From: Ignavibacteriales bacterium
Lineage (GTDB): Bacteria; Bacteroidota; Ignavibacteria; Ignavibacteriales; Melioribacteraceae
Assembly: GCA_016177735.1 (NCBI GenBank)
Contig: JACOUS010000012.1
Span: 1-50,545, forward strand
Length of the DNA: 50,545 nucleotides
Direction of reading: 5' to 3'
Positions 1-50,545 of this stretch are shown here, piece by piece; position 1 is the stretch's first letter; every line of letters begins with the position of its first letter. The position numbers and the translations under genes are program-made. The notes below the pieces were generated by a model that worked only from the letters and a program-made list of their open reading frames with translations, did not search any database and was not told where the DNA came from.

Positions 1-73
1 ACAAAAAATTTGCTGTAGAAGAAAAATCATTGCCGTATTCGATGAGCAAGTGAAAGCGAGACGTGAGAGATAA
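1..73 (+). other. Possible 3' end of a gene entering from the left
   Basis: Two forward frames are open from the window edge: one for 16 codons to a TGA at 51-53, another for 23 codons to a TAA at 71-73. Either could be the tail of a gene, but the stretch is too short to identify. The repeat element starting at 95 follows directly. Confidence 0.25.
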
Positions 74-94
74 TTACCGGTTGAGTTAATTAAT

Positions 95-324
95 AACTGA
101 TGTTACGCAAAGTCTATTTTTTATTGCCCCGGCATTTCCCGTGTAAACGGGATCCCGCTCCGCGGTGATATGTCGGGGTTAAAGAGTACCGATTAATCGG
201 GCTTTAGCCCAAGCTGTCCTTAAAATGTGGCTGAAGCCGCTTTCTCTTTTGGGGTATGCTTCCACGACCTGAAGGTCGTGGCAATTAAAAATTATATAAA
301 TACGGATTTTGTGTAACTCCAGTT
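95..324. mobile_element. MITE-like modular inverted-repeat element, copy 1
   Basis: This fills most of the non-coding stretch 74-346. Left end 95-111 (AACTGATGTTACGCAAA) and the reverse complement of 308-324 (AACTGGAGTTACACAAA) match at 14 of 17 positions, forming terminal inverted repeats. Between them lie a cloverleaf (127-178), a short palindrome GGGCTTTAGCCC (199-210), a GGCTGAAGCC-type module (229-239) and a perfect hairpin with 9-bp arms CCACGACCT/AGGTCGTGG (262-281). There is no open reading frame, so any movement would need a transposase in trans. Similar ends bound the element at 16616-16861. The class is inferred; structure and repetition are seen directly. Confidence 0.7.
127..178 (+). 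repeat. Cloverleaf repeat, copy 1
   Basis: Outer stem CCCCGGCAT (127-135) pairs with ATGTCGGGG (170-178) with one G.T. Inside are hairpin CCCGT-GTAA-ACGGG (138-151) and hairpin 152-169, in which CCGC/GCGG and ATC/GAT pair around a TCC loop. The three helices make a three-way junction shared with copies at 7864, 16670, 18242, 40111 and 46568. Confidence 0.85.
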
Positions 325-346
325 AATAATAATGTGAGAGAGAAAA

Positions 347-637
347 ATGAAAAAGTTAAATTCGGTTTTATCCCTTCTATTAATATTTATTTTCATGTAT
401 GGCTGTATGCCGGGCGGCGGCGAAAGTACGGCAAAAGATCCGGCCGGATTCTTCATGGGTGTTTGGCACGGGTGGATTGCACCAATATCGTTAATATGGA
501 GTTTGTTCAATCCCGCAATCAGAGTTTACGAAATTTACAATACCGGCTGGTGGTACGATTTCGGTTTTTATATTGCCGTTATCAGCGGCTTTGGCGGAGT
601 TTCGTTATCGCGTAGAAAGAAAAAAGAGAAAGAGTGA
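347..637 (+). CDS. Small conserved lipoprotein/membrane protein
   Basis: The 96-residue product begins with a Lys-containing N-terminus, a hydrophobic stretch and a lipobox-like MYGC ending at Cys20, so it is probably lipidated and exported. Residues 38-55 (GVWHGWIAPISLIWSLF) and about 70-87 (YDFGFYIAVISGFGGVSL) are hydrophobic and may be membrane segments; the C-terminus is strongly basic (RRKKKEKE). A purine-rich GAGAGAG precedes the start by about 6 nt. The stop TGA overlaps the ATG of the next gene, so the two are probably translationally coupled. I recognise the GVWHGW...SLF pattern as belonging to a conserved small Bacteroidota-type protein but know no function for it. Confidence 0.75.
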   Translation: MKKLNSVLSLLLIFIFMYGCMPGGGESTAKDPAGFFMGVWHGWIAPISLIWSLFNPAIRVYEIYNTGWWYDFGFYIAVISGFGGVSLSRRKKKEKE

Positions 638-852
638 TGAGTTCGTTTTCGTGCCAGTACCTTGATAAAAATGAAACGTATTGCATAAGATTGAAAACCG
701 ATTGCGTGCCGGGGCGGAACGGTTGTGTACTGAAAGGAAGATTTGTTTTTGCACTTCCGGCAGAAAAAAGATTGGAAGAGAAAATGAAATCCAAAAATTT
801 AAGCGGAGAGGAAAAAATCATTCATCGAAAAAATCGAGAAGAGAAAAAGTAG
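637..852 (+). CDS. Small Cys-rich conserved protein
   Basis: The 71-residue product starts at ATG 637, whose A is the last base of the previous gene's TGA; an in-frame GTG one codon upstream (634) is the alternative. Four cysteines lie in the first 35 residues (SFSCQYLDK, TYCIRL, TDCVPGR, GCVLKG), a spacing that could bind a metal ion or form a small cluster. The last 30 residues are highly charged (KRLEEKMKSKNL to the terminal EEKK). There is no signal peptide, so it should be cytoplasmic unlike its partner. The tight overlap suggests that the two products work together. Function unknown. Confidence 0.6.
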   Translation: MSSFSCQYLDKNETYCIRLKTDCVPGRNGCVLKGRFVFALPAEKRLEEKMKSKNLSGEEKIIHRKNREEKK

Positions 853-937
853 TAATCAAATTCCGTTTCGGCTTGGTGCTGCTTTGTTGATTTAATTTAT
901 GCGTCATCGGTAGCTCAACAAAAATAAAGAGGGGAAA

Positions 938-1504
938 ATGGAACGAAGAGAATTCACGCAAAAATTATTGGCGCTCGGTGTTTGTCCGGCAGTTGTAATG
1001 AATTTCGGTACTGTAGATGTTTTGGCAAAGAATAGCGCGGTGGATGACAAAGAACTTGAACAATTGAAATACGAAAAACAATTTATCGAGAATTGGCTGA
1101 GTGATCTGTTCGATTCGATGGACAAAACAATTGACCGCGAAACGCAAGTGAAAATAATCGAAGGATGCGGACGCGGATGTTTCAACCGGTTTCAATTCAA
1201 GAAAGATATTTCAATTAAAGGAAGCGGCGATCTCGAAAAATTGATCGAAGCATACTCGCAGAATTTTGAGATTTGGAAAGAGGAAAATGTTGTTCACATT
1301 CGTTACGGAGAAACATCATCGGGATGTTACTGTCCGGCAGCAAAGAACCGCGCACCGAAACCAAATGATTTGCATTGCGAATGCACACGCACAACTCATC
1401 AAACAATTTTTGAAACTGCACTCGGCAGACAGTTCAAAGTTGATATTGCAGAAAGCCTCCGCCGCGGCGGAAAGACTTGCCATTTTGTTGTGCACTTGAG
1501 TTGA
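938..1504 (+). CDS. Cys-rich protein resembling DUF6144/ATC-hydrolase-like family
   Basis: 188 residues starting after a good GAGGGG ribosome site. The N-terminus (MERREF, then a short hydrophobic run to about residue 30) resembles a twin-arginine-type or atypical signal peptide. The body carries ordered Cys motifs: GCGRGCFNRF near 75, GCYCP near 130, HCECTR near 149 and CHFVV at the C-terminus. This pattern resembles the DUF6144/L-2-amino-thiazoline-4-carboxylate hydrolase-like group, where conserved cysteines are thought to be catalytic or metal-binding. It stands alone, with the repeat-flanked small operon upstream and a broken ORF6N gene downstream. Family assignment is from memory of the motif pattern; substrate unknown. 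Confidence 0.6.
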   Translation: MERREFTQKLLALGVCPAVVMNFGTVDVLAKNSAVDDKELEQLKYEKQFIENWLSDLFDSMDKTIDRETQVKIIEGCGRGCFNRFQFKKDISIKGSGDLEKLIEAYSQNFEIWKEENVVHIRYGETSSGCYCPAAKNRAPKPNDLHCECTRTTHQTIFETALGRQFKVDIAESLRRGGKTCHFVVHLS

Positions 1505-1567
1505 GTATATTTTCAGCGTGAAGAAAGAATAACCGTTTGTTTGTGATAATAAAAATAGGGAAAGAAC

Positions 1568-2128
1568 ATGCGCAAACTACAAATTATTCCGGTACAATTA
1601 ATAGAAACAAAAATACTGCTCATCCGCGGGCAAAAAGGTAATATTAGATAAAGATTTAGCTGAGATGTATGGTGTTACTACCGGAAGATTAAATGAACAA
1701 GTTCGAAGAAATATAAAAAGGTTTCCTGATGACTTTATGTTTCAGCTAACAAAAGATGAATTCAATTTATTGATACCGCAAATTGCGATATCAAATACAA
1801 AAAAAGCGGAACACGCAAAATGCCTTATGCATTTACTGAACAAGGTGTGGCAATGTTATCCTCTGTTCTTAGAAGCGATCGAGCGGTTCAAGTTAACATT
1901 CAAATAATGAGGGCTTTTGTTAAACTGAGGGAAATTCTTTCCACACATAAAGAGTTAGCGCAAAGATTGAAAGAGCTTGAATTGAAAATGGAATCTCATG
2001 ATGAACAGATTATTGCAATCTTTGAAACGATTAACCAATTACTAATTCCTCCTGAAAAATATAAAAGACAAATTGGATTTGAAGTAAAAGAAAAAACCGT
2101 GCATTATTCAACAACAAAAAAACAATAA
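1568..2128 (+). pseudogene. ORF6N-domain protein gene with two compensating frame breaks
   Basis: Reading from ATG 1568 gives LIRGQK, then a stop at 1648-1650 because the A-run at 1632-1636 is one base too long. The next frame continues as [13 protein letters not shown] and [19 protein letters not shown], the ORF6N (KilA-N-related) DNA-binding signature. A second break at the A-run 1793-1795, one base short, is needed to reach [19 protein letters not shown], followed by a coiled-coil-like tail and [11 protein letters not shown]. The +1 and -1 events restore the family's normal length. ORF6N proteins are common in phages and mobile regions. Either a recent pseudogene or homopolymer sequencing error; the intact flanking motifs favour error. 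Confidence 0.8.
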
Positions 2129-2407
2129 TACTATTTCAATGACTGCAATTTATAGTAAAGCAGTTATCACGGAGTAGTATTAAGCCGCGAATTGTAAAAG
2201 TATTGTAAAATTTTTTTTTGCCGTCCCATTCACACATACCGCAAAAAATATATTTCCTAAATTGTCCGCCGAAATTTAAGGTTCATTTTGCTTATCTGTA
2301 GATAGCGTATTAAATCGCTGCAATTCGAATTTGATCCGCGCTGTGTACAATTTCCGTGCATGCCTTATTTCTTAATTTAATTATATCTATGAGAGTGGAT
2401 AATAAAT
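2129..2407. other. Non-coding spacer
   Basis: This 279-nt AT-rich spacer contains a poly-T run near 2210 but no convincing terminator stem, promoter or repeat copy that I can see. It must hold the promoter of the downstream 601-residue gene. Confidence 0.4.
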
Positions 2408-4213
2408 ATGATAAAATCACACGGACATAAATTTCACATACCGGTTCTTGGCGTCGGCTTCTCGGTTGATGCGCCGGTTAAAGTTGCAAGGTTTGGAATA
2501 TCATCCGTCATCTCGCTTGTGGATGATACATTAATGGAACAACTGCGGAAACATTACCTTGAAAAAAGCGGCAAGCAATACATACAGATAACAGATGCCG
2601 AAGAAGATCCGAGAGCAAAAAGAATTACTGCCTACCTGAACACGATTAATCAAATAGTACAACAGCAATTTGAGAAACTGAGAAACTCGACTTTCGAATT
2701 TGGAAGCGAGTTGAATAAATATTTTGAAATGCTTCCGGATTTTTCGGAATTGAAGAAACGTTATAAAGAAATGCTCAACTCAAGCGATGAAAGAGAGTTG
2801 GAAAGTTTAAGAGACTATCTTCGTAATAATATATCGCACGGTTCCATCGATGTAAACATTATGACGAAGCTTGATAAAGCAAACTACAATTCAAAAGGCG
2901 AGATACTTCCGGCGGAATATAATGATGCACATGCGGCATTGCGCGGTTTTGCTTTGAGCGAACTCGAAGGTTCGATTATTTTTTCTGCCGGCATGAATCC
3001 GAAACTTTACAGCTACATGGAAACTTTCAAAGATTTTTTGCCCGGTGCTGAAGGCAGTTTTAAAAAGAAGATCGTAATTAAAGTCAGCGATTTCCGTTCG
3101 GCATTAATTCAAGGAAAATTTCTTGCGAAGAAAGGATTGTGGATCTCGGAATTCCGGATCGAATCGGGATTGAACTGCGGCGGACATGCATTTGCAACAG
3201 ACGGACTGCTGATGGGTCCGATTCTCGAAGAATTCAAAAATAGAAAAGACGAATTGTTGACAACGCTGAAAGAGATGTATCTGCAAGCGCTTATTAAAAA
3301 AGAAATTCAAGTTGATGAAGGAAAATTAAATATTGATATCACGGTTCAAGGCGGTGTCGGGAAATCGTCGGAACAAAATTTTTTAATCAGGCAATACGGA
3401 GTAAAATCCGTTGGCTGGGGAAGTCCGTTTCTTTTAGTGCCGGAAGTGATGAATGTTGATGATTACACTTTGCAAAAACTTTGTGATGCCGGCGAAGACG
3501 ATTTTTATTTAAGTGATATTTCTCCTTTGGGCGTGCCGTTCAACAATTTACGGGACAATAGTAAAGATATAGAAAAATGGCAGAAGGCTGAGAACGGAAA
3601 ACCCGGAAGTGCTTGCACGAAAAAATTTCTGTTATCAAATAAAGAATACTCCGATAAACCGATCTGCACCGCGTCAATCACTTACTTAAAAAGAAAAATT
3701 GCGGACTTAAAAGCGGGCAATCTCGATGAAAGTGATTTGAAAACTGAAATCAACAAAGCAGTTGACAAAGCTTGTCTTTGTGAAGGGCTTACTGTTCCGG
3801 CGTTGATTGTCAACAATATTGAATCGCCAAAGCAGAGCCGCGCTGTTTCGGTCTGTCCGGGTCCAAACCTTGCCTATTTTTCCAAAACCGCAACGCTCAA
3901 AGAAATGATTGATCACATTTACGGACGGATAAATTTAATTACACATACGAACCGCCCGAACATGTTTGTAAAAGAATTGAGTCTTTATATTGATTATCTG
4001 CAGAGAAAAATTGAAGACGGCATGAAAAATTTTTCATCGCAAACCGAGACTTACGTTGATACTTTCAAAACAAATTTAATGGAAGGGATAGATTACTATA
4101 AAAAACTTATTCCTGAAATTACCGAAGAAGCAGAAAGTGTAAGAGAAAAGATCAGAGAAGACTTGGAAGTGCTGGAACAAAGACTAATGTCGTTAGCATT
4201 GGTTTCAATATAG
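2408..4213 (+). CDS. Conserved protein of unknown function, possible TIM-barrel fold
   Basis: 601 residues with no signal peptide or membrane segment, so it is cytoplasmic. Distinct conserved-looking blocks are SHGHKFHIPVLGVGFSVDAP (4-23), GLNCGGHAFATDGLLMGP (about 256-273), DITVQGGVGKSSEQNF (about 309-324), VGWGSPFLLVPE (about 335-346) and YLSDISPLGVPFNNLR (about 368-383). The Gly-rich loops spaced along a single domain, and the GWG-PFLL-PE pattern, recall FMN-binding TIM barrels such as nitronate monooxygenase or glutamate-synthase-type enzymes, but this is only a visual impression. There is a CACLCEG-like Cys cluster (KACLCEG, near 457) and CPGPN further on. The last 110 residues are helical, charged and coiled-coil-like. 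No operon partner. Function not assigned. Confidence 0.75.
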   Translation: MIKSHGHKFHIPVLGVGFSVDAPVKVARFGISSVISLVDDTLMEQLRKHYLEKSGKQYIQITDAEEDPRAKRITAYLNTINQIVQQQFEKLRNSTFEFGSELNKYFEMLPDFSELKKRYKEMLNSSDERELESLRDYLRNNISHGSIDVNIMTKLDKANYNSKGEILPAEYNDAHAALRGFALSELEGSIIFSAGMNPKLYSYMETFKDFLPGAEGSFKKKIVIKVSDFRSALIQGKFLAKKGLWISEFRIESGLNCGGHAFATDGLLMGPILEEFKNRKDELLTTLKEMYLQALIKKEIQVDEGKLNIDITVQGGVGKSSEQNFLIRQYGVKSVGWGSPFLLVPEVMNVDDYTLQKLCDAGEDDFYLSDISPLGVPFNNLRDNSKDIEKWQKAENGKPGSACTKKFLLSNKEYSDKPICTASITYLKRKIADLKAGNLDESDLKTEINKAVDKACLCEGLTVPALIVNNIESPKQSRAVSVCPGPNLAYFSKTATLKEMIDHIYGRINLITHTNRPNMFVKELSLYIDYLQRKIEDGMKNFSSQTETYVDTFKTNLMEGIDYYKKLIPEITEEAESVREKIREDLEVLEQRLMSLALVSI

Positions 4214-4243
4214 AATAAAGCCTGTTAATTATCGAAGCAACTC

Positions 4244-4294
4244 TCATTCGATGTAAACGCGCTGCACACGTGCACTGATGCTTGTGAAATATTT
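4244..4294 (-). pseudogene. Vestigial 3' end of an alanine racemase gene
   Basis: On the minus strand 4294-4244 reads KYFTSISARVQRVYIE followed by TGA. The intact alr downstream ends EILTNINTRVPRVYIG and stop. Nucleotide similarity covers about 50 nt and is lost upstream of 4300. The fragment lies on the far side of the brnT/brnA pair, in the same orientation as alr, so the pair is flanked by a diverged and an intact alr 3' end. It looks like a remnant left by insertion at, or replacement of, the alr 3' end. Confidence 0.65.
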
Positions 4295-4341
4295 AAGTAA
4301 GACAAAAATAAATCTGTTTGTCTCCGATACTTGTGATTCAA

Positions 4342-4362
4342 TGTATACTTTTATAATATACA
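4342..4362 (+). promoter_or_regulatory. Promoter/operator of brnT-brnA
   Basis: TGTATA (4342-4347) and TATACA (4357-4362) form an inverted repeat with a 9-nt spacer. A TATAAT -10 box (4352-4357) overlaps it, with a weak TTGTGA (4331-4336) upstream at 15-nt spacing. The -10 ends only 8 nt before the ATG at 4366 and no ribosome site is visible, so the transcript may be almost leaderless. BrnA-family antitoxins repress their own promoters, which fits an operator here; the pairing is inferred. Confidence 0.5.
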
Positions 4363-4365
4363 GAT

Positions 4366-4686
4366 ATGGAAGACATAATATTTGAGAGATACGAAGGATT
4401 CCAGCGGGACGAAGGCAATTCCTTAAAGAATTGGAAAAAACATAACGTAACTATTAGCGAATGCGAACAAGTATTTTTTAATAAACCGATGATTGTTTCG
4501 AGCGATGAAAAACATTCTGACTCCGAAAAAAGATGGTTTCTTCTTGGCAGAACCGACTTGGATAGAAAATTATTTCTTGTTTTTACCTCACGTGGAAATC
4601 TAATCAGAGTAGTTTCTGCAAGAGATATGAATAAAAAAGAAAGAGATATATACAATGAAGAAATTGAAAAGCATACCGAAATTTAA
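4366..4686 (+). CDS. BrnT-family toxin (ribonuclease)
   Basis: 106 residues. The C-terminal half, with KRWFLLGRTD, LFLVFTSRG and LIRVVSARDMNKKERDIY, matches the BrnT toxin fold: an RNase related to RelE, ending in the conserved 'R-ISAR-A-K-E-Y' helix. The N-terminal third is longer and less typical (QRDEGNSLKNWKKHNVTISE), but the 'N--KH-V---E' element of the family is preserved. It overlaps the downstream antitoxin by 32 nt, which supports coupled expression. BrnT cleaves RNA to stop translation and is neutralised by BrnA. The pair sits between an alr remnant and intact alr, converging with the latter. Confidence 0.8.
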   Translation: MEDIIFERYEGFQRDEGNSLKNWKKHNVTISECEQVFFNKPMIVSSDEKHSDSEKRWFLLGRTDLDRKLFLVFTSRGNLIRVVSARDMNKKERDIYNEEIEKHTEI

Positions 4687-4930
4687 AAATGAAAAGGACG
4701 AACGGGAATTTTGGTTTAAAGCCGATTCTGCCCAGTATGTAGATTGGAAAAAATCTAAACTGGCATCTTTTCCCAAATTAAAGCCATCAACAACAACTAT
4801 TTCACTTCGTTTGCCGGAGTCACTATTGAATGAATTGAAAATTGTCGCAAATAAAAGAGATGTACCCTATCAATCGCTGATTAAAATATTTTTAAAAGAA
4901 AGAGTTGACCGCGAACGGAGGAGTAATTAA
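4655..4930 (+). CDS. BrnA-type/CopG-family antitoxin
   Basis: 91 residues. The first half (KNEKDEREFWFKADSAQYVDW) resembles the toxin-binding arm of BrnA/CopG-type antitoxins, and the second half (TTISLRLPESLLNELKIVANKRDVPYQSLIKIFL) is a ribbon-helix-helix DNA-binding domain with the typical beta strand TTISLRLP. It starts inside the toxin gene. The stop TAA (4928-4930) overlaps the stop of alr on the opposite strand by 4 nt, so the genes converge tail to tail. It should neutralise the upstream toxin and repress the shared promoter. Confidence 0.82.
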   Translation: MKKLKSIPKFKNEKDEREFWFKADSAQYVDWKKSKLASFPKLKPSTTTISLRLPESLLNELKIVANKRDVPYQSLIKIFLKERVDRERRSN

Positions 4931-6078
4931 CCAATGTAAACGCGCGGCACGCGTGTGTTAATGTTGGTTAAAATCTCGTAAGGAATTGTGCCCGCCCATT
5001 GCGCAAGTTCTTCAACTGTAATTTTATTTTGCCCGTCACTTCCGATCAAAATAGTTTCATCGCCGTTGTAAGCAGAATCGTTTTCAATATTTGCAACTAT
5101 CTGATCCATCGAAATTGTGCCGACAACCGGGTAACGCTTCCCGTTCAGCAGAACTTCAGCTTTGTGCGTCATGCTTCTCAAATATCCGTCACCATATCCA
5201 ACCGGAACGGTAACGGCGCGAATGTTGTGATCGCTTTTCCAAGCGGAGCCGTATCCAACCGGATGACCGGCTTTTATCACTTTGAAATAAACAACAAGTG
5301 ATTTCCACATGAGTGCCGGTTTTACTTCAATTGTTTTTTCTGTTTCGAGAGAAGGATAAACTCCGTAGAGCATAATTCCCGGACGTACCATATCGAAATT
5401 TGCTTCGGGCATTTGCAGTATTGCGCCGGAATTTGATGCATGTCGTACCGGCAGTTCAATAGAATGCTTACCATAAAAACGGAGTACTTCGTTAAATCTT
5501 TCGAGCTGAAGTTTTGTGTAACTCAAATCGCGCAATTCGGAATTTGCAAAGTGTGTGTAGATCCCTTCCGCGTTAATATTTTTGTACTTGAGCGATTCTT
5601 CAATAAATTTTTCCGCACTGTAATAATGAACGCCGATCCGCTCCATTCCGGTATCGATTTTCAAATGTACCTTTGCTTTGACCTTCATTGATGCGGCAAT
5701 CTGATCTATTTGTTTCAGCTTTTCAACGGAAGATGCCGTGATTGTTAAATCGTGTTTGAGGAAAAGAGGAATCTGATTTCCCCAAATGCCGCCGAGTACG
5801 AGAATTGGAATTTTAATTCCTTGCTCGCGCAGCAAAATTCCTTCTTCAATCACCGCAACGCCGAGATAATCTGCATTCAAATCTTGCATTAATTGTGCGG
5901 TGCGTACAAGTCCGTGTCCGTAAGCGTTGGCTTTCAGAATCGGCATAACTTTAGCCGGTGCGGCGTGCGCTTTTATTTTTTCAAAATTATTTTTCAGGGT
6001 GTTCAAATCAATTTGAAGATGTGTCGGGCGGATGATTTCATCAACGCTTATTACCGGGTGATTGAAAAAGCTGCTCAT
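4927..6078 (-). CDS. alr: Alanine racemase
   Basis: 383 residues, the usual length for Alr, from ATG 6078; an in-frame upstream start at 6153 would add 25 residues with no family counterpart. The PLP-lysine motif is seen as PILKANAYGHG (Lys49), followed by the family blocks HLKIDTGMERIGV, NSGAI, MVRPGIMLYG and PVGYGDGYLRS. The enzyme interconverts L- and D-alanine for peptidoglycan. It ends ISTRV-like (INTRVPRVYIG), and this 3' end is partly duplicated at 4244-4294. It is divergent from the FMN-binding lipoprotein gene and converges with the brnA-type antitoxin. No fusion with a MurF domain, which is common in Bacteroidota relatives. Confidence 0.95.
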   Translation of the reverse strand: MSSFFNHPVISVDEIIRPTHLQIDLNTLKNNFEKIKAHAAPAKVMPILKANAYGHGLVRTAQLMQDLNADYLGVAVIEEGILLREQGIKIPILVLGGIWGNQIPLFLKHDLTITASSVEKLKQIDQIAASMKVKAKVHLKIDTGMERIGVHYYSAEKFIEESLKYKNINAEGIYTHFANSELRDLSYTKLQLERFNEVLRFYGKHSIELPVRHASNSGAILQMPEANFDMVRPGIMLYGVYPSLETEKTIEVKPALMWKSLVVYFKVIKAGHPVGYGSAWKSDHNIRAVTVPVGYGDGYLRSMTHKAEVLLNGKRYPVVGTISMDQIVANIENDSAYNGDETILIGSDGQNKITVEELAQWAGTIPYEILTNINTRVPRVYIG

Positions 6079-6174
6079 CGATTTATCTGTTAATTGGTGG
6101 AAAAATAGGACTTTTATTAAATGGAAAGTTAAATGTAAGTTACGTATTGTCAAATCAAAATTTTGGGGGAAACT

Positions 6175-6726
6175 TTGAAGACATTTAAATATTTTTTGCC
6201 GCTGCTTGCTCTCTTTTCATGCACAATGACGGAGAAAGACAGTTTGGATGAAGTGAAAAATTTTAACAGTGCGAACAAATATTTTAAAGCTGGCGCGATT
6301 AACATGCACTTTTTGATTGAAACGAGAGACACAAAAGAACTCGATACGCTTTTCTATCAATGGGTAAAATCGTACAACATTCCGTTTGATGCGAAAGGAT
6401 GTAAAGATGGTGTGTACGTTGGTGAGTCACCTTACGATGCTTTCGATTACAAACACGTTGTGAAAATAAAAATCGAAGAAGAAAAAATAATTTCTATCGA
6501 TTACAATGAGATAAAGAAAAATGGAATCGATAAAGAGACGGACAAAGAATACAACGAAGAGATGAGTGCCGCCGTAACATCGCCGGCAATTGCTTATCCC
6601 GATTACGAAAAACAGATGTTGAACAAACAAGATTATATGAAAGTTGATGCCGTTACCGGTGCAACATATTCAATGTTTAGATTTCGTTACGCTCTCGCAA
6701 TTGCATTGATGAAAGCGAGAACTTAA
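6175..6726 (+). CDS. FMN-binding domain lipoprotein
   Basis: About 183 residues from TTG 6175, which follows a GGGGGAAAC ribosome site by a good distance; the longer reading from TTG 6163 would start inside that site. The N-terminus KTFKYFLPLLALFSC ends in a lipobox, so the protein is likely anchored outside the cytoplasmic membrane. The C-terminal half is an FMN-binding domain with the flavinylation motif VDAVTGATYS, whose threonine receives FMN covalently from an ApbE transferase in characterised relatives. The preceding SPAIAYPDYEKQML also fits. This suggests an extracytoplasmic electron-transfer role. No ApbE or redox partner is in the window. Confidence 0.75.
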   Translation: MKTFKYFLPLLALFSCTMTEKDSLDEVKNFNSANKYFKAGAINMHFLIETRDTKELDTLFYQWVKSYNIPFDAKGCKDGVYVGESPYDAFDYKHVVKIKIEEEKIISIDYNEIKKNGIDKETDKEYNEEMSAAVTSPAIAYPDYEKQMLNKQDYMKVDAVTGATYSMFRFRYALAIALMKART

Positions 6727-6769
6727 TATGGAATCAAAAGAATTTACAAAATTTGAAAAGTCCTTCCCT

Positions 6770-6821
6770 TTGGCATTGCCACTTTGCGGGAAGGGTTGGC
6801 ATTGCCACTATGCGGGATAGG
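6770..6821 (+). repeat. Two tandem copies of a 26-nt unit before the SDR gene
   Basis: Units 6770-6795 and 6796-6821 are identical except for a few substitutions. Each contains GGCATTGCC, a 3-bp hairpin, then ACT(T/A)TGCGGGA. CCTTCCC upstream can pair with GGGAAGG in the first unit. The array ends 5 nt before the ATG at 6827, so it forms most of the leader. Confidence 0.8.
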
Positions 6822-6826
6822 CTATA

Positions 6827-7810
6827 ATGAAAATACTATTCATCGGTGGAACGGGTATTATTAGTTCATCGTGTTCTCAATTATGTATTGAGAAAGGTTA
6901 CGAACTTTATCTTCTCAACCGCGGAAAAAATTTTAGAACTCCGCCGGCGGAAGCAAAGATTATTCAAGCGGATATTAATGATGTTGATTCTGTTCGCGCC
7001 AAACTCGCAAAAGAAAAATTTGATGCTGTTGTTAATTGGATTGCATTCAACAAAGAAGATGTTAAGAGAGATTTTGAATCGTTCCGAGATAAAACGGAAC
7101 AATACATTTTTATCAGCACTGCAACCGTTTATGAAAAGCCGCCGGGGAGACTACCTTTTACTGAAGATACGCCGCTTGGAAATCCTTTTTGGGAATACTC
7201 TCAAAATAAAATAGCTTGCGAAAATTTTTTGATGAACGCTTTCCTCGAACAAAAATTTCCGGTTACAATTTGCAGACCTTCGCACACGTACGACAAGACC
7301 AAATCGATATTGCGCGGCGGTTACGTTCCGTTTTACAGAATGAGTAAAGGAAAGAAAATAATTCTGCACGATAGCGGTACTTCACTCTGGACTTTGACGC
7401 ACACGAAAGATTTTGCAAAAGGATTTATCGGATTAATCGGCAACCCTAAAACTTACGGAGAAGCATATCACATCACTTCGGATGAAACTTTGACATGGAA
7501 ACAGATCGCAGAAATTTTAGCAAATAAAACCGGCTATGAAATAGAGCCCGCATACATTCCAACAAAATTTATTGCCGAGCGCGATAGAGAATGGGGTGCA
7601 GAACTTCTCGGCGATAAAGCCTACGATACTGTTTTCGATAATTCGAAAATCAAAAGTATTGTGCCGGAATTCAAAGCGGAAATCCCTTTTGAAAAAGGTG
7701 CCGGGGAAATTGTTGAATGGTATTCAAAACCGGAAAACCAAATTTTGAATTACGAGATAGACAGCATGATGGATAAAATTATTGATGAGTACGAAGCAGC
7801 AAATCGGTAA
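6827..7810 (+). CDS. NAD-dependent epimerase/dehydratase (extended SDR)
   Basis: 327 residues. The N-terminal Rossmann motif is MKILFIGGTGIIS (G7-G8-T9-G10-x-I-S). Downstream are the VVNWIAF strand, the STATVY block with the catalytic-type Ser/Thr, and YSQNK, giving the Y-x3-K pair. RPSHTYD and a C-terminal lobe with TLTHTKDFAKGF and a YHITSDETLTW block follow. The sequence resembles SDR proteins annotated as NAD-dependent epimerases or as isoflavone-reductase-like; substrate unclear. The leader is the tandem 26-nt repeat with no visible ribosome site. The stop codon TAA (7808-7810) overlaps the left end of a repeat element, so that insertion may have shaped the C-terminus. Confidence 0.85.
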   Translation: MKILFIGGTGIISSSCSQLCIEKGYELYLLNRGKNFRTPPAEAKIIQADINDVDSVRAKLAKEKFDAVVNWIAFNKEDVKRDFESFRDKTEQYIFISTATVYEKPPGRLPFTEDTPLGNPFWEYSQNKIACENFLMNAFLEQKFPVTICRPSHTYDKTKSILRGGYVPFYRMSKGKKIILHDSGTSLWTLTHTKDFAKGFIGLIGNPKTYGEAYHITSDETLTWKQIAEILANKTGYEIEPAYIPTKFIAERDREWGAELLGDKAYDTVFDNSKIKSIVPEFKAEIPFEKGAGEIVEWYSKPENQILNYEIDSMMDKIIDEYEAANR

Positions 7811-7863
7811 CTGTTGTTGTGCAAATTGCAGCTAAAGCCGCGTTCAAGTCTTTTAAATTTTTC

Positions 7864-7913
7864 CACGGGATATCACCGCTTTGCGGGATTCCGTTTACAC
7901 GGAAAATTCCGTG
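7864..7913 (-). repeat. Cloverleaf repeat, copy 2
   Basis: Outer stem CACGGGAT (7864-7871) pairs with ATTCCGTG (7906-7913) with one G.T. Hairpins are 7872-7889 (CCGC-TTT-GCGG with flanking ATC/GAT) and 7890-7903 (TCCGT-TTAC-ACGGA). The inner hairpins match copy 1 reversed, but the outer stem is different sequence. Confidence 0.85.
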
Positions 7914-7941
7914 ACTATTTTTTAGAATATAGAAATAATTG

Positions 7942-8001
7942 CCACTATCCTGCTTATCAGCGGGCAAGCCCAGCCTTCGGCGGGCAAGCTTTAGATAGTG
8001 G
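7942..8001 (+). repeat. Second structured module, copy 1
   Basis: Outer stem CCACTATC (7942-7949) pairs with GATAGTGG (7994-8001). Inside are hairpin CCTGCT-TATC-AGCGGG and hairpin GCCCAGCC-TTC-GGCGGGC with one bulged A. It has the same outer-stem-plus-two-hairpins design as the cloverleaf, with a different sequence. The second copy is at 16750-16807. Confidence 0.8.
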
Positions 8002-8078
8002 AGAGATATAAACCCAATATCCCGGACTTTAGTCCCCGTTGTGAAACTTTGATAAGTAAACAACTGAAAGAAAAATAA

Positions 8079-8942
8079 ATGAAAAAATTTTTTGCACTTG
8101 CACTTTTTTATTTCTGTATTGTAATTAATGCACAAACAGAAAACACAAAAATTCCGCCGCCGGTAACTTTAAACAGAACGGAAGTACACAAATTAATTTC
8201 AAAAGCTAACGGTGTGACTTACCCTATTTTTATTTCTTTGCCGGGAAGTTATTACAACACAGATAAAACTTATCCGGTCGTTTACATGCTCGATGCGTAT
8301 TCGTCATTTGGAATTGTAACACAGACGGCAAAGCTGATGGCATTCAACAAGGAATTGCCGGAATTAATTATTGTCGGCATTTCATCCGAAGGCGGATCGA
8401 AAGAATTTATTTACAACCGCGCACGTGATTTTACGCCGACATACGTTCCGCCCGATAAACTTCCCGATGATTCAAGGTTGATGTTGCCGGCTTCCGGCGG
8501 TGCGGAAAAATTTTTGGAGTTTATCAAAAATGAATTGATACCGTTTGTTGAATCGAATTATAGAATTGAACAAAACGAAAGAACGCTGATCGGTCATTCG
8601 CTCGGCGGATTGTTTGCAAGTTATGTTTTGTTTAACCAAACAGATTTGTTTAACCGGTATGTTATGATAAGTCCGGCGCTTGCTTGGGATGATAATTTTA
8701 TTTTCAAACAAGAAAAAGATTTTTTTGAAAAGAATAAAACATTGCCGGTAAAAATTTATACAGCAGCCGGTTCGTTCGAACCAAAAGAATTTTTAGAAAC
8801 ATGGAAAGAATTTTCTTTGTTTGTAGGAAGCCGAAAGTATGAAGGACTAAAGATGAAAACGGAAATTGCCGAAGGCGAAACTCATTACACGATAATCCCG
8901 TTTCTCGTTACTCACGGATTGAAATATGTTTTTTCTGAATAA
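8079..8942 (+). CDS. Secreted esterase of the alpha/beta hydrolase (Fes/IroE-like) type
   Basis: 287 residues with a signal peptide (KKFFALALFYFCIVINAQ). The body fits the putative esterase family PF00756: YPIFISLPGSYYNTDKTYPVVYMLD at the start, LIIVGISSEG for the oxyanion strand, the nucleophile elbow IGHSLGG, and a late GETHYTII giving the catalytic His. Relatives hydrolyse siderophore or carbohydrate esters, and periplasmic members accompany ferric-siderophore uptake; nothing adjacent supports a specific substrate. The gene is monocistronic, preceded by repeat element 2 and followed by the YgjV-like gene 34 nt later. Confidence 0.85.
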   Translation: MKKFFALALFYFCIVINAQTENTKIPPPVTLNRTEVHKLISKANGVTYPIFISLPGSYYNTDKTYPVVYMLDAYSSFGIVTQTAKLMAFNKELPELIIVGISSEGGSKEFIYNRARDFTPTYVPPDKLPDDSRLMLPASGGAEKFLEFIKNELIPFVESNYRIEQNERTLIGHSLGGLFASYVLFNQTDLFNRYVMISPALAWDDNFIFKQEKDFFEKNKTLPVKIYTAAGSFEPKEFLETWKEFSLFVGSRKYEGLKMKTEIAEGETHYTIIPFLVTHGLKYVFSE

Positions 8943-8976
8943 AAGTTTATCGGAAATTATTTGAGGAGTTGTCAAA

Positions 8977-9600
8977 ATGAATATTCCATTCGTAGAAATT
9001 ATCGGTTATGCCGCATCAGTGCTGGTTGCCGCATCGTTAATGATGAGTGCAATCGTAAAACTGCGGATTATTAATTTGATAGGTTCGCTGATATTTACGG
9101 TTTACGGATTAATCATAAATGCATACCCGGTAGCCGCAGTAAATGGCTGGATAACGCTTGTTAACATTTACTATCTTTTTGAAATTTTTTCAGCTGAAGA
9201 ATTTTTTCAGGTGCTCGAAGTCGAATATAACTCGGAATATTTCAAGTACTTTGTCAATTTTCATGAGCATGATATAAAGAAATTCATTCCTTCGTTTTCT
9301 TTTGTACCCGAAGAGAACCGGAAAGCTTTTTTCATTTTGAGGAATTCAATTCCAGCCGGACTTGTGTGCACGGAAAGCCGGCAAGATAATTCGCTGTTTG
9401 TGAATCTCGATTATGCGATACCCGGTTACCGCGATTTTAAAACCGGCAGATATGTTTATAAAAAATTTTTGAAAGAGAAAAAGATTGAAAAAATCTTTAC
9501 TAATCCCGGAAATAAAATTCACGAAAAATATTTGAAGAAGATGGGATTTGTAAAAACGGAATTGAATTCCAAGCCGGCATTCGTTTTAAAAATTTCGTGA
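8977..9600 (+). CDS. YgjV-like inner membrane protein with GNAT-like C-terminal part
   Basis: 207 residues after a GAGGAG ribosome site. The first 75 residues form three hydrophobic segments (IIGYAASVLVAASLMM, IINLIGSLIFTVYGLII and VAAVNGWITLVNIYYLF) like those of YgjV-family membrane proteins. Residues 100-207 are soluble and end in KIHEKYLKKMGFVKTE, which resembles the end of a GNAT acetyltransferase domain. The same two-part architecture occurs as a conserved family in Bacteroidota, so this is probably not a new fusion. Such proteins are often misannotated as uroporphyrinogen decarboxylase. Function unknown. Confidence 0.7.
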   Translation: MNIPFVEIIGYAASVLVAASLMMSAIVKLRIINLIGSLIFTVYGLIINAYPVAAVNGWITLVNIYYLFEIFSAEEFFQVLEVEYNSEYFKYFVNFHEHDIKKFIPSFSFVPEENRKAFFILRNSIPAGLVCTESRQDNSLFVNLDYAIPGYRDFKTGRYVYKKFLKEKKIEKIFTNPGNKIHEKYLKKMGFVKTELNSKPAFVLKIS

Positions 9601-9680
9601 CAGGCAGAGTATGAAAGCTTCTTTTGTAAGTTTGGATTTAGTTATTTTTTTTATGATGTTTAAGTAAAATAGAAAGATAG

Positions 9681-9979
9681 ATGATATATAATTTTGAATG
9701 GGATCCGCGTAAAGCCAAACAAAATTTTTCTAAGCACGGCGTAAGTTTGAATTGGCGGCAACAATATTCAAGGATCCTCGAGCATTATCTATGTATGATG
9801 AAATGCACAGTGATGTTGAAGAAAGATGGATAACAATTGGATCTTCACAAAATGGAAACTTGCTTGTTGTTGTTCACACATTTAAGGAATTGAAAAAAGA
9901 TTTATCTGTTATCAGAATTATTTCTGCAAGAAAAGCTACCAAGAAAGAAACAAAACAGTATTTGGAAGTAGAGTCATGA
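9681..9979 (+). pseudogene. BrnT-family toxin gene with one frame break
   Basis: ATG 9681 gives FEWDPRKAKQNFSKHGVS, the typical BrnT N-terminus, and the frame is then lost at the T-run 9746-9748, which is one T short. The adjacent frame continues from TTG 9752 as LAATIFKDPRALSMYDE, RWITIGSSQNGNLLVVVHT and IRIISARKATKKETKQYLE to the TGA at 9977-9979. With one added base the gene would be a standard-length BrnT. All family motifs are intact, so either an inactivated toxin with a retained antitoxin or a homopolymer sequencing error. It overlaps the antitoxin ATG by 4 nt. Confidence 0.82.
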
Positions 9980-10176
9980 AAAAACAATATGATTTTTCAA
10001 AAGGCGTACGAGGTAAGTTTTATAGAGAGAATCTAAAAATCAATTTGCCGATTTATCTCGACTCCGAACAACTTGAGTTCATTCAAAAACTGGCGGCGAA
10101 GAAAAGAAAAGATGTCAAAACCGTTGTTAATGATCTTATAAAAACCAATATGAAATTGGCTCAGGTAATTCAATAA
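9976..10176 (+). CDS. Antitoxin of the second BrnT-type module
   Basis: 66 residues starting at ATG 9976, overlapping the toxin stop (ATGA). It begins with KKQYDFSKGVRGKFYRE, a start frequently seen in small antitoxins paired with BrnT toxins, and continues with a short strand NLPIYLD and a helix pair SEQLEFIQKLAAKKRKDVKTVVNDLIKTN that fits a ribbon-helix-helix domain. It would bind the toxin and repress the operon. It differs clearly in sequence from the first module's antitoxin (4655-4930), so the two pairs are not recent duplicates. Confidence 0.78.
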   Translation: MKKQYDFSKGVRGKFYRENLKINLPIYLDSEQLEFIQKLAAKKRKDVKTVVNDLIKTNMKLAQVIQ

Positions 10177-10214
10177 CGTTTTGAATAATCTCGATCCCAC
10201 AGAAAAGCTCTACT

Positions 10215-10910
10215 ATGAAACAAAAAATTTTATTTGAAGCGTGTGTTGGGTCAATCGAATCTGCGTTGGCTGCCGAAGAAGGCGGCGCTGATAGAATTGA
10301 ATTATGCAAAGATTTGCACTGCGGCGGTGTTACGCCCGATCGTGATGTTATAAAATCCGTGATGCAAAAAATAAAAATCCCGGTTAATGTTTTAATTCGT
10401 CCGCGCGCCGGACATTTTTGTTACAGCAAAGAAGAGTCTGATAAAATGAAAAACGATATTGAGTTTGTAAAATCTTTGAATGTAAACGGCGTTGTGTTCG
10501 GCATTTTGAAAAATGACGGAACGGTTGATGAAGAAAAAAATTCCGAATTGGTGGAACTAGCAGCACCGCTTTCGTCAACATTTCACCGCGCGTTTGATAT
10601 GGTTAACAATCCGTTTGCTGCATTGGAAACATTAGTCAAACTCGGGTTTGAGAGAATACTAACTTCAGGGAAAGAGCCAACAGTTATCGAAGGGCTCGAT
10701 TTAATTTCAGAACTTGTTAATAAAGCCGGCAGCAGAATAATGGTTATGCCCGGCGGCGGCGTGAACGAAGAAAACATCGGCACTGTAATTGAGAAAACAT
10801 TTGTGAAAGAAATTCACTCATCGGCAAGAATTGATCTTGATGGTTTTGCGAAAACCTCCGCAGAAAAAATCAAAAAGATGAAACAGATACTTGACGGATT
10901 TGCCGCATGA
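10215..10910 (+). CDS. cutC: CutC family protein
   Basis: 231 residues, matching the family. Signature blocks are FEACVGSIESALAAEEGGADRIELC (3-27), GGVTPD, VNVLIRPRAGHFCYS, FHRAFDMV and MVMPGGGVNEEN. CutC is a TIM-barrel protein of the cytoplasm historically linked to copper homeostasis; its catalytic activity is not settled. The stop TGA overlaps the ATG of the pseudouridine synthase gene by 4 nt, so the two are co-translated. No copper transporter or sensor lies nearby. Confidence 0.93.
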   Translation: MKQKILFEACVGSIESALAAEEGGADRIELCKDLHCGGVTPDRDVIKSVMQKIKIPVNVLIRPRAGHFCYSKEESDKMKNDIEFVKSLNVNGVVFGILKNDGTVDEEKNSELVELAAPLSSTFHRAFDMVNNPFAALETLVKLGFERILTSGKEPTVIEGLDLISELVNKAGSRIMVMPGGGVNEENIGTVIEKTFVKEIHSSARIDLDGFAKTSAEKIKKMKQILDGFAA

Positions 10911-11554
10911 TTGATCTTGAAATTCTTCTTGAAGACAATGATTTGATTGCGGTAAATAAACCGGAAGGGATCGCTTCGATTTCAGAAAATGATCTGAGCA
11001 TAGAAACTATTCATTCTATTCTCGAACAGAAACTGAAACAGAAAGTTTTTATTGTGCACCGGCTTGATAAAGAAGTGAGCGGCGTAATTTTATTTGCAAA
11101 AAATTTGAAGATGCACAAATATTTAAACCGGCAGTTCTTCAATAGAACAGTTAAAAAAAGTTATGTTGCGCTTGTTCACGGAATAATTAAAAACGATGAA
11201 GGTGTAATCAACAAACCAATCCGTGAATTCGGTTCCGGCAGAATGGGTATCGATGATAAAAAAGGAAAAGAAAGCGTTACGGCTTACAAAGTTTTAGAAC
11301 GTTTTGATAATTATACTCTGGTTGAATTGAATCCAACTACCGGAAGACGGCACCAATTGCGTGTTCATTTATATTTTATTGGTCACCCAATAGTTGGTGA
11401 CGTGCGCTACGGCGATAAAGAATTACAGGGTAAGTTTCCGCGTGTTATGCTGCATGCGAAATCGATTTCGTTTGTTAATTCTTTTGACAAGAAGATTTTT
11501 GTTTCGGCTGAACTGCCGGAAAGTTTTAAGACGATTTTAAGCAATCTAATGTAG
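10907..11554 (+). CDS. RluA-family pseudouridine synthase
   Basis: 215 residues. The catalytic motif is VHRLDKEVSG with Asp54, preceded by the VNKPEGI strand and followed by KKSYVALVHG and TTGRRHQLRVHL, all typical of RluA/RluC/RluD-type enzymes that isomerise uridine in rRNA or tRNA. There is no S4 RNA-binding domain and the protein is short, more like RluA or the YjbO/TruC-type enzymes than RluC/D. It is translationally coupled to cutC. A hairpin at 11556-11574 follows the stop codon. Confidence 0.9.
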   Translation: MIDLEILLEDNDLIAVNKPEGIASISENDLSIETIHSILEQKLKQKVFIVHRLDKEVSGVILFAKNLKMHKYLNRQFFNRTVKKSYVALVHGIIKNDEGVINKPIREFGSGRMGIDDKKGKESVTAYKVLERFDNYTLVELNPTTGRRHQLRVHLYFIGHPIVGDVRYGDKELQGKFPRVMLHAKSISFVNSFDKKIFVSAELPESFKTILSNLM

Positions 11555-11555
11555 C

Positions 11556-11574
11556 GGCGATTCGATGAATCGTC
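11556..11574. terminator. Hairpin after the pseudouridine synthase gene
   Basis: GGCGATTC (11556-11563) pairs with GAATCGTC (11567-11574) around a GAT loop with one G.T. A TTTTTTGT run follows 11 nt later. It belongs to the group of short 'GTAG(G)..' palindromes also seen at 23721, 36400 and 48861, and probably acts as a weak terminator. Confidence 0.5.
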
Positions 11575-11613
11575 TTCGAGAATTTTTTGTTAACAAATTA
11601 TAATCGGGGAAAG

Positions 11614-12087
11614 ATGAAAGATTTTATAAACGAATTTTATGTGACACTTGAAACATCGGAGAAAAAATTCCGTGCGGTTACGGAAGAAGAAAGTACCCGC
11701 AAACCGGCGCCGGGCAAATGGTCGCAGAAAGAAATTCTCGGTCATTTGATCGATTCTTCAATCAACAACATAAGAAGAATTGTAGCCGGGCAGCTGCAGA
11801 ATAACCTTGTTTTTCAGGGCTACCAGCAAAATGAATGGGTACGTTTGCAGAATTATCAAAATGCAGAGTGGAAGTTTTTGATTGATCTTTGGAAACTTAA
11901 TAATCTTCACTTCATCGGGATTGTAAAAGAAATTTCCCCCGAAGTTTATACCAAACAATTTCCCGAACATAATTTCGATCAGATACTTTCTGAGAAATTT
12001 GAGAAAGAAAAACCGGTTACACTTGAAGATCTCATACGGGATTATCTCTTGCACATGAAACATCACATCAATCAAATTGTAATGTAA
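11614..12087 (+). CDS. DinB-family putative metal-dependent protein
   Basis: 157 residues from ATG 11614, which has a GGGGAAAG ribosome site; the in-frame ATG at 11587 lacks one. PGKWSQKEILGHLIDSSINNIRR (about 33-55) holds the first metal-ligand His44, and LLHMKHHINQI at the C-terminus supplies the others, giving the three-His pattern of DinB/YfiT four-helix bundles. Members often act as thiol-dependent S-transferases or are stress-induced, but the substrate is unknown. The gene stands alone after the hairpin at 11556. Confidence 0.85.
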   Translation: MKDFINEFYVTLETSEKKFRAVTEEESTRKPAPGKWSQKEILGHLIDSSINNIRRIVAGQLQNNLVFQGYQQNEWVRLQNYQNAEWKFLIDLWKLNNLHFIGIVKEISPEVYTKQFPEHNFDQILSEKFEKEKPVTLEDLIRDYLLHMKHHINQIVM

Positions 12088-12219
12088 GTAGAAACTTCTT
12101 CATCCGGCATTTATTAAAAACACCACACAATTTCTGCGCTTTGCACAATAAAAATAAATTTGCAGAGCGCCGGATTTTATTTTTTGTATTTTTGTTCCGC
12201 AAAAAAAAAGAAGGCAGTT

Positions 12220-12717
12220 ATGTTTGTTCAAAAAGAAAAAGCAGATTTAGGCAAAATAGATTTTAAAGAGAAAGCGGCGGCACTCGAAAGTTTCATAAAA
12301 AAGAATATACCGCTTGCAAATTTTATGAACTTCAGTATAAAAGAACTTACACAGCATTCGATAAAACTTGCCGCACCGTTAAAACCGAACGATAATCACT
12401 ATGGAACCGGATTTGGCGGAAGCATAACTATCCTTGGCATGCTTGGCGGCTGGTCTCTACTTCATTTTAGAATGAAAGAAGAAAATATTGAAGCCGCACT
12501 TGTAATTAGAAAAGGGAAAATAAAATTTCTAAAACCGGTTCGTTCGGAATTTGAGGCAGTAAACAATTCGCTGCCCGAAGAAGTGTGGAATGAATTCCGC
12601 GGTGAGCTTGCCAAACGCGGAAAATCGGAATTAAAAATTCAATCACACATATATTCTAACGGAGAATTATCCGCCCTTTATGAAGGAGTTTATGTGGCAA
12701 TTTCGAAAGAGAAATAA
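12220..12717 (+). CDS. Thioesterase-like (YiiD C-terminal type) hot-dog protein
   Basis: 165 residues from ATG 12220 with an AGAAGGCAG ribosome site; the upstream ATG at 12160 lies in a poly-A/T leader. The motif NDNHYGTGFGGSITILGMLGGW (about 74-95) corresponds to the N-x-x-G-T-x-F-G-G-S active-site region of the YiiD C-terminal thioesterase domain (PF09500). The remaining hot-dog strands and the central helix follow. It lacks the acetyltransferase half that precedes this domain in enteric YiiD. It likely hydrolyses an acyl-CoA or acyl-carrier thioester; substrate unknown. Confidence 0.75.
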   Translation: MFVQKEKADLGKIDFKEKAAALESFIKKNIPLANFMNFSIKELTQHSIKLAAPLKPNDNHYGTGFGGSITILGMLGGWSLLHFRMKEENIEAALVIRKGKIKFLKPVRSEFEAVNNSLPEEVWNEFRGELAKRGKSELKIQSHIYSNGELSALYEGVYVAISKEK

Positions 12718-12906
12718 ATTTACCCGGCATCGTTACAATAATCTGATTTAAGTCGCGGCAAAACGCTGAGCAGATTTATAATTTTTTATTAGTCATCAAT
12801 TTTTTCCAATATCAGCACCGAAAAAATACCCGTCATTATTTAAACCAATTCAACCGCTTGTTTTGTCTATCTACCAGAAAACAACAACGCAATTACGGAG
12901 GCAAAA

Positions 12907-13224
12907 ATGAAACGATTGGCATTATCGTTTGCGGCACTGTTGATATTTGCTGTTGGAATTTCGGCACAGACACAAACACAGGTAATAAATCAACGGCAGA
13001 AAAATCAGCAAGCCAGAATTCATCAAGGAATTAGAAGCGGAGAATTAACACCGCGCGAGGCAAGAAGACTTCAACGCCAGCAAGTTGCGATTCAAACACA
13101 AAAGAGAATTGCAAAAGAAGACGGCGTTGTTACGCGGTGCGAAAAAGCGCACATCTACCGGCATCAAAACATTGCAAGCAGAAATATCTATTACAAAAAA
13201 CATAACAACAGATGTAGAATCTAA
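12907..13224 (+). CDS. Small secreted basic protein
   Basis: 105 residues after an ACGGAGG ribosome site. A signal peptide (MKRLALSFAALLIFAVGISAQ) is followed by a Gln/Arg-rich, helical mature part: NQRQKNQQARIHQGIRSGELT, REARRLQRQQ, AKEDGVVT and an end rich in His and Asn (RHQNIASRNIYYKKHNN). 'SGELT--E---L' followed by 'DG-VT--E' resembles paired EF-hand-like or Spy-like helices in a periplasmic family known from many Bacteroidota but not named with confidence. A clear intrinsic terminator at 13253-13287 closes the unit. Confidence 0.75.
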   Translation: MKRLALSFAALLIFAVGISAQTQTQVINQRQKNQQARIHQGIRSGELTPREARRLQRQQVAIQTQKRIAKEDGVVTRCEKAHIYRHQNIASRNIYYKKHNNRCRI

Positions 13225-13252
13225 TCTCCCCCTCACGTACCCAACCCCCTTA

Positions 13253-13287
13253 CCCATTTCATAGATTATTTATGAAATGGGTTTTTT
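13253..13287 (+). terminator. Intrinsic terminator
   Basis: CCCATTTCATA (13253-13263) pairs perfectly with TATGAAATGGG (13271-13281), loop of 7 nt, followed by TTTTTT (13282-13287). It ends the 12907-13224 transcript. Confidence 0.9.
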
Positions 13288-13343
13288 ATTTTTAACACGG
13301 CTATATTTGCTCAACAAAATTGTGATTAACTAACCGGTGGGAT

Positions 13344-13808
13344 ATGAAACAATTCTCAAAACTTTTTTTCTTTGTGTGTGTTCTTCAATTTTTTCCTTTT
13401 AATATTTATGCACAGAATGACGAATCGGAAAAGATCAAAAAAATTTTAACAAGCTGGGTCGATTCGTTCAACAAAAAGGATCTTCAACAATCGCTTGCGA
13501 TCTACTCAGAAGATTTTATCGGATACTATCCCAATCAGCCGGATCAAAATTATGCTTCCATAAAAGAAGAGTATGAGCATATATTCAACAACAAAAATCT
13601 TTTCGTTAAGCTTGATCTCGTTCTTATTGAAGTGAAAGCAGTCGGAAATCTTGCATACGCCGGAATGAATCTAACCGCAACTGTTAAACCTACATTTTCC
13701 AAACAAGCCGCAGTTGCAGTAGATAAAGGATTGCAAATCTGGCAGAAACAGAACGACGGTAACTGGAAAATGATCAGGTCATCTTCATTTGCATTTCAGC
13801 CCAAATAA
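13344..13808 (+). CDS. Secreted SnoaL/NTF2-like (DUF4440-type) protein
   Basis: 154 residues with a signal peptide (KQFSKLFFFVCVLQFFPFNIYAQ). The mature part is one NTF2-like cone domain: a first helix KIKKILTSWVDSFNKKDLQQSLAIYSEDFIGYYP, then strands ending in LQIWQKQNDGNWKMIRSSSF. This is the usual pattern of DUF4440/SnoaL-like proteins. They bind small hydrophobic ligands or act as isomerases or cyclases, and secreted versions are mostly uncharacterised. The gene is isolated between two terminator-like gaps. Confidence 0.75.
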   Translation: MKQFSKLFFFVCVLQFFPFNIYAQNDESEKIKKILTSWVDSFNKKDLQQSLAIYSEDFIGYYPNQPDQNYASIKEEYEHIFNNKNLFVKLDLVLIEVKAVGNLAYAGMNLTATVKPTFSKQAAVAVDKGLQIWQKQNDGNWKMIRSSSFAFQPK

Positions 13809-13880
13809 ATTTCTGTGGATTAATTCAGGAATATTTCTAACTTCTCCATTGGATTCCTAAAACAAATGAAGGGGACTCCT

Positions 13881-14459
13881 ATGCAAAAAAAAATTGAAAA
13901 CAAAATCGGCGTAAGCAGCGATGCAGTTTTAAAAGCTACCGGCAAAAACTGGAATGAATGGTTCATGTTTCTAGATAAAAGCGGTTGTAAGAAAATGAAC
14001 CACAAAGAAATTGTTACTGAACTACATAAAAGAAATCATGTTGGTAAGTGGTGGGAACAAATGATTACGGCTGCTTACGAGCAAGCACGCGGACTGCGCG
14101 ATAAATATGAAAAACCGGGCGGCTTTGAAATAAGTGCAAGCAAAACAATTGAAGCTCCGGCTGCCGTTCTGTTCAAATATTGGTATGATGAAAAACTTCG
14201 CAAGAAATGGCTGACCGATTACAAATATAATGTCCGCAGATCAAGTATTGATAAATCAATCCGCATTACATGGATAGACGAGAAATCGAATCTCAATCTG
14301 AATTTTTATCCGAAAGGTGAAAACAAAACGAGTGTTGTTGTTCAGCATGCAAAACTGAAGAGCAAAAAAGAAGCCGGTGAAATGAAAAAATATTGGAAGG
14401 AACAGCTTGAGAGATTATTCTTATTTTTGAGTAAACAAAAAAAACGATTACTTATTTAA
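13881..14459 (+). CDS. DUF4287 plus SRPBCC-domain protein
   Basis: 192 residues from ATG 13881, which lies 5 nt after AGGGGACT; ATG 13866 upstream has no ribosome site. Residues 1-75 form a DUF4287 helical domain (KIENKIGVSSDAV, NHKEIVTELHKRNHVGKWWEQMITAAYEQARGLR). Residues 80-190 are a START-like SRPBCC/AHSA1 domain (ISASKTIEAPAAVLFKYWYDEKLRKKWL and TSVVVQHAKL). DUF4287 occurs alone or with AHSA1 domains; role unknown. The stop TAA shares its last A with the ATG of the ClC gene, so the two are translationally coupled. Confidence 0.82.
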   Translation: MQKKIENKIGVSSDAVLKATGKNWNEWFMFLDKSGCKKMNHKEIVTELHKRNHVGKWWEQMITAAYEQARGLRDKYEKPGGFEISASKTIEAPAAVLFKYWYDEKLRKKWLTDYKYNVRRSSIDKSIRITWIDEKSNLNLNFYPKGENKTSVVVQHAKLKSKKEAGEMKKYWKEQLERLFLFLSKQKKRLLI

Positions 14460-16561
14460 TGACTAACTTCCAAAAAAACTTAAGTGCCGCGGTTGTAAAA
14501 AACAAAATCTCGAACTACGCAACAAAACTCTACAAGGGAATACTAAAAACTGATTATGCAGCGTTCACTTTTTTTGCAGTAGCAATCGGCGCGGCTGTTG
14601 GTTTGGCAACAGTGTTGTTTCATCACTCAATCGATTTTTTCAACGAAGTTTTTTTTGAGCAGACAACAGAAGGTCTTTTCTTTTTGGGCGCGGCGGCTGT
14701 TATTGCATTACCGGCAATCGGGATGCTGATTCAAAGTTTGATGATAACCACGGCGCCGGAAATTTCCAAGCAACGCGGCGTGGCTGAAGTTATTAAAGCT
14801 GTTGCCGGCAAGACTTCAAAAATTCCTCTGCGTTCTACAATATTTCATTTCTTTGCGCCGGTTATCAGCATCGGTTCGGGAAACACGGTAGGACCCGAAG
14901 CACCGGCAGCACAGCTTGGCGGCGGCGTTGCAAACAAACTTGCTAATATTTTTAATCTATCCGATTCACGCAAAAGAGTTTTTACTGCCGCCGGTTCCGG
15001 CGCTGCAATTGCCGCAATTTTTAATACGCCGATGGGCGGAATCTTTTTTGCACTCGAAATAATTCTCTTAAATGAATTCCAAACGTCAACTTTTTCAGCG
15101 CTGATACTTGCAAGCGTAACTGCAAGCGCAATATCAAGAATTTTTCTCGGCAACACTTCAGTTTTTGTTTTTAGCTCGCCTGATGTAGGCGGTTATCATT
15201 TAATTTATTTGTATGCCGTGATGGGAATTCTTGCCGGATTTATTTCCATTCTATTTATAAGATATTCCGGCGCGCTCGATTCGATCATCAAAGAAAAAGT
15301 ATTGAAAAAAATTCCGCGTTGGTTATTGATGATTTTAATCGGTCTGCTGATGGGAGTGTGCGGGTATTTTTACAAAGATATTTTCGGTGTTGGCTACAGC
15401 GGCATCAACAGAATTTTATCCGGCTCGCTCACATGGAAAATTGTAGCTGTATTATTTGCTCTAAAATTTTTTCTTGTTCCCTTGATATTAAACTCCGGCG
15501 GTTTCGGCGGAATCTTTGCGCCGTCACTTTTTATGGGAGCTACGTTCGGATATCTTTACGGTTTTGCACTCAATTATTTTTTCGGTTTCAACTTTGATAT
15601 AACTGCATTTGTGCTTGTTTCAATGGGCGCATTTTTAGGAGGAATAAATTCAATTCCCATCGCTTCCATTTTGATGATCTTCGAGATGACGAAAGATTAT
15701 TCATTCATACTTCCGTTGATGCTTGCAGTTGCGGCAAGTACGATGATCGTGCAGATAACACTTAAAAAATCGATACACGAGCGGCATCTTGAAAAACAAG
15801 GATATAAAATCAGCCGGCTTCGGGAAAAGAGTTTGCTTAGCAGTATTACCGCGGCACAAGTAATGAAAAAGGATGCCGTTCTGATTCCCGAAGAAACACC
15901 TTTGCCAAAATTGTTGAACGAAATGATGGAGAGTACCCACAGTACATTTTACACGGTAGATTTAAATAATAATCTAAGCGGAGTAATAACAGAAAGTGAG
16001 ATGAGACCGATCATTACCGAGTACGAACACATCCGCGAAGTTTTGGTTGCGGGAGATATTGCATCGCGTAATATTTTTACGATTTACGAAAGCGATGATC
16101 TCGATCATGTAATGAGGTTGTTTGAAAGCAAAGATGCAGATGAAATTCCGGTAGTAGAGCCGGGCAATAATTTAAAAATAATCGGAAGCGTGAGAAGACA
16201 AGATGTAATTGCTGTGTACAACAAAGAAAACTTGAAACAGAATACAGCCCAAGGTTTTGCGAACGGACTAAAAAATATCGGCATTACTAAAAAGACTAAA
16301 GTAGTGGAAGGGTACTCACTTGTTGAAAAGAAGCCGTTGAAAGAATTTGCCGGCAAGTCAATTTCCGAAGCCGCACTGCGTAATAAACTCGGTCTCGAAA
16401 TTCTTATGATCAGAAAACAGAGTTCGCCATACGCCGGAGAAAAAGATCAAACAAAATATATTTTACCCGAACCAAATTACGTTATCGATGAAGATGATAT
16501 TTTTATTCTTTTTGGGTCAGATGAAAAGATTGCTTTAATAGATAAATGGGAAAACGAATAA
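14459..16561 (+). CDS. ClC-family chloride channel/transporter with CBS and RCK_C domains
   Basis: 700 residues. The membrane part (about 30-430) has the selectivity-filter motifs GSGNTVGPEAP (the GSGxx and GxExP elements with a retained gating Glu) and GGFGGIFAPSLFMGA (the GGxFxP element). Two CBS domains follow (about 455-590, beginning AAQVMKKDAVLIPEETPL), and a C-terminal RCK_C/TrkA-C domain (about 610-700, ending DEDDIFILFGSDEKI). CBS pairs sense adenine nucleotides and RCK_C domains bind small ligands, so chloride flux is probably under metabolic control. It is coupled to the DUF4287/SRPBCC gene upstream and followed by a repeat element. Confidence 0.93.
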   Translation: MTNFQKNLSAAVVKNKISNYATKLYKGILKTDYAAFTFFAVAIGAAVGLATVLFHHSIDFFNEVFFEQTTEGLFFLGAAAVIALPAIGMLIQSLMITTAPEISKQRGVAEVIKAVAGKTSKIPLRSTIFHFFAPVISIGSGNTVGPEAPAAQLGGGVANKLANIFNLSDSRKRVFTAAGSGAAIAAIFNTPMGGIFFALEIILLNEFQTSTFSALILASVTASAISRIFLGNTSVFVFSSPDVGGYHLIYLYAVMGILAGFISILFIRYSGALDSIIKEKVLKKIPRWLLMILIGLLMGVCGYFYKDIFGVGYSGINRILSGSLTWKIVAVLFALKFFLVPLILNSGGFGGIFAPSLFMGATFGYLYGFALNYFFGFNFDITAFVLVSMGAFLGGINSIPIASILMIFEMTKDYSFILPLMLAVAASTMIVQITLKKSIHERHLEKQGYKISRLREKSLLSSITAAQVMKKDAVLIPEETPLPKLLNEMMESTHSTFYTVDLNNNLSGVITESEMRPIITEYEHIREVLVAGDIASRNIFTIYESDDLDHVMRLFESKDADEIPVVEPGNNLKIIGSVRRQDVIAVYNKENLKQNTAQGFANGLKNIGITKKTKVVEGYSLVEKKPLKEFAGKSISEAALRNKLGLEILMIRKQSSPYAGEKDQTKYILPEPNYVIDEDDIFILFGSDEKIALIDKWENE

Positions 16562-16669
16562 GGTGAAATCAAATCATTCGAGACAAATCAATATTTTTGA
16601 AAATTATTTTTAAGGAACCGGGGTTACTCAAATTGCGTCTGAAGCCGCTTTCATTTCTCTTAAATTATT

Positions 16670-16721
16670 CCACGAGTTATCACCGCTTTGCGGGATTCCG
16701 TTTACACGGAAAATCTCGTGG
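16670..16721 (-). repeat. Cloverleaf repeat, copy 3
   Basis: Outer stem CCACGAG (16670-16676) pairs perfectly with CTCGTGG (16715-16721). Inner hairpins are ATCACCGC-TTT-GCGGGAT and TCCGT-TTAC-ACGGA, identical to copy 2, while the outer stem has changed on both sides. Confidence 0.87.
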
Positions 16722-16749
16722 CAATTTTACGCGAATTTAGAAATAATGC

Positions 16750-16807
16750 CGCTATCCCGCTTATCAGCGGGCAAGCCCAGCCTTCGGCGGGCAAGCTTTA
16801 GATAGTG
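16750..16807 (+). repeat. Second structured module, copy 2
   Basis: Outer stem CGCTATC (16750-16756) pairs with GATAGTG (16801-16807) with one G.T where copy 1 has A-T. Inner hairpin CCCGCT-TATC-AGCGGG is perfect here, against a T.G pair in copy 1. The second inner hairpin is unchanged. Confidence 0.8.
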
Positions 16808-16900
16808 TAGGTATGAGCACACTAGTTTTGGACTTTAGTCTCCTTTTGCGTAACTCCGGTGAGAATTATCTATTCACAACACAAATCATTGGGGGAAACA

Positions 16901-17254
16901 ATGAACAAAATTATTGAAGAAGTTTTTTCGGTATCAAAAAATATCCGCTACGTTGCGGTTTATTTAAATGGCGTGCTCGAATCAAAACAGAGAAACGATT
17001 TAAATTCTGCCAGCAGTTCCGAATCGGATAAATATGAGGAATTGATTGTCAATCCTACTATGCTGAAACTTGTTACACAACGCGGTAATATTGATTGCGG
17101 CGGCGCGCAGTATGTAATAGTCCGTTACGGCAATTTCTATCAGTTAGTTTATCACGTTAAAGGCGGACACATTTCTGTTAGCATCGAACTCGATCCGGAT
17201 CTTTTAAAACTTGTTGAAGAAATAAAAAATATTGTTGATAAAAAAGTTAATTAG
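16901..17254 (+). CDS. Small roadblock/LC7-like protein of unknown role
   Basis: 117 residues from ATG 16901 after a GGGGGAAAC ribosome site; the ATG 42 nt upstream lies in the repeat end. No signal or membrane segment. The pattern IRYVAVYLNGVLESKQR, then a helix with MLKLVTQRG, then YVIVRYGNFYQLVYHVKGGHISVSIELD and a final helix LLKLVEEIKNIVDK fits a roadblock/LC7-type alpha-beta-alpha fold of about 100 residues. Such proteins serve as scaffolds for small GTPases or as signalling subunits. No GTPase gene (MglA-like) is nearby. The fold is an inference from secondary structure pattern. Confidence 0.6.
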   Translation: MNKIIEEVFSVSKNIRYVAVYLNGVLESKQRNDLNSASSSESDKYEELIVNPTMLKLVTQRGNIDCGGAQYVIVRYGNFYQLVYHVKGGHISVSIELDPDLLKLVEEIKNIVDKKVN

Positions 17255-17339
17255 TTGAACGCATCGATCGAAGTATGTGCAAACGGCTATTCAAAAAAAT
17301 TTATATAATTTTCACTTACAAATATTTACGGAGAGAGAA

Positions 17340-18176
17340 GTGAGAGGCAAAACAATATTGTTACTGGTTGTTTCATTAACGGCATTCACAACTTGCACAT
17401 CGCAAACCAACGAACCCGAAAAAAATGATTCAACAAATTTACCGGGTTGGAAGCTTGTTTGGTCCGATGAATTTAACAAAGCCGGTTTGCCCGATCAGAC
17501 TAAGTGGGGTTATGATGTTGGCGATCATGGCTGGGGGAATAACGAACTTCAATATTATTCGGCTAACCGCACTGAAAATGCAAGAGTTGAAAACGGAAAA
17601 CTTATCATTGAAGCAAGACGCGATAATTTTGAAGGGCATACATACACTTCTGCACGACTCGTAACGCGCAATAAAGGTGATTGGACTTACGGAAGAATTG
17701 AAGTGCGCGCAAAACTTCCATGGGGCAAAGGAACGTGGCCCGCAATCTGGATGCTGCCCACTCAATGGACGCTTGGCGATAAAGGCTGGCCCGATAACGG
17801 CGAGATCGATATAATGGAACATGTCGGTTACGATCCGGGAGTTGTTCACGCATCGATTCACTGCAACAGATATGTTCACACAAAGGGTACGCAAAAAACT
17901 GCAAATATTCGGGTTACGGATGCGATGAATGCATTTCATAATTACACAATCGAATGGAATGAAAACGAAATCAAAGCGTTTGTTGATACCACACAATATT
18001 TCTCATTTAAGAACGAAGGCAAAGGCTGGCAGTACTGGCCCTTCTTCAAAGATTTTCATTTGATACTGAATATTGCATGGGGCGGCAACTGGGGCGGTGC
18101 ACAAGGAATTGATAATTCAATATTGCCGCAGAAGATGGAAGTTGAATACGTTCGCATTTACGAGAAAGAAAATTAA
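17340..18176 (+). CDS. Glycoside hydrolase family 16 lipoprotein (beta-glucanase)
   Basis: 278 residues from GTG 17340, preceded by GGAGAGAGAA; the upstream in-frame start at 17277 has no ribosome site and would bury the signal. The N-terminus RGKTILLLVVSLTAFTTC ends in a lipobox (Cys19), so the enzyme is surface- or periplasm-anchored. The catalytic GH16 motif is GEIDIMEHVG with Glu155, Asp157 and Glu160. Supporting blocks are LVWSDEFN, YGRIEVRAKLPWGKGTWPAIWMLP and ILNIAWGGNWGG near the C-terminus. These features match laminarinase/lichenase-type members that cut beta-1,3 or mixed glucans. No transporter or second glycosidase is adjacent. Confidence 0.93.
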   Translation: MRGKTILLLVVSLTAFTTCTSQTNEPEKNDSTNLPGWKLVWSDEFNKAGLPDQTKWGYDVGDHGWGNNELQYYSANRTENARVENGKLIIEARRDNFEGHTYTSARLVTRNKGDWTYGRIEVRAKLPWGKGTWPAIWMLPTQWTLGDKGWPDNGEIDIMEHVGYDPGVVHASIHCNRYVHTKGTQKTANIRVTDAMNAFHNYTIEWNENEIKAFVDTTQYFSFKNEGKGWQYWPFFKDFHLILNIAWGGNWGGAQGIDNSILPQKMEVEYVRIYEKEN

Positions 18177-18241
18177 TAAAGTTGCACAAGGGCTATTATT
18201 AACTATCGCCGGCATTTATATGTATTGAAAAACTAAATTGC

Positions 18242-18290
18242 TCCGGCATCTTCCGTGTAAACGGAATCCCGCTTTGTGGTGATATGTATA
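18242..18290 (+). repeat. Cloverleaf repeat, copy 4 (right arm lost)
   Basis: TCCGGCAT (18242-18249) is the left outer arm, followed by hairpin TTCCGT-GTAA-ACGGAA and hairpin ATCCCGC-TTT-GTGGTGAT. The right outer arm reads ATGTATATAA instead of ATGTCGGGG, so the outer stem cannot close. The ATG at 18284 of the ABM gene is the ATG of this arm. Confidence 0.8.
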
Positions 18291-18601
18291 TAATTTTATG
18301 GCATTTCAAAATTAAAGAGGAATATATTGATAATTTTATTTCAGCCTATGGTCCAAACGGAACGTGGGCTGAACTTTTTAGAAAAGATCAAGACTACAAA
18401 GGAACAAGATTGTTGCACGATGTTGAGAACAAATTAATTTTTGTAACGATTGATGTGTGGGAATCGAAAGAATCGTTTGTCAAGTTCAAGAAAAAATATG
18501 AAGAAGAATATCACAAGCTCGATAGAGAGTTTGAAAAATTTACGACTGCTGAAAAGTTGATTTCTGAATTTGATAATGGGGGAAATAAAATTTTATTATG
18601 A
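18284..18601 (+). CDS. ABM-type (antibiotic biosynthesis monooxygenase-like) small protein
   Basis: 105 residues. MYIILWHFKIKEEYIDNFISAYGPNGTWAELFRKDQDYKGTRLLHD and the later FVTIDVWESKESFVKFKKKYEEEYHKLD match the dimeric alpha-beta barrel ABM fold, in which W/F residues line a small pocket. Relatives include monooxygenases and unknown ligand binders. The start codon lies inside a truncated copy of the cloverleaf repeat, with no ribosome site visible except GGTGA within it. The stop overlaps the radical SAM gene start (ATGA at 18598-18601), so the two are coupled and possibly functionally linked. Confidence 0.8.
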   Translation: MYIILWHFKIKEEYIDNFISAYGPNGTWAELFRKDQDYKGTRLLHDVENKLIFVTIDVWESKESFVKFKKKYEEEYHKLDREFEKFTTAEKLISEFDNGGNKILL

Positions 18602-19708
18602 AGTTTGATAATGCAATACGGAAAGGAGCTAAATCGGTTTATGAAAATCTTCCGTGGTTTGTAAGAGATAAAATTAGAAAAACATTTCAGAACCGTTTTG
18701 TTTCACCTCTTTACGAACAGCTTCCTCTTTCCGTTCCGCATTCTTTGCATATTGATCCGGCTAACCTCTGCAATTTCCGGTGTAACTTTTGCCCAACTGG
18801 TGATTTTGAATTGCTTAAAACCGTAAACCGACCGAAAGGCGTAATGCAGTTTGAATTGTTCCGTAAAATAATTGATGAACTTGCAGAGATGTGCACAAAA
18901 TCCGGAGAGAAAGTAAACGAGCTTCATCTTTATAAAGACGGCGAGCCGTTAATTCATAAAGAACTCGGGAAAATGATTGCGTATGTAAAAAAATAAAAAT
19001 GTAGCGGTGTCTGTTCAAACTACTACCAATGCGGCTTTGCTTACAAAAGATCGAGCCGATGAAATTTTGGATAGCGGATTGGATCTGATTCGTGTTTCTG
19101 TTGAACATGTGAACGACGACGGTTACAAATCGGTTACGCAGAATTATTCCGACTACAACGAAGTGAAAGAAAATGTTCGGTATCTTTTTGATAAAAAAGT
19201 TCGGAGAAAAAATCCGCTCGTTATCAAAACAAAAATTGTCGATATTAATTTTGATAAAGAGACGATCAAAAAATTTTATGATGATTTCGAACCGATATCC
19301 GATCAAATAAGCGTAAACAATTTGATGGGGTGGTCGAACTCCGATGCAAAAGATTTTACGCTCGGCATAGATGTAAAAAGAAGCATGGGAGCTTCTGCAA
19401 AGTTGAGAGAAAAAAATATCTGCCCGGAACCATTCAGATCGCTGGCGGTTAATTTTAACGGACAAGTTTCCGTCTGCTGTGTTGACTGGGCGATGGAAGC
19501 TGTTGTGGGAGATTCAAACAAAGAAAAACTGAGTGATATTTGGAACGGAACAGAAATGAGAAAATTCCGCTTGCTTCATTTGAACGGTGAAAGAAATCAA
19601 ATCAAAGCTTGCCGCAATTGTCATTACATGAAAGGTTTTCCCGATCATCTCTTTTTGGATGACAAAGCCGGCTATTTAAATAGATTATATAATTACACGA
19701 ATATATAA
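18598..19708 (+). pseudogene. Radical SAM/SPASM protein gene with one frame break
   Basis: The first frame (18598-18996) carries the radical SAM cluster motif CNFRCNFCPTG (C-x3-C-x2-C) and ends at a TAA within the A-rich stretch 18986-19000. Reading past with one base removed gives KKNVAVSVQTTTNAALL and continues to 19708 with a SPASM-type C-terminus (ICPEPFRSLAVNFNGQVSVCC, KACRNCHYM). The combined protein would be about 370 residues, a normal length. SPASM proteins modify peptides or handle auxiliary clusters. The break sits in seven As, a T and five As, so sequencing error is plausible; programmed slippage is possible; decay is the third option. Confidence 0.85.
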
Positions 19709-19734
19709 AATAACGCGGCATACCGCTTCGTAAC

Positions 19735-21639
19735 ATGAAACCTCTTCTGAAAATTTTGACAGTAATGATTTTTCTTCTGCAAAACGGAATTGCATATTCT
19801 CAAGCTGATTTCACTTCTTCCAGCCTTCCAATAATTATAATTGATACCGGCGGAAAAACAATTCCCGATAATCCGAAGATCGATGCACACATGGGAATGA
19901 TTGATAACGGTTCCGGTAAAAGAAATTACATCACTGATTCCTTCAACGGGTACGACGGCAAAATTGGAATTGAAATCCGCGGACACAGTTCTCAGATGTT
20001 CGATAAAAAACAATACAGCATCGAAACGCGCAGTGCTGCCGGCGCAGACAGCAATGTATCATTGCTCGGTCTTCCGAAAGAATCCGATTGGGTTTTAAAT
20101 GCATCGTTCATAGATAAATCTTTTTTGAGGAATGTTCTCGCTTACAAACTTTCAAACGATATCGGAAGATACGCTTCGCGCACACGTTATTGCGAAACTT
20201 TTCTCAACGGTGAATATCTCGGCATTTATATTCTTCAAGAAAAAGTTAAACGCGATAAAAACCGCGTGAATATTGAAAAGATCGAGCCGGATGATATCGC
20301 CGGCGATTCGCTAACCGGCGGATATATTGTTCACATCGACCGAAAAGAATACGGTGAAAAATATTGGGTGTCGCCGTTCGCGCCAATAAAAGGCGGCAAT
20401 GGAAAAGTTTATTACTTGCTCGAATATCCCGATCCGGCGGATATCACAACCGAACAATTCGATTACATCAAAAATTACATTTCGTTTTTTGAAACGATAA
20501 TGAACGCACTCAAATACAACGATCCGATCAGCGGCTACTACAACTATATCGATGTCGATTCTTTTGTTGATACTTTTTTATTGAATGAGTTTGCGAAGAA
20601 TACCGATTCATACAGACTCAGCGCATATCTTTATAAAGATAGAAACGAAAAACTTTGCATGGGACCGATCTGGGATTTTGATATTTCTTTTGGTATGGCT
20701 GATTATGATCAAGGTTACGATCCGAACGGATGGCAATCATACAAACAAAGCGATGGTGATATCAGCAATCCTTTTTGGGTGATTAAATTGATGCAAGATC
20801 CCGTCTTCAAAAATAAATTGGCGAAGAGGTGGAACGAACTTAAAAAAACCGTTTTCGATTACGGCACTATCGTAAAATTTATAGACAGCACTACAACAAA
20901 AATTGAAGAGGCGAGAATCAGAAATTTTAACAAATGGAAAATTATAGGTACTTACGTTTGGCCCAACTATTTTGTCGGAAAAACCTATCAAGAAGAAATT
21001 AGTTATATGAAAAATTGGATCAGCCGCAGATACAACTGGCTTGATGCAAATATTTCTTTGCAGTATTCGGACGTTGAATGGAACGAAAAAAATTTCTCTT
21101 CGGAATCGTTCGAACTCGGCAGAGAGAAAAAATTTCATGTATCGGAATTTTTTAACAGCAAATTCAATATCGATACGGTGGAATTCAAAAGCTTGAGTCT
21201 CGATATAAAAATTAATGTTACTGCCGATACGGTTTCTATTATAATTCATAAACCGGGTACATACACTTTCAAAGGAATAGGAAAAAAATCAGGCTGGACT
21301 CTTGCTGTTTCGCCGGCATATGTAATTGATGCAGCAACAGTTTCGGTTGATGAACGTCAAGCAGCACCTACGGATTTTGTGCTTCATCAGAATTATCCGA
21401 ACCCTTTTAATCCGGCAACAACAATTGAGTTTCGAGTTCCTAGTTTCGCGTTTGTAAGTTTGAAAGTCTTTGACATGCTTGGCAGAGAAGTAATCACACT
21501 TGTTGATGAATACAAACAAGCTGGAACACATTCTGTTCAACTATCGACTAACGACTATCAACTGTCAAGCGGAATATATTTTTACAAGCTTACTTCCGGT
21601 GCCTTTTCGCTCACACGTAAGATGTTGTTTTTAAAATAG
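19735..21639 (+). CDS. CotH-kinase-family secreted protein with type IX sorting domain
   Basis: 634 residues. Signal peptide (KPLLKILTVMIFLLQNGIAYSQ), then a CotH-like domain (about 30-400): IGIEIRGHSSQMFDKKQYSIE, LGLPKESDWVLNASFIDKS, GEYLGIYILQEKVKRDKNRVNI and IWDFDISFGMADY, the last holding the metal-binding Asp residues of CotH kinases. After a linker domain the C-terminus (about 545-634) is a Por/type IX sorting domain: FVLHQNYPNPFNPATTIEF, LKVFDMLGREV and SGIYFYKL. CotH proteins phosphorylate spore-coat or surface proteins in Bacillus. Here it would be exported across the outer membrane. The gene starts without a visible ribosome site, only a GCGG-CATA-CCGC hairpin. Confidence 0.92.
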   Translation: MKPLLKILTVMIFLLQNGIAYSQADFTSSSLPIIIIDTGGKTIPDNPKIDAHMGMIDNGSGKRNYITDSFNGYDGKIGIEIRGHSSQMFDKKQYSIETRSAAGADSNVSLLGLPKESDWVLNASFIDKSFLRNVLAYKLSNDIGRYASRTRYCETFLNGEYLGIYILQEKVKRDKNRVNIEKIEPDDIAGDSLTGGYIVHIDRKEYGEKYWVSPFAPIKGGNGKVYYLLEYPDPADITTEQFDYIKNYISFFETIMNALKYNDPISGYYNYIDVDSFVDTFLLNEFAKNTDSYRLSAYLYKDRNEKLCMGPIWDFDISFGMADYDQGYDPNGWQSYKQSDGDISNPFWVIKLMQDPVFKNKLAKRWNELKKTVFDYGTIVKFIDSTTTKIEEARIRNFNKWKIIGTYVWPNYFVGKTYQEEISYMKNWISRRYNWLDANISLQYSDVEWNEKNFSSESFELGREKKFHVSEFFNSKFNIDTVEFKSLSLDIKINVTADTVSIIIHKPGTYTFKGIGKKSGWTLAVSPAYVIDAATVSVDERQAAPTDFVLHQNYPNPFNPATTIEFRVPSFAFVSLKVFDMLGREVITLVDEYKQAGTHSVQLSTNDYQLSSGIYFYKLTSGAFSLTRKMLFLK

Positions 21640-21696
21640 TTTTTATGGCTACAATTAATTATAATTTATCGTACTAATTATTCAAAAGACAAAATC

Positions 21697-22440
21697 ATGA
21701 AAAAATTTTTTTATACATTTATAATTTTAGCTCCACTTGTCTTAGTAAATATAATTTGTCTTGCCGGCAAAAAAGAAAAACAATCCGAACTGAAAATTAT
21801 TGCAGAGTATAAACTCAAAGTTACCGAGCCTTCCGGTTTGGCGTTAACGAGTGATAGAAAATTTTTGTGGACGGTGAGCGATCAAACAAGCACAGCATAC
21901 ATGATCTCGCTTGACGGAAAAATTGTCAACAATATTAAAATCAACGCTCCCGATCTTGAAGGCATCGCAGTGGTTAACGATACTACCATCGCAGTTGTTT
22001 CGGAAGTAACCGGCGAAATAATTTTTATGAGTTACAGCGGCAAGGAAGTTAAAAGAGTTAAAACAGAGTTTTCAAACAAAGATAACAACGGTCTCGAAGG
22101 CATTGCTTACAATAAATCCAGCAAACATGTTTTTGTTCTGAAAGAAAAAAATCCCGGCTTGCTGATTGAGTACAACAACAAACTAAAGCAGATAAGGCAA
22201 ACCGAACTGAAATTTGCAGATGATTACTCGTCATTGGATTTTACAAACGAGACAAAAGAATTTTGGTTAACGAGCGATGAGAGTAAATCAATAATAAGAT
22301 GTTCATTCGATGGTAAAATGAAAGAATCTTATAAAATGAAAATCACTCAAATGGAAGGAATTGCAATAGATTTAAAGACAAAGAAAATTTATGTTGTTTC
22401 CGATGCCGAAGAAAAACTTTATGTGATAGAACTAAAATAG
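21697..22440 (+). CDS. SdiA-regulated-type secreted beta-propeller protein
   Basis: 247 residues with an N-terminal signal/anchor (KKFFYTFIILAPLVLVNIICLAG). Repeated propeller-like blocks follow: EPSGLALTSDRKFLWTVSDQTSTAYMISLDGK, LEGIAVVNDTTIAVVSE, NGLEGIAYN, TKEFWLTSDESKSI and MEGIAIDLKTKKIYVVSD. The 'EG-A' repeats fit the SdiA-regulated (YjiK-like, PF06977) family of unknown function found in periplasms. The gene follows the CotH gene by 57 nt in the same direction but has its own AT-rich leader. Confidence 0.82.
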   Translation: MKKFFYTFIILAPLVLVNIICLAGKKEKQSELKIIAEYKLKVTEPSGLALTSDRKFLWTVSDQTSTAYMISLDGKIVNNIKINAPDLEGIAVVNDTTIAVVSEVTGEIIFMSYSGKEVKRVKTEFSNKDNNGLEGIAYNKSSKHVFVLKEKNPGLLIEYNNKLKQIRQTELKFADDYSSLDFTNETKEFWLTSDESKSIIRCSFDGKMKESYKMKITQMEGIAIDLKTKKIYVVSDAEEKLYVIELK

Positions 22441-22485
22441 CCGTAGAGAGGGATTTTATTCTTGGCAGAGAACAACTGAAAAATT

Positions 22486-23193
22486 ATGAAAGGAAAAACA
22501 ACAGCATCAAACAATTTTACCGTGCAGTCTGTAATTGAAGAATTGAAAAAACACGGAAGCGAATATAACCGGCAAGGAATGGTGCGCTTCGGGATAACTG
22601 TGGAAAAAGCTTTTGGTGTTAATGTGCCGGTGATGCGCGCTCTCGCAAAAAAGATAGGAAAGAATCACAAGCTCGCTCTCAAACTTTGGGAAAGCGGCTG
22701 CCACGAAGCGCGTCATGTTGCATCAATGATTGCCGAGCCAGAACTCACAACTAAAACTCTTGTAAACAAATGGGCAAAAGATTTTAATTCGTGGGACATT
22801 GTTGACGGCACATGTTCAAATCTATTGCGTAAAACCGACTTCGCTTACGAGTTGATTCCCCGGTATGCTAAACGAAAAGAAGAATTTATACGCCGCACTG
22901 CTTTTTCTTTGATTGCATATCTTGTTGTGCATGATAAAAAAAGAAATGACCTCGAGTTTTTGCAATTCTTTCCGTTGATAAAAGAGTATTCAGCCGACGA
23001 AAGAAATTTTGTCAAGAAAGCCGTTAATTGGTCGCTGCGGCAAATCGGTAAACGGAGCCCGTTCTTAAGAGAAAGAGCGATTGAACTTGCTGAAGAAATA
23101 AAAACAATCGATTCGAAATCGGCGCGATGGATTGCAAACGATGCTCTGCGCGAATTAAAAAATCAGAAGACGTATATCCGCAACAACAAGTGA
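22486..23193 (+). CDS. AlkD-like DNA alkylation repair protein
   Basis: 235 residues of HEAT-like helical repeats. The family signature is clear: GVNVPVMRALAKKIGK, LWESGCHEARHVASMIAEP, NKWAKDFNSWDIVDGTCSNLL, RRTAFSLIAYLVVHDKK and FVKKAVNWSLRQIGKRS. AlkD removes bulky or positively charged alkylated bases without base flipping; SWD and the WSLR-GKRS loop contain the DNA-contact Trp, Asp and Arg. It follows the SdiA-regulated-type gene by 45 nt and precedes a membrane protein gene by 7 nt, so co-transcription is likely. Confidence 0.9.
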   Translation: MKGKTTASNNFTVQSVIEELKKHGSEYNRQGMVRFGITVEKAFGVNVPVMRALAKKIGKNHKLALKLWESGCHEARHVASMIAEPELTTKTLVNKWAKDFNSWDIVDGTCSNLLRKTDFAYELIPRYAKRKEEFIRRTAFSLIAYLVVHDKKRNDLEFLQFFPLIKEYSADERNFVKKAVNWSLRQIGKRSPFLRERAIELAEEIKTIDSKSARWIANDALRELKNQKTYIRNNK

Positions 23194-23200
23194 GGTTAAT

Positions 23201-23743
23201 ATGAAAGAGGAGAAAGAGCTTTTCTTCGTAGAAGAACGTTTTGATCAAAGATGGAATTTATTTTTTGTTACGCCCATTGCCGCCGGATTTATCATTTTTC
23301 AAATCTATTCTCTTTACAGCCAATTAATTTTGCATTCGCCGATCGGCTCCGATCCGCTCACAGATTTTGAATTGATTATTCTCTCGATTTTTGTAATCCC
23401 TCTTATGATTGCAATTATCTGGCTTTTCTTTGTGATGAAATTAACCGTGAAAGCAGACGAGAAAAAAATTTTTATAAGATTTTATCCGCTGATGAAAAAA
23501 GAAATTTTATTTGATGAGATAGAGAGTTTTGAAATAAAAGAATTCAATCCGGTAATCGATTTCGGCGGATGGGGGCTACGTTATTCTATTCTGTGGAAAA
23601 CAACCGGTTATATAATGAGAGGAAAAGTCGGAGTGCATATTCATCTGAAGAACAAAAAGAATATTTTAATCGGCACACAGAGAGCAAATGAATTGTACCT
23701 GATTATTAAAAAAATTGTAGAGACGCAGCATGCTGCGTCTTAG
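23201..23743 (+). CDS. Two-helix membrane protein with PH-like soluble part
   Basis: 180 residues with a GTGAGGTTAAT leader. Two hydrophobic segments, about 22-42 (LFFVTPIAAGFIIFQIYSLY) and 58-80 (ELIILSIFVIPLMIAIIWLFF), are followed by a cytoplasmic domain (KLTVKADEKKIFIRFYPLMKKEILFDEIESFEI and GWGLRYSILWKTTGYIMRGKVGV) that resembles bacterial PH-like domains of DUF6141-type proteins. The last four codons and the stop lie inside a 20-nt palindrome (23721-23740), so the C-terminal tail comes from a repeat and the native end may have been lost. Function unknown. Confidence 0.7.
   Translation: MKEEKELFFVEERFDQRWNLFFVTPIAAGFIIFQIYSLYSQLILHSPIGSDPLTDFELIILSIFVIPLMIAIIWLFFVMKLTVKADEKKIFIRFYPLMKKEILFDEIESFEIKEFNPVIDFGGWGLRYSILWKTTGYIMRGKVGVHIHLKNKKNILIGTQRANELYLIIKKIVETQHAAS
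23721..23740. repeat. Palindrome overlapping the 3' end of the membrane protein gene
   Basis: AGACGCAGCATGCTGCGTCT is a perfect 20-nt palindrome, preceded by TGTAG as in the hairpins at 36400 and 48861. It lies between two convergent genes and could terminate both. Confidence 0.85.
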
Positions 23744-23750
23744 AGTTAAA

Positions 23751-24011
23751 TTATTTTTCTACTTCAAGCTCAACGAGTTTCGAAGAAACTCCCGGCAATA
23801 CGGAAACCTTTCTTGCAAGTTCTTTATTCTGTTCATCTGTTCCGCAAATTTCCAAAATCAATAAACCCGAATCGGAACAATTATCGAGAACACCGTCGTG
23901 CAAACCAAGTCGTGTTTTAATTGTGCAGCCCCAGCCGGTTAATATTTGCTGAACTTTTATGGCTGAATCTTTTCTGCTTCCAATCAAAATCAAAAGAATT
24001 GTTCTTTTCAT
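23751..24011 (-). CDS. TM1266-like ACT-fold small protein
   Basis: 86 residues: KRTILLILIGSRKDSAIKVQQILTGWGCTIKTRLGLHD, then GLLILEICGTDEQNKELARKVSVLPGVSSKLVELE. The beta-alpha-beta-beta-alpha-beta order, with a Gly-containing loop between halves and a closing 'LPGV--K-V', matches the NikR-C/ACT-like fold of TM1266-type proteins that accompany iron-only hydrogenases. No hydrogenase or maturase gene lies in the window, so the role here is unclear. It is transcribed away from the DUF2975 operon and converges with the membrane protein gene across the 23721 palindrome. Confidence 0.65.
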   Translation of the reverse strand: MKRTILLILIGSRKDSAIKVQQILTGWGCTIKTRLGLHDGVLDNCSDSGLLILEICGTDEQNKELARKVSVLPGVSSKLVELEVEK

Positions 24012-24088
24012 TTTGTCTCCGAAATATTAATCGCTAAACCAAACTTAGACGAATCAATCTTCTTTTTCAATTGAAACAATCTCACGGT

Positions 24089-24117
24089 AAATATTTATTG
24101 ATATTCAATAAATATTT
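24089..24117. promoter_or_regulatory. Operator-like palindrome upstream of the DUF2975 operon
   Basis: AAATATTTATTG (24089-24100) and CAATAAATATTT (24106-24117) form a perfect 12-bp inverted repeat with a 5-nt spacer. It ends 1 nt before the -35 box at 24119. The position suits a regulator binding site; the HTH protein of the same operon is the natural candidate. Confidence 0.6.
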
Positions 24118-24118
24118 C

Positions 24119-24147
24119 TTGACAAAGAGAAATAATCTCGTTAAGTT
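24119..24147 (+). promoter_or_regulatory. Promoter of the DUF2975 operon
   Basis: TTGACA (24119-24124), a 17-nt spacer and TAAGTT (24142-24147) give a sigma-70-type promoter with a consensus -35 and weaker -10. Transcription would begin about 20 nt before the GTG at 24173. Confidence 0.5.
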
Positions 24148-24172
24148 GAAAACGAAAGCCTTGGAGGACAAA

Positions 24173-24805
24173 GTGAAGGAAAAAAAGAAAACCGGAACTG
24201 CTGTAGTTAGTGCTTACAGTTTACTTTCAATTTTTTTCGGCGGATTGATTGCAATTACACTGTTGCAAATAGGACTTTTCTTGCTCGGTATTTTCTCGCC
24301 CGGCAGATTTTTACCGACATTCCCGAATGGAATGGAGGTAACATTGAATCCGAACGAAGTTGAAGTGTGGACCGATCAATCGAGTAAATATTCCGTCTTC
24401 GGCATCGAAGGAATTTTAACTGTGTACGAACCGAACATGCCGGTTTTCATTTGTTCGAATCTGATTCCGATTTCCGTTTACGCCTCACTGCTTGTAATTG
24501 TTTTTCTGATCAGGAAAATCATCGGCACAATAAACAGAGGCAGTCCTTTTACGGTAAAAAACGGAAACCGCATAAGAATAATTTCTATGCTGATAATCTT
24601 TGTTCCGCTGTTTGTTGTACTGCTCAGGTATATCATCAAATTAAGTTTGCCGGCAGATTTAACAATCAACGGAATGGGAATCGCGATGCATGCTTTCCGC
24701 TTCGATTTTATTTCCACGTTAACACTCGGATTAATTGTAATGGCAATCGGCGAAGTTTTTGTAGCCGGCGCAAAACTAAAAGAAGAAAATGGATTAATGG
24801 TGTGA
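24173..24805 (+). CDS. DUF2975 membrane protein (first copy)
   Basis: 210 residues from GTG 24173, 5 nt after GGAGGACAAA; the in-frame ATG at 24071 precedes the promoter and operator and cannot be used. Four hydrophobic segments: LLSIFFGGLIAITLLQIGLFLLG, IPISVYASLLVIVFLI, IISMLIIFVPLFVVLL and FISTLTLGLIVMAIGEVFVAG. The loop RKIIGTINRGSPFTVKNGNRIR between segments 2 and 3 and the ending AKLKEENGLMV are typical DUF2975 (PF11188) features. These proteins are regularly encoded next to a small YozG-like HTH regulator, as here. Function unknown, with a possible role in sensing or controlling the regulator. Confidence 0.87.
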   Translation: MKEKKKTGTAVVSAYSLLSIFFGGLIAITLLQIGLFLLGIFSPGRFLPTFPNGMEVTLNPNEVEVWTDQSSKYSVFGIEGILTVYEPNMPVFICSNLIPISVYASLLVIVFLIRKIIGTINRGSPFTVKNGNRIRIISMLIIFVPLFVVLLRYIIKLSLPADLTINGMGIAMHAFRFDFISTLTLGLIVMAIGEVFVAGAKLKEENGLMV

Positions 24806-24812
24806 GGGAAAA

Positions 24813-25610
24813 ATGAGAACAAATAACAACTCAAAAAATTTGTTAAAAATGTTGATCAATGTTTTGTGGTACGGTGGTCTTTCTGCTTCGATTATTTTAA
24901 TTCTTGCTGTCGTGTTGTTTAATCTCTCGGTTATAGGTTTAATAAATGTAAAAATGCCTATCATTTCGATTGAGATGAATAATCATGCGTACAGATTTAA
25001 CTCACAGTACACAGAAGTAAAGCGGATAGATGCAATTTTAAAGGAGTTTATAGAGGTAGAACTAGCACGAACTAAATATTTTTCAAATCCTTTTTTTGTT
25101 GATGCTGCAGAACAACTATATGAGATGGATTTCAATAAAATACCTACAATAAATAAAGAATCAGTGGGAAATTTTCACATAGTCTTTGATACTAAAAGGT
25201 ACTTATTTCCAATAAGATATTTTGAGCATCGATTGACTCCTGAATTGATTATCGGATTTTCATTTCTTCTTATTTTCATTGCGGCGTTATTTGTTATCAT
25301 ACTCAACAATCTCAAAAAGATATTCAATAACTATACAGCCGACGGAACTTTCTCAAGTGAGAATTCGGAACTTCTGAAATACATTGGCATTTATTTTTTG
25401 ATAGGTGAATTTGTTCGCGTGCTTATTTTTTATTGGATTAACAATGCCGTTGCAAGAAGGGAATGGGTCAACACTGTTCGTCAATTTTATAATTTTTCTT
25501 TTAGCGATTTTAACTTTGCACTTCTTTTTGCCGGTATAATTTTTTTAATACTTTCCAAAATTTTCCAAATGGGTGCAGTTATCAAACAAGAAAACGATTT
25601 GACTGTGTGA
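24813..25610 (+). CDS. DUF2975 membrane protein (second copy)
   Basis: 265 residues, 7 nt after the previous stop, with GTGAGGGAAAA as ribosome site. It has the same four-segment topology: VLWYGGLSASIILILAVVLF, ELIIGFSFLLIFIAALFVII, YIGIYFLIGEFVRVLIFYWI and FALLFAGIIFLILSKIFQMG. It ends with AVIKQENDLTV, the family tail. The first extracytoplasmic loop is longer and unlike that of the first copy (about 50-140), and the NRGSPF loop is replaced by NYTADGTFSSENS. Similar tails but diverged loops point to an old tandem duplication. Confidence 0.82.
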   Translation: MRTNNNSKNLLKMLINVLWYGGLSASIILILAVVLFNLSVIGLINVKMPIISIEMNNHAYRFNSQYTEVKRIDAILKEFIEVELARTKYFSNPFFVDAAEQLYEMDFNKIPTINKESVGNFHIVFDTKRYLFPIRYFEHRLTPELIIGFSFLLIFIAALFVIILNNLKKIFNNYTADGTFSSENSELLKYIGIYFLIGEFVRVLIFYWINNAVARREWVNTVRQFYNFSFSDFNFALLFAGIIFLILSKIFQMGAVIKQENDLTV

Positions 25611-25619
25611 GGAAACGAT

Positions 25620-25823
25620 ATGATACGCGTAAATCTTGACGTAATGATGGCGAAACGTAAAATGAGTTTAACGGAACTTGCAGAAAAAGTAAACATTACA
25701 ATGGCAAACCTTTCCGTGTTGAAAACAGAGAAGGCAAAAGCAATCCGCTTTTCAACGCTCGATGCAATCTGCAAAGCACTCGATTGCCAGCCGGGTGACA
25801 TTTTGGAGTATATCAAAGAATAA
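25620..25823 (+). CDS. YozG-like Cro/C1-type HTH regulator
   Basis: 67 residues: MIRVNLDVMMAKRKMSLTELAEKVNITMANLSVLKTEKAKAIRFSTLDAICKALDCQPGDILEY. This is the whole HTH_26/YozG domain with the LAEKV-IT--NLS-LK recognition helix and the CQPGDILEY ending. It follows the second DUF2975 gene by 9 nt with GTGAGGAAACG. This triad of two DUF2975 genes and HTH looks like a self-contained unit in which the HTH protein probably binds the palindrome at 24089-24117. Confidence 0.9.
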   Translation: MIRVNLDVMMAKRKMSLTELAEKVNITMANLSVLKTEKAKAIRFSTLDAICKALDCQPGDILEYIKE

Positions 25824-25911
25824 TCTGCGTGACTTTTACCCAAATTTTTAATAGTGATTTTTTTTAGGGCGGGTATTATATTCTTTTTGAAATCTTAAAA
25901 GAGAGGGGGTC

Positions 25912-28143
25912 ATGTTTAGAATTTTTTTTTTACTGATAATCTTTTCTTTACCGCTTACAATTTTCTCTTCTCCGGATTCACTTAAAACGGAAGAATTCCA
26001 AAAAGGTTTGCAAGCATTATCTAACAAAGACACAGCCGCCGCAAAAACTTTTTTCAAGCAGTCGATTAAAAAGCATAACGATGCCCCATCTAATTACGAA
26101 TACGCAAAACTTCTTTCTGTAATTAAATCACATTGGGATTTGACATCGGCAATTGAGTATTCACGCAGAGCGGTTCAACTCGATAAGAAAAATATTCCGT
26201 ACCGGCTTTTGCTTGCACAAATCAGGGAAGATCTTTTTTACGCAAGTTTTTTAAATGTGGAAGAAAGAAAAGCCGCTAAAATAGAATTCGAAAGGATTTT
26301 AGAAATAGACAGCACTTGTGTGGAAGCCCATTACAATCTTGGCAGATTACTTCAAGAAGATTTTCTCAACTTCAACCGCTCGCAGATTAAATATGTATCA
26401 AGCGGCTATGTTACAAAACTTGACCGGATGCGTTACGAAGGTTCATCTTTATCTGCTGCGGCAAAAGCCGAAATAAGAAGAGAGATTGCGAATACAGAAT
26501 TTCTGAATTCAATCGGTGATTTTACAACAAACCAAATGGATGAAGATGTTCAAGAAACCTTTGAGGAATCGGAAAAACATCTTACGGATGTGATCAAATT
26601 AAATCCGGCTGATGAAAAATCATATCTGCTTTTAACACAGATGTATATTGATAACAATATGGCGGCGAAATCTATTCCGCATTTGATCGATCTGCAAAAA
26701 GTTAACCGTAACAGCAAAGATGTCTCGATGTATCTCGGATTGGTCTATTATTTGAACAGAGAGAATGAAAAAGCATCAAAAGAATTTCAGAAAGCAATGA
26801 TGAAATTAACACCGGAGGGGTTGGGTGAATTTAAATACGAAACGGTAAAAATTCTGCTCGAGCCGAAACTCGGCGCTCGAATGGAAAATATGAGCCGCGA
26901 AGAAATTGAAGCACTCGTTATAAAATTTTGGGATATGAACGATCCGCTCTATCTTACTTCGTACAATGAAAGAATTTTGGAACATTACGCACGCGTTGCT
27001 TATGCCAATCTTTTCTTTTGGGTGCCGGAATTAAATTTTACCGGCTGGAAAACCGAACGCGGCGAAACTCTTCTGCGCTATGGACAACCTCTAAACAAAA
27101 TTAAATACAGACAAGGCGCGGATGAAAGTGCGAAAAATTGGGATTCGCCGCTCACCGAAGTTTGGGTTTATAGCGACAAATATTTCGTCTTCGAAGATGT
27201 TTACCGGAATAAGAATTTTACTTTCAGCAATCCGGAAAGGGGAAAGATTGCTGCACAGTTCGGTGTTAATTCATTCGAGGATTTTCAGAATATCAAACAA
27301 GTTCAATTTCAAGATTACGCTCCTTCGTTCGAAGGACCGGAATTTTCCGTACCGTTCAGCACATATCAATTCAAATCGGAAAAATATTATCACACGGATC
27401 TTTTCCTTAGTTATAATTTAAATCCGGCGGATACTTCATTGGCAGTCGAAAATTTTAATGACGGTTACGATCTCGGTCTTTTCCTTTTCGATTTGAGAGG
27501 AAATAAAATTGCAGATATTAAGAAAAACTATGTTTCAAATAATTTTGATGACGGGGCAAAACATAATTCAATTTTAGTAACAACAATGCCGGATACATTA
27601 ACGATTGCATTTGAACTGCTTCGCAAAAAAGATAAAGGAGTTTTTTCACGGCACGCAAAATACCGCATAAAAGAATTTAGGGAATCTAAAATGGATATAA
27701 GCGGAATTGTGCTTGCTTCCGCTGTTGAAGCCGGCAGTCCGCTCGACGGTGCAATAATCCGTAAAAATATTTCCGTTATACCTAATCCCACAAATAAATT
27801 CACGCGCAGCGATCAACTTTTTGTTTATTACGAAGTTTACAATCTTGCGATGAATAGAGAAAAGCTTACAAGTTTTGATCAGGAAATAACAATCAGAAAG
27901 AAGGACGAAGATTCGCAGCTTGGCGGTATTTTGAATAAAGTCGGCGACATACTTGGAATCGGAAAAAGCGGCGAGAAGATAACACTCACATCGCACTACC
28001 AAACTTTGGAACGCAATCCGCAAATTTATCTGCAATTGGATTTGAGCGGTTACGAACCGGCGAATTATATCGTAACAATTACAATAAAAGATCAGATATC
28101 AAACACTTCCGCCTCATCAAGTGCCGAGGTGGTTAGGGAGTAA
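25912..28143 (+). CDS. GWxTD-domain TPR protein
   Basis: 743 residues with a signal peptide (FRIFFLLIIFSLPLTIFSS). Residues 25-330 are TPR-like helical repeats (EFQKGLQALSNKDTAAAKTFF, AIEYSRRAVQLDKK, CVEAHYNLGRLLQEDF, KSYLLLTQMYIDN). Residues 335-470 form a GWxTD domain, with the motif FTGWKTERGETLLRYGQP and a preceding FWDMNDP and Y-ERILEHYARVAYAN. Residues 500-743 are beta-rich (FLSYNL, LFLFDLRGNKI, YLQLDLSGYEPANYIVTI). GWxTD proteins are a hallmark of Ignavibacteria and related lineages and have no established function. Possibly an envelope scaffold or protease-like factor. Confidence 0.88.
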   Translation: MFRIFFLLIIFSLPLTIFSSPDSLKTEEFQKGLQALSNKDTAAAKTFFKQSIKKHNDAPSNYEYAKLLSVIKSHWDLTSAIEYSRRAVQLDKKNIPYRLLLAQIREDLFYASFLNVEERKAAKIEFERILEIDSTCVEAHYNLGRLLQEDFLNFNRSQIKYVSSGYVTKLDRMRYEGSSLSAAAKAEIRREIANTEFLNSIGDFTTNQMDEDVQETFEESEKHLTDVIKLNPADEKSYLLLTQMYIDNNMAAKSIPHLIDLQKVNRNSKDVSMYLGLVYYLNRENEKASKEFQKAMMKLTPEGLGEFKYETVKILLEPKLGARMENMSREEIEALVIKFWDMNDPLYLTSYNERILEHYARVAYANLFFWVPELNFTGWKTERGETLLRYGQPLNKIKYRQGADESAKNWDSPLTEVWVYSDKYFVFEDVYRNKNFTFSNPERGKIAAQFGVNSFEDFQNIKQVQFQDYAPSFEGPEFSVPFSTYQFKSEKYYHTDLFLSYNLNPADTSLAVENFNDGYDLGLFLFDLRGNKIADIKKNYVSNNFDDGAKHNSILVTTMPDTLTIAFELLRKKDKGVFSRHAKYRIKEFRESKMDISGIVLASAVEAGSPLDGAIIRKNISVIPNPTNKFTRSDQLFVYYEVYNLAMNREKLTSFDQEITIRKKDEDSQLGGILNKVGDILGIGKSGEKITLTSHYQTLERNPQIYLQLDLSGYEPANYIVTITIKDQISNTSASSSAEVVRE

Positions 28144-28279
28144 CGGCAGAATTTTAAAATCCAGTGTTAGATTCAAGCTGTTGTGTAATTACATTTTGAT
28201 AACTAATTTTCGTTAGAAAAAAACGGAGAACAATCGGGGAAAAATAGCTACTACACTTCATCAAAAAGGAGGTAGCTTT

Positions 28280-29569
28280 ATGAACAAAAAATCTTTTTTG
28301 TTCTCCGTATTTTTCATTTTAACACTCACTTCCTCTCACCATTCACAAAGCATCAGAATTAAATTAGATTCACTCACAACTTTAGATTCAGATGAGTTTG
28401 GTATAATATTCCTTGAACAGAAGTTAAATGAGAAAGTAATTCTGCCTGATTTTGGAGTTTCCGAACCAAAATTTTTTGAAATGTTTTACAGCTGGGATAC
28501 AAAGGATGATCATTTAATATCATGTGCAGTCATACAACAAAAAGATCGGGAATTATTATTTATTGATACCAATAACAATGAAGATTTTACAGATGAACAA
28601 TCGATGATATTCCCGAATGCTCAAAACGATTTTTATGTTGATATAATATCGCAGCTCGATGCAAAGCAAAAACTAAAGCTAAAACTCTTTCGGACAGTAT
28701 CTGTGCCCGACTCTGTACAGAACAAGCTTTTTGATGATTCGGGGAATATGAATCCCGCCTTTGCAAAGATGATGTCAAATCTTGATGACAAACCCCATTT
28801 CGCCGGCGAGAAAGGTAGCTTTTATTTGGGCGGCAGAGTAACACTACGAAGAGGCACTCTGCAAATTGATAGTGTTGTTTACCAAGTTGGCGTATTTGAT
28901 TTTTCTAACAACGGTTTGTGGAATGATGAAAGTGATTTATTGCTAATTGACTATAATCAGAATAATAAATTAAACTTATTTGACGAGGAAGGTGAGATAC
29001 ATAAATTAAATGACGTTTTCTCCTTAGGTGCTAGTAGATATCGTGTTAAGTACGTAGATAAATACGGAGAATGGATAGAAATCGAAAAAACAGAAGAACA
29101 GGCAACGTTTTATTACTTAACGGAGTCGAAGCGCTCGTTTACATCATCACATGGGGAAGGCGCAGTAGATAAATTTTTATGGGAATTAACAAAAGAGGAT
29201 TTAAACGGCAACTCAATTTCATTTAAAGACTATAAAGGAAAATATCTTCTGCTAAACTTTTGGGGTGAATGGTGCAAGCCATGCCGGGAAGAAATTCCGG
29301 ATCTGATAGAAATCTATGATAATATTTCAAGAAGCAAATTGGAAATAATAAGTTTCTTGAAACCGTCCGATTTGGAAACTGCAAAGAAATTTATCAAAAA
29401 TTCCAAGATGAAATGGACCCAAATTATTTTGACAGACGAAATAGAAGATAAATTCAAAGTAAGAGGTTACCCGACTAATATTTTAATACATCCGGACGGA
29501 ACCACTTATACAAAATATGGTCAGGTTTCTAAAGACAATATTGCTAAGTTGATCGGGGATGCAAAATAA
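28280..29569 (+). CDS. Secreted protein with C-terminal TlpA-like thioredoxin domain
   Basis: 429 residues after a strong AAGGAGG ribosome site. Signal peptide (NKKSFLFSVFFILTLTSSHHSQ). Residues 25-280 hold two similar 'D-N-(N/D)-DF-DE' segments (LLFIDTNNNEDFTDEQSMIF and LLIDYNQNNKLNLFDEEGEIH), reminiscent of calcium-binding dockerin-like loops. Residues 300-429 are a thioredoxin-like domain of the TlpA/ResA type with the active site WGEWCKPCREEIPDL and YPTNILIHPDG carrying the cis-Pro. It probably reduces disulfides or handles redox in the periplasm. Unlinked to a DsbD gene. Confidence 0.86.
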   Translation: MNKKSFLFSVFFILTLTSSHHSQSIRIKLDSLTTLDSDEFGIIFLEQKLNEKVILPDFGVSEPKFFEMFYSWDTKDDHLISCAVIQQKDRELLFIDTNNNEDFTDEQSMIFPNAQNDFYVDIISQLDAKQKLKLKLFRTVSVPDSVQNKLFDDSGNMNPAFAKMMSNLDDKPHFAGEKGSFYLGGRVTLRRGTLQIDSVVYQVGVFDFSNNGLWNDESDLLLIDYNQNNKLNLFDEEGEIHKLNDVFSLGASRYRVKYVDKYGEWIEIEKTEEQATFYYLTESKRSFTSSHGEGAVDKFLWELTKEDLNGNSISFKDYKGKYLLLNFWGEWCKPCREEIPDLIEIYDNISRSKLEIISFLKPSDLETAKKFIKNSKMKWTQIILTDEIEDKFKVRGYPTNILIHPDGTTYTKYGQVSKDNIAKLIGDAK

Positions 29570-29647
29570 TTTCTAGTAAAAAGATAGGAAGCATAACTTT
29601 TGTTTATTCGGACAGTCTAAAGAAGTGCCAATAAACACGGGGGTTAT

Positions 29648-31375
29648 ATGAAAAAATATATTTATGTTTTTTTTATTCTTTTTGTCATTTCATCTACTGT
29701 TCTATTAGCTCAGACAACCGCAGAGAAAATTGATCATCTAATTTTTCAATATAACGAAAACAGACTTTTTAACGGAAGCGCATTAGTATCCGATAACTTT
29801 GAAACAATATTTAAAAACGGGTACGGACTTGCAAACATGGAGTGGAATCTTCCCAATACTCCCGATACAAAATTCAGGCTCGGTTCCGTTACCAAGCAGT
29901 TTACCTCGATGCTTATAATGCAGCTTGTTGAAAAAGGGAAAATCAAACTCGATGGAAAAATTACGGATTATCTGCCATACTACAGAAAAGATACCGGAGA
30001 TAAAATAACAATCGAATTGCTTTTGACTCACTCTTCGGGAATTCCAAGTTATACAAGCCATGAAGATTTCGGCGAAAAAGTGAGCAGAAAATTTTATAAG
30101 CCTGATGATTTTGTGAAAGAATACTGCAGCGGCGATTTGGAATTTGAGCCGGGTTCTCAATTCCTTTATAACAATTCCGGGTATTTTATACTTGGTGCAA
30201 TTATTGAAAAAGTTACTGGCATCACTTACGAAGAAGCTTTGAAGAAAAATATTCTCGAACCGCTCGGAATGAAAGATACGGGTTACGATTGGTCTGAAGC
30301 AATTGTTTCGAAACGCGCCGCTGGATACGATAAAACTTTTTCGGATTATAAAAACACTTCTTATGTTGATATGTCTCTGCCGTATTCCGCCGGTTCGCTT
30401 TATTCAACAGTTGAGGATCTTTTAATATGGGACAAGGCTCTGCAGACAGATAAACTTCTTTCCAATAAATGGAAGGAAGAGCTTTTTAAACCTCGAGCCG
30501 ATGCCTTCGGCGGAAAATATGCTTTCGGATGGATTCTGCAAAAAAAGAAAATCGGCAGCGAAGAATTTGATGTCATAACCCACGGCGGTAGTATCAACGG
30601 TTTCAATACTATCAATTATATAATTCCTAAAAAAGGTCAGGCTGTAATTCTATTTAGCAATGCAAGTGCAGCGCCTTTGAATGAGATGACTGATAAAATA
30701 ATCGGCATCCTAAACGGTGAAGAAGTCAAACCGCCGCTTAAATCTTTGGCGAATTATCTGCACGGGATTATTAACGAAGATGGAATAGATGCGGCGATCG
30801 AAAAGTTTGATGAATTGAAAAATGAAATAGATGTTTTTTCTTTAAGAGAAAATGAAATGAACATGCTTGGTTATGAAATGTTGGCAGAGAACAGATTTGA
30901 CGAAGCTTTGGGAGTTTTTAAGTTAAATGTAAGAGAGTACCCTAAATCGTACAATGTTTATGATAGTTACGGTGAAGCTTTGTTGAAAAAAGGTATTAAA
31001 GATTCGGCAATAGTGTATTATAAAAAATCGTTGGAATTTAATCCGAGAAGCAAAAACGGAATAAAAGTGCTGAAGGAATTAGGAATTGAGATCGAAGAGC
31101 CGAAGGATGCCGACGTTCCCGCAGAAATACTTCAAAGTTATACAGGCAAATACCAGCTTGCACCGAATTTTGTAATGACAATTACTATAAATGACAAGCA
31201 AATCTTTGCACAGGCAACAGGTCAGCCGCAAATAGAAATTTTTCCCGAAAGCCAAACGAAATTTTATGTAAAGGTAGTGGAAGCCAAGATTGAATTTGTG
31301 AAGGAAAACGGAAAAGTTTCAAAATTGATTCTTTATCAAAACGGCCGTGAAATGCCGGCACCGAAAATTGAATAA
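29648..31375 (+). CDS. Serine hydrolase, class C beta-lactamase family, with TPR and DUF3471-like tail
   Basis: 575 residues with a signal peptide (KKYIYVFFILFVISSTVLLAQ). The catalytic part (25-360) has S80-V-T-K83, the Y174-N-N YxN-type motif and HGGSINGF as the KTG-equivalent. A TPR-like segment follows (EMLAENRFDEALGVFKLNVREYPKSYNVYDSYGEALLKKG), then a lipocalin-like DUF3471-type domain (LQSYTGKYQLAPNFVMTITI). This composite occurs in many Bacteroidota esterase or D-Ala peptidase-like hydrolases of unknown substrate. The intrinsic terminator at 31401-31424 ends the gene. Confidence 0.9.
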   Translation: MKKYIYVFFILFVISSTVLLAQTTAEKIDHLIFQYNENRLFNGSALVSDNFETIFKNGYGLANMEWNLPNTPDTKFRLGSVTKQFTSMLIMQLVEKGKIKLDGKITDYLPYYRKDTGDKITIELLLTHSSGIPSYTSHEDFGEKVSRKFYKPDDFVKEYCSGDLEFEPGSQFLYNNSGYFILGAIIEKVTGITYEEALKKNILEPLGMKDTGYDWSEAIVSKRAAGYDKTFSDYKNTSYVDMSLPYSAGSLYSTVEDLLIWDKALQTDKLLSNKWKEELFKPRADAFGGKYAFGWILQKKKIGSEEFDVITHGGSINGFNTINYIIPKKGQAVILFSNASAAPLNEMTDKIIGILNGEEVKPPLKSLANYLHGIINEDGIDAAIEKFDELKNEIDVFSLRENEMNMLGYEMLAENRFDEALGVFKLNVREYPKSYNVYDSYGEALLKKGIKDSAIVYYKKSLEFNPRSKNGIKVLKELGIEIEEPKDADVPAEILQSYTGKYQLAPNFVMTITINDKQIFAQATGQPQIEIFPESQTKFYVKVVEAKIEFVKENGKVSKLILYQNGREMPAPKIE

Positions 31376-31400
31376 ACCGCTGAAAATTATCGGAACCAAG

Positions 31401-31424
31401 ATCCCGACAGAGTCGGGATTTTTT
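31401..31424 (+). terminator. Intrinsic terminator
   Basis: ATCCCGAC (31401-31408) and GTCGGGAT (31412-31419) form a perfect 8-bp stem with an AGA loop, followed by a run of Ts to 31424. It closes the beta-lactamase-family gene just before the arginine operon promoter. Confidence 0.92.
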
Positions 31425-31439
31425 ATAGCTAAAATTAAT

Positions 31440-31474
31440 TTGCATAATTATGCATAAATATGTATAATTATTCC
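31440..31474 (+). promoter_or_regulatory. Arginine operon promoter overlapped by two ARG-box-like palindromes
   Basis: A -35 TTGCAT (31440-31445), 17-nt spacer and -10 TATAAT (31463-31468) precede argC. TGCATAATTATGCA (31441-31454) is a perfect 14-nt palindrome and TGTATAATTATTCC (31461-31474) an imperfect one. Their centres are 20 bp apart. Both fit the ARG-box core TGnATwwwwATnCA, and 18-bp boxes 2-3 bp apart are the known layout for an ArgR hexamer. Binding would cover both promoter elements. ArgR is encoded in the same operon, so this is likely autoregulated, arginine-dependent repression. Confidence 0.7.
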
Positions 31475-31496
31475 CAAAATTTCAAAAAGAAGTAAA

Positions 31497-32543
31497 ATGA
31501 TTAACATAGGCATAGTTGGAGCTGCCGGGTATTCCGGAATCGAACTGATAAAATTATTACTCAATCATCCAGAAGCGGAGATAACAAAATTATTCGGCAA
31601 TTCTACTGCCGGACAGAAGATAGAAAATGTGCACACATCTCTGCGCGGAATGATTTCTCTCGAAGTAGAAAAATTTGATGTTGAATCGTTGAATGGACTC
31701 GATCTTTTGTTTGTTGCGCTTCCATCCAGACAAGCTGCGAATGTAGTTGCAGAAGCTTTTGCAAAAGGAATAAAAGTAATTGATATCGGCGGTGATTTTA
31801 GATTGAAAAACATTGATGAGTATTCGAAATATTATAATCACGAGCACACGGCAGAAGATTTGCTTGCACATGCAGTTTACGGATTGAGCGAATGGAACGA
31901 AGAAGAAATTTCTTCTGCACAGTTGGTTGCAAATCCCGGCTGTTACCCTACAAGCATTCTGCTTGCGCTTATTCCGTTGTTGAAAAAGCATTTAATAGAT
32001 GACTCGTTCATAAGTATTGTTTCGTATAGCGGAACGTCCGGTGCGGGAAAATCAGCCGCACAAAACATGATGTTCAGCGAAGTGAACGAAAGTGTGCGTG
32101 CTTACAAAGTTGGAAATCATCAACACATTCCAGAAATAAAATTGTATCTCGAAAAATTCGGCGGCAGCGCAGCAAACTTTTCATTTGTTCCGCATCTGCT
32201 TCCGGTTACAAGAGGAATCTATTCCACAATTCAGGCACGCGTTAATGACGGCGTTGATGAAAACAAACTTCTCGAAGCATTTACTTCGAGTTACACAGCA
32301 AAACCGTTTATCCGTTTGGTGCATCCGTCAATTCCCGAAATGAAAGATGTGGTGAATACAAATTTTTGCGACATCGGTTTTAAAATAAACGAGAACAAAA
32401 CACTTACAATATTTTCAACAATTGATAATTTGGTAAAAGGAGCAGCCGGGCAAGCGATACAGAACATGAATATCATGTCCGGCTTAGAACAAACAGAAGG
32501 ATTGGCATCATGGAACAAGAAAAAGCAATTGCAGATAAAATGA
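31497..32543 (+). CDS. argC: N-acetyl-gamma-glutamyl-phosphate reductase
   Basis: 348 residues. The N-terminal NADP-binding loop is IGIVGAAGYSGIEL, and the catalytic Cys149 lies in VANPGCYPTS. GTSGAGK and HQHIPEI follow, as do PVTRGIYSTIQA and GAAGQAIQNMN at the C-terminus. It reduces N-acetylglutamyl phosphate to the semialdehyde in arginine synthesis. It is the first gene of the cluster, 23 nt after the second ARG-box-like palindrome, with a weak AAGAAGT ribosome site. The 3' end overlaps argJ. Confidence 0.96.
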   Translation: MINIGIVGAAGYSGIELIKLLLNHPEAEITKLFGNSTAGQKIENVHTSLRGMISLEVEKFDVESLNGLDLLFVALPSRQAANVVAEAFAKGIKVIDIGGDFRLKNIDEYSKYYNHEHTAEDLLAHAVYGLSEWNEEEISSAQLVANPGCYPTSILLALIPLLKKHLIDDSFISIVSYSGTSGAGKSAAQNMMFSEVNESVRAYKVGNHQHIPEIKLYLEKFGGSAANFSFVPHLLPVTRGIYSTIQARVNDGVDENKLLEAFTSSYTAKPFIRLVHPSIPEMKDVVNTNFCDIGFKINENKTLTIFSTIDNLVKGAAGQAIQNMNIMSGLEQTEGLASWNKKKQLQIK

Positions 32544-33730
32544 ACAAAGGTATAACAGCACCGAAAGGATTTAAAGCCGCGGGTATTCACTGTGGAATCA
32601 AAAGATCGAAAAAAGATCTTGCACTAATTTACTCCGAAAGTCCGGCAACAGCAGCGGCTGTGTTCACACTGAACAAAGTTCAAGCCGCGCCGGTGCTCAT
32701 CAGCAAAAAACATTTGAACGAATCCGAAACTTTTAAAGCGATAATTATCAACAGCGGCAATGCCAATGCATGCACGGGCGAACGCGGTTATGAAGATGCC
32801 GTAACCATGGCGGACGTTACCGCAGATACTCTCGGAATTAAACCGGAGGAAATTTTTGTTTCCTCAACCGGAGTTATCGGCGAAACTCTTCCGATTGAAA
32901 AAATTAAAAACGGCATTCACAAAATTTCCAGAATGATCGATAAGAAAGAGCATTTGAGCGCCGCCGAAGCAATTATGACCACCGATACTTTTGTTAAATC
33001 TTTCTCAACAAATTTTTTTATTGAAGGAAAAGAAGTCAGCATCGGCGGAATTGCAAAAGGTTCCGGCATGATTCACCCGAACATGGCAACTATGCTTGCA
33101 TTTGTAACTACCGATGCGGAAATCGAAAAAGATACTTTTCAAACTTTGCTGAAAAGTACCGTTGACAAAACATTCAATAAAATTATTGTTGACGGTGATA
33201 CGAGCACGAACGATATGGTGATTGCGCTTGCAAACGGGCAGTCCGGTGCAAAAATAGAAAGTGGAAAAGAATCATATAAAATTTTTGAAGAAGAGCTTTT
33301 GAGTCTCTTAAAAAAATTGGCAATCGATATTGTTAGAGACGGCGAAGGCGCAACAAAACTTATCGAAGTGATTGTTGAAGGTGCATTGACTGATGAAGAT
33401 GCTGAAAAAGCCGCGAGAACAATTTCACTTTCACCGCTTGTTAAAACGGCAATTCACGGCGAAGATGCAAACTGGGGAAGAATTCTTGCAGCGGTAGGTT
33501 ATTCGGGAATCGAATTCAATCCGGCAAAATTTGAAATCCTTATCAACAGCGTTCCGATTTTAAAACAAAATTATGAAGTTGCGCTTCCCGCCGCAGAAGC
33601 GAATAAAACTTTGAAGACAAGTTACATCGAGCTGCTTGTGAAATTGAATGTTGGAAAAGGAACAACAACTTGCTGGACTTGCGATTTTTCCGAAGAGTAC
33701 GTGAAAATTAACGGGAGCTACAGAACGTGA
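32510..33730 (+). CDS. argJ: Bifunctional ornithine acetyltransferase/N-acetylglutamate synthase
   Basis: 406 residues from ATG 32510, which has AAGGA eight nt upstream; ATG 32540 (overlapping the argC stop as ATGA) is an alternative losing 10 residues. The autocleavage site is conserved as HPNMATMLAFVTTDA (cut between Ala193 and Thr194). Other blocks: GITAPKGFKAAGI, NSGNANACTG, VSSTGVIGE, and the end WTCDFSEEYVKING-YRT. ArgJ recycles the acetyl group between ornithine and glutamate; whether it also uses acetyl-CoA cannot be read from sequence. An argJ makes a separate argE deacetylase unnecessary. Confidence 0.95.
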   Translation: MEQEKAIADKMNKGITAPKGFKAAGIHCGIKRSKKDLALIYSESPATAAAVFTLNKVQAAPVLISKKHLNESETFKAIIINSGNANACTGERGYEDAVTMADVTADTLGIKPEEIFVSSTGVIGETLPIEKIKNGIHKISRMIDKKEHLSAAEAIMTTDTFVKSFSTNFFIEGKEVSIGGIAKGSGMIHPNMATMLAFVTTDAEIEKDTFQTLLKSTVDKTFNKIIVDGDTSTNDMVIALANGQSGAKIESGKESYKIFEEELLSLLKKLAIDIVRDGEGATKLIEVIVEGALTDEDAEKAARTISLSPLVKTAIHGEDANWGRILAAVGYSGIEFNPAKFEILINSVPILKQNYEVALPAAEANKTLKTSYIELLVKLNVGKGTTTCWTCDFSEEYVKINGSYRT

Positions 33731-34581
33731 TATCACAATTTGGAAGACTACGGAAAGAAGATGTATTGATTGAAGCGCTCCCTTTCATTCAGCAGTTTGA
33801 AGGAAAGACATTCGTGATTAAATACGGCGGCGCCGTTATGGAACACGAAGTGCTTAAATCTATGGTTGCACAGGATGTAACGCTCCTCCGCAAAATCGGA
33901 ATTAACATTGTTGTTGTTCACGGCGGCGGAAAAGAAATTACTTCGTACTCACAGAAGCTGAACCTCGAAACAAAATTTGTTAACGGTCAGCGTTACACCG
34001 ATAAAGAAACTCTTAGTGTTGTGCAGATGGTTTTAGCCGGATTAATTAATAAAGATATTGTTCGACGCATAAATATACACGGCGGCAGAGCTGTCGGCGT
34101 TAGCGGAATAGATGCCGGATTGGTAAATGTGAAGAAGTATGATAAGGAAGATCTCGGTTTGGTTGGCGAAGTTGTTGACGTGAATTCTTCTTTTGTTAAG
34201 AATCTTTTGGATAACGGTTACCTTCCGGTTATTGCACCGATTGGAGTTGATGAGAATGGAACGATTTACAATGTTAACGCCGATATTGCCGCCGGTGCTA
34301 TTGCCGGCGCGCTCGATGCAGCAAAACTTGTTTACATGACCGACATCGACGGAGTTCGTGCTAACGATAAATTGATTTCGCATTTAACAGAAAGAGAAGC
34401 CGAAGAATTAATTGAGAACGGAACAATCAGCGGCGGGATGATTCCGAAAGTAGAATCTGCTCTTGAAGCTCTCGATGCCGGTGTTCAAAAAGTTCACATT
34501 GTTGACGGAAGAATCCAGCACGCTCTCCTTCTGGAAATTTTTACGAAGGAAGGTGTTGGAACCGAAATAGTTGCCGAGTAA
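33727..34581 (+). CDS. argB: N-acetylglutamate kinase
   Basis: 284 residues from GTG 33727, overlapping the argJ stop (GTGA). FVIKYGGAVME is the phosphate-binding Lys and Gly loop; VVVHGGGKEI, the ATP/acetylglutamate-binding NVNADIAAGAIA and MTDIDGV follow, and GGMIPKVESALEAL completes the family signature. It phosphorylates N-acetylglutamate. The N-terminal helix RLRKEDVLIEALPFIQQFEGK resembles the interlocking helix of hexameric, arginine-inhibited NAGKs, so feedback inhibition is plausible. Confidence 0.96.
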   Translation: MISQFGRLRKEDVLIEALPFIQQFEGKTFVIKYGGAVMEHEVLKSMVAQDVTLLRKIGINIVVVHGGGKEITSYSQKLNLETKFVNGQRYTDKETLSVVQMVLAGLINKDIVRRINIHGGRAVGVSGIDAGLVNVKKYDKEDLGLVGEVVDVNSSFVKNLLDNGYLPVIAPIGVDENGTIYNVNADIAAGAIAGALDAAKLVYMTDIDGVRANDKLISHLTEREAEELIENGTISGGMIPKVESALEALDAGVQKVHIVDGRIQHALLLEIFTKEGVGTEIVAE

Positions 34582-34588
34582 CATATTC

Positions 34589-34660
34589 CGAGGGAGCGAA
34601 GCGACCGAAGAATCTCCTACCGATACGAGTTAAGAGATTCTTCTCCCGACTGCGCCGGGA
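34589..34660. repeat. Dispersed-type hairpin repeat between argB and argR
   Basis: GAAGAATCTC (34607-34616) pairs perfectly with GAGATTCTTC (34634-34643), preceded by GAGGGAGCGAAGCGACC and followed by TCCCG...CGGGA (34644-34660). I recognise the GAGCGAAGCGACC-GAAGAATCTC type as a common intergenic repeat in unrelated bacteria. It lies inside the arginine operon and could reduce read-through or stabilise the upstream mRNA. Confidence 0.75.
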
Positions 34661-34689
34661 TCAGAATTACAAAATAAAGGAGAACAGCA

Positions 34690-35151
34690 ATGAGCAAAAA
34701 AATTGAAGACATCCAAAAACGGCATTCGGTAATTAAATCGGTAATCTCTTCTCAGGAAATTTTTAATCAAACACAGCTTGTAAAAGTTTTAAAGCAGAAC
34801 GGATTTAAAGTAACGCAAGCAACCCTATCGCGGGATCTAACGGAGCTCGGCGTTGCGCGTGTTCATACCGGGAACGGATTGGTTTACAGACTTGGCGCCG
34901 CCGGAGACGAAGCGGCTTTGAAATCAAGAATTGCCGAAGAAGTTATTTCTGTTGATTCGAACGAAACGCTCATTATCGTAAAAACTTTTCCGGGCAGAGC
35001 GCAAGGCGTTGCAGTTTTTATGGACAAACAAAACGGCTCGGAAATTCTCGGCACACTTGCCGGAGACGATACGATAATTGTTATTCCGCGGCAGATAAAA
35101 AATATTAAGAAAGCAATTGAACAAATAAAAACAATATTAGGAATGAAGTAA
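34690..35151 (+). CDS. argR: Arginine repressor
   Basis: 153 residues, standard for ArgR/AhrC. The N-terminal winged helix has [16 protein letters not shown] with the DNA-contact Ser47-Arg48; the C-terminal hexamerisation/arginine-binding domain has [12 protein letters not shown]. It has an AAAGGAG ribosome site. It should bind the boxes at 31441-31474 when arginine is plentiful. Its location between argB and argG, behind the hairpin at 34607-34643, may let its level differ from that of the enzymes. The stop TAA overlaps the argG ATG by one base. Confidence 0.95.
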
Positions 35152-36377
35152 TGGCAAAGAACAAAATAGTTGTCGCATATTCCGGCGGTCTGGATACCTC
35201 GGTTATGGTTAAGTGGCTCAAAGATAATTATGACGCCGAGATAATTACGTTCACCGGAAATTTGGGACAAACTAAAGAGCTGGTTGGACTTGAAGAGAAA
35301 GCAAAAAAATCAGGCGCATCAAAATCATACGTTATAGATCTCACAAAAGAATTTTTGGAAGAGTACGCGTTCCCGGCATTGCGTGCCGGTGCAATGTACG
35401 AAGATGCATATCCGATGGCTTGCTCGCTCGGTCGTCCGCTTCTTGCAAAAACACTTGTTGATATTGCAAGAATGGAAAACGCAAACATGGTTGCTCACGG
35501 CTGTACCGGAAAGGGAAATGATCAAGTGCGGTTTGAAGTTACAGTCGGTGCACTCGCACCGGATATTGTTAACATTGCACCTTTGAGAACATGGGAATTT
35601 AAAAGCCGCGAAGAAGAAATTGATTATGCGAAAGCTCATAACATTCCGGTTACCGCAACAAAAGATAATCCTTATTCGATTGATGAAAATATTTGGGGCA
35701 CGGCAATTGAGTGCGGAATTTTGGAAGACCCGATGGCAGAACCTCCGGCAGATGCATTCCAGCATACAGTTGCGCCGGAAGATGCACCAAACGAATCCGA
35801 AGTTGTTACAATCGAATTCGAAAAAGGAATTCCGGCTGCAGTTAACGGCGCTGCACTAGACAGCGTTTCTCTCGTTAAACTTCTCAATGAAATCGGCGGT
35901 CGTCATGGTATCGGCAGAATTGATATGATTGAAAATAGATTGGTCGGAATTAAATCGCGCGAAGTTTACGAAGCACCGGCTGGAATGATTTTACATTTTG
36001 CTCACAAAGAATTGGAAAGAATCACACTCGAAAAATCGGTTGCGCATTACAAAAGTCTCGTTGTACAAGAATATGCAAATTTGATTTACAACGGTTTGTG
36101 GTTTACACCGCTGCGCGATGCACTTCAGGCATTCATCGATAAAACACAAGAGAAAGTAACGGGACTCGTAAAAGTTAGATTGTACAAAGGTACAACGCGA
36201 ATTGCCGGAAGAACTTCTCCATATTCGTTGTACGATCCCGAACTCGCAACATACACAGCTGCAGATCAGTTTGATCACAAAGCTTCGGAAGGGTTCATCA
36301 AAATTTTCGGACTGCCGTACAAAACCATTTGCAGAGTTGAACAAAAAGCCAAAGACGCAGAAAAACATTTGGTGTAA
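35151..36377 (+). CDS. argG: Argininosuccinate synthase
   Basis: 408 residues, full length. Signature blocks are [12 protein letters not shown] (ATP PP-loop), [25 protein letters not shown] (citrulline/aspartate-binding), and [13 protein letters not shown]. It joins citrulline and aspartate with ATP. It is translationally coupled to argR (TAATG) and followed by a long hairpin (36400-36439) before argH. Confidence 0.97.
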
Positions 36378-36399
36378 AAGTATCAGCATTTTTTTAGCT

Positions 36400-36439
36400 G
36401 TAGGGAACGCAATGCGCCGCGGCGTATTGTGTTCCCTAC
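36400..36439. terminator. Long hairpin repeat between argG and argH
   Basis: Arms 36400-36418 and 36421-36439 (starting GTAGGGAAC and ending GTTCCCTAC) pair along their whole length with two G.T pairs. It is of the same 'GTAGGGA ... TCCCTAC' kind as 48861-48888. A short T-run follows at 36446. It could attenuate read-through from argG into argH. Confidence 0.75.
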
Positions 36440-36528
36440 TATACTTTTTAACAAGAACATCAAAACGCTTTACTGTTTGCTCAATCTCGGTTAACTTACC
36501 ACTAATAAAAAATCACAAAGAAAAATTT

Positions 36529-37899
36529 ATGGCTATCTGGAACAGCAGATTCAAAAAACCGCTTGCGGAAATAGCACTCAAATTCTCTTCATCAATTGAT
36601 ATTGACGGAAAACTATACAACGAAGATATTGACGGAAGCAAAGCGCATGTTCAAATGCTTGCGAAGCAAAAAATAATTTCATTGAGCGACAATAAGAAAA
36701 TTATCAAAGCACTCGATGAAATACGAAAAGAAATTTCTTCGGGCAGATTAAAATTCGACTGGCGTAAAGAAGATATTCATTCATTGATAGAAGAACGTCT
36801 TGTAGAAAAAATTGGAGACGTTGGAAAAAAATTACACACCGCACGAAGCCGTAATGATCAAGTTGCGCTTGATGAACGGCTATACATGCGGAAAAAAATC
36901 AAAGAGCTGGTAAAACAAACACGGTCGCTTCAAAAAACTTTTCTGAAAAAAGCCGAGCAGTACAAAGACACAATTATTCCGGGTTACACACATTTACAGC
37001 GTGCACAGCCGCTTCTGTTTGCCCATCAATTGATTGCTTACGTTTCAATGCTCGATAGAGACGTTGAACGTTTGAACGATTGTTTGAAACGCGCGGATAA
37101 ATCTCCGCTCGGTGCTGCCGCACTTGCCGGTACAACATTAAATACGGATAGAAATCTCACTGCAAAATTTCTCGGTATGAACGGCATCGTAGAAAATTCT
37201 CTCGATGCGGTCAGCAGCCGTGACGTGATGATTGAACTTATAAGCGCGTGTTCAATTATTATGATGCACCTCAGCCGCTTTGCCGAAGAAATGGTTTTGT
37301 GGAGTTCGCAAGAATTTGGATTTGCCGATATTGACGATTCGTTTGCGACCGGAAGCAGTTTGATGCCGCAGAAAAAAAATCCGGATATTGCAGAACTTGT
37401 CCGAGGAAAAGTTGGAAGGGTTTACGGCTCGTTGTTCGGTCTGCTCACAATTATGAAAGCACTTCCGCTTGCGTACAACCGCGATATGCAAGAAGATAAA
37501 GTGCATCTTATCGAAGCGGTGAACACAACAAAAGATTGCCTGCTGCTTTCATCGGAATTGTTGAAGCACACGAACTTTAAAAAAGAGAGATTCGAAAAAG
37601 AACTCGACGGTGATCTTTCGCTTGCAACGGAACTGGTTGATTATCTCGTGCGCAAAAATATTCCTTTCAGAGAAGCTCATCATATAGTTGGAAAAGTTGT
37701 AGCAGTTTGCTGGGATCAAAATAAAAAATTGAATGAAGTATCTATTGACGATTACAAAAAGATTTTCCCAAAATTCGAACAAGATGTTTATAAATATCTC
37801 ACTGCACGTTCGAGTGTGGAAAATAGAAAATCATCCGGCAGTACTTCGCCGAAAGAAGTAGAAAAACAGTTGAGTTTCTGGAAGAAAAATTTGAAGTGA
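36529..37899 (+). CDS. argH: Argininosuccinate lyase
   Basis: 456 residues from ATG 36529 (AIWNSRFKKPLAE is the usual ArgH start); the open frame extends upstream into the argG 3' end but is not coding there. Motifs: KLHTARSRNDQVALDERLY, PGYTHLQRAQP, and the fumarase/aspartase-superfamily signature GSSLMPQKKNPDIAE with the catalytic Ser in a mobile loop. It cleaves argininosuccinate to arginine and fumarate, the last step. The 151-nt gap from argG holds a strong hairpin and could hide a separate promoter. Confidence 0.95.
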   Translation: MAIWNSRFKKPLAEIALKFSSSIDIDGKLYNEDIDGSKAHVQMLAKQKIISLSDNKKIIKALDEIRKEISSGRLKFDWRKEDIHSLIEERLVEKIGDVGKKLHTARSRNDQVALDERLYMRKKIKELVKQTRSLQKTFLKKAEQYKDTIIPGYTHLQRAQPLLFAHQLIAYVSMLDRDVERLNDCLKRADKSPLGAAALAGTTLNTDRNLTAKFLGMNGIVENSLDAVSSRDVMIELISACSIIMMHLSRFAEEMVLWSSQEFGFADIDDSFATGSSLMPQKKNPDIAELVRGKVGRVYGSLFGLLTIMKALPLAYNRDMQEDKVHLIEAVNTTKDCLLLSSELLKHTNFKKERFEKELDGDLSLATELVDYLVRKNIPFREAHHIVGKVVAVCWDQNKKLNEVSIDDYKKIFPKFEQDVYKYLTARSSVENRKSSGSTSPKEVEKQLSFWKKNLK

Positions 37900-37934
37900 G
37901 CGATTTATGGAATCAAATTTCTGCGAAAGTTATT

Positions 37935-38201
37935 TTAGGGAAAATATCTATAAATTTCTTTGCGGTTAAGACACCGAACAAAAATGAAAGTGTCTTTAAA
38001 TAACTCTAAGCCTATTCTATAATTATCAATTTTTATTCTGTAATAATCTTTGAAGGAATGAAGTTTTTTGAGATTTTTTATTTCTCGAAGTGTCGTTGCA
38101 CTTTTTACATTTTGGATGGTTTGTAATATGAGAGTTTTTATTTCATCGTCGGTAATCTTTCTAATATCTTTTTCAAATGAAGTTTCGAATAAGATTTTCA
38201 T
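37935..38201 (-). CDS. RelE/ParE-family toxin
   Basis: 88 residues: MKILFETSFEKDIRKITDDEIKTLILQTIQNVKSA, then NLKKLHSFKDYYRIKIDNYRIGLELFKDTFIFVRCLNRKEIYRYFP. The 'Y-RI---NYRIG' and 'RC--RKEIY' pieces are standard for RelE/ParE-like toxins, the latter giving the C-terminal basic and Tyr residues. Relatives cleave mRNA on the ribosome or poison gyrase; which applies is not decidable. It is encoded downstream of and overlaps its antitoxin by 4 nt (ATGA), on the opposite strand to argH. Confidence 0.85.
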   Translation of the reverse strand: MKILFETSFEKDIRKITDDEIKTLILQTIQNVKSATTLREIKNLKKLHSFKDYYRIKIDNYRIGLELFKDTFIFVRCLNRKEIYRYFP

Positions 38202-38401
38202 TTATGACCGGCTAAAGCTCTTAAAATTTTTGTTTCATCTACAAATCTATTTTTCCTTCCTTCTTTTATAGCATGCGAAAGACCGTAGTCTTCCATTGCA
38301 TCGAGAATAACATTATAAACTTCTTTTTTGCGGCTATTCAGCATATCAACTAATACTTCTTCGAGCATTTTTTTTAACATATTTGGTGGTAATGATTTCA
38401 T
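38198..38401 (-). CDS. Antitoxin partner of the RelE/ParE-type toxin
   Basis: 67 residues from ATG 38401, which follows AAAGAAGAG; the longer reading from 38437 has no ribosome site. It is helical and charged: KSLPPNMLKKMLEEVLVDMLNSRKKEVYNVILDAMEDYGLSHAIKEGRKNRFVDETKILRALAGHK. The last third (LSHAIKEGR, V-E--IL-AL) is typical of antitoxins paired with RelE-like toxins. It stabilises the toxin in an inactive complex and probably represses the promoter. Confidence 0.78.
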   Translation of the reverse strand: MKSLPPNMLKKMLEEVLVDMLNSRKKEVYNVILDAMEDYGLSHAIKEGRKNRFVDETKILRALAGHK

Positions 38402-38505
38402 CTCTTCTTTTCTTTTTATGTGAAGATAGCAAATCAAAGATAATTAATCCAATCGCTGCCATAAACAATTTACAATACAGCAATAAAAACTTATCTTTCA
38501 ACCGG

Positions 38506-38527
38506 ATTAGTTTTCTACGAAACTAAT
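38506..38527. promoter_or_regulatory. Palindrome abutting the histidine kinase start codon
   Basis: ATTAGTTT (38506-38513) and AAACTAAT (38520-38527) form a perfect 8-bp inverted repeat with a 6-nt spacer, ending directly before the ATG at 38528. There is no ribosome site between them. It could be an operator or a leader hairpin. Confidence 0.5.
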
Positions 38528-40084
38528 ATGAATGGAAAAAGAGACAAGTCTTTTATTTCAAATAGATCAGACAGTCGTAACAAAATAAATACAATTACAG
38601 ATTCTGCGCTCGCCTTCGAAAAACTGTGGGAGAGTGAAGAGAGTCTCCGCGTTTTGATGAACTCAAATCCGGAAGCTGTATTTATTCTCGATCGTGAAGG
38701 AAATTTTGTTGCGGCAAATGAAAAATGCGCACAGCGATTCGGCAAGCCGGTTGAAGAACTTATCGGTACCAATGTTTTTTCTTATCTCACGCCAGAAATT
38801 GCAGAGAAGAGAAAAGCAAAAGTCGATGAGGTTATAAAAACCGGAAAGCCGTTAAGATTTGATGACACTCGCAACAACCGCAGTTTCGATAATTATCTGC
38901 ATCCCATCTTTGATTCACAAGGCAATTTAATCAGGATTGCTGTTTGGGCAATTGATTTTACCGAAAGGAAACAAGTTCTTGATGCACTGAAAGCAAGCGA
39001 AGAAAAATTTCGGGAGATTGCCGAAAACATTCAGGATATTTTTTGGGTGAGAAAAGGGGACGACTTGCTTTATGTGAGTCCCGCTTACGAAATAATTTGC
39101 GGCAAAACTTGCCAAAGTCTTTATGATAATCCCAATTCATTTCTCGAAGCAGTTCATCCCGATGATTTTGAGCGTGTGATAAAAAGTCTTAGTTCCGATC
39201 AATACAAAAAAGAAGGCATGTTCGATGAAGAGTTCAGAATTATCCGCCCCGATGGTGAAATCAGGTGGATCTGGTCCAGAACTTTCCCGGTTAAGAGAGA
39301 TGATGAGGTAATTAGAACAGTCGGAATAGCCGAAGATATCACGCTTCAAAAAAAAGCCGAAGAAGAAATTCAAAACTCATTTAAAAAAGAAAAAGAACTT
39401 AATGAACTTAAGTCGCAATTTGTTTCGATGGTTTCTCACGAGTTCCGGACGCCGCTCGGATTAATTCTCTCCTCAACGGAACTGCTTCAAAAGTACGGAA
39501 CGAAATGGGATGAAGAAAAAAAGGACGAACAGTTTTTAAGAATAAAAAAAGCAGTCGAGAATCTCACCGGATTGATGGAAGATATAATTGTTATCGGGGG
39601 CGAAGAAACCGGCAAAATAAAAATTGTACCTACCGAAACCGGTCTTGTTGCGTTCATCAAAGAAATTATTGAAGAAGTTAAAGCAAGCACACACGAACAA
39701 GCCGCGATTAATTTTGATCACACGGATTCCAATTTGAAAATATTTGCAGATGAAAAATTGTTGAGACAAATCTTTTTGAACCTGATTTTGAATGCCGTGA
39801 AATACACGCCGCCGGAGAAAAAAGTTTTTGTTAAACTTCTCCCGGATGCTCAGAAAATATATTTCGAAATTGTTGATGAGGGAATCGGAATTGCGCCGGA
39901 AGATTTGAAAAATATTTTTGAACCGTTTGCACGAGGAAGAAATGTGGGCAAAGCAAAGGGGAGCGGCTTGGGACTTGCAATTGTAAAGCAAGCAGTTGAA
40001 CTTCTGCGCGGAGAGATAAAAGCAGAAAGCAAATTGAATGTTGGAACTACATTCTACGTGACACTGCCGAAAGAAATTATGTAA
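38528..40084 (+). CDS. PAS-PAS sensor histidine kinase
   Basis: 518 residues, soluble (no membrane segment). PAS domain 1 about 38-150 (LRVLMNSNPEAVFILDREGNFVAANEKCAQ), PAS domain 2 about 158-275 (FREIAENIQDIFWVRKGDDLLYVSPAYEIICG, ending VGIAEDIT), a coiled coil, HisKA with FVSMVSHEFRTPLGLI (phospho-acceptor His304), and HATPase_c with FLNLILNAVKYTPPEKK, VDEGIGIAPEDL and GSGLGLAIVKQA. It should sense an internal signal through PAS and phosphorylate the regulators downstream at 40347 and 41245. The gap between it and the LytTR gene holds a repeat element. Confidence 0.93.
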   Translation: MNGKRDKSFISNRSDSRNKINTITDSALAFEKLWESEESLRVLMNSNPEAVFILDREGNFVAANEKCAQRFGKPVEELIGTNVFSYLTPEIAEKRKAKVDEVIKTGKPLRFDDTRNNRSFDNYLHPIFDSQGNLIRIAVWAIDFTERKQVLDALKASEEKFREIAENIQDIFWVRKGDDLLYVSPAYEIICGKTCQSLYDNPNSFLEAVHPDDFERVIKSLSSDQYKKEGMFDEEFRIIRPDGEIRWIWSRTFPVKRDDEVIRTVGIAEDITLQKKAEEEIQNSFKKEKELNELKSQFVSMVSHEFRTPLGLILSSTELLQKYGTKWDEEKKDEQFLRIKKAVENLTGLMEDIIVIGGEETGKIKIVPTETGLVAFIKEIIEEVKASTHEQAAINFDHTDSNLKIFADEKLLRQIFLNLILNAVKYTPPEKKVFVKLLPDAQKIYFEIVDEGIGIAPEDLKNIFEPFARGRNVGKAKGSGLGLAIVKQAVELLRGEIKAESKLNVGTTFYVTLPKEIM

Positions 40085-40110
40085 AAACGTTTGATACAAA
40101 ACTTAATTGC

Positions 40111-40267
40111 CCCGGCATTTTCCGTGTAAACGGAATCCCGCTTTGTGGTGATATGTCGGGTGGCAAAGAACAAAAACATTATTTGGCTTTAGCCAGAATT
40201 TTAAATCTAATATGCGACTAAAGTCGAAAAAGGTTTTCTAATTTACTCCACGACCTGAAGGTTGTGG
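40111..40267. repeat. Composite repeat with cloverleaf copy 5
   Basis: This fills most of the 262-nt gap before the LytTR gene. Cloverleaf 40111-40160: outer stem CCCGGCAT/ATGTCGGG with one G.T, inner hairpins TTCCGT-GTAA-ACGGAA and ATCCCGC-TTT-GTGGTGAT. Then GGCTTTAGCC (about 40184-40193), CGACTAAAGTCG (40215-40226) and CCACGACCT-GA-AGGTTGTGG (40248-40267), the last being the same hairpin as 262-281. No clear terminal inverted repeats flank it. Confidence 0.82.
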
Positions 40268-40346
40268 CAATTTTGATTGATAAGAACATTTATGGCAAAA
40301 AAACTTTTTGAGAAAAATTGAATTGCACTAAACGGGCTCTGTTTTT

Positions 40347-41111
40347 ATGCAAAAAATTCTCGTAATTGAAGACGACGAATCGTACATCGACAACATAAAA
40401 ATTCTTCTTGAAGAGGAAGACTACTCTGTTGTAACGGCTTTGAATGGTTCGGAAGGAATTCAACGAGCATCAAAGGAAAATCCGGATTTGATCATTTGCG
40501 ATATAATGCTTCCGGATATCAGCGGGCATTCGGTTCTTGAAGAATTGCGGAAACGGCAGAAAACGAAATTTGTTCCGTTCATTTTTCTTACTGCAAAATC
40601 ATCTGCAAGCGACGTGCGTGAAGGGATGAATCTCGGTGCTGACGATTATCTTACCAAACCATTTTTAGCAAATGATCTTCTTAAAGCTGTTGAAACGCGT
40701 CTCGAAAAATATAAACTGCTTCTTAAAGCCGTGAAGTCGTCAAAAAATTCTGCTGATGAAAAAACAAAACTCGATCATGACAATTATGTTTTGCTTCCGA
40801 CCGGGAAGAATTATGAGATGGTCTATGTCGAAGATATAGTCTGCATAACATCGGAAGGAGTTTATACAAATGTTTTCACAAAAGACGGGAAGAAAGTATT
40901 AATGAGAAAACTTTTGAAGGAGTGGGAAAAAACTCTGTCCGAAAAAAAATTTACCCGTGTACATAAATCAACATTGATAAATTTAACCTACGTTGGCAAA
41001 ATTGAGAAGTGGTTCAACGGATCATTTAAACTGCTGCTCAAAAATTTTCCGGAACCGCTGATAGTCAGCCGCAGATACTCGGCGCTGCTAAAAAAGAATT
41101 TGATGATCTAA
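40347..41111 (+). CDS. LytTR response regulator
   Basis: 254 residues. Receiver domain 1-125: VIEDDES, phospho-acceptor Asp52 in IICDIMLPD, TAKSSASDV and LTKPF with Lys104. LytTR DNA-binding domain about 150-250: VYVEDIVCITSEGVYTNVFTKDGKKVLMRKLLKEWE, FTRVHKSTLINLTYVGKIEKW and LIVSRRYSALLKK. LytTR regulators bind short direct repeats upstream of secreted-product genes. It is the natural partner of the histidine kinase upstream and a candidate regulator of the block 41683-46355. Confidence 0.93.
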   Translation: MQKILVIEDDESYIDNIKILLEEEDYSVVTALNGSEGIQRASKENPDLIICDIMLPDISGHSVLEELRKRQKTKFVPFIFLTAKSSASDVREGMNLGADDYLTKPFLANDLLKAVETRLEKYKLLLKAVKSSKNSADEKTKLDHDNYVLLPTGKNYEMVYVEDIVCITSEGVYTNVFTKDGKKVLMRKLLKEWEKTLSEKKFTRVHKSTLINLTYVGKIEKWFNGSFKLLLKNFPEPLIVSRRYSALLKKNLMI

Positions 41112-41244
41112 CCAGTGTTTTTCATTTCATAAAAACTACCGGATATTACATACTTCGACCGCTTATTACATTAACATTCATTCCTTACTTATCATAAAAG
41201 ATATTTGAGCCGTAAAAAATTTTTTCCTTTTCAGACAAAGGGAA

Positions 41245-41643
41245 ATGAAAACAATTCTTGTTATTGAAGATGAGGGCTCGATAAGAGACGCGGTTAACAG
41301 CGCGGTAAAGGAAATAGGGTGGCAGACCATTTACTGTACCGATATCTCTTTCGAAATCAAAAGGATTGTTCAGCATTTGCCGGATATAATTGTTGCGGAT
41401 ATAACTTCTTTGAGCAGTGAGAAAGCCGGATTGCTGATGCATCTTAAATCAAGCGCATCATTTTCTTTCATCCCGGTTGTATTAATCGCTGATTCAAAAC
41501 AGCGGGGCAACAAAAAAGTAAATATGAAAAATCTGTTTGATGACGGATTGATTTATTGTCTTTCAAAACCATTTACGAACAAAGAACTTTTAACATTGAT
41601 AAAAGCAATTATCAAACAAACGGAAACAATAAACCCGTGGTGA
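41245..41643 (+). CDS. Stand-alone receiver-domain protein
   Basis: 132 residues, one receiver domain with no output domain. VIEDEGS, the acceptor Asp52 in IIVADITSLSS, and CLSKPF with Lys108 are kept, so phosphorylation is possible. The region after Asp52 (SSEKAGLLMHLKSSASFSF) and a Gly/Lys/Asn-rich insertion near 85-98 differ from classic CheY. It may act as a phosphate sink or protein-protein switch for the upstream kinase. It starts after AAAGGGAA with a TTTTTTCC leader. Confidence 0.88.
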   Translation: MKTILVIEDEGSIRDAVNSAVKEIGWQTIYCTDISFEIKRIVQHLPDIIVADITSLSSEKAGLLMHLKSSASFSFIPVVLIADSKQRGNKKVNMKNLFDDGLIYCLSKPFTNKELLTLIKAIIKQTETINPW

Positions 41644-41682
41644 AAACACAAAATCTATTAACAAAATAAAAAGAGGTTCAAC

Positions 41683-42150
41683 ATGAATAAAAACAGAAGT
41701 TCAATCGCCCGCATAATCATGCTTATTGCTTTTGTTTGTCTGTTCTTTAACACAACGAATTACTTTGCCCAGCAAAAAACACTTTACCAGCGTCTCGGCG
41801 GAGTTAGACCTATTTCGCTGGTAGTTGATGATTTTATCGACCGCCTCGTTTCCAATGATGCTCTCAACGCAAACCCGATGATAAAAGCGGGCCGTGAACA
41901 TTCACCGGCACCTTACCTTAAAGTTCAGGTAACAAATCTTGTTTGCCAGGTAACCGGCGGTCCTTGCGTATATACCGGGCTTGGAATGAAAGAGTCTCAC
42001 ATGCACCTGAATATTACCGAAATGGAATGGCAGGTAATGAGAGATGAGTTCAAAAAATCACTGGATAAATTTGGTGTGCCTGAAAAGGAACAGAAAGAAC
42101 TCTTCGATATAGTCGAAAGCACGAAGAAAGATATAGTTCAAAAAAAGTAA
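41683..42150 (+). CDS. Exported group 1 truncated haemoglobin
   Basis: 155 residues. A signal peptide-like start (NKNRSSIARIIMLIAFVCLFFNTTNYFAQ) precedes a trHb domain: TLYQRLGGVRPISLVVDDFIDRLVSND, LKVQVTNLVCQVTGGPCVYTGLGMKESHMHLNI, where the His of ESH is the proximal haem ligand position, then EW-VMRDEFKKSLDKFGVPEKEQKEL. Truncated globins bind O2 or NO and are usually cytoplasmic; export to the periplasm is unusual. The following SnoaL-like gene begins 20 nt later, so an operon is likely. Two cysteines (LVCQVTGGPC) sit in the domain. Confidence 0.88.
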   Translation: MNKNRSSIARIIMLIAFVCLFFNTTNYFAQQKTLYQRLGGVRPISLVVDDFIDRLVSNDALNANPMIKAGREHSPAPYLKVQVTNLVCQVTGGPCVYTGLGMKESHMHLNITEMEWQVMRDEFKKSLDKFGVPEKEQKELFDIVESTKKDIVQKK

Positions 42151-42170
42151 CAACAAGAAAGGGAAATAAA

Positions 42171-42611
42171 ATGTCTGCAGAAATAAATCTTAAAGTCGCG
42201 AGAGAATTATACGATGCCTTTAACAAAAAGGATTTCTCTCAAAGTCAAAAGCTAATTGCAAGCAGTGCACAATTTAGAGTTGTACCATACAATATGGAAT
42301 CATCCGGCGTAGAAGGTTATTTGCAGATTGTTCAAGGCTGGGCAAATGCTTTCCCGGATGGTTATTGTGATGTTCAAAATATCTATGCCGGTGAAGATTG
42401 GGCAGTGTGCGAGTTTATCGGCAAGGGGGCACACACCGGACCATTGATGTCGCCCAGCGGACAGATAATGCCCACCGGAAAAAAAGTTGAAGTTCCTTTT
42501 TGCGAAGTGATGAAAATAAAAGACGGAAAAGTTGTTTCACTTAACTCATATTTTGATTCTGCCACTATGATGCATCAACTCGGAATACTTGATGAAGTGA
42601 AACATCATTAA
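42171..42611 (+). CDS. SnoaL-like polyketide cyclase/ester cyclase family protein
   Basis: 146 residues after an AAAGGGAAATAAA ribosome site. The NTF2-like cone fold is visible: VARELYDAFNKKDFSQSQKLIASSAQFRVVP, YLQIVQGWANAFPDGYCDVQNIYAGEDWAVCEF, GPLMSPSGQIMPTGKKVEVPFCEVMKIKDGKVVSLNSYFDSATMMHQLG. This fits the 'ester cyclase/SnoaL-like' group, mostly of unknown function. No signal peptide, in contrast to its upstream partner. It lies between the globin and the DUF4331 gene, 20 and 42 nt away. Confidence 0.85.
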   Translation: MSAEINLKVARELYDAFNKKDFSQSQKLIASSAQFRVVPYNMESSGVEGYLQIVQGWANAFPDGYCDVQNIYAGEDWAVCEFIGKGAHTGPLMSPSGQIMPTGKKVEVPFCEVMKIKDGKVVSLNSYFDSATMMHQLGILDEVKHH

Positions 42612-42653
42612 GAAAGACAAATTGAATTCATTAAAAAAATTTTAAGGGAAAAA

Positions 42654-44831
42654 ATGAAAAAGTTAGCTTTATTTATATTGATGACTTTAACGGTAGTTTC
42701 ATTGATGCTTTTTACAAGTCAAAATGAAACCGATGCGTCAAGTCATCGTGAAGCACCGCTGATTAGTTTGGATCCGCTTGCAGATAACACTGACCTTTAT
42801 GCATTCAGGTCGCCGGACGATCCGAACACGGTAACTATTGTTGCAAATTATATTCCGCTCGAACTTCCCGAAGGCGGACCCAACTATGCAACTTTCGGCG
42901 AGGACATTCATTATGAAATTCATATCAAGAATCAAACTTCAACCGCTTCGCTCGGTTCTGCCAAGGATGATATAACATATCGTTTTACTTTTTCTCAAAT
43001 GAACGAAGACCCGACAACATTTTTCAATATTCGATTGGGAAAGCAGAATTTGAAAACTACTTACGTCTGTGAAAAAAGTACGGACGGCGGTTCTTCATGG
43101 ACAGCAATTGTTAGCAGCGGAATTGTTCCGCCGAATAATATCGGTCCGCGTTCAATTGAAGGCGGTGCCGGAATGAACACAAGTTACAGCTCGCTTGTAA
43201 ATCAATCCGTAACGACGGCATCTTCCGGAGAAAAAATATTCTGCGGTCCGCGCGATGATCCGTTCTTTGTTGATCTCGGCGGCGTGTTCGATCTCGGTCA
43301 AACAAGAAGTTCATTCGGAAACGATGCCGCAAATTCCGACAACGCACGAGACGCTGTTGCCGGTTTTAACACTCACGCAATTGTTCTTCAAATACCAATC
43401 AGCAGTTTGCAGAAAGACGGCAAGTCAGTCAGCGAAGCAGAAAATATTTTGGATCCGAATTTTGTAATTGGTGTTTGGGCTTCTGCAAGCCGTCCGCAAA
43501 TTAGAACACTTTCGGAATACGGCGATAAACCTTCATACAGCGGTAAGTGGGTTCAAGTATCGCGTCTCGGTATGCCGCTTGTTAATGAGGCAATTATTCC
43601 AATCGGCGAAAAAGATAAATGGAATGCCGTTACGCCATACAGTGCAGAAGAGCAGCAGTTCATTCAATACTTTGCTAATCCTGAGTTAGCACTTTACATG
43701 GATGACAGCCAGTTCGGCACAGCCGTTCCGGCTCTTGCAAATTTGAGAATACAAACAATGTCGTATCCGGCAATCGGAACAATTACGGGTTATCAATCAC
43801 CCGGTTTTGATTTTCGTAACGGAAAGGACGGTGCATTTGCAGTAACAAAATTAAATCCTCCGCCGGATCTTAGCGGAACAGCTTTCGCAGTTAATTTGAA
43901 TGAAGGATTAGTCGGCGAAGGAAAACCGAGACTCGTGGATATTTATCCGATCTTTTATTTCGGTGTACCGAATGTAATTCCGTACCAGCTTGCAACCGGA
44001 AAGACCGGCGGACCTTTAAGCGCGGGGAAACCTTTCATCAATAATTTTCTTCCGGTAACATCCGATAATGGGAAATTATACGGCGGCGATATGCTGCGAT
44101 TGAATATGGCAACACCGGTTACCGAACGCGGAACAACCGAATACACTCAAAATGCATATGAAGGATTAGTGCGGGCTGCAGTTTTAGGATTAACTGCCGC
44201 ACCGTATAATCAATCGGCAGACATTGAAGCTATTCCGCACATGGATGGATTTCCGAACGGCAGAAGATTGGAAGATGATGTAACAACAATTTCTTTGCAA
44301 GCTGTAGGCGGATTAGTTCTTGCAGCAGTTGGACTTCCGTTTGATGATGCAGTTGCCGGAGATTATTCCGATCTCGCTTCATCGAAACTTGTTGCCGAGC
44401 TGACTTATAATGCCGGTCCCACTCAAAATGATGTTGCGTTGTCGAATAGTTTTCCGTTTCTCGCCGATCCGCACAGCGGATATGATTATGTTAAAAAGTT
44501 AACTGCAGTAAGTCCGGGCACGGTTACTTCTGTTAACGGAGGAAGTACAATCGGTGTTACAGTTCCAACAGCATTTATCCTAGAGCAGAATTATCCGAAT
44601 CCTTTTAATCCTTCTACAACGATAAGTTATCACGTATCAAAAAATGCGCGCGTCAAAATAAAAGTTTTTAATACGCTCGGACAGCAAGTAGCCGAATTAG
44701 TCAATAAAGAACATACACAGGGCACTTATAAAATAAATTGGAATGCGCGCGGACTTGCGAGCGGAACGTATATCTATCAGCTTGAAATCGGGAATTCCGT
44801 AGCGGCTAAGAAAGCAGTGCTGCTCAAGTAA
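42654..44831 (+). CDS. DUF4331 protein with type IX sorting domain
   Basis: 725 residues. Signal peptide (KKLALFILMTLTVVSLMLFTSQ), then a DUF4331 domain: SSHREAPLISLDPLADNTDLYAFRSPDD, an extended beta-rich body and IQTMSYPAIG. The C-terminus (about 640-725) is a Por/type IX sorting domain: FILEQNYPNPFNPSTTISY, KVFNTLGQQVAEL and GTYIYQLEIG. It should be carried over the outer membrane and attached to the cell surface or released. DUF4331 has no established function. It probably shares a transcript with the globin and SnoaL-like genes; a hairpin at 44845-44890 follows. Confidence 0.92.
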   Translation: MKKLALFILMTLTVVSLMLFTSQNETDASSHREAPLISLDPLADNTDLYAFRSPDDPNTVTIVANYIPLELPEGGPNYATFGEDIHYEIHIKNQTSTASLGSAKDDITYRFTFSQMNEDPTTFFNIRLGKQNLKTTYVCEKSTDGGSSWTAIVSSGIVPPNNIGPRSIEGGAGMNTSYSSLVNQSVTTASSGEKIFCGPRDDPFFVDLGGVFDLGQTRSSFGNDAANSDNARDAVAGFNTHAIVLQIPISSLQKDGKSVSEAENILDPNFVIGVWASASRPQIRTLSEYGDKPSYSGKWVQVSRLGMPLVNEAIIPIGEKDKWNAVTPYSAEEQQFIQYFANPELALYMDDSQFGTAVPALANLRIQTMSYPAIGTITGYQSPGFDFRNGKDGAFAVTKLNPPPDLSGTAFAVNLNEGLVGEGKPRLVDIYPIFYFGVPNVIPYQLATGKTGGPLSAGKPFINNFLPVTSDNGKLYGGDMLRLNMATPVTERGTTEYTQNAYEGLVRAAVLGLTAAPYNQSADIEAIPHMDGFPNGRRLEDDVTTISLQAVGGLVLAAVGLPFDDAVAGDYSDLASSKLVAELTYNAGPTQNDVALSNSFPFLADPHSGYDYVKKLTAVSPGTVTSVNGGSTIGVTVPTAFILEQNYPNPFNPSTTISYHVSKNARVKIKVFNTLGQQVAELVNKEHTQGTYKINWNARGLASGTYIYQLEIGNSVAAKKAVLLK

Positions 44832-44844
44832 AAATCTTTTTGTA

Positions 44845-44890
44845 GGACGAAGCGTACAAATCATTAGTTAAATAAGTGTAAGCTTCGTCC
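44845..44890 (+). terminator. Hairpin after the DUF4331 gene
   Basis: GGACGAAGC (44845-44853) pairs with GCTTCGTCC (44882-44890); TAC/GTA next to it can extend the stem around a 1-nt bulge. A TATTTTTA run follows at 44895. Probable terminator separating the DUF4331 and TPR genes. Confidence 0.7.
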
Positions 44891-45017
44891 GGCATATTTT
44901 TACTGTACAAAACTCTTGCTCATGTTCTTTTCTGTTTGATCAAGATTATGAAAATGAGTAAGAGCAAGAATGATTTACGAAATAAATTATTTGTGAGATA
45001 GAAGGAAAGAATTAACA

Positions 45018-46355
45018 ATGAAGAAACAAATTCTAATAGGTGTGTTAGTTACTGCTCTGCTTGCTGCCGGCATAATTGCATACAATAATTTTTTTGTGAG
45101 TGAAAAAATTCCGGCACTACTTCCACGGGCGAACGATTCAAATGTTTCGGCAGAATATTTGAATGCGCAGCGCACGGTTGAATATTACAGAGAGCAGATA
45201 AGAAAAAATCCGGATGATCCGAGAAATTATGTTGAGCTTGCGCAAGTATTTCTTCAAGAAGCCCGCGTTACCGGCAGAGACCACGAATATGTATTGAATG
45301 CAATGGAATTGGTTGATCGTGCACTCGAACTCGATAAAACCAATCTCGATGCAAAACTTACCAAAGCAAATATATTTTTGACCCGGCATAAATTTGAAGA
45401 TGCAAAAAAAATCGGTGAATGGGCTGCCGGAAAATATCCGTACAGTTCTTCTGTTTACGCAATTCTAACCGATGCTTATGTTGAACTCGGCGAATACGAA
45501 AAAGCAGTGAAGGTTTGTGATAAACTTTTGAGCATCAAGCCCGATCTTCGTTCGTACTCGCGCGCTTCGTACATCAGAGAATTACACGGGCAAAGAGAAT
45601 CTGCGATTGATGCAATGCGTTTAGCAGCGGATGCCGGAGTTACCGGGCAAGAAAACCGTGCGTGGGTTTTGTACAATCTCGGTAATCTCTATATGCAAAC
45701 CGGAAAAATTGATACCGCCGCTTTTATCTTCAATGGAATTCTTCAAGAGCGTCCTTCTTATGCTTTTGCACATGCCGGGCTTTCAAAAGTTATGACCGCC
45801 AAAAAAAATTATTCTCTCGCACTTAAACATTTGTTAAAAGCATTTCAATTGATGCCGGAACATTTGTTCATCGAACAAAAGGCTGATTTATATCTTGCAA
45901 TGGGAAATAAAGAGGCGGAGAAAAAACTTATTAATGAAGTTATTGTAGCTTTGAAGGAAGATGAAGGACAAGGATGGAATGTTGATCTCGAGTATGCGCG
46001 GTTTTGTCTCAATCATAACATTAATATAAAAGAAGCCTTCGTGCGCGCAGAACGTGAATACAAAAGGAGAGGAAATAATGTAGAAGTGAAAACGATTTAC
46101 GCGTGGGCGCTTTATAAAATGAACAACTTGAACCGCGCGGCTAAAATTATCGATGAGGTTCTTAAATTTGATTCACGAAATCCGCTTGCTCGTTATTATA
46201 CCGGAGTAATTTATTCCGCGCTTGGCAAAAATGATTTTGCAGTCCGCCATCTCGAAAAATCTTTGACAAAGGGTTTCGCTTGCAACCCGGTGTTTTATGC
46301 CGATGCACAACAACGCATCGGCACTCTCAGAAATAAATTAGTTGCAAGCAGATGA
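45018..46355 (+). CDS. TPR-repeat protein with N-terminal membrane anchor
   Basis: 445 residues. One N-terminal hydrophobic segment (ILIGVLVTALLAAGIIAYNNFF) anchors it to the inner membrane with the rest outside. Residues 50-440 are tandem TPRs (RNYVELAQVFLQEAR, YVLNAMELVDRALELDK, AKLTKANIFLTRHKFEDAKKI, AWVLYNLGNLYMQTGK, ARYYTGVIYSALGKNDFAVRHLEKSL). A scaffold role is likely. In my memory DUF4331 genes are often followed by a TPR gene and a HupE/UreJ-type gene; here the third member is missing and a repeat cluster occupies the downstream gap. Confidence 0.85.
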   Translation: MKKQILIGVLVTALLAAGIIAYNNFFVSEKIPALLPRANDSNVSAEYLNAQRTVEYYREQIRKNPDDPRNYVELAQVFLQEARVTGRDHEYVLNAMELVDRALELDKTNLDAKLTKANIFLTRHKFEDAKKIGEWAAGKYPYSSSVYAILTDAYVELGEYEKAVKVCDKLLSIKPDLRSYSRASYIRELHGQRESAIDAMRLAADAGVTGQENRAWVLYNLGNLYMQTGKIDTAAFIFNGILQERPSYAFAHAGLSKVMTAKKNYSLALKHLLKAFQLMPEHLFIEQKADLYLAMGNKEAEKKLINEVIVALKEDEGQGWNVDLEYARFCLNHNINIKEAFVRAEREYKRRGNNVEVKTIYAWALYKMNNLNRAAKIIDEVLKFDSRNPLARYYTGVIYSALGKNDFAVRHLEKSLTKGFACNPVFYADAQQRIGTLRNKLVASR

Positions 46356-46370
46356 AAATTATAAATAAAA

Positions 46371-46425
46371 CTTAGTGACTTTACGGCGTTCGTTGTTTTA
46401 TTTTACTTTCCGCAAAGTCACTAAG
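46371..46425. repeat. Long inverted repeat after the TPR gene
   Basis: CTTAGTGACTTTACGG (46371-46386) and CCGCAAAGTCACTAAG (46410-46425) pair over 16 nt with one mismatch across a 23-nt loop. The 'AAAGTCACTAAG' type of repeat is seen in many unrelated genomes. No T-run follows, so it is not a standard terminator. Confidence 0.75.
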
Positions 46426-46440
46426 AACAATGTTAAGGTT

Positions 46441-46659
46441 GTTAACTCACCTTGCGCAAAATTTTATATCGAATTGCCATGAACTTTAGTTCGTGGGACA
46501 CCTTGCTGCAAAAACATTGGCTTTAGCCACAATTTCAGCTAAAGCCCAAAATTTAGCAGTTTATTTTCCGCGACTTATCACCGCTGAGCGGGATCCCGTT
46601 TACACGGGAAAAGTCGTGGAAACGGATAATATTATTTTCGCATAACGCAAGTTGTTAAC
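46441..46659. mobile_element. MITE-like modular inverted-repeat element, copy 4
   Basis: With 46371-46425 this fills the 454-nt gap 46356-46809. The ends are GTTAAC-N4-CTTGCG (46441-46456) and CGCAAG-N2-GTTAAC (46646-46659), an inverted pair different in sequence from the AACTGGAGTTACGCAAA ends though GTTA and GCGC/GCAA parts recur. Inside: hairpin CCATGAACT-TT-AGTTCGTGG near 46478-46497, TTGGCTTTAGC/GCTAAAGCC-CAA around 46517-46548, and the cloverleaf 46568-46619. No coding capacity. Confidence 0.55.
46568..46619 (-). repeat. Cloverleaf repeat, copy 6
   Basis: Outer stem CCGCGACTT (46568-46576) pairs with AAGTCGTGG (46611-46619), nine pairs with one G.T. Inner hairpins are ATCACCGC-TGA-GCGGGAT and TCCCGT-TTAC-ACGGGA. 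The loop TGA and the C/G pair added to the second hairpin differ from copies 2 and 3 while pairing is kept. Confidence 0.87.
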
Positions 46660-46809
46660 TCAAAACAAGTCCTTCTATCTGTAAGTTTGATTTTAATTTG
46701 CGAAGCAGACGATTTATATAATTCTATCTCTCCTACAACCAACTGCCTCGTTCAATCGTCTAATTACTGCTATTAAAATACCCTTTAATAAAAATCGAAG
46801 GATCGAGTC

Positions 46810-48837
46810 ATGCAAAAACGAATTGCAATTCTCATCGTAACTTTTTTCATAGTTGTTCCCGGATTAATCTCCGCGCAGCAGAGCAGCGGTTTTGATCTGA
46901 ATAATCTCGATAAATCCGCAAGCCCAGCTCAGGATTTCTATCAATATGCAGTCGGCGGATGGATGAAAAAAAATCCGATACCGGATGAATACAGCCGCTG
47001 GGGTTCATTCGAACAATTGGAAGAAAGAACAAATAAAAATTTGAAATCACTTCTCGAAAAATTTTCTGCAAATCAAAACAAGCAATCAGGTTCGGCAGAA
47101 CAAATGATCGGAGATTTTTTTGCGACCGGCATTGATTCATCGCTGGTTGAAAGACTCGGCATGAAGCCGATTATTCCCGAACTGGCAAAATTGAATTTGG
47201 TGCGCAGCACAAAAGATCTTGTAAATCTTTTTGCAGAAGAATCTTTGTACGGCGTAAACATCCCTTTCAATTTCTTTGCCTCTGTTGATGCAAAGAAAAG
47301 TACCGTGATGGTTTCGCGTTTGTATCAAGGCGGCGTTGCTCTGCCGGATGTTGAGTATTACACAAAAGATGATGCGCGCTCGAAAGAAATCAGAGAAAAA
47401 TATGCTGAGTATATCGTAAACATGTTCAAGTTGATTAATGCAAGCGAAGATGAAGCCAAAGCAAACGCACAAATTGTTATGAACATCGAAACACGTTTGG
47501 CAAAAGCATCCAACACAAGATTGGAAAATAGAAATCCCGAAAAAACTTACAACAAAATGGGAATCGATCAACTTAAAAAATTATCACCGGGATTCGATTG
47601 GGAAGTTTATTTCGAAGGACTCGGAATCGAAAGACCGCCGGTAGTTGTTGTCGGTCAGCCGAAATTTTTTGAAGAAGCCGGTAAAATGATTAACGAAGTT
47701 CCGCTTAATGATTGGAAAGTTTACATCAAATGGCACATCATAAACAATGCGGCAAATTTTTTGAGTTCGGATTTTGTGAACGCGCGTTTTGATTTCTACG
47801 GAAAATTTTTGAACGGCACAAAAGCGCTTCAACCAAGATGGAAAAGAGTTCTCCAAACTTTGAACGGCTCTATCGGGGAATTGATCGGGCAGTTGTACGT
47901 TGCCGAATATTTTCCGCCAGAAGCAAAAGAGCGTGCAAAAAATATTGTTAACAATCTTCTCGTTTCGATGGGCGAAAGTATTAAAAATTTGGATTGGATG
48001 AGCGGCGAAACAAAAGAGCAAGCACTTGTTAAACTCGGTACGTTCGGAGTGAAGATCGGTTATCCCGATAAATGGAAAGATTATTCGGAACTTGAAATTA
48101 AACGCGATACATATTTTAAAAATATTCTCCGCGCTAATTACTGGTCATCAAAAGATAATCTTAAAAAGATCGGTCAGCCGGTCGATAAAACAGAATGGGG
48201 CATGAATCCGCAGACGGTTAATGCTTACTATTCCCCGGTGAGAAACGAAATAGTTTTTCCGGCGGCAATTTTGCAGTGGCCCTTCTTCGATCAAAGCGCA
48301 GACGATGCAATTAATTACGGTGCGATGGGTGTTGTAATCGGTCACGAAATCACACACGGCTTTGACGATCAGGGAAGAAAATATGATGCTCAAGGAAACA
48401 TTAAAGATTGGTGGACAAAAGAAGACGGCGAAAAATTTCAGGAACGCGCGGACAGACTTGCAGATCATTACGACAGTTTCGCGGCAGTCGATACATTTCA
48501 TGTTGACGGCAAACTTACACTCGGCGAAAATATTGCAGATCTCGGCGGACTTACGATTTCATTTTCGGCATTCAAAAAAACAGAACAGTACAAAAAGGGT
48601 GAATCGATTGACGGCTTCACGCCGGCACAAAGATTTTATCTCGGGTACGCACAAGTTTGGGCAAACAATATCCGCGACGAAGCATTGAAACTCCGTTTGA
48701 AAACAGATGTACACTCGCCCGGTAAATTTAGAGCGAACGGACCTTTGATGAACTTGCCGGAATTTTTTGACGCGTTTGGTGTTAACGCCGGCGATACGAT
48801 GAGAAATACTGATGATAAGATTGTGAAGATTTGGTAA
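46810..48837 (+). CDS. M13-family (neprilysin/PepO-like) zinc metallopeptidase
   Basis: 675 residues. Signal peptide (QKRIAILIVTFFIVVPGLISAQ). Peptidase_M13_N about 45-420 (DFYQYAVGGWMKKNPIPDEYSRWGSF); Peptidase_M13 about 460-675 with NAYYSPVRNEIVFPAAIL, the zinc site H512-E-I-T-H516, the third ligand E573 in GENIADLGG, and a closing FRANGPLMNLPEFFDAF. Such enzymes cut oligopeptides up to a few kDa in the periplasm or on the surface. No lipobox is evident. Independent gene after the repeat-filled gap. Confidence 0.96.
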   Translation: MQKRIAILIVTFFIVVPGLISAQQSSGFDLNNLDKSASPAQDFYQYAVGGWMKKNPIPDEYSRWGSFEQLEERTNKNLKSLLEKFSANQNKQSGSAEQMIGDFFATGIDSSLVERLGMKPIIPELAKLNLVRSTKDLVNLFAEESLYGVNIPFNFFASVDAKKSTVMVSRLYQGGVALPDVEYYTKDDARSKEIREKYAEYIVNMFKLINASEDEAKANAQIVMNIETRLAKASNTRLENRNPEKTYNKMGIDQLKKLSPGFDWEVYFEGLGIERPPVVVVGQPKFFEEAGKMINEVPLNDWKVYIKWHIINNAANFLSSDFVNARFDFYGKFLNGTKALQPRWKRVLQTLNGSIGELIGQLYVAEYFPPEAKERAKNIVNNLLVSMGESIKNLDWMSGETKEQALVKLGTFGVKIGYPDKWKDYSELEIKRDTYFKNILRANYWSSKDNLKKIGQPVDKTEWGMNPQTVNAYYSPVRNEIVFPAAILQWPFFDQSADDAINYGAMGVVIGHEITHGFDDQGRKYDAQGNIKDWWTKEDGEKFQERADRLADHYDSFAAVDTFHVDGKLTLGENIADLGGLTISFSAFKKTEQYKKGESIDGFTPAQRFYLGYAQVWANNIRDEALKLRLKTDVHSPGKFRANGPLMNLPEFFDAFGVNAGDTMRNTDDKIVKIW

Positions 48838-48860
48838 GTTGATGTAATTGCTGTCATGTT

Positions 48861-48888
48861 GTAGGGACATGGCGTGCTGTGTCCCTAC
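48861..48888. terminator. Hairpin repeat after the M13 peptidase gene
   Basis: GTAGGGACA (48861-48869) pairs with TGTCCCTAC (48880-48888); the loop TGGCGTGCTG holds a minor GC/GC pair. It lies between convergent genes and resembles 36400-36439 in its arms. Confidence 0.75.
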
Positions 48889-48896
48889 AAAATCAA

Positions 48897-49130
48897 TTAC
48901 TTATCATATTCTTCCGCCGCAACATTGGCTACTTTTTTCATAGCTTTTGTAAATTTGCTTTTACTTGCCCGGCTTGCTCGCATCTCAAGATATTCTTCAG
49001 TCATTAACGCAGAAACTTTTTCTGCCAAAGCAGAGGATACCAATTGATTTATTGAAGTTTTTTCTTTCTTAGCCAGATCACGAGCTTTTTTATGTAACGA
49101 TTCGGGTAATCTCAAACTGATAGTACTCAT
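48897..49130 (-). CDS. RHH (CopG/Arc-type) antitoxin
   Basis: 77 residues: STISLRLPESLHKKARDLAKKEKTSINQLVSSALAEKVSALMTEEYLEMRASRASKSKFTKAMKKVANVAAEEYDK. The first 45 residues are a ribbon-helix-helix domain of HicB-like or RHH type; the tail probably binds the toxin. ATG 49130 overlaps the PIN toxin gene by 4 nt (ATGA), so toxin and antitoxin are translated together. It is downstream of the toxin, as is usual in some VapBC-like pairs. Confidence 0.85.
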   Translation of the reverse strand: MSTISLRLPESLHKKARDLAKKEKTSINQLVSSALAEKVSALMTEEYLEMRASRASKSKFTKAMKKVANVAAEEYDK

Positions 49131-49555
49131 TTCGCTTCTCCAGTTATTTTTAGAAACTCTTTTGGAGTTATTACTTGCAGACTAAATTTCTCTACTCCGC
49201 TGAAATCTCTTTTGTTAAAACTAATTATATAATCGCTCTCTGATTCAACAGCAAGTTCCAGAATCATGTCGTCTTTAGGATCTCTCAGATACGGACGCCA
49301 GAGATAAAAAATTTTCCTTTTTTCAGATGTGAGACAAATGTAATCTAAAATTGCATCGATATCGGATTTAGCCAGTTTGATTTTTGATTTGTTCTTTTTA
49401 ATAGCATATTCATATTCGATAATTAATGGAACAGAGATAAATACACTAAATCTTTTGTCGTCAATTATCGAGAGCAAATCAAAAGAAAAACCATTTCGTG
49501 ACTTCAATGCAGACACAATAACATTTGTGTCGATCACTATTTTATATATTTTCAT
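49127..49555 (-). CDS. PIN-domain toxin (putative toxin of the COG1569 type)
   Basis: 142 residues. The N-terminal KIVIDTNVIVSAL holds the first acidic residue Asp9 and Asn11; LIIEYEYAIKK supplies the conserved Glu; RDPKDDMILELAVE and DYIISFNKRDF supply further Asp residues, completing the metal-binding cluster of PIN nucleases. The length fits the 'putative toxin component, PIN family'. Toxins of this type cleave RNA. It is paired with the RHH antitoxin. The gene lies 135 nt from the cysteine-synthase gene, on the same strand. Confidence 0.88.
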   Translation of the reverse strand: MKIYKIVIDTNVIVSALKSRNGFSFDLLSIIDDKRFSVFISVPLIIEYEYAIKKNKSKIKLAKSDIDAILDYICLTSEKRKIFYLWRPYLRDPKDDMILELAVESESDYIISFNKRDFSGVEKFSLQVITPKEFLKITGEAK

Positions 49556-49690
49556 AAAGGTATTATATCCAATACCACTTTAAAAAACAAATGAGTTCTC
49601 AATGCCATGTGTAAAAAGGAAGAAAGAAAACATTTATCGGTTACTTTTTAGTAAAAGGGGAAAAACATTTTATTCTCACAAAATCATTTT

Positions 49691-50545
49691 TCATCTTTTA
49701 AAAACATCCGTGCTGAGATATTTCAAACCGGAATCCACCATCAACGTAACTACTTTTGCATTTGGACCTAACCGCCCGGCTACTTGAATTGCCGCGGCAA
49801 CATTTGCGCCCGATGATGTTCCGGCAAACAAGCCTTCTTCACGCGCTAAACGTCTTGCCATCGCTTTTGCGTCTTCGGTTTTCACCGGAATAATTTCATC
49901 AACAAGATCTGGCTGCCACAACGGCGGAGTGTAACCGATTCCGATTCCTTCAATTTTGTGAGGTCCCGGTTTGCCGCCGGATAGTACCGGTGATTCCCCC
50001 GGTTCAACAACTATTGTTTTAATACCGGGATTATGTTTCTTTAATATAGTTGAGACACCGCGCGAAGAAGCCGCAGTGCCGGCGCATTGAACAAATGCAT
50101 CAACGTTTCCGTTTGTCTGATTCCAGATTTCTTCTGCAAGCCGATAGTAGCCGGCGATGCTGTCGAGATTGTTGAGTTGATCCGTCCAGAATGTGTTTGG
50201 TTGTTTGCTGAATTCTTTTGCGGTCTCGATCATATCGAGAATTAATTTTTTTGTAGTGAGTCCGCCCTCGCTCGGTACGAGAGTTAGTTCTGCGCCGAAT
50301 GCCGCCATTTGATTCCGTTTATCTTCGCTGAACGCGTCCGAAGTAATGATTTGAAGCCGGTAACCTTTTGCAACACAAATTAATGCAAGCGATATGCCGG
50401 TACTTCCGCCGGTGTATTCAACAATTGTATTGCCCGGTTTTAATCTTCCGTCTTCTTCGGCTCTTGAAATCATTGCCTGTGCAGCGCGGTCTTTCATACT
50501 GCCGGTTGGATTTTCCCACTCAAGTTTTACAAACACTTCGGCACA
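49691..50545 (-). CDS. Cysteine-synthase-family PLP enzyme, N-terminus outside the window
   Basis: 285 codons visible; the frame is open to the right edge, so the start is not seen (GTG at 50536 is in frame but internal to the conserved region). PLP Lys is in ENPTGSMKDRAA. TGGSTGISLALI is the phosphate loop, and VQCAGTAASSRGVSTILKK and GLFAGTSSGANVAAA follow. It belongs to the beta-family of fold type II enzymes and resembles CysK/CysM or related cysteine/cystathionine synthases; which one is not clear. SMKDR rather than S-KDR variants and LWQPDLVDEI fit a cysteine-synthase-like protein. Confidence 0.88.
   Translation of the reverse strand, partial: CAEVFVKLEWENPTGSMKDRAAQAMISRAEEDGRLKPGNTIVEYTGGSTGISLALICVAKGYRLQIITSDAFSEDKRNQMAAFGAELTLVPSEGGLTTKKLILDMIETAKEFSKQPNTFWTDQLNNLDSIAGYYRLAEEIWNQTNGNVDAFVQCAGTAASSRGVSTILKKHNPGIKTIVVEPGESPVLSGGKPGPHKIEGIGIGYTPPLWQPDLVDEIIPVKTEDAKAMARRLAREEGLFAGTSSGANVAAAIQVAGRLGPNAKVVTLMVDSGLKYLSTDVFKR

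Follow-up and report, generated by a model that had tools for sequence, protein, structure and literature searches.

Background

Homology-facilitated illegitimate recombination is known from transformation studies, where foreign DNA is inserted through one homologous and one non-homologous junction. Another kind of insertion, with long target duplication, was reportedly described for restriction-modification genes by Nobusato et al. in 2000 and by Furuta et al. in 2010. In the passages of Mruk and Kobayashi that deal with it, the insertion of some restriction-modification systems goes with target duplications that are long (in the order of 100 bp) and variable (PMC3874152), and passages of a further paper also treat this type of insertion of restriction-modification genes (PMC3031569). 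For Helicobacter pylori, the corresponding passages describe insertion with long target duplication as possibly site-specific (PMC4978471). Also in H. pylori, a passage of another study reports that the PabI restriction genes are replaced by a putative toxin gene, hrgC, flanked by remnants of 78 and 88 bp (PMC4615327). The passages of the open-licence literature available on long target duplication do not report it for toxin-antitoxin pairs, and the terms 'toxin-antitoxin' and 'homology-facilitated illegitimate recombination' were not found together in the open-licence literature. The locus bears on the way in which chromosomal toxin-antitoxin pairs move when no mobile element carries them.

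The locus under study lies in a stretch of 50,545 nt (the window), which is contig C8 of a genome of 3.87 Mb in 44 contigs. Here a brnT/brnA pair (brnTA) stands between the intact alr gene and a degraded copy of the alr 3′ end. We regard this layout as a variation on a type of insertion already described, not as a new kind of element, and it is part of a wider pattern. Insertion with long target duplication is matched in that an addiction-type module lacking a transposase stands between long, variable direct copies of its target, and in that relatives have empty sites. However, the cargo here is BrnT/BrnA where the described cases carry restriction-modification genes, the clear protein-gene cases here copy a gene 3′ end, and the pooled differences between copies look allele-like more than like those of a clean duplication. 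With homology-facilitated illegitimate recombination the locus shares the pair of junctions assumed in our favoured model and the foreign DNA beside a conserved gene, but the cases here are natural between-species fossils that retain a stretch of the target in two copies. Integron cassettes, and genomic islands placed at the 3′ end of a gene, likewise restore the gene end and leave the displaced copy at the far border, whereas here there is no integrase between the copies and neither a constant core nor a single target. The hrgC case, as given in the passage on it, is similar in that a putative toxin gene is flanked by short remnants of displaced genes, but those genes were destroyed, while here the neighbour is intact and its tail alone is doubled (PMC4615327).

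The locus and the degraded alr end

The features of the locus are as follows.

2408..4213, plus strand: g601, a conserved gene of 601 aa, function unassigned, oriented convergently to alr in relatives and bordering the site on the left
4244..4294, minus strand: degraded alr 3′-end stub, 16 codons and stop
4342..4362, no strand: near-palindrome TGTATACTTTTATAATATACA, directly ahead of brnT, kept in G001 and G105 (read from the sequence and, for G001, an alignment)
4366..4686, plus strand: brnT, BrnT-family putative ribonuclease toxin (PF04365, E 3.6e-23, 82.1 bits against a cut-off of 34.5)
4655..4930, plus strand: brnA, CopG/BrnA-type antitoxin (PF12441, E 8.9e-32, 110.1 bits against a cut-off of 28)
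4927..6078, minus strand: intact alr, alanine racemase (TIGR00492, 383 bits)

By both domains, brnT and brnA are predicted to form a BrnT/BrnA type II toxin-antitoxin pair, of which the toxicity and the neutralisation are predictions as well. In NCBIfam, the BrnA model gave 43.2 bits on brnA, short of its cut-off of 60, and BrnT had no match. Like other BrnT/BrnA type II modules, the pair has the toxin gene first, an overlap (4655-4686) with the antitoxin gene downstream, and BrnT and CopG/BrnA-type domains; in itself it shows nothing unusual. The near-palindrome ahead of it is probably a promoter or operator. The brnA stop codon overlaps the alr stop codon, and the terminal 51 nt of the intact gene (4927-4977) form the second copy of the repeat; this gene is the one alr found by protein search in this genome. 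Between the two alr-end copies there are, besides short overlapping frames, no genes other than brnT and brnA, and no integrase was found there. Matches to g601 are present in 63 of 79 genomes of the family.

The stub reads KYFTSISARVQRVYIE followed by a stop, and the intact alr ends with EILTNINTRVPRVYIG followed by a stop; 8 of 16 residues are equal on a count by eye. At the DNA level the stub is identical to the alr end of the window in 31 of 45 or 32 of 51 nt, the stop codon being excluded, and its best match among relatives is the alr end of G108 (36 of 51 and 33 of 45 nt). A profile of alr ends was built from the last 51 nt of alr in 14 relatives, excluding the alr of the window itself. 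On this profile the stub scores 24.2 bits, a value reached by none of 5000 dinucleotide-keeping shuffles of the 152-nt gap (mean -26, maximum 4.1). In the 50-kb window, taking both strands, the stub ranks second and alr alone scores higher. A direct-repeat test on the pair of copies gave 21 against a shuffle maximum of 16. The initial annotation had pointed to a match between 4294-4244 on the minus strand and the intact alr end about 680 nt away; the profile score bears this out, the measured offset is 683 nt, and the 17-codon match survives the statistical comparison with shuffles. The region 4244-4294 is thus confirmed as a degraded copy of the alr 3′ end. That the 17 codons match by chance and are no alr relic agrees with just 8 of the 16 residues being equal, but is refuted by the profile score against the shuffles, the second-best place in 50 kb and a strand and position right for an alr end, so that the probability left to it is negligible.

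The g601-alr site in relatives

We found g601 and alr together and convergent in 18 stretches including that of the window, which leaves 17 relatives; in the remaining relatives g601 is absent or located elsewhere. Of the 17, 11 have an empty site with nothing between g601 and alr (G035, G036, G048, G049, G102, G103, G104, G108, G109, G110 and G113), the alr end adjoining the g601 end. These empty sites show brnTA to be an insertion, with the stub at the place expected for the native alr end. The view that a duplicated alr end flanks brnT/brnA and marks a small insertion therefore holds, since the stub is real and the site is empty in 11 of 17 relatives. Comparing the alr 3′ regions, as the initial annotation had proposed, brought out sites with nothing inserted, sites with different inserts and one locus with two layers; alr-like sequence does stand at the position of the fragment where there is no insertion.

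In G001, of the same genus, brnTA is at the same spot and the brnA-alr junction spacing is equal to that of the window by eye, so the two probably go back to one event before their split. A hidden stub was undetectable in G001, the alignment of its gap to that of the window with the promoter removed giving 47 against a shuffle mean of 39 and maximum of 59.5. Beside alr in G002 there is an apparent decayed remnant of brnTA (by eye), and in G106, G107 and G116 other genes are present between g601 and alr. On the alr-end profile no stub above chance was seen in the gaps of these four. The alr of the window is closest to that of G001 (81%). The alr tree, which was read without the row G051 (wrong orientation, long branch), resolves the placement of G000 (the genome of the window) and G001 poorly. 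The BrnA proteins linked to alr group together in their tree (3 of 14 rows, support 97/96).

Searching with a 34-aa alr tail, which misses worn stubs such as that of the window, gave as clear stubs only the two of G105 at E <= 10 in the 79 family genomes; at E <= 1 in 164 genomes of the order, only these two were clear among the matches listed. A weak alr-tail match of 18 residues lies in a 33-aa open frame at G026:C62:57249-57302 and is possibly another stub. There is also a weak alr-tail match in a short 59-aa frame on G160:C43.

A layered insertion in G105

The order in G105 is g601, alr stub 1, an insert of 1.76 kb, alr stub 2, brnTA and the intact alr. By tblastn, stub 1 has 57 nt (19 codons) and stub 2 has 99 nt (33 codons); the first half of brnT is missing. 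This arrangement records two inserts in series, placed by successive events in order and each with its alr stub, and more than one event has therefore occurred at the g601-alr site. The 1.76-kb insert has two related genes with a weak carboxypeptidase-regulatory-like domain, below the Pfam cut-off. Related genes of this weak domain are present in the same g601-alr gap in G105 (L112, about 3080-4830, a tandem duplicate) and in G107 (L120, about 1990-2740). By eye, the junction of insert and stub 2 in G105 resembles the junction of insert and alr in G107, and so a lineage with such an arrangement exists.

Over 35 nt (alr nt 1051-1085) stub 2 shows no difference from the intact alr; it then diverges, with 0, 1 and 10 differences at codon positions 1, 2 and 3 beyond the identical tract. 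Identity followed by divergence in this manner looks as it would at a crossover tract. Sliding identity over alr nt 400-1090 is 0.87-0.89 to the sister species against 0.74-0.76 to G000/G001, and the Alr protein groups with the relatives of the species (support 83/99, the fork being drawn open). On these comparisons, most of the G105 alr body, from about nt 250 to 1085, is to be read as native. The first 200 nt of this alr (L112) are 70-77% identical to the sister species and most of the remainder 78-93%, a difference that hints at a second recombination where the gene begins. We also considered a foreign origin for the final 60 nt of the intact alr, with stub 1 as the native tail. This was dropped, as neither tail is clearly closer to the sister species: to G104 and G109 the intact tail has 48 and 49 of 57 positions equal and stub 1 has 50 and 48, the intact tail and stub 1 sharing 44 of 57.

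Direct repeats around other toxin-antitoxin loci

In the family, the direct-repeat test flagged 6 of 26 brnTA loci, including those of the window and G105. It may be added that the threshold of the repeat survey was 24, under which the repeat of the window itself (21) falls. For species genomes the survey used the best 80 of 574 BrnA loci. With 600-nt flanks, 7 of the 80 were dropped for short flanks; of the 73 that could be tested, 10 were positive, compared with 5 among 219 segments drawn at random from the same loci (Fisher p 6e-4). With 900-nt flanks, 14 of the 80 were dropped; long repeats were found in 11 of the 66 left and were absent in 55.

The family sets were likewise the best-scoring loci, namely the best 30 each for ParE, HicA, glyoxalase and PIN. 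With 900-nt flanks, long repeats were found at 4 of 21 BrnA, 6 of 23 ParE and 5 of 26 HicA loci, after dropping 1 of 22, 7 of 30 and 4 of 30 loci respectively for short flanks. When N-rich flanks were excluded, the repeat run gave 5 of 22 for ParE and 5 of 23 for HicA. The random-segment controls of the family gave 4 of 312 (one an N-run), 3 of 312 and 3 of 312. There were no repeats in 28 alr-centred control segments, and no long repeats in the best-scoring sets of 27 glyoxalase loci and 26 VapC/PIN loci. Flanking repeats are therefore common for some toxin-antitoxin pairs and were not seen for VapC/PIN, and this null result rules out an enrichment shared by all toxin-antitoxin types. Several repeats at ParE and HicA loci lie between genes, and these may be of the dispersed kind instead of copies of a target.

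Of 25 listed repeats (24 distinct loci, as L189 and L064 are by sequence the same locus in G111), 12 have the stop codon of an intact gene on one side and its tail on the opposite side; the other 13 have no convincing intact gene end in the repeat. The duplicated gene ends are given below, named by Pfam where there was a match.

G000 and G105: alr
G111: GNAT acetyltransferase
G042: methyltransferase
L170: FAD oxidoreductase
L193: [2Fe-2S] subunit
L236: AIR carboxylase
L251: Omp85-type barrel
L288: AAA/DUF4143 protein
L276: epimerase
L300: no Pfam match

The same layout of gene end and cassette thus recurs at other genes. The toxin-antitoxin pair may be oriented either way relative to the duplicated gene, and repeat lengths run from about 40 nt (the window) to 250 nt. 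The repeats are about 500-900 nt apart at several other toxin-antitoxin pairs. The size of the unit, which had been called unusually small, would be so for an integrated island but is ordinary for this pattern. The methyltransferase gene of G042 also occurs in two genomes of the same genus, G053 and G097, in which BrnA has no match.

Pooling 11 pairs of intact end and stub, we counted 27, 26 and 93 differences at codon positions 1, 2 and 3, that is a third-position share of 0.64 (93 of 146). A neutral copy made in place is expected to have a share of about 0.44 by our own estimate under equal mutation rates, from which the observed value differs with a binomial p of 8e-7 (6e-4 if 0.5 is expected). 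The pairs are mixed in quality, the weak ones being the HicA pairs L276 and L288 and the pair of the window; on removing these three the share is 0.65. The pair of the window taken singly has 1, 3 and 5 differences by codon position over 39 nt, its stub being short and worn. One of the tail copies at L300 has an in-frame stop, and the L251 stub also contains a stop. From the pooled concentration at third positions, most of the divergence looks like that between working genes of different lineages, as in diverged alleles.

How the insertions may have formed

We favour recombination with related DNA that is anchored in the gene tail and has an illegitimate second junction, and consider this the probable course of events, with considerable room for error. 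In this model brnTA would have entered the g601-alr gap from a related bacterium already carrying it behind alr. A homologous crossover in the conserved 3′ part of alr would let the incoming DNA supply a working alr 3′ end, the other junction would be illegitimate or the product of a small integrating circle with an alr tail on it, and the stub beside g601 would be what is left of the tail that the recipient had. The pair would then be kept partly by addiction to the toxin, whereby loss of the antitoxin gene is punished, as known from the biology of such pairs; as brnTA would be deleted by recombination between its two flanking repeats, addiction would work against such loss. Neither neighbour is harmed by an insertion that lands within the tail, and this would account for the survival of intact genes together with stubs. 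The identity of the donor, the position of the crossover, which tail is native and the role of addiction are parts of the model that we infer. The comparisons do show the empty sites, the stub, coding-type differences in the pooled pairs, more than one event at the site and the recurrence of the layout at other genes. Speaking against the model are the undetectable stub in G001, which shares the insertion, the lack of a recognisable one in G002, G106, G107 and G116, the near-equal match of the two G105 tails to the sister species, the many BrnTA loci and all VapC pairs without repeats, and the 13 listed repeats without a convincing gene end; the worn stub of the window itself favours neither allele.

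Among the alternatives, a true long target duplication would have a transposition-like or break-repair process copy 50-250 bp of target, the outer copy decaying afterwards. The structure, the repeat lengths and the addiction-module cargo agree with what the relevant passages review for restriction-modification genes (PMC3874152, PMC4978471), the 35 nt over which stub 2 and alr agree in G105 could be a remnant of duplication, and the stub of the window is without a clear coding bias. But a non-coding stub should lose that bias, and the pooled differences lie at third codon positions, so we regard this process as unlikely, though deserving of serious attention.

Site-specific integration at the alr 3′ end, which the initial annotation had offered, would rely on a recombinase acting in trans, as for islands and integron cassettes. 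Its classic mark is a restored gene whose 3′ end is present twice; L186 and L235 are also integron-cassette-like by a presumed attC motif, and L163 and L231 have tRNA-like sequence. Yet an integrase is absent between the copies and there is no constant core, since the target genes, the repeat lengths (about 40 to 250 nt) and the stub lengths (57 and 99 nt in G105) all vary. This explanation is accordingly unsupported for the locus and improbable.

Xenologous replacement of the whole alr with brnTA hitch-hiking, the other process suggested at the outset, is hardly more credible. It would leave the native alr tail beside g601, it could be accommodated by the poor resolution of the alr tree at G000 and G001, and the first 200 nt of the G105 alr are foreign-looking. 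But in G105, the sole testable case, the native body of the gene and its grouping with the relatives of the species argue against replacement of the whole gene, and the alr of the window is closest to that of its own genus. A replacement limited to the alr 3′ end fits.

Extending recombination anchored in the gene tail beyond alr, we put forward tentatively, as an idea somewhat more apt to fail than to hold, that small toxin-antitoxin pairs, having no recombinase among their genes, spread with the conserved 3′ ends of their neighbours serving as homology arms, the repeats being diverged alleles and addiction holding the structure. If this is true, repeats read until now as target duplications would be pairs of diverged alleles, and simple recombination between them could remove the cassette. 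The scar of gene, cassette and gene tail is readable, and offers a way to date, count and polarise insertions in any set of genomes. Also, the third-codon test tells recombination with a relative from transposition-like duplication, which bears on the older restriction-modification cases.

Further loci

In the window, a second and diverged BrnT-like gene occurs at 9681-10176 with its frame apparently broken (ORFs 9681-9833 and 9752-9979). It lies by eye between conserved GNAT-like and cutC-like genes with no flanking repeat, and the small ORF after it (9976-10176) has no Pfam match. Elsewhere, brnTA at L163 is flanked by tRNA-Thr and a partial second copy of it (3487-3550 and 4309-4371). At L231 (1567-1608 and 2329-2370) brnTA is flanked by copies of what by eye is a tRNA-like 3′ end; ARAGORN found no tRNA at these repeats. 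At L186 and L235 brnTA lies between repeats resembling integron attC sites, and these may be integron cassettes. At L300 a HicA pair lies between near-identical copies of a gene tail (745-859 and 1755-1869, 107 of 115 nt) that encode MINIHPQRWNDKLIPW.
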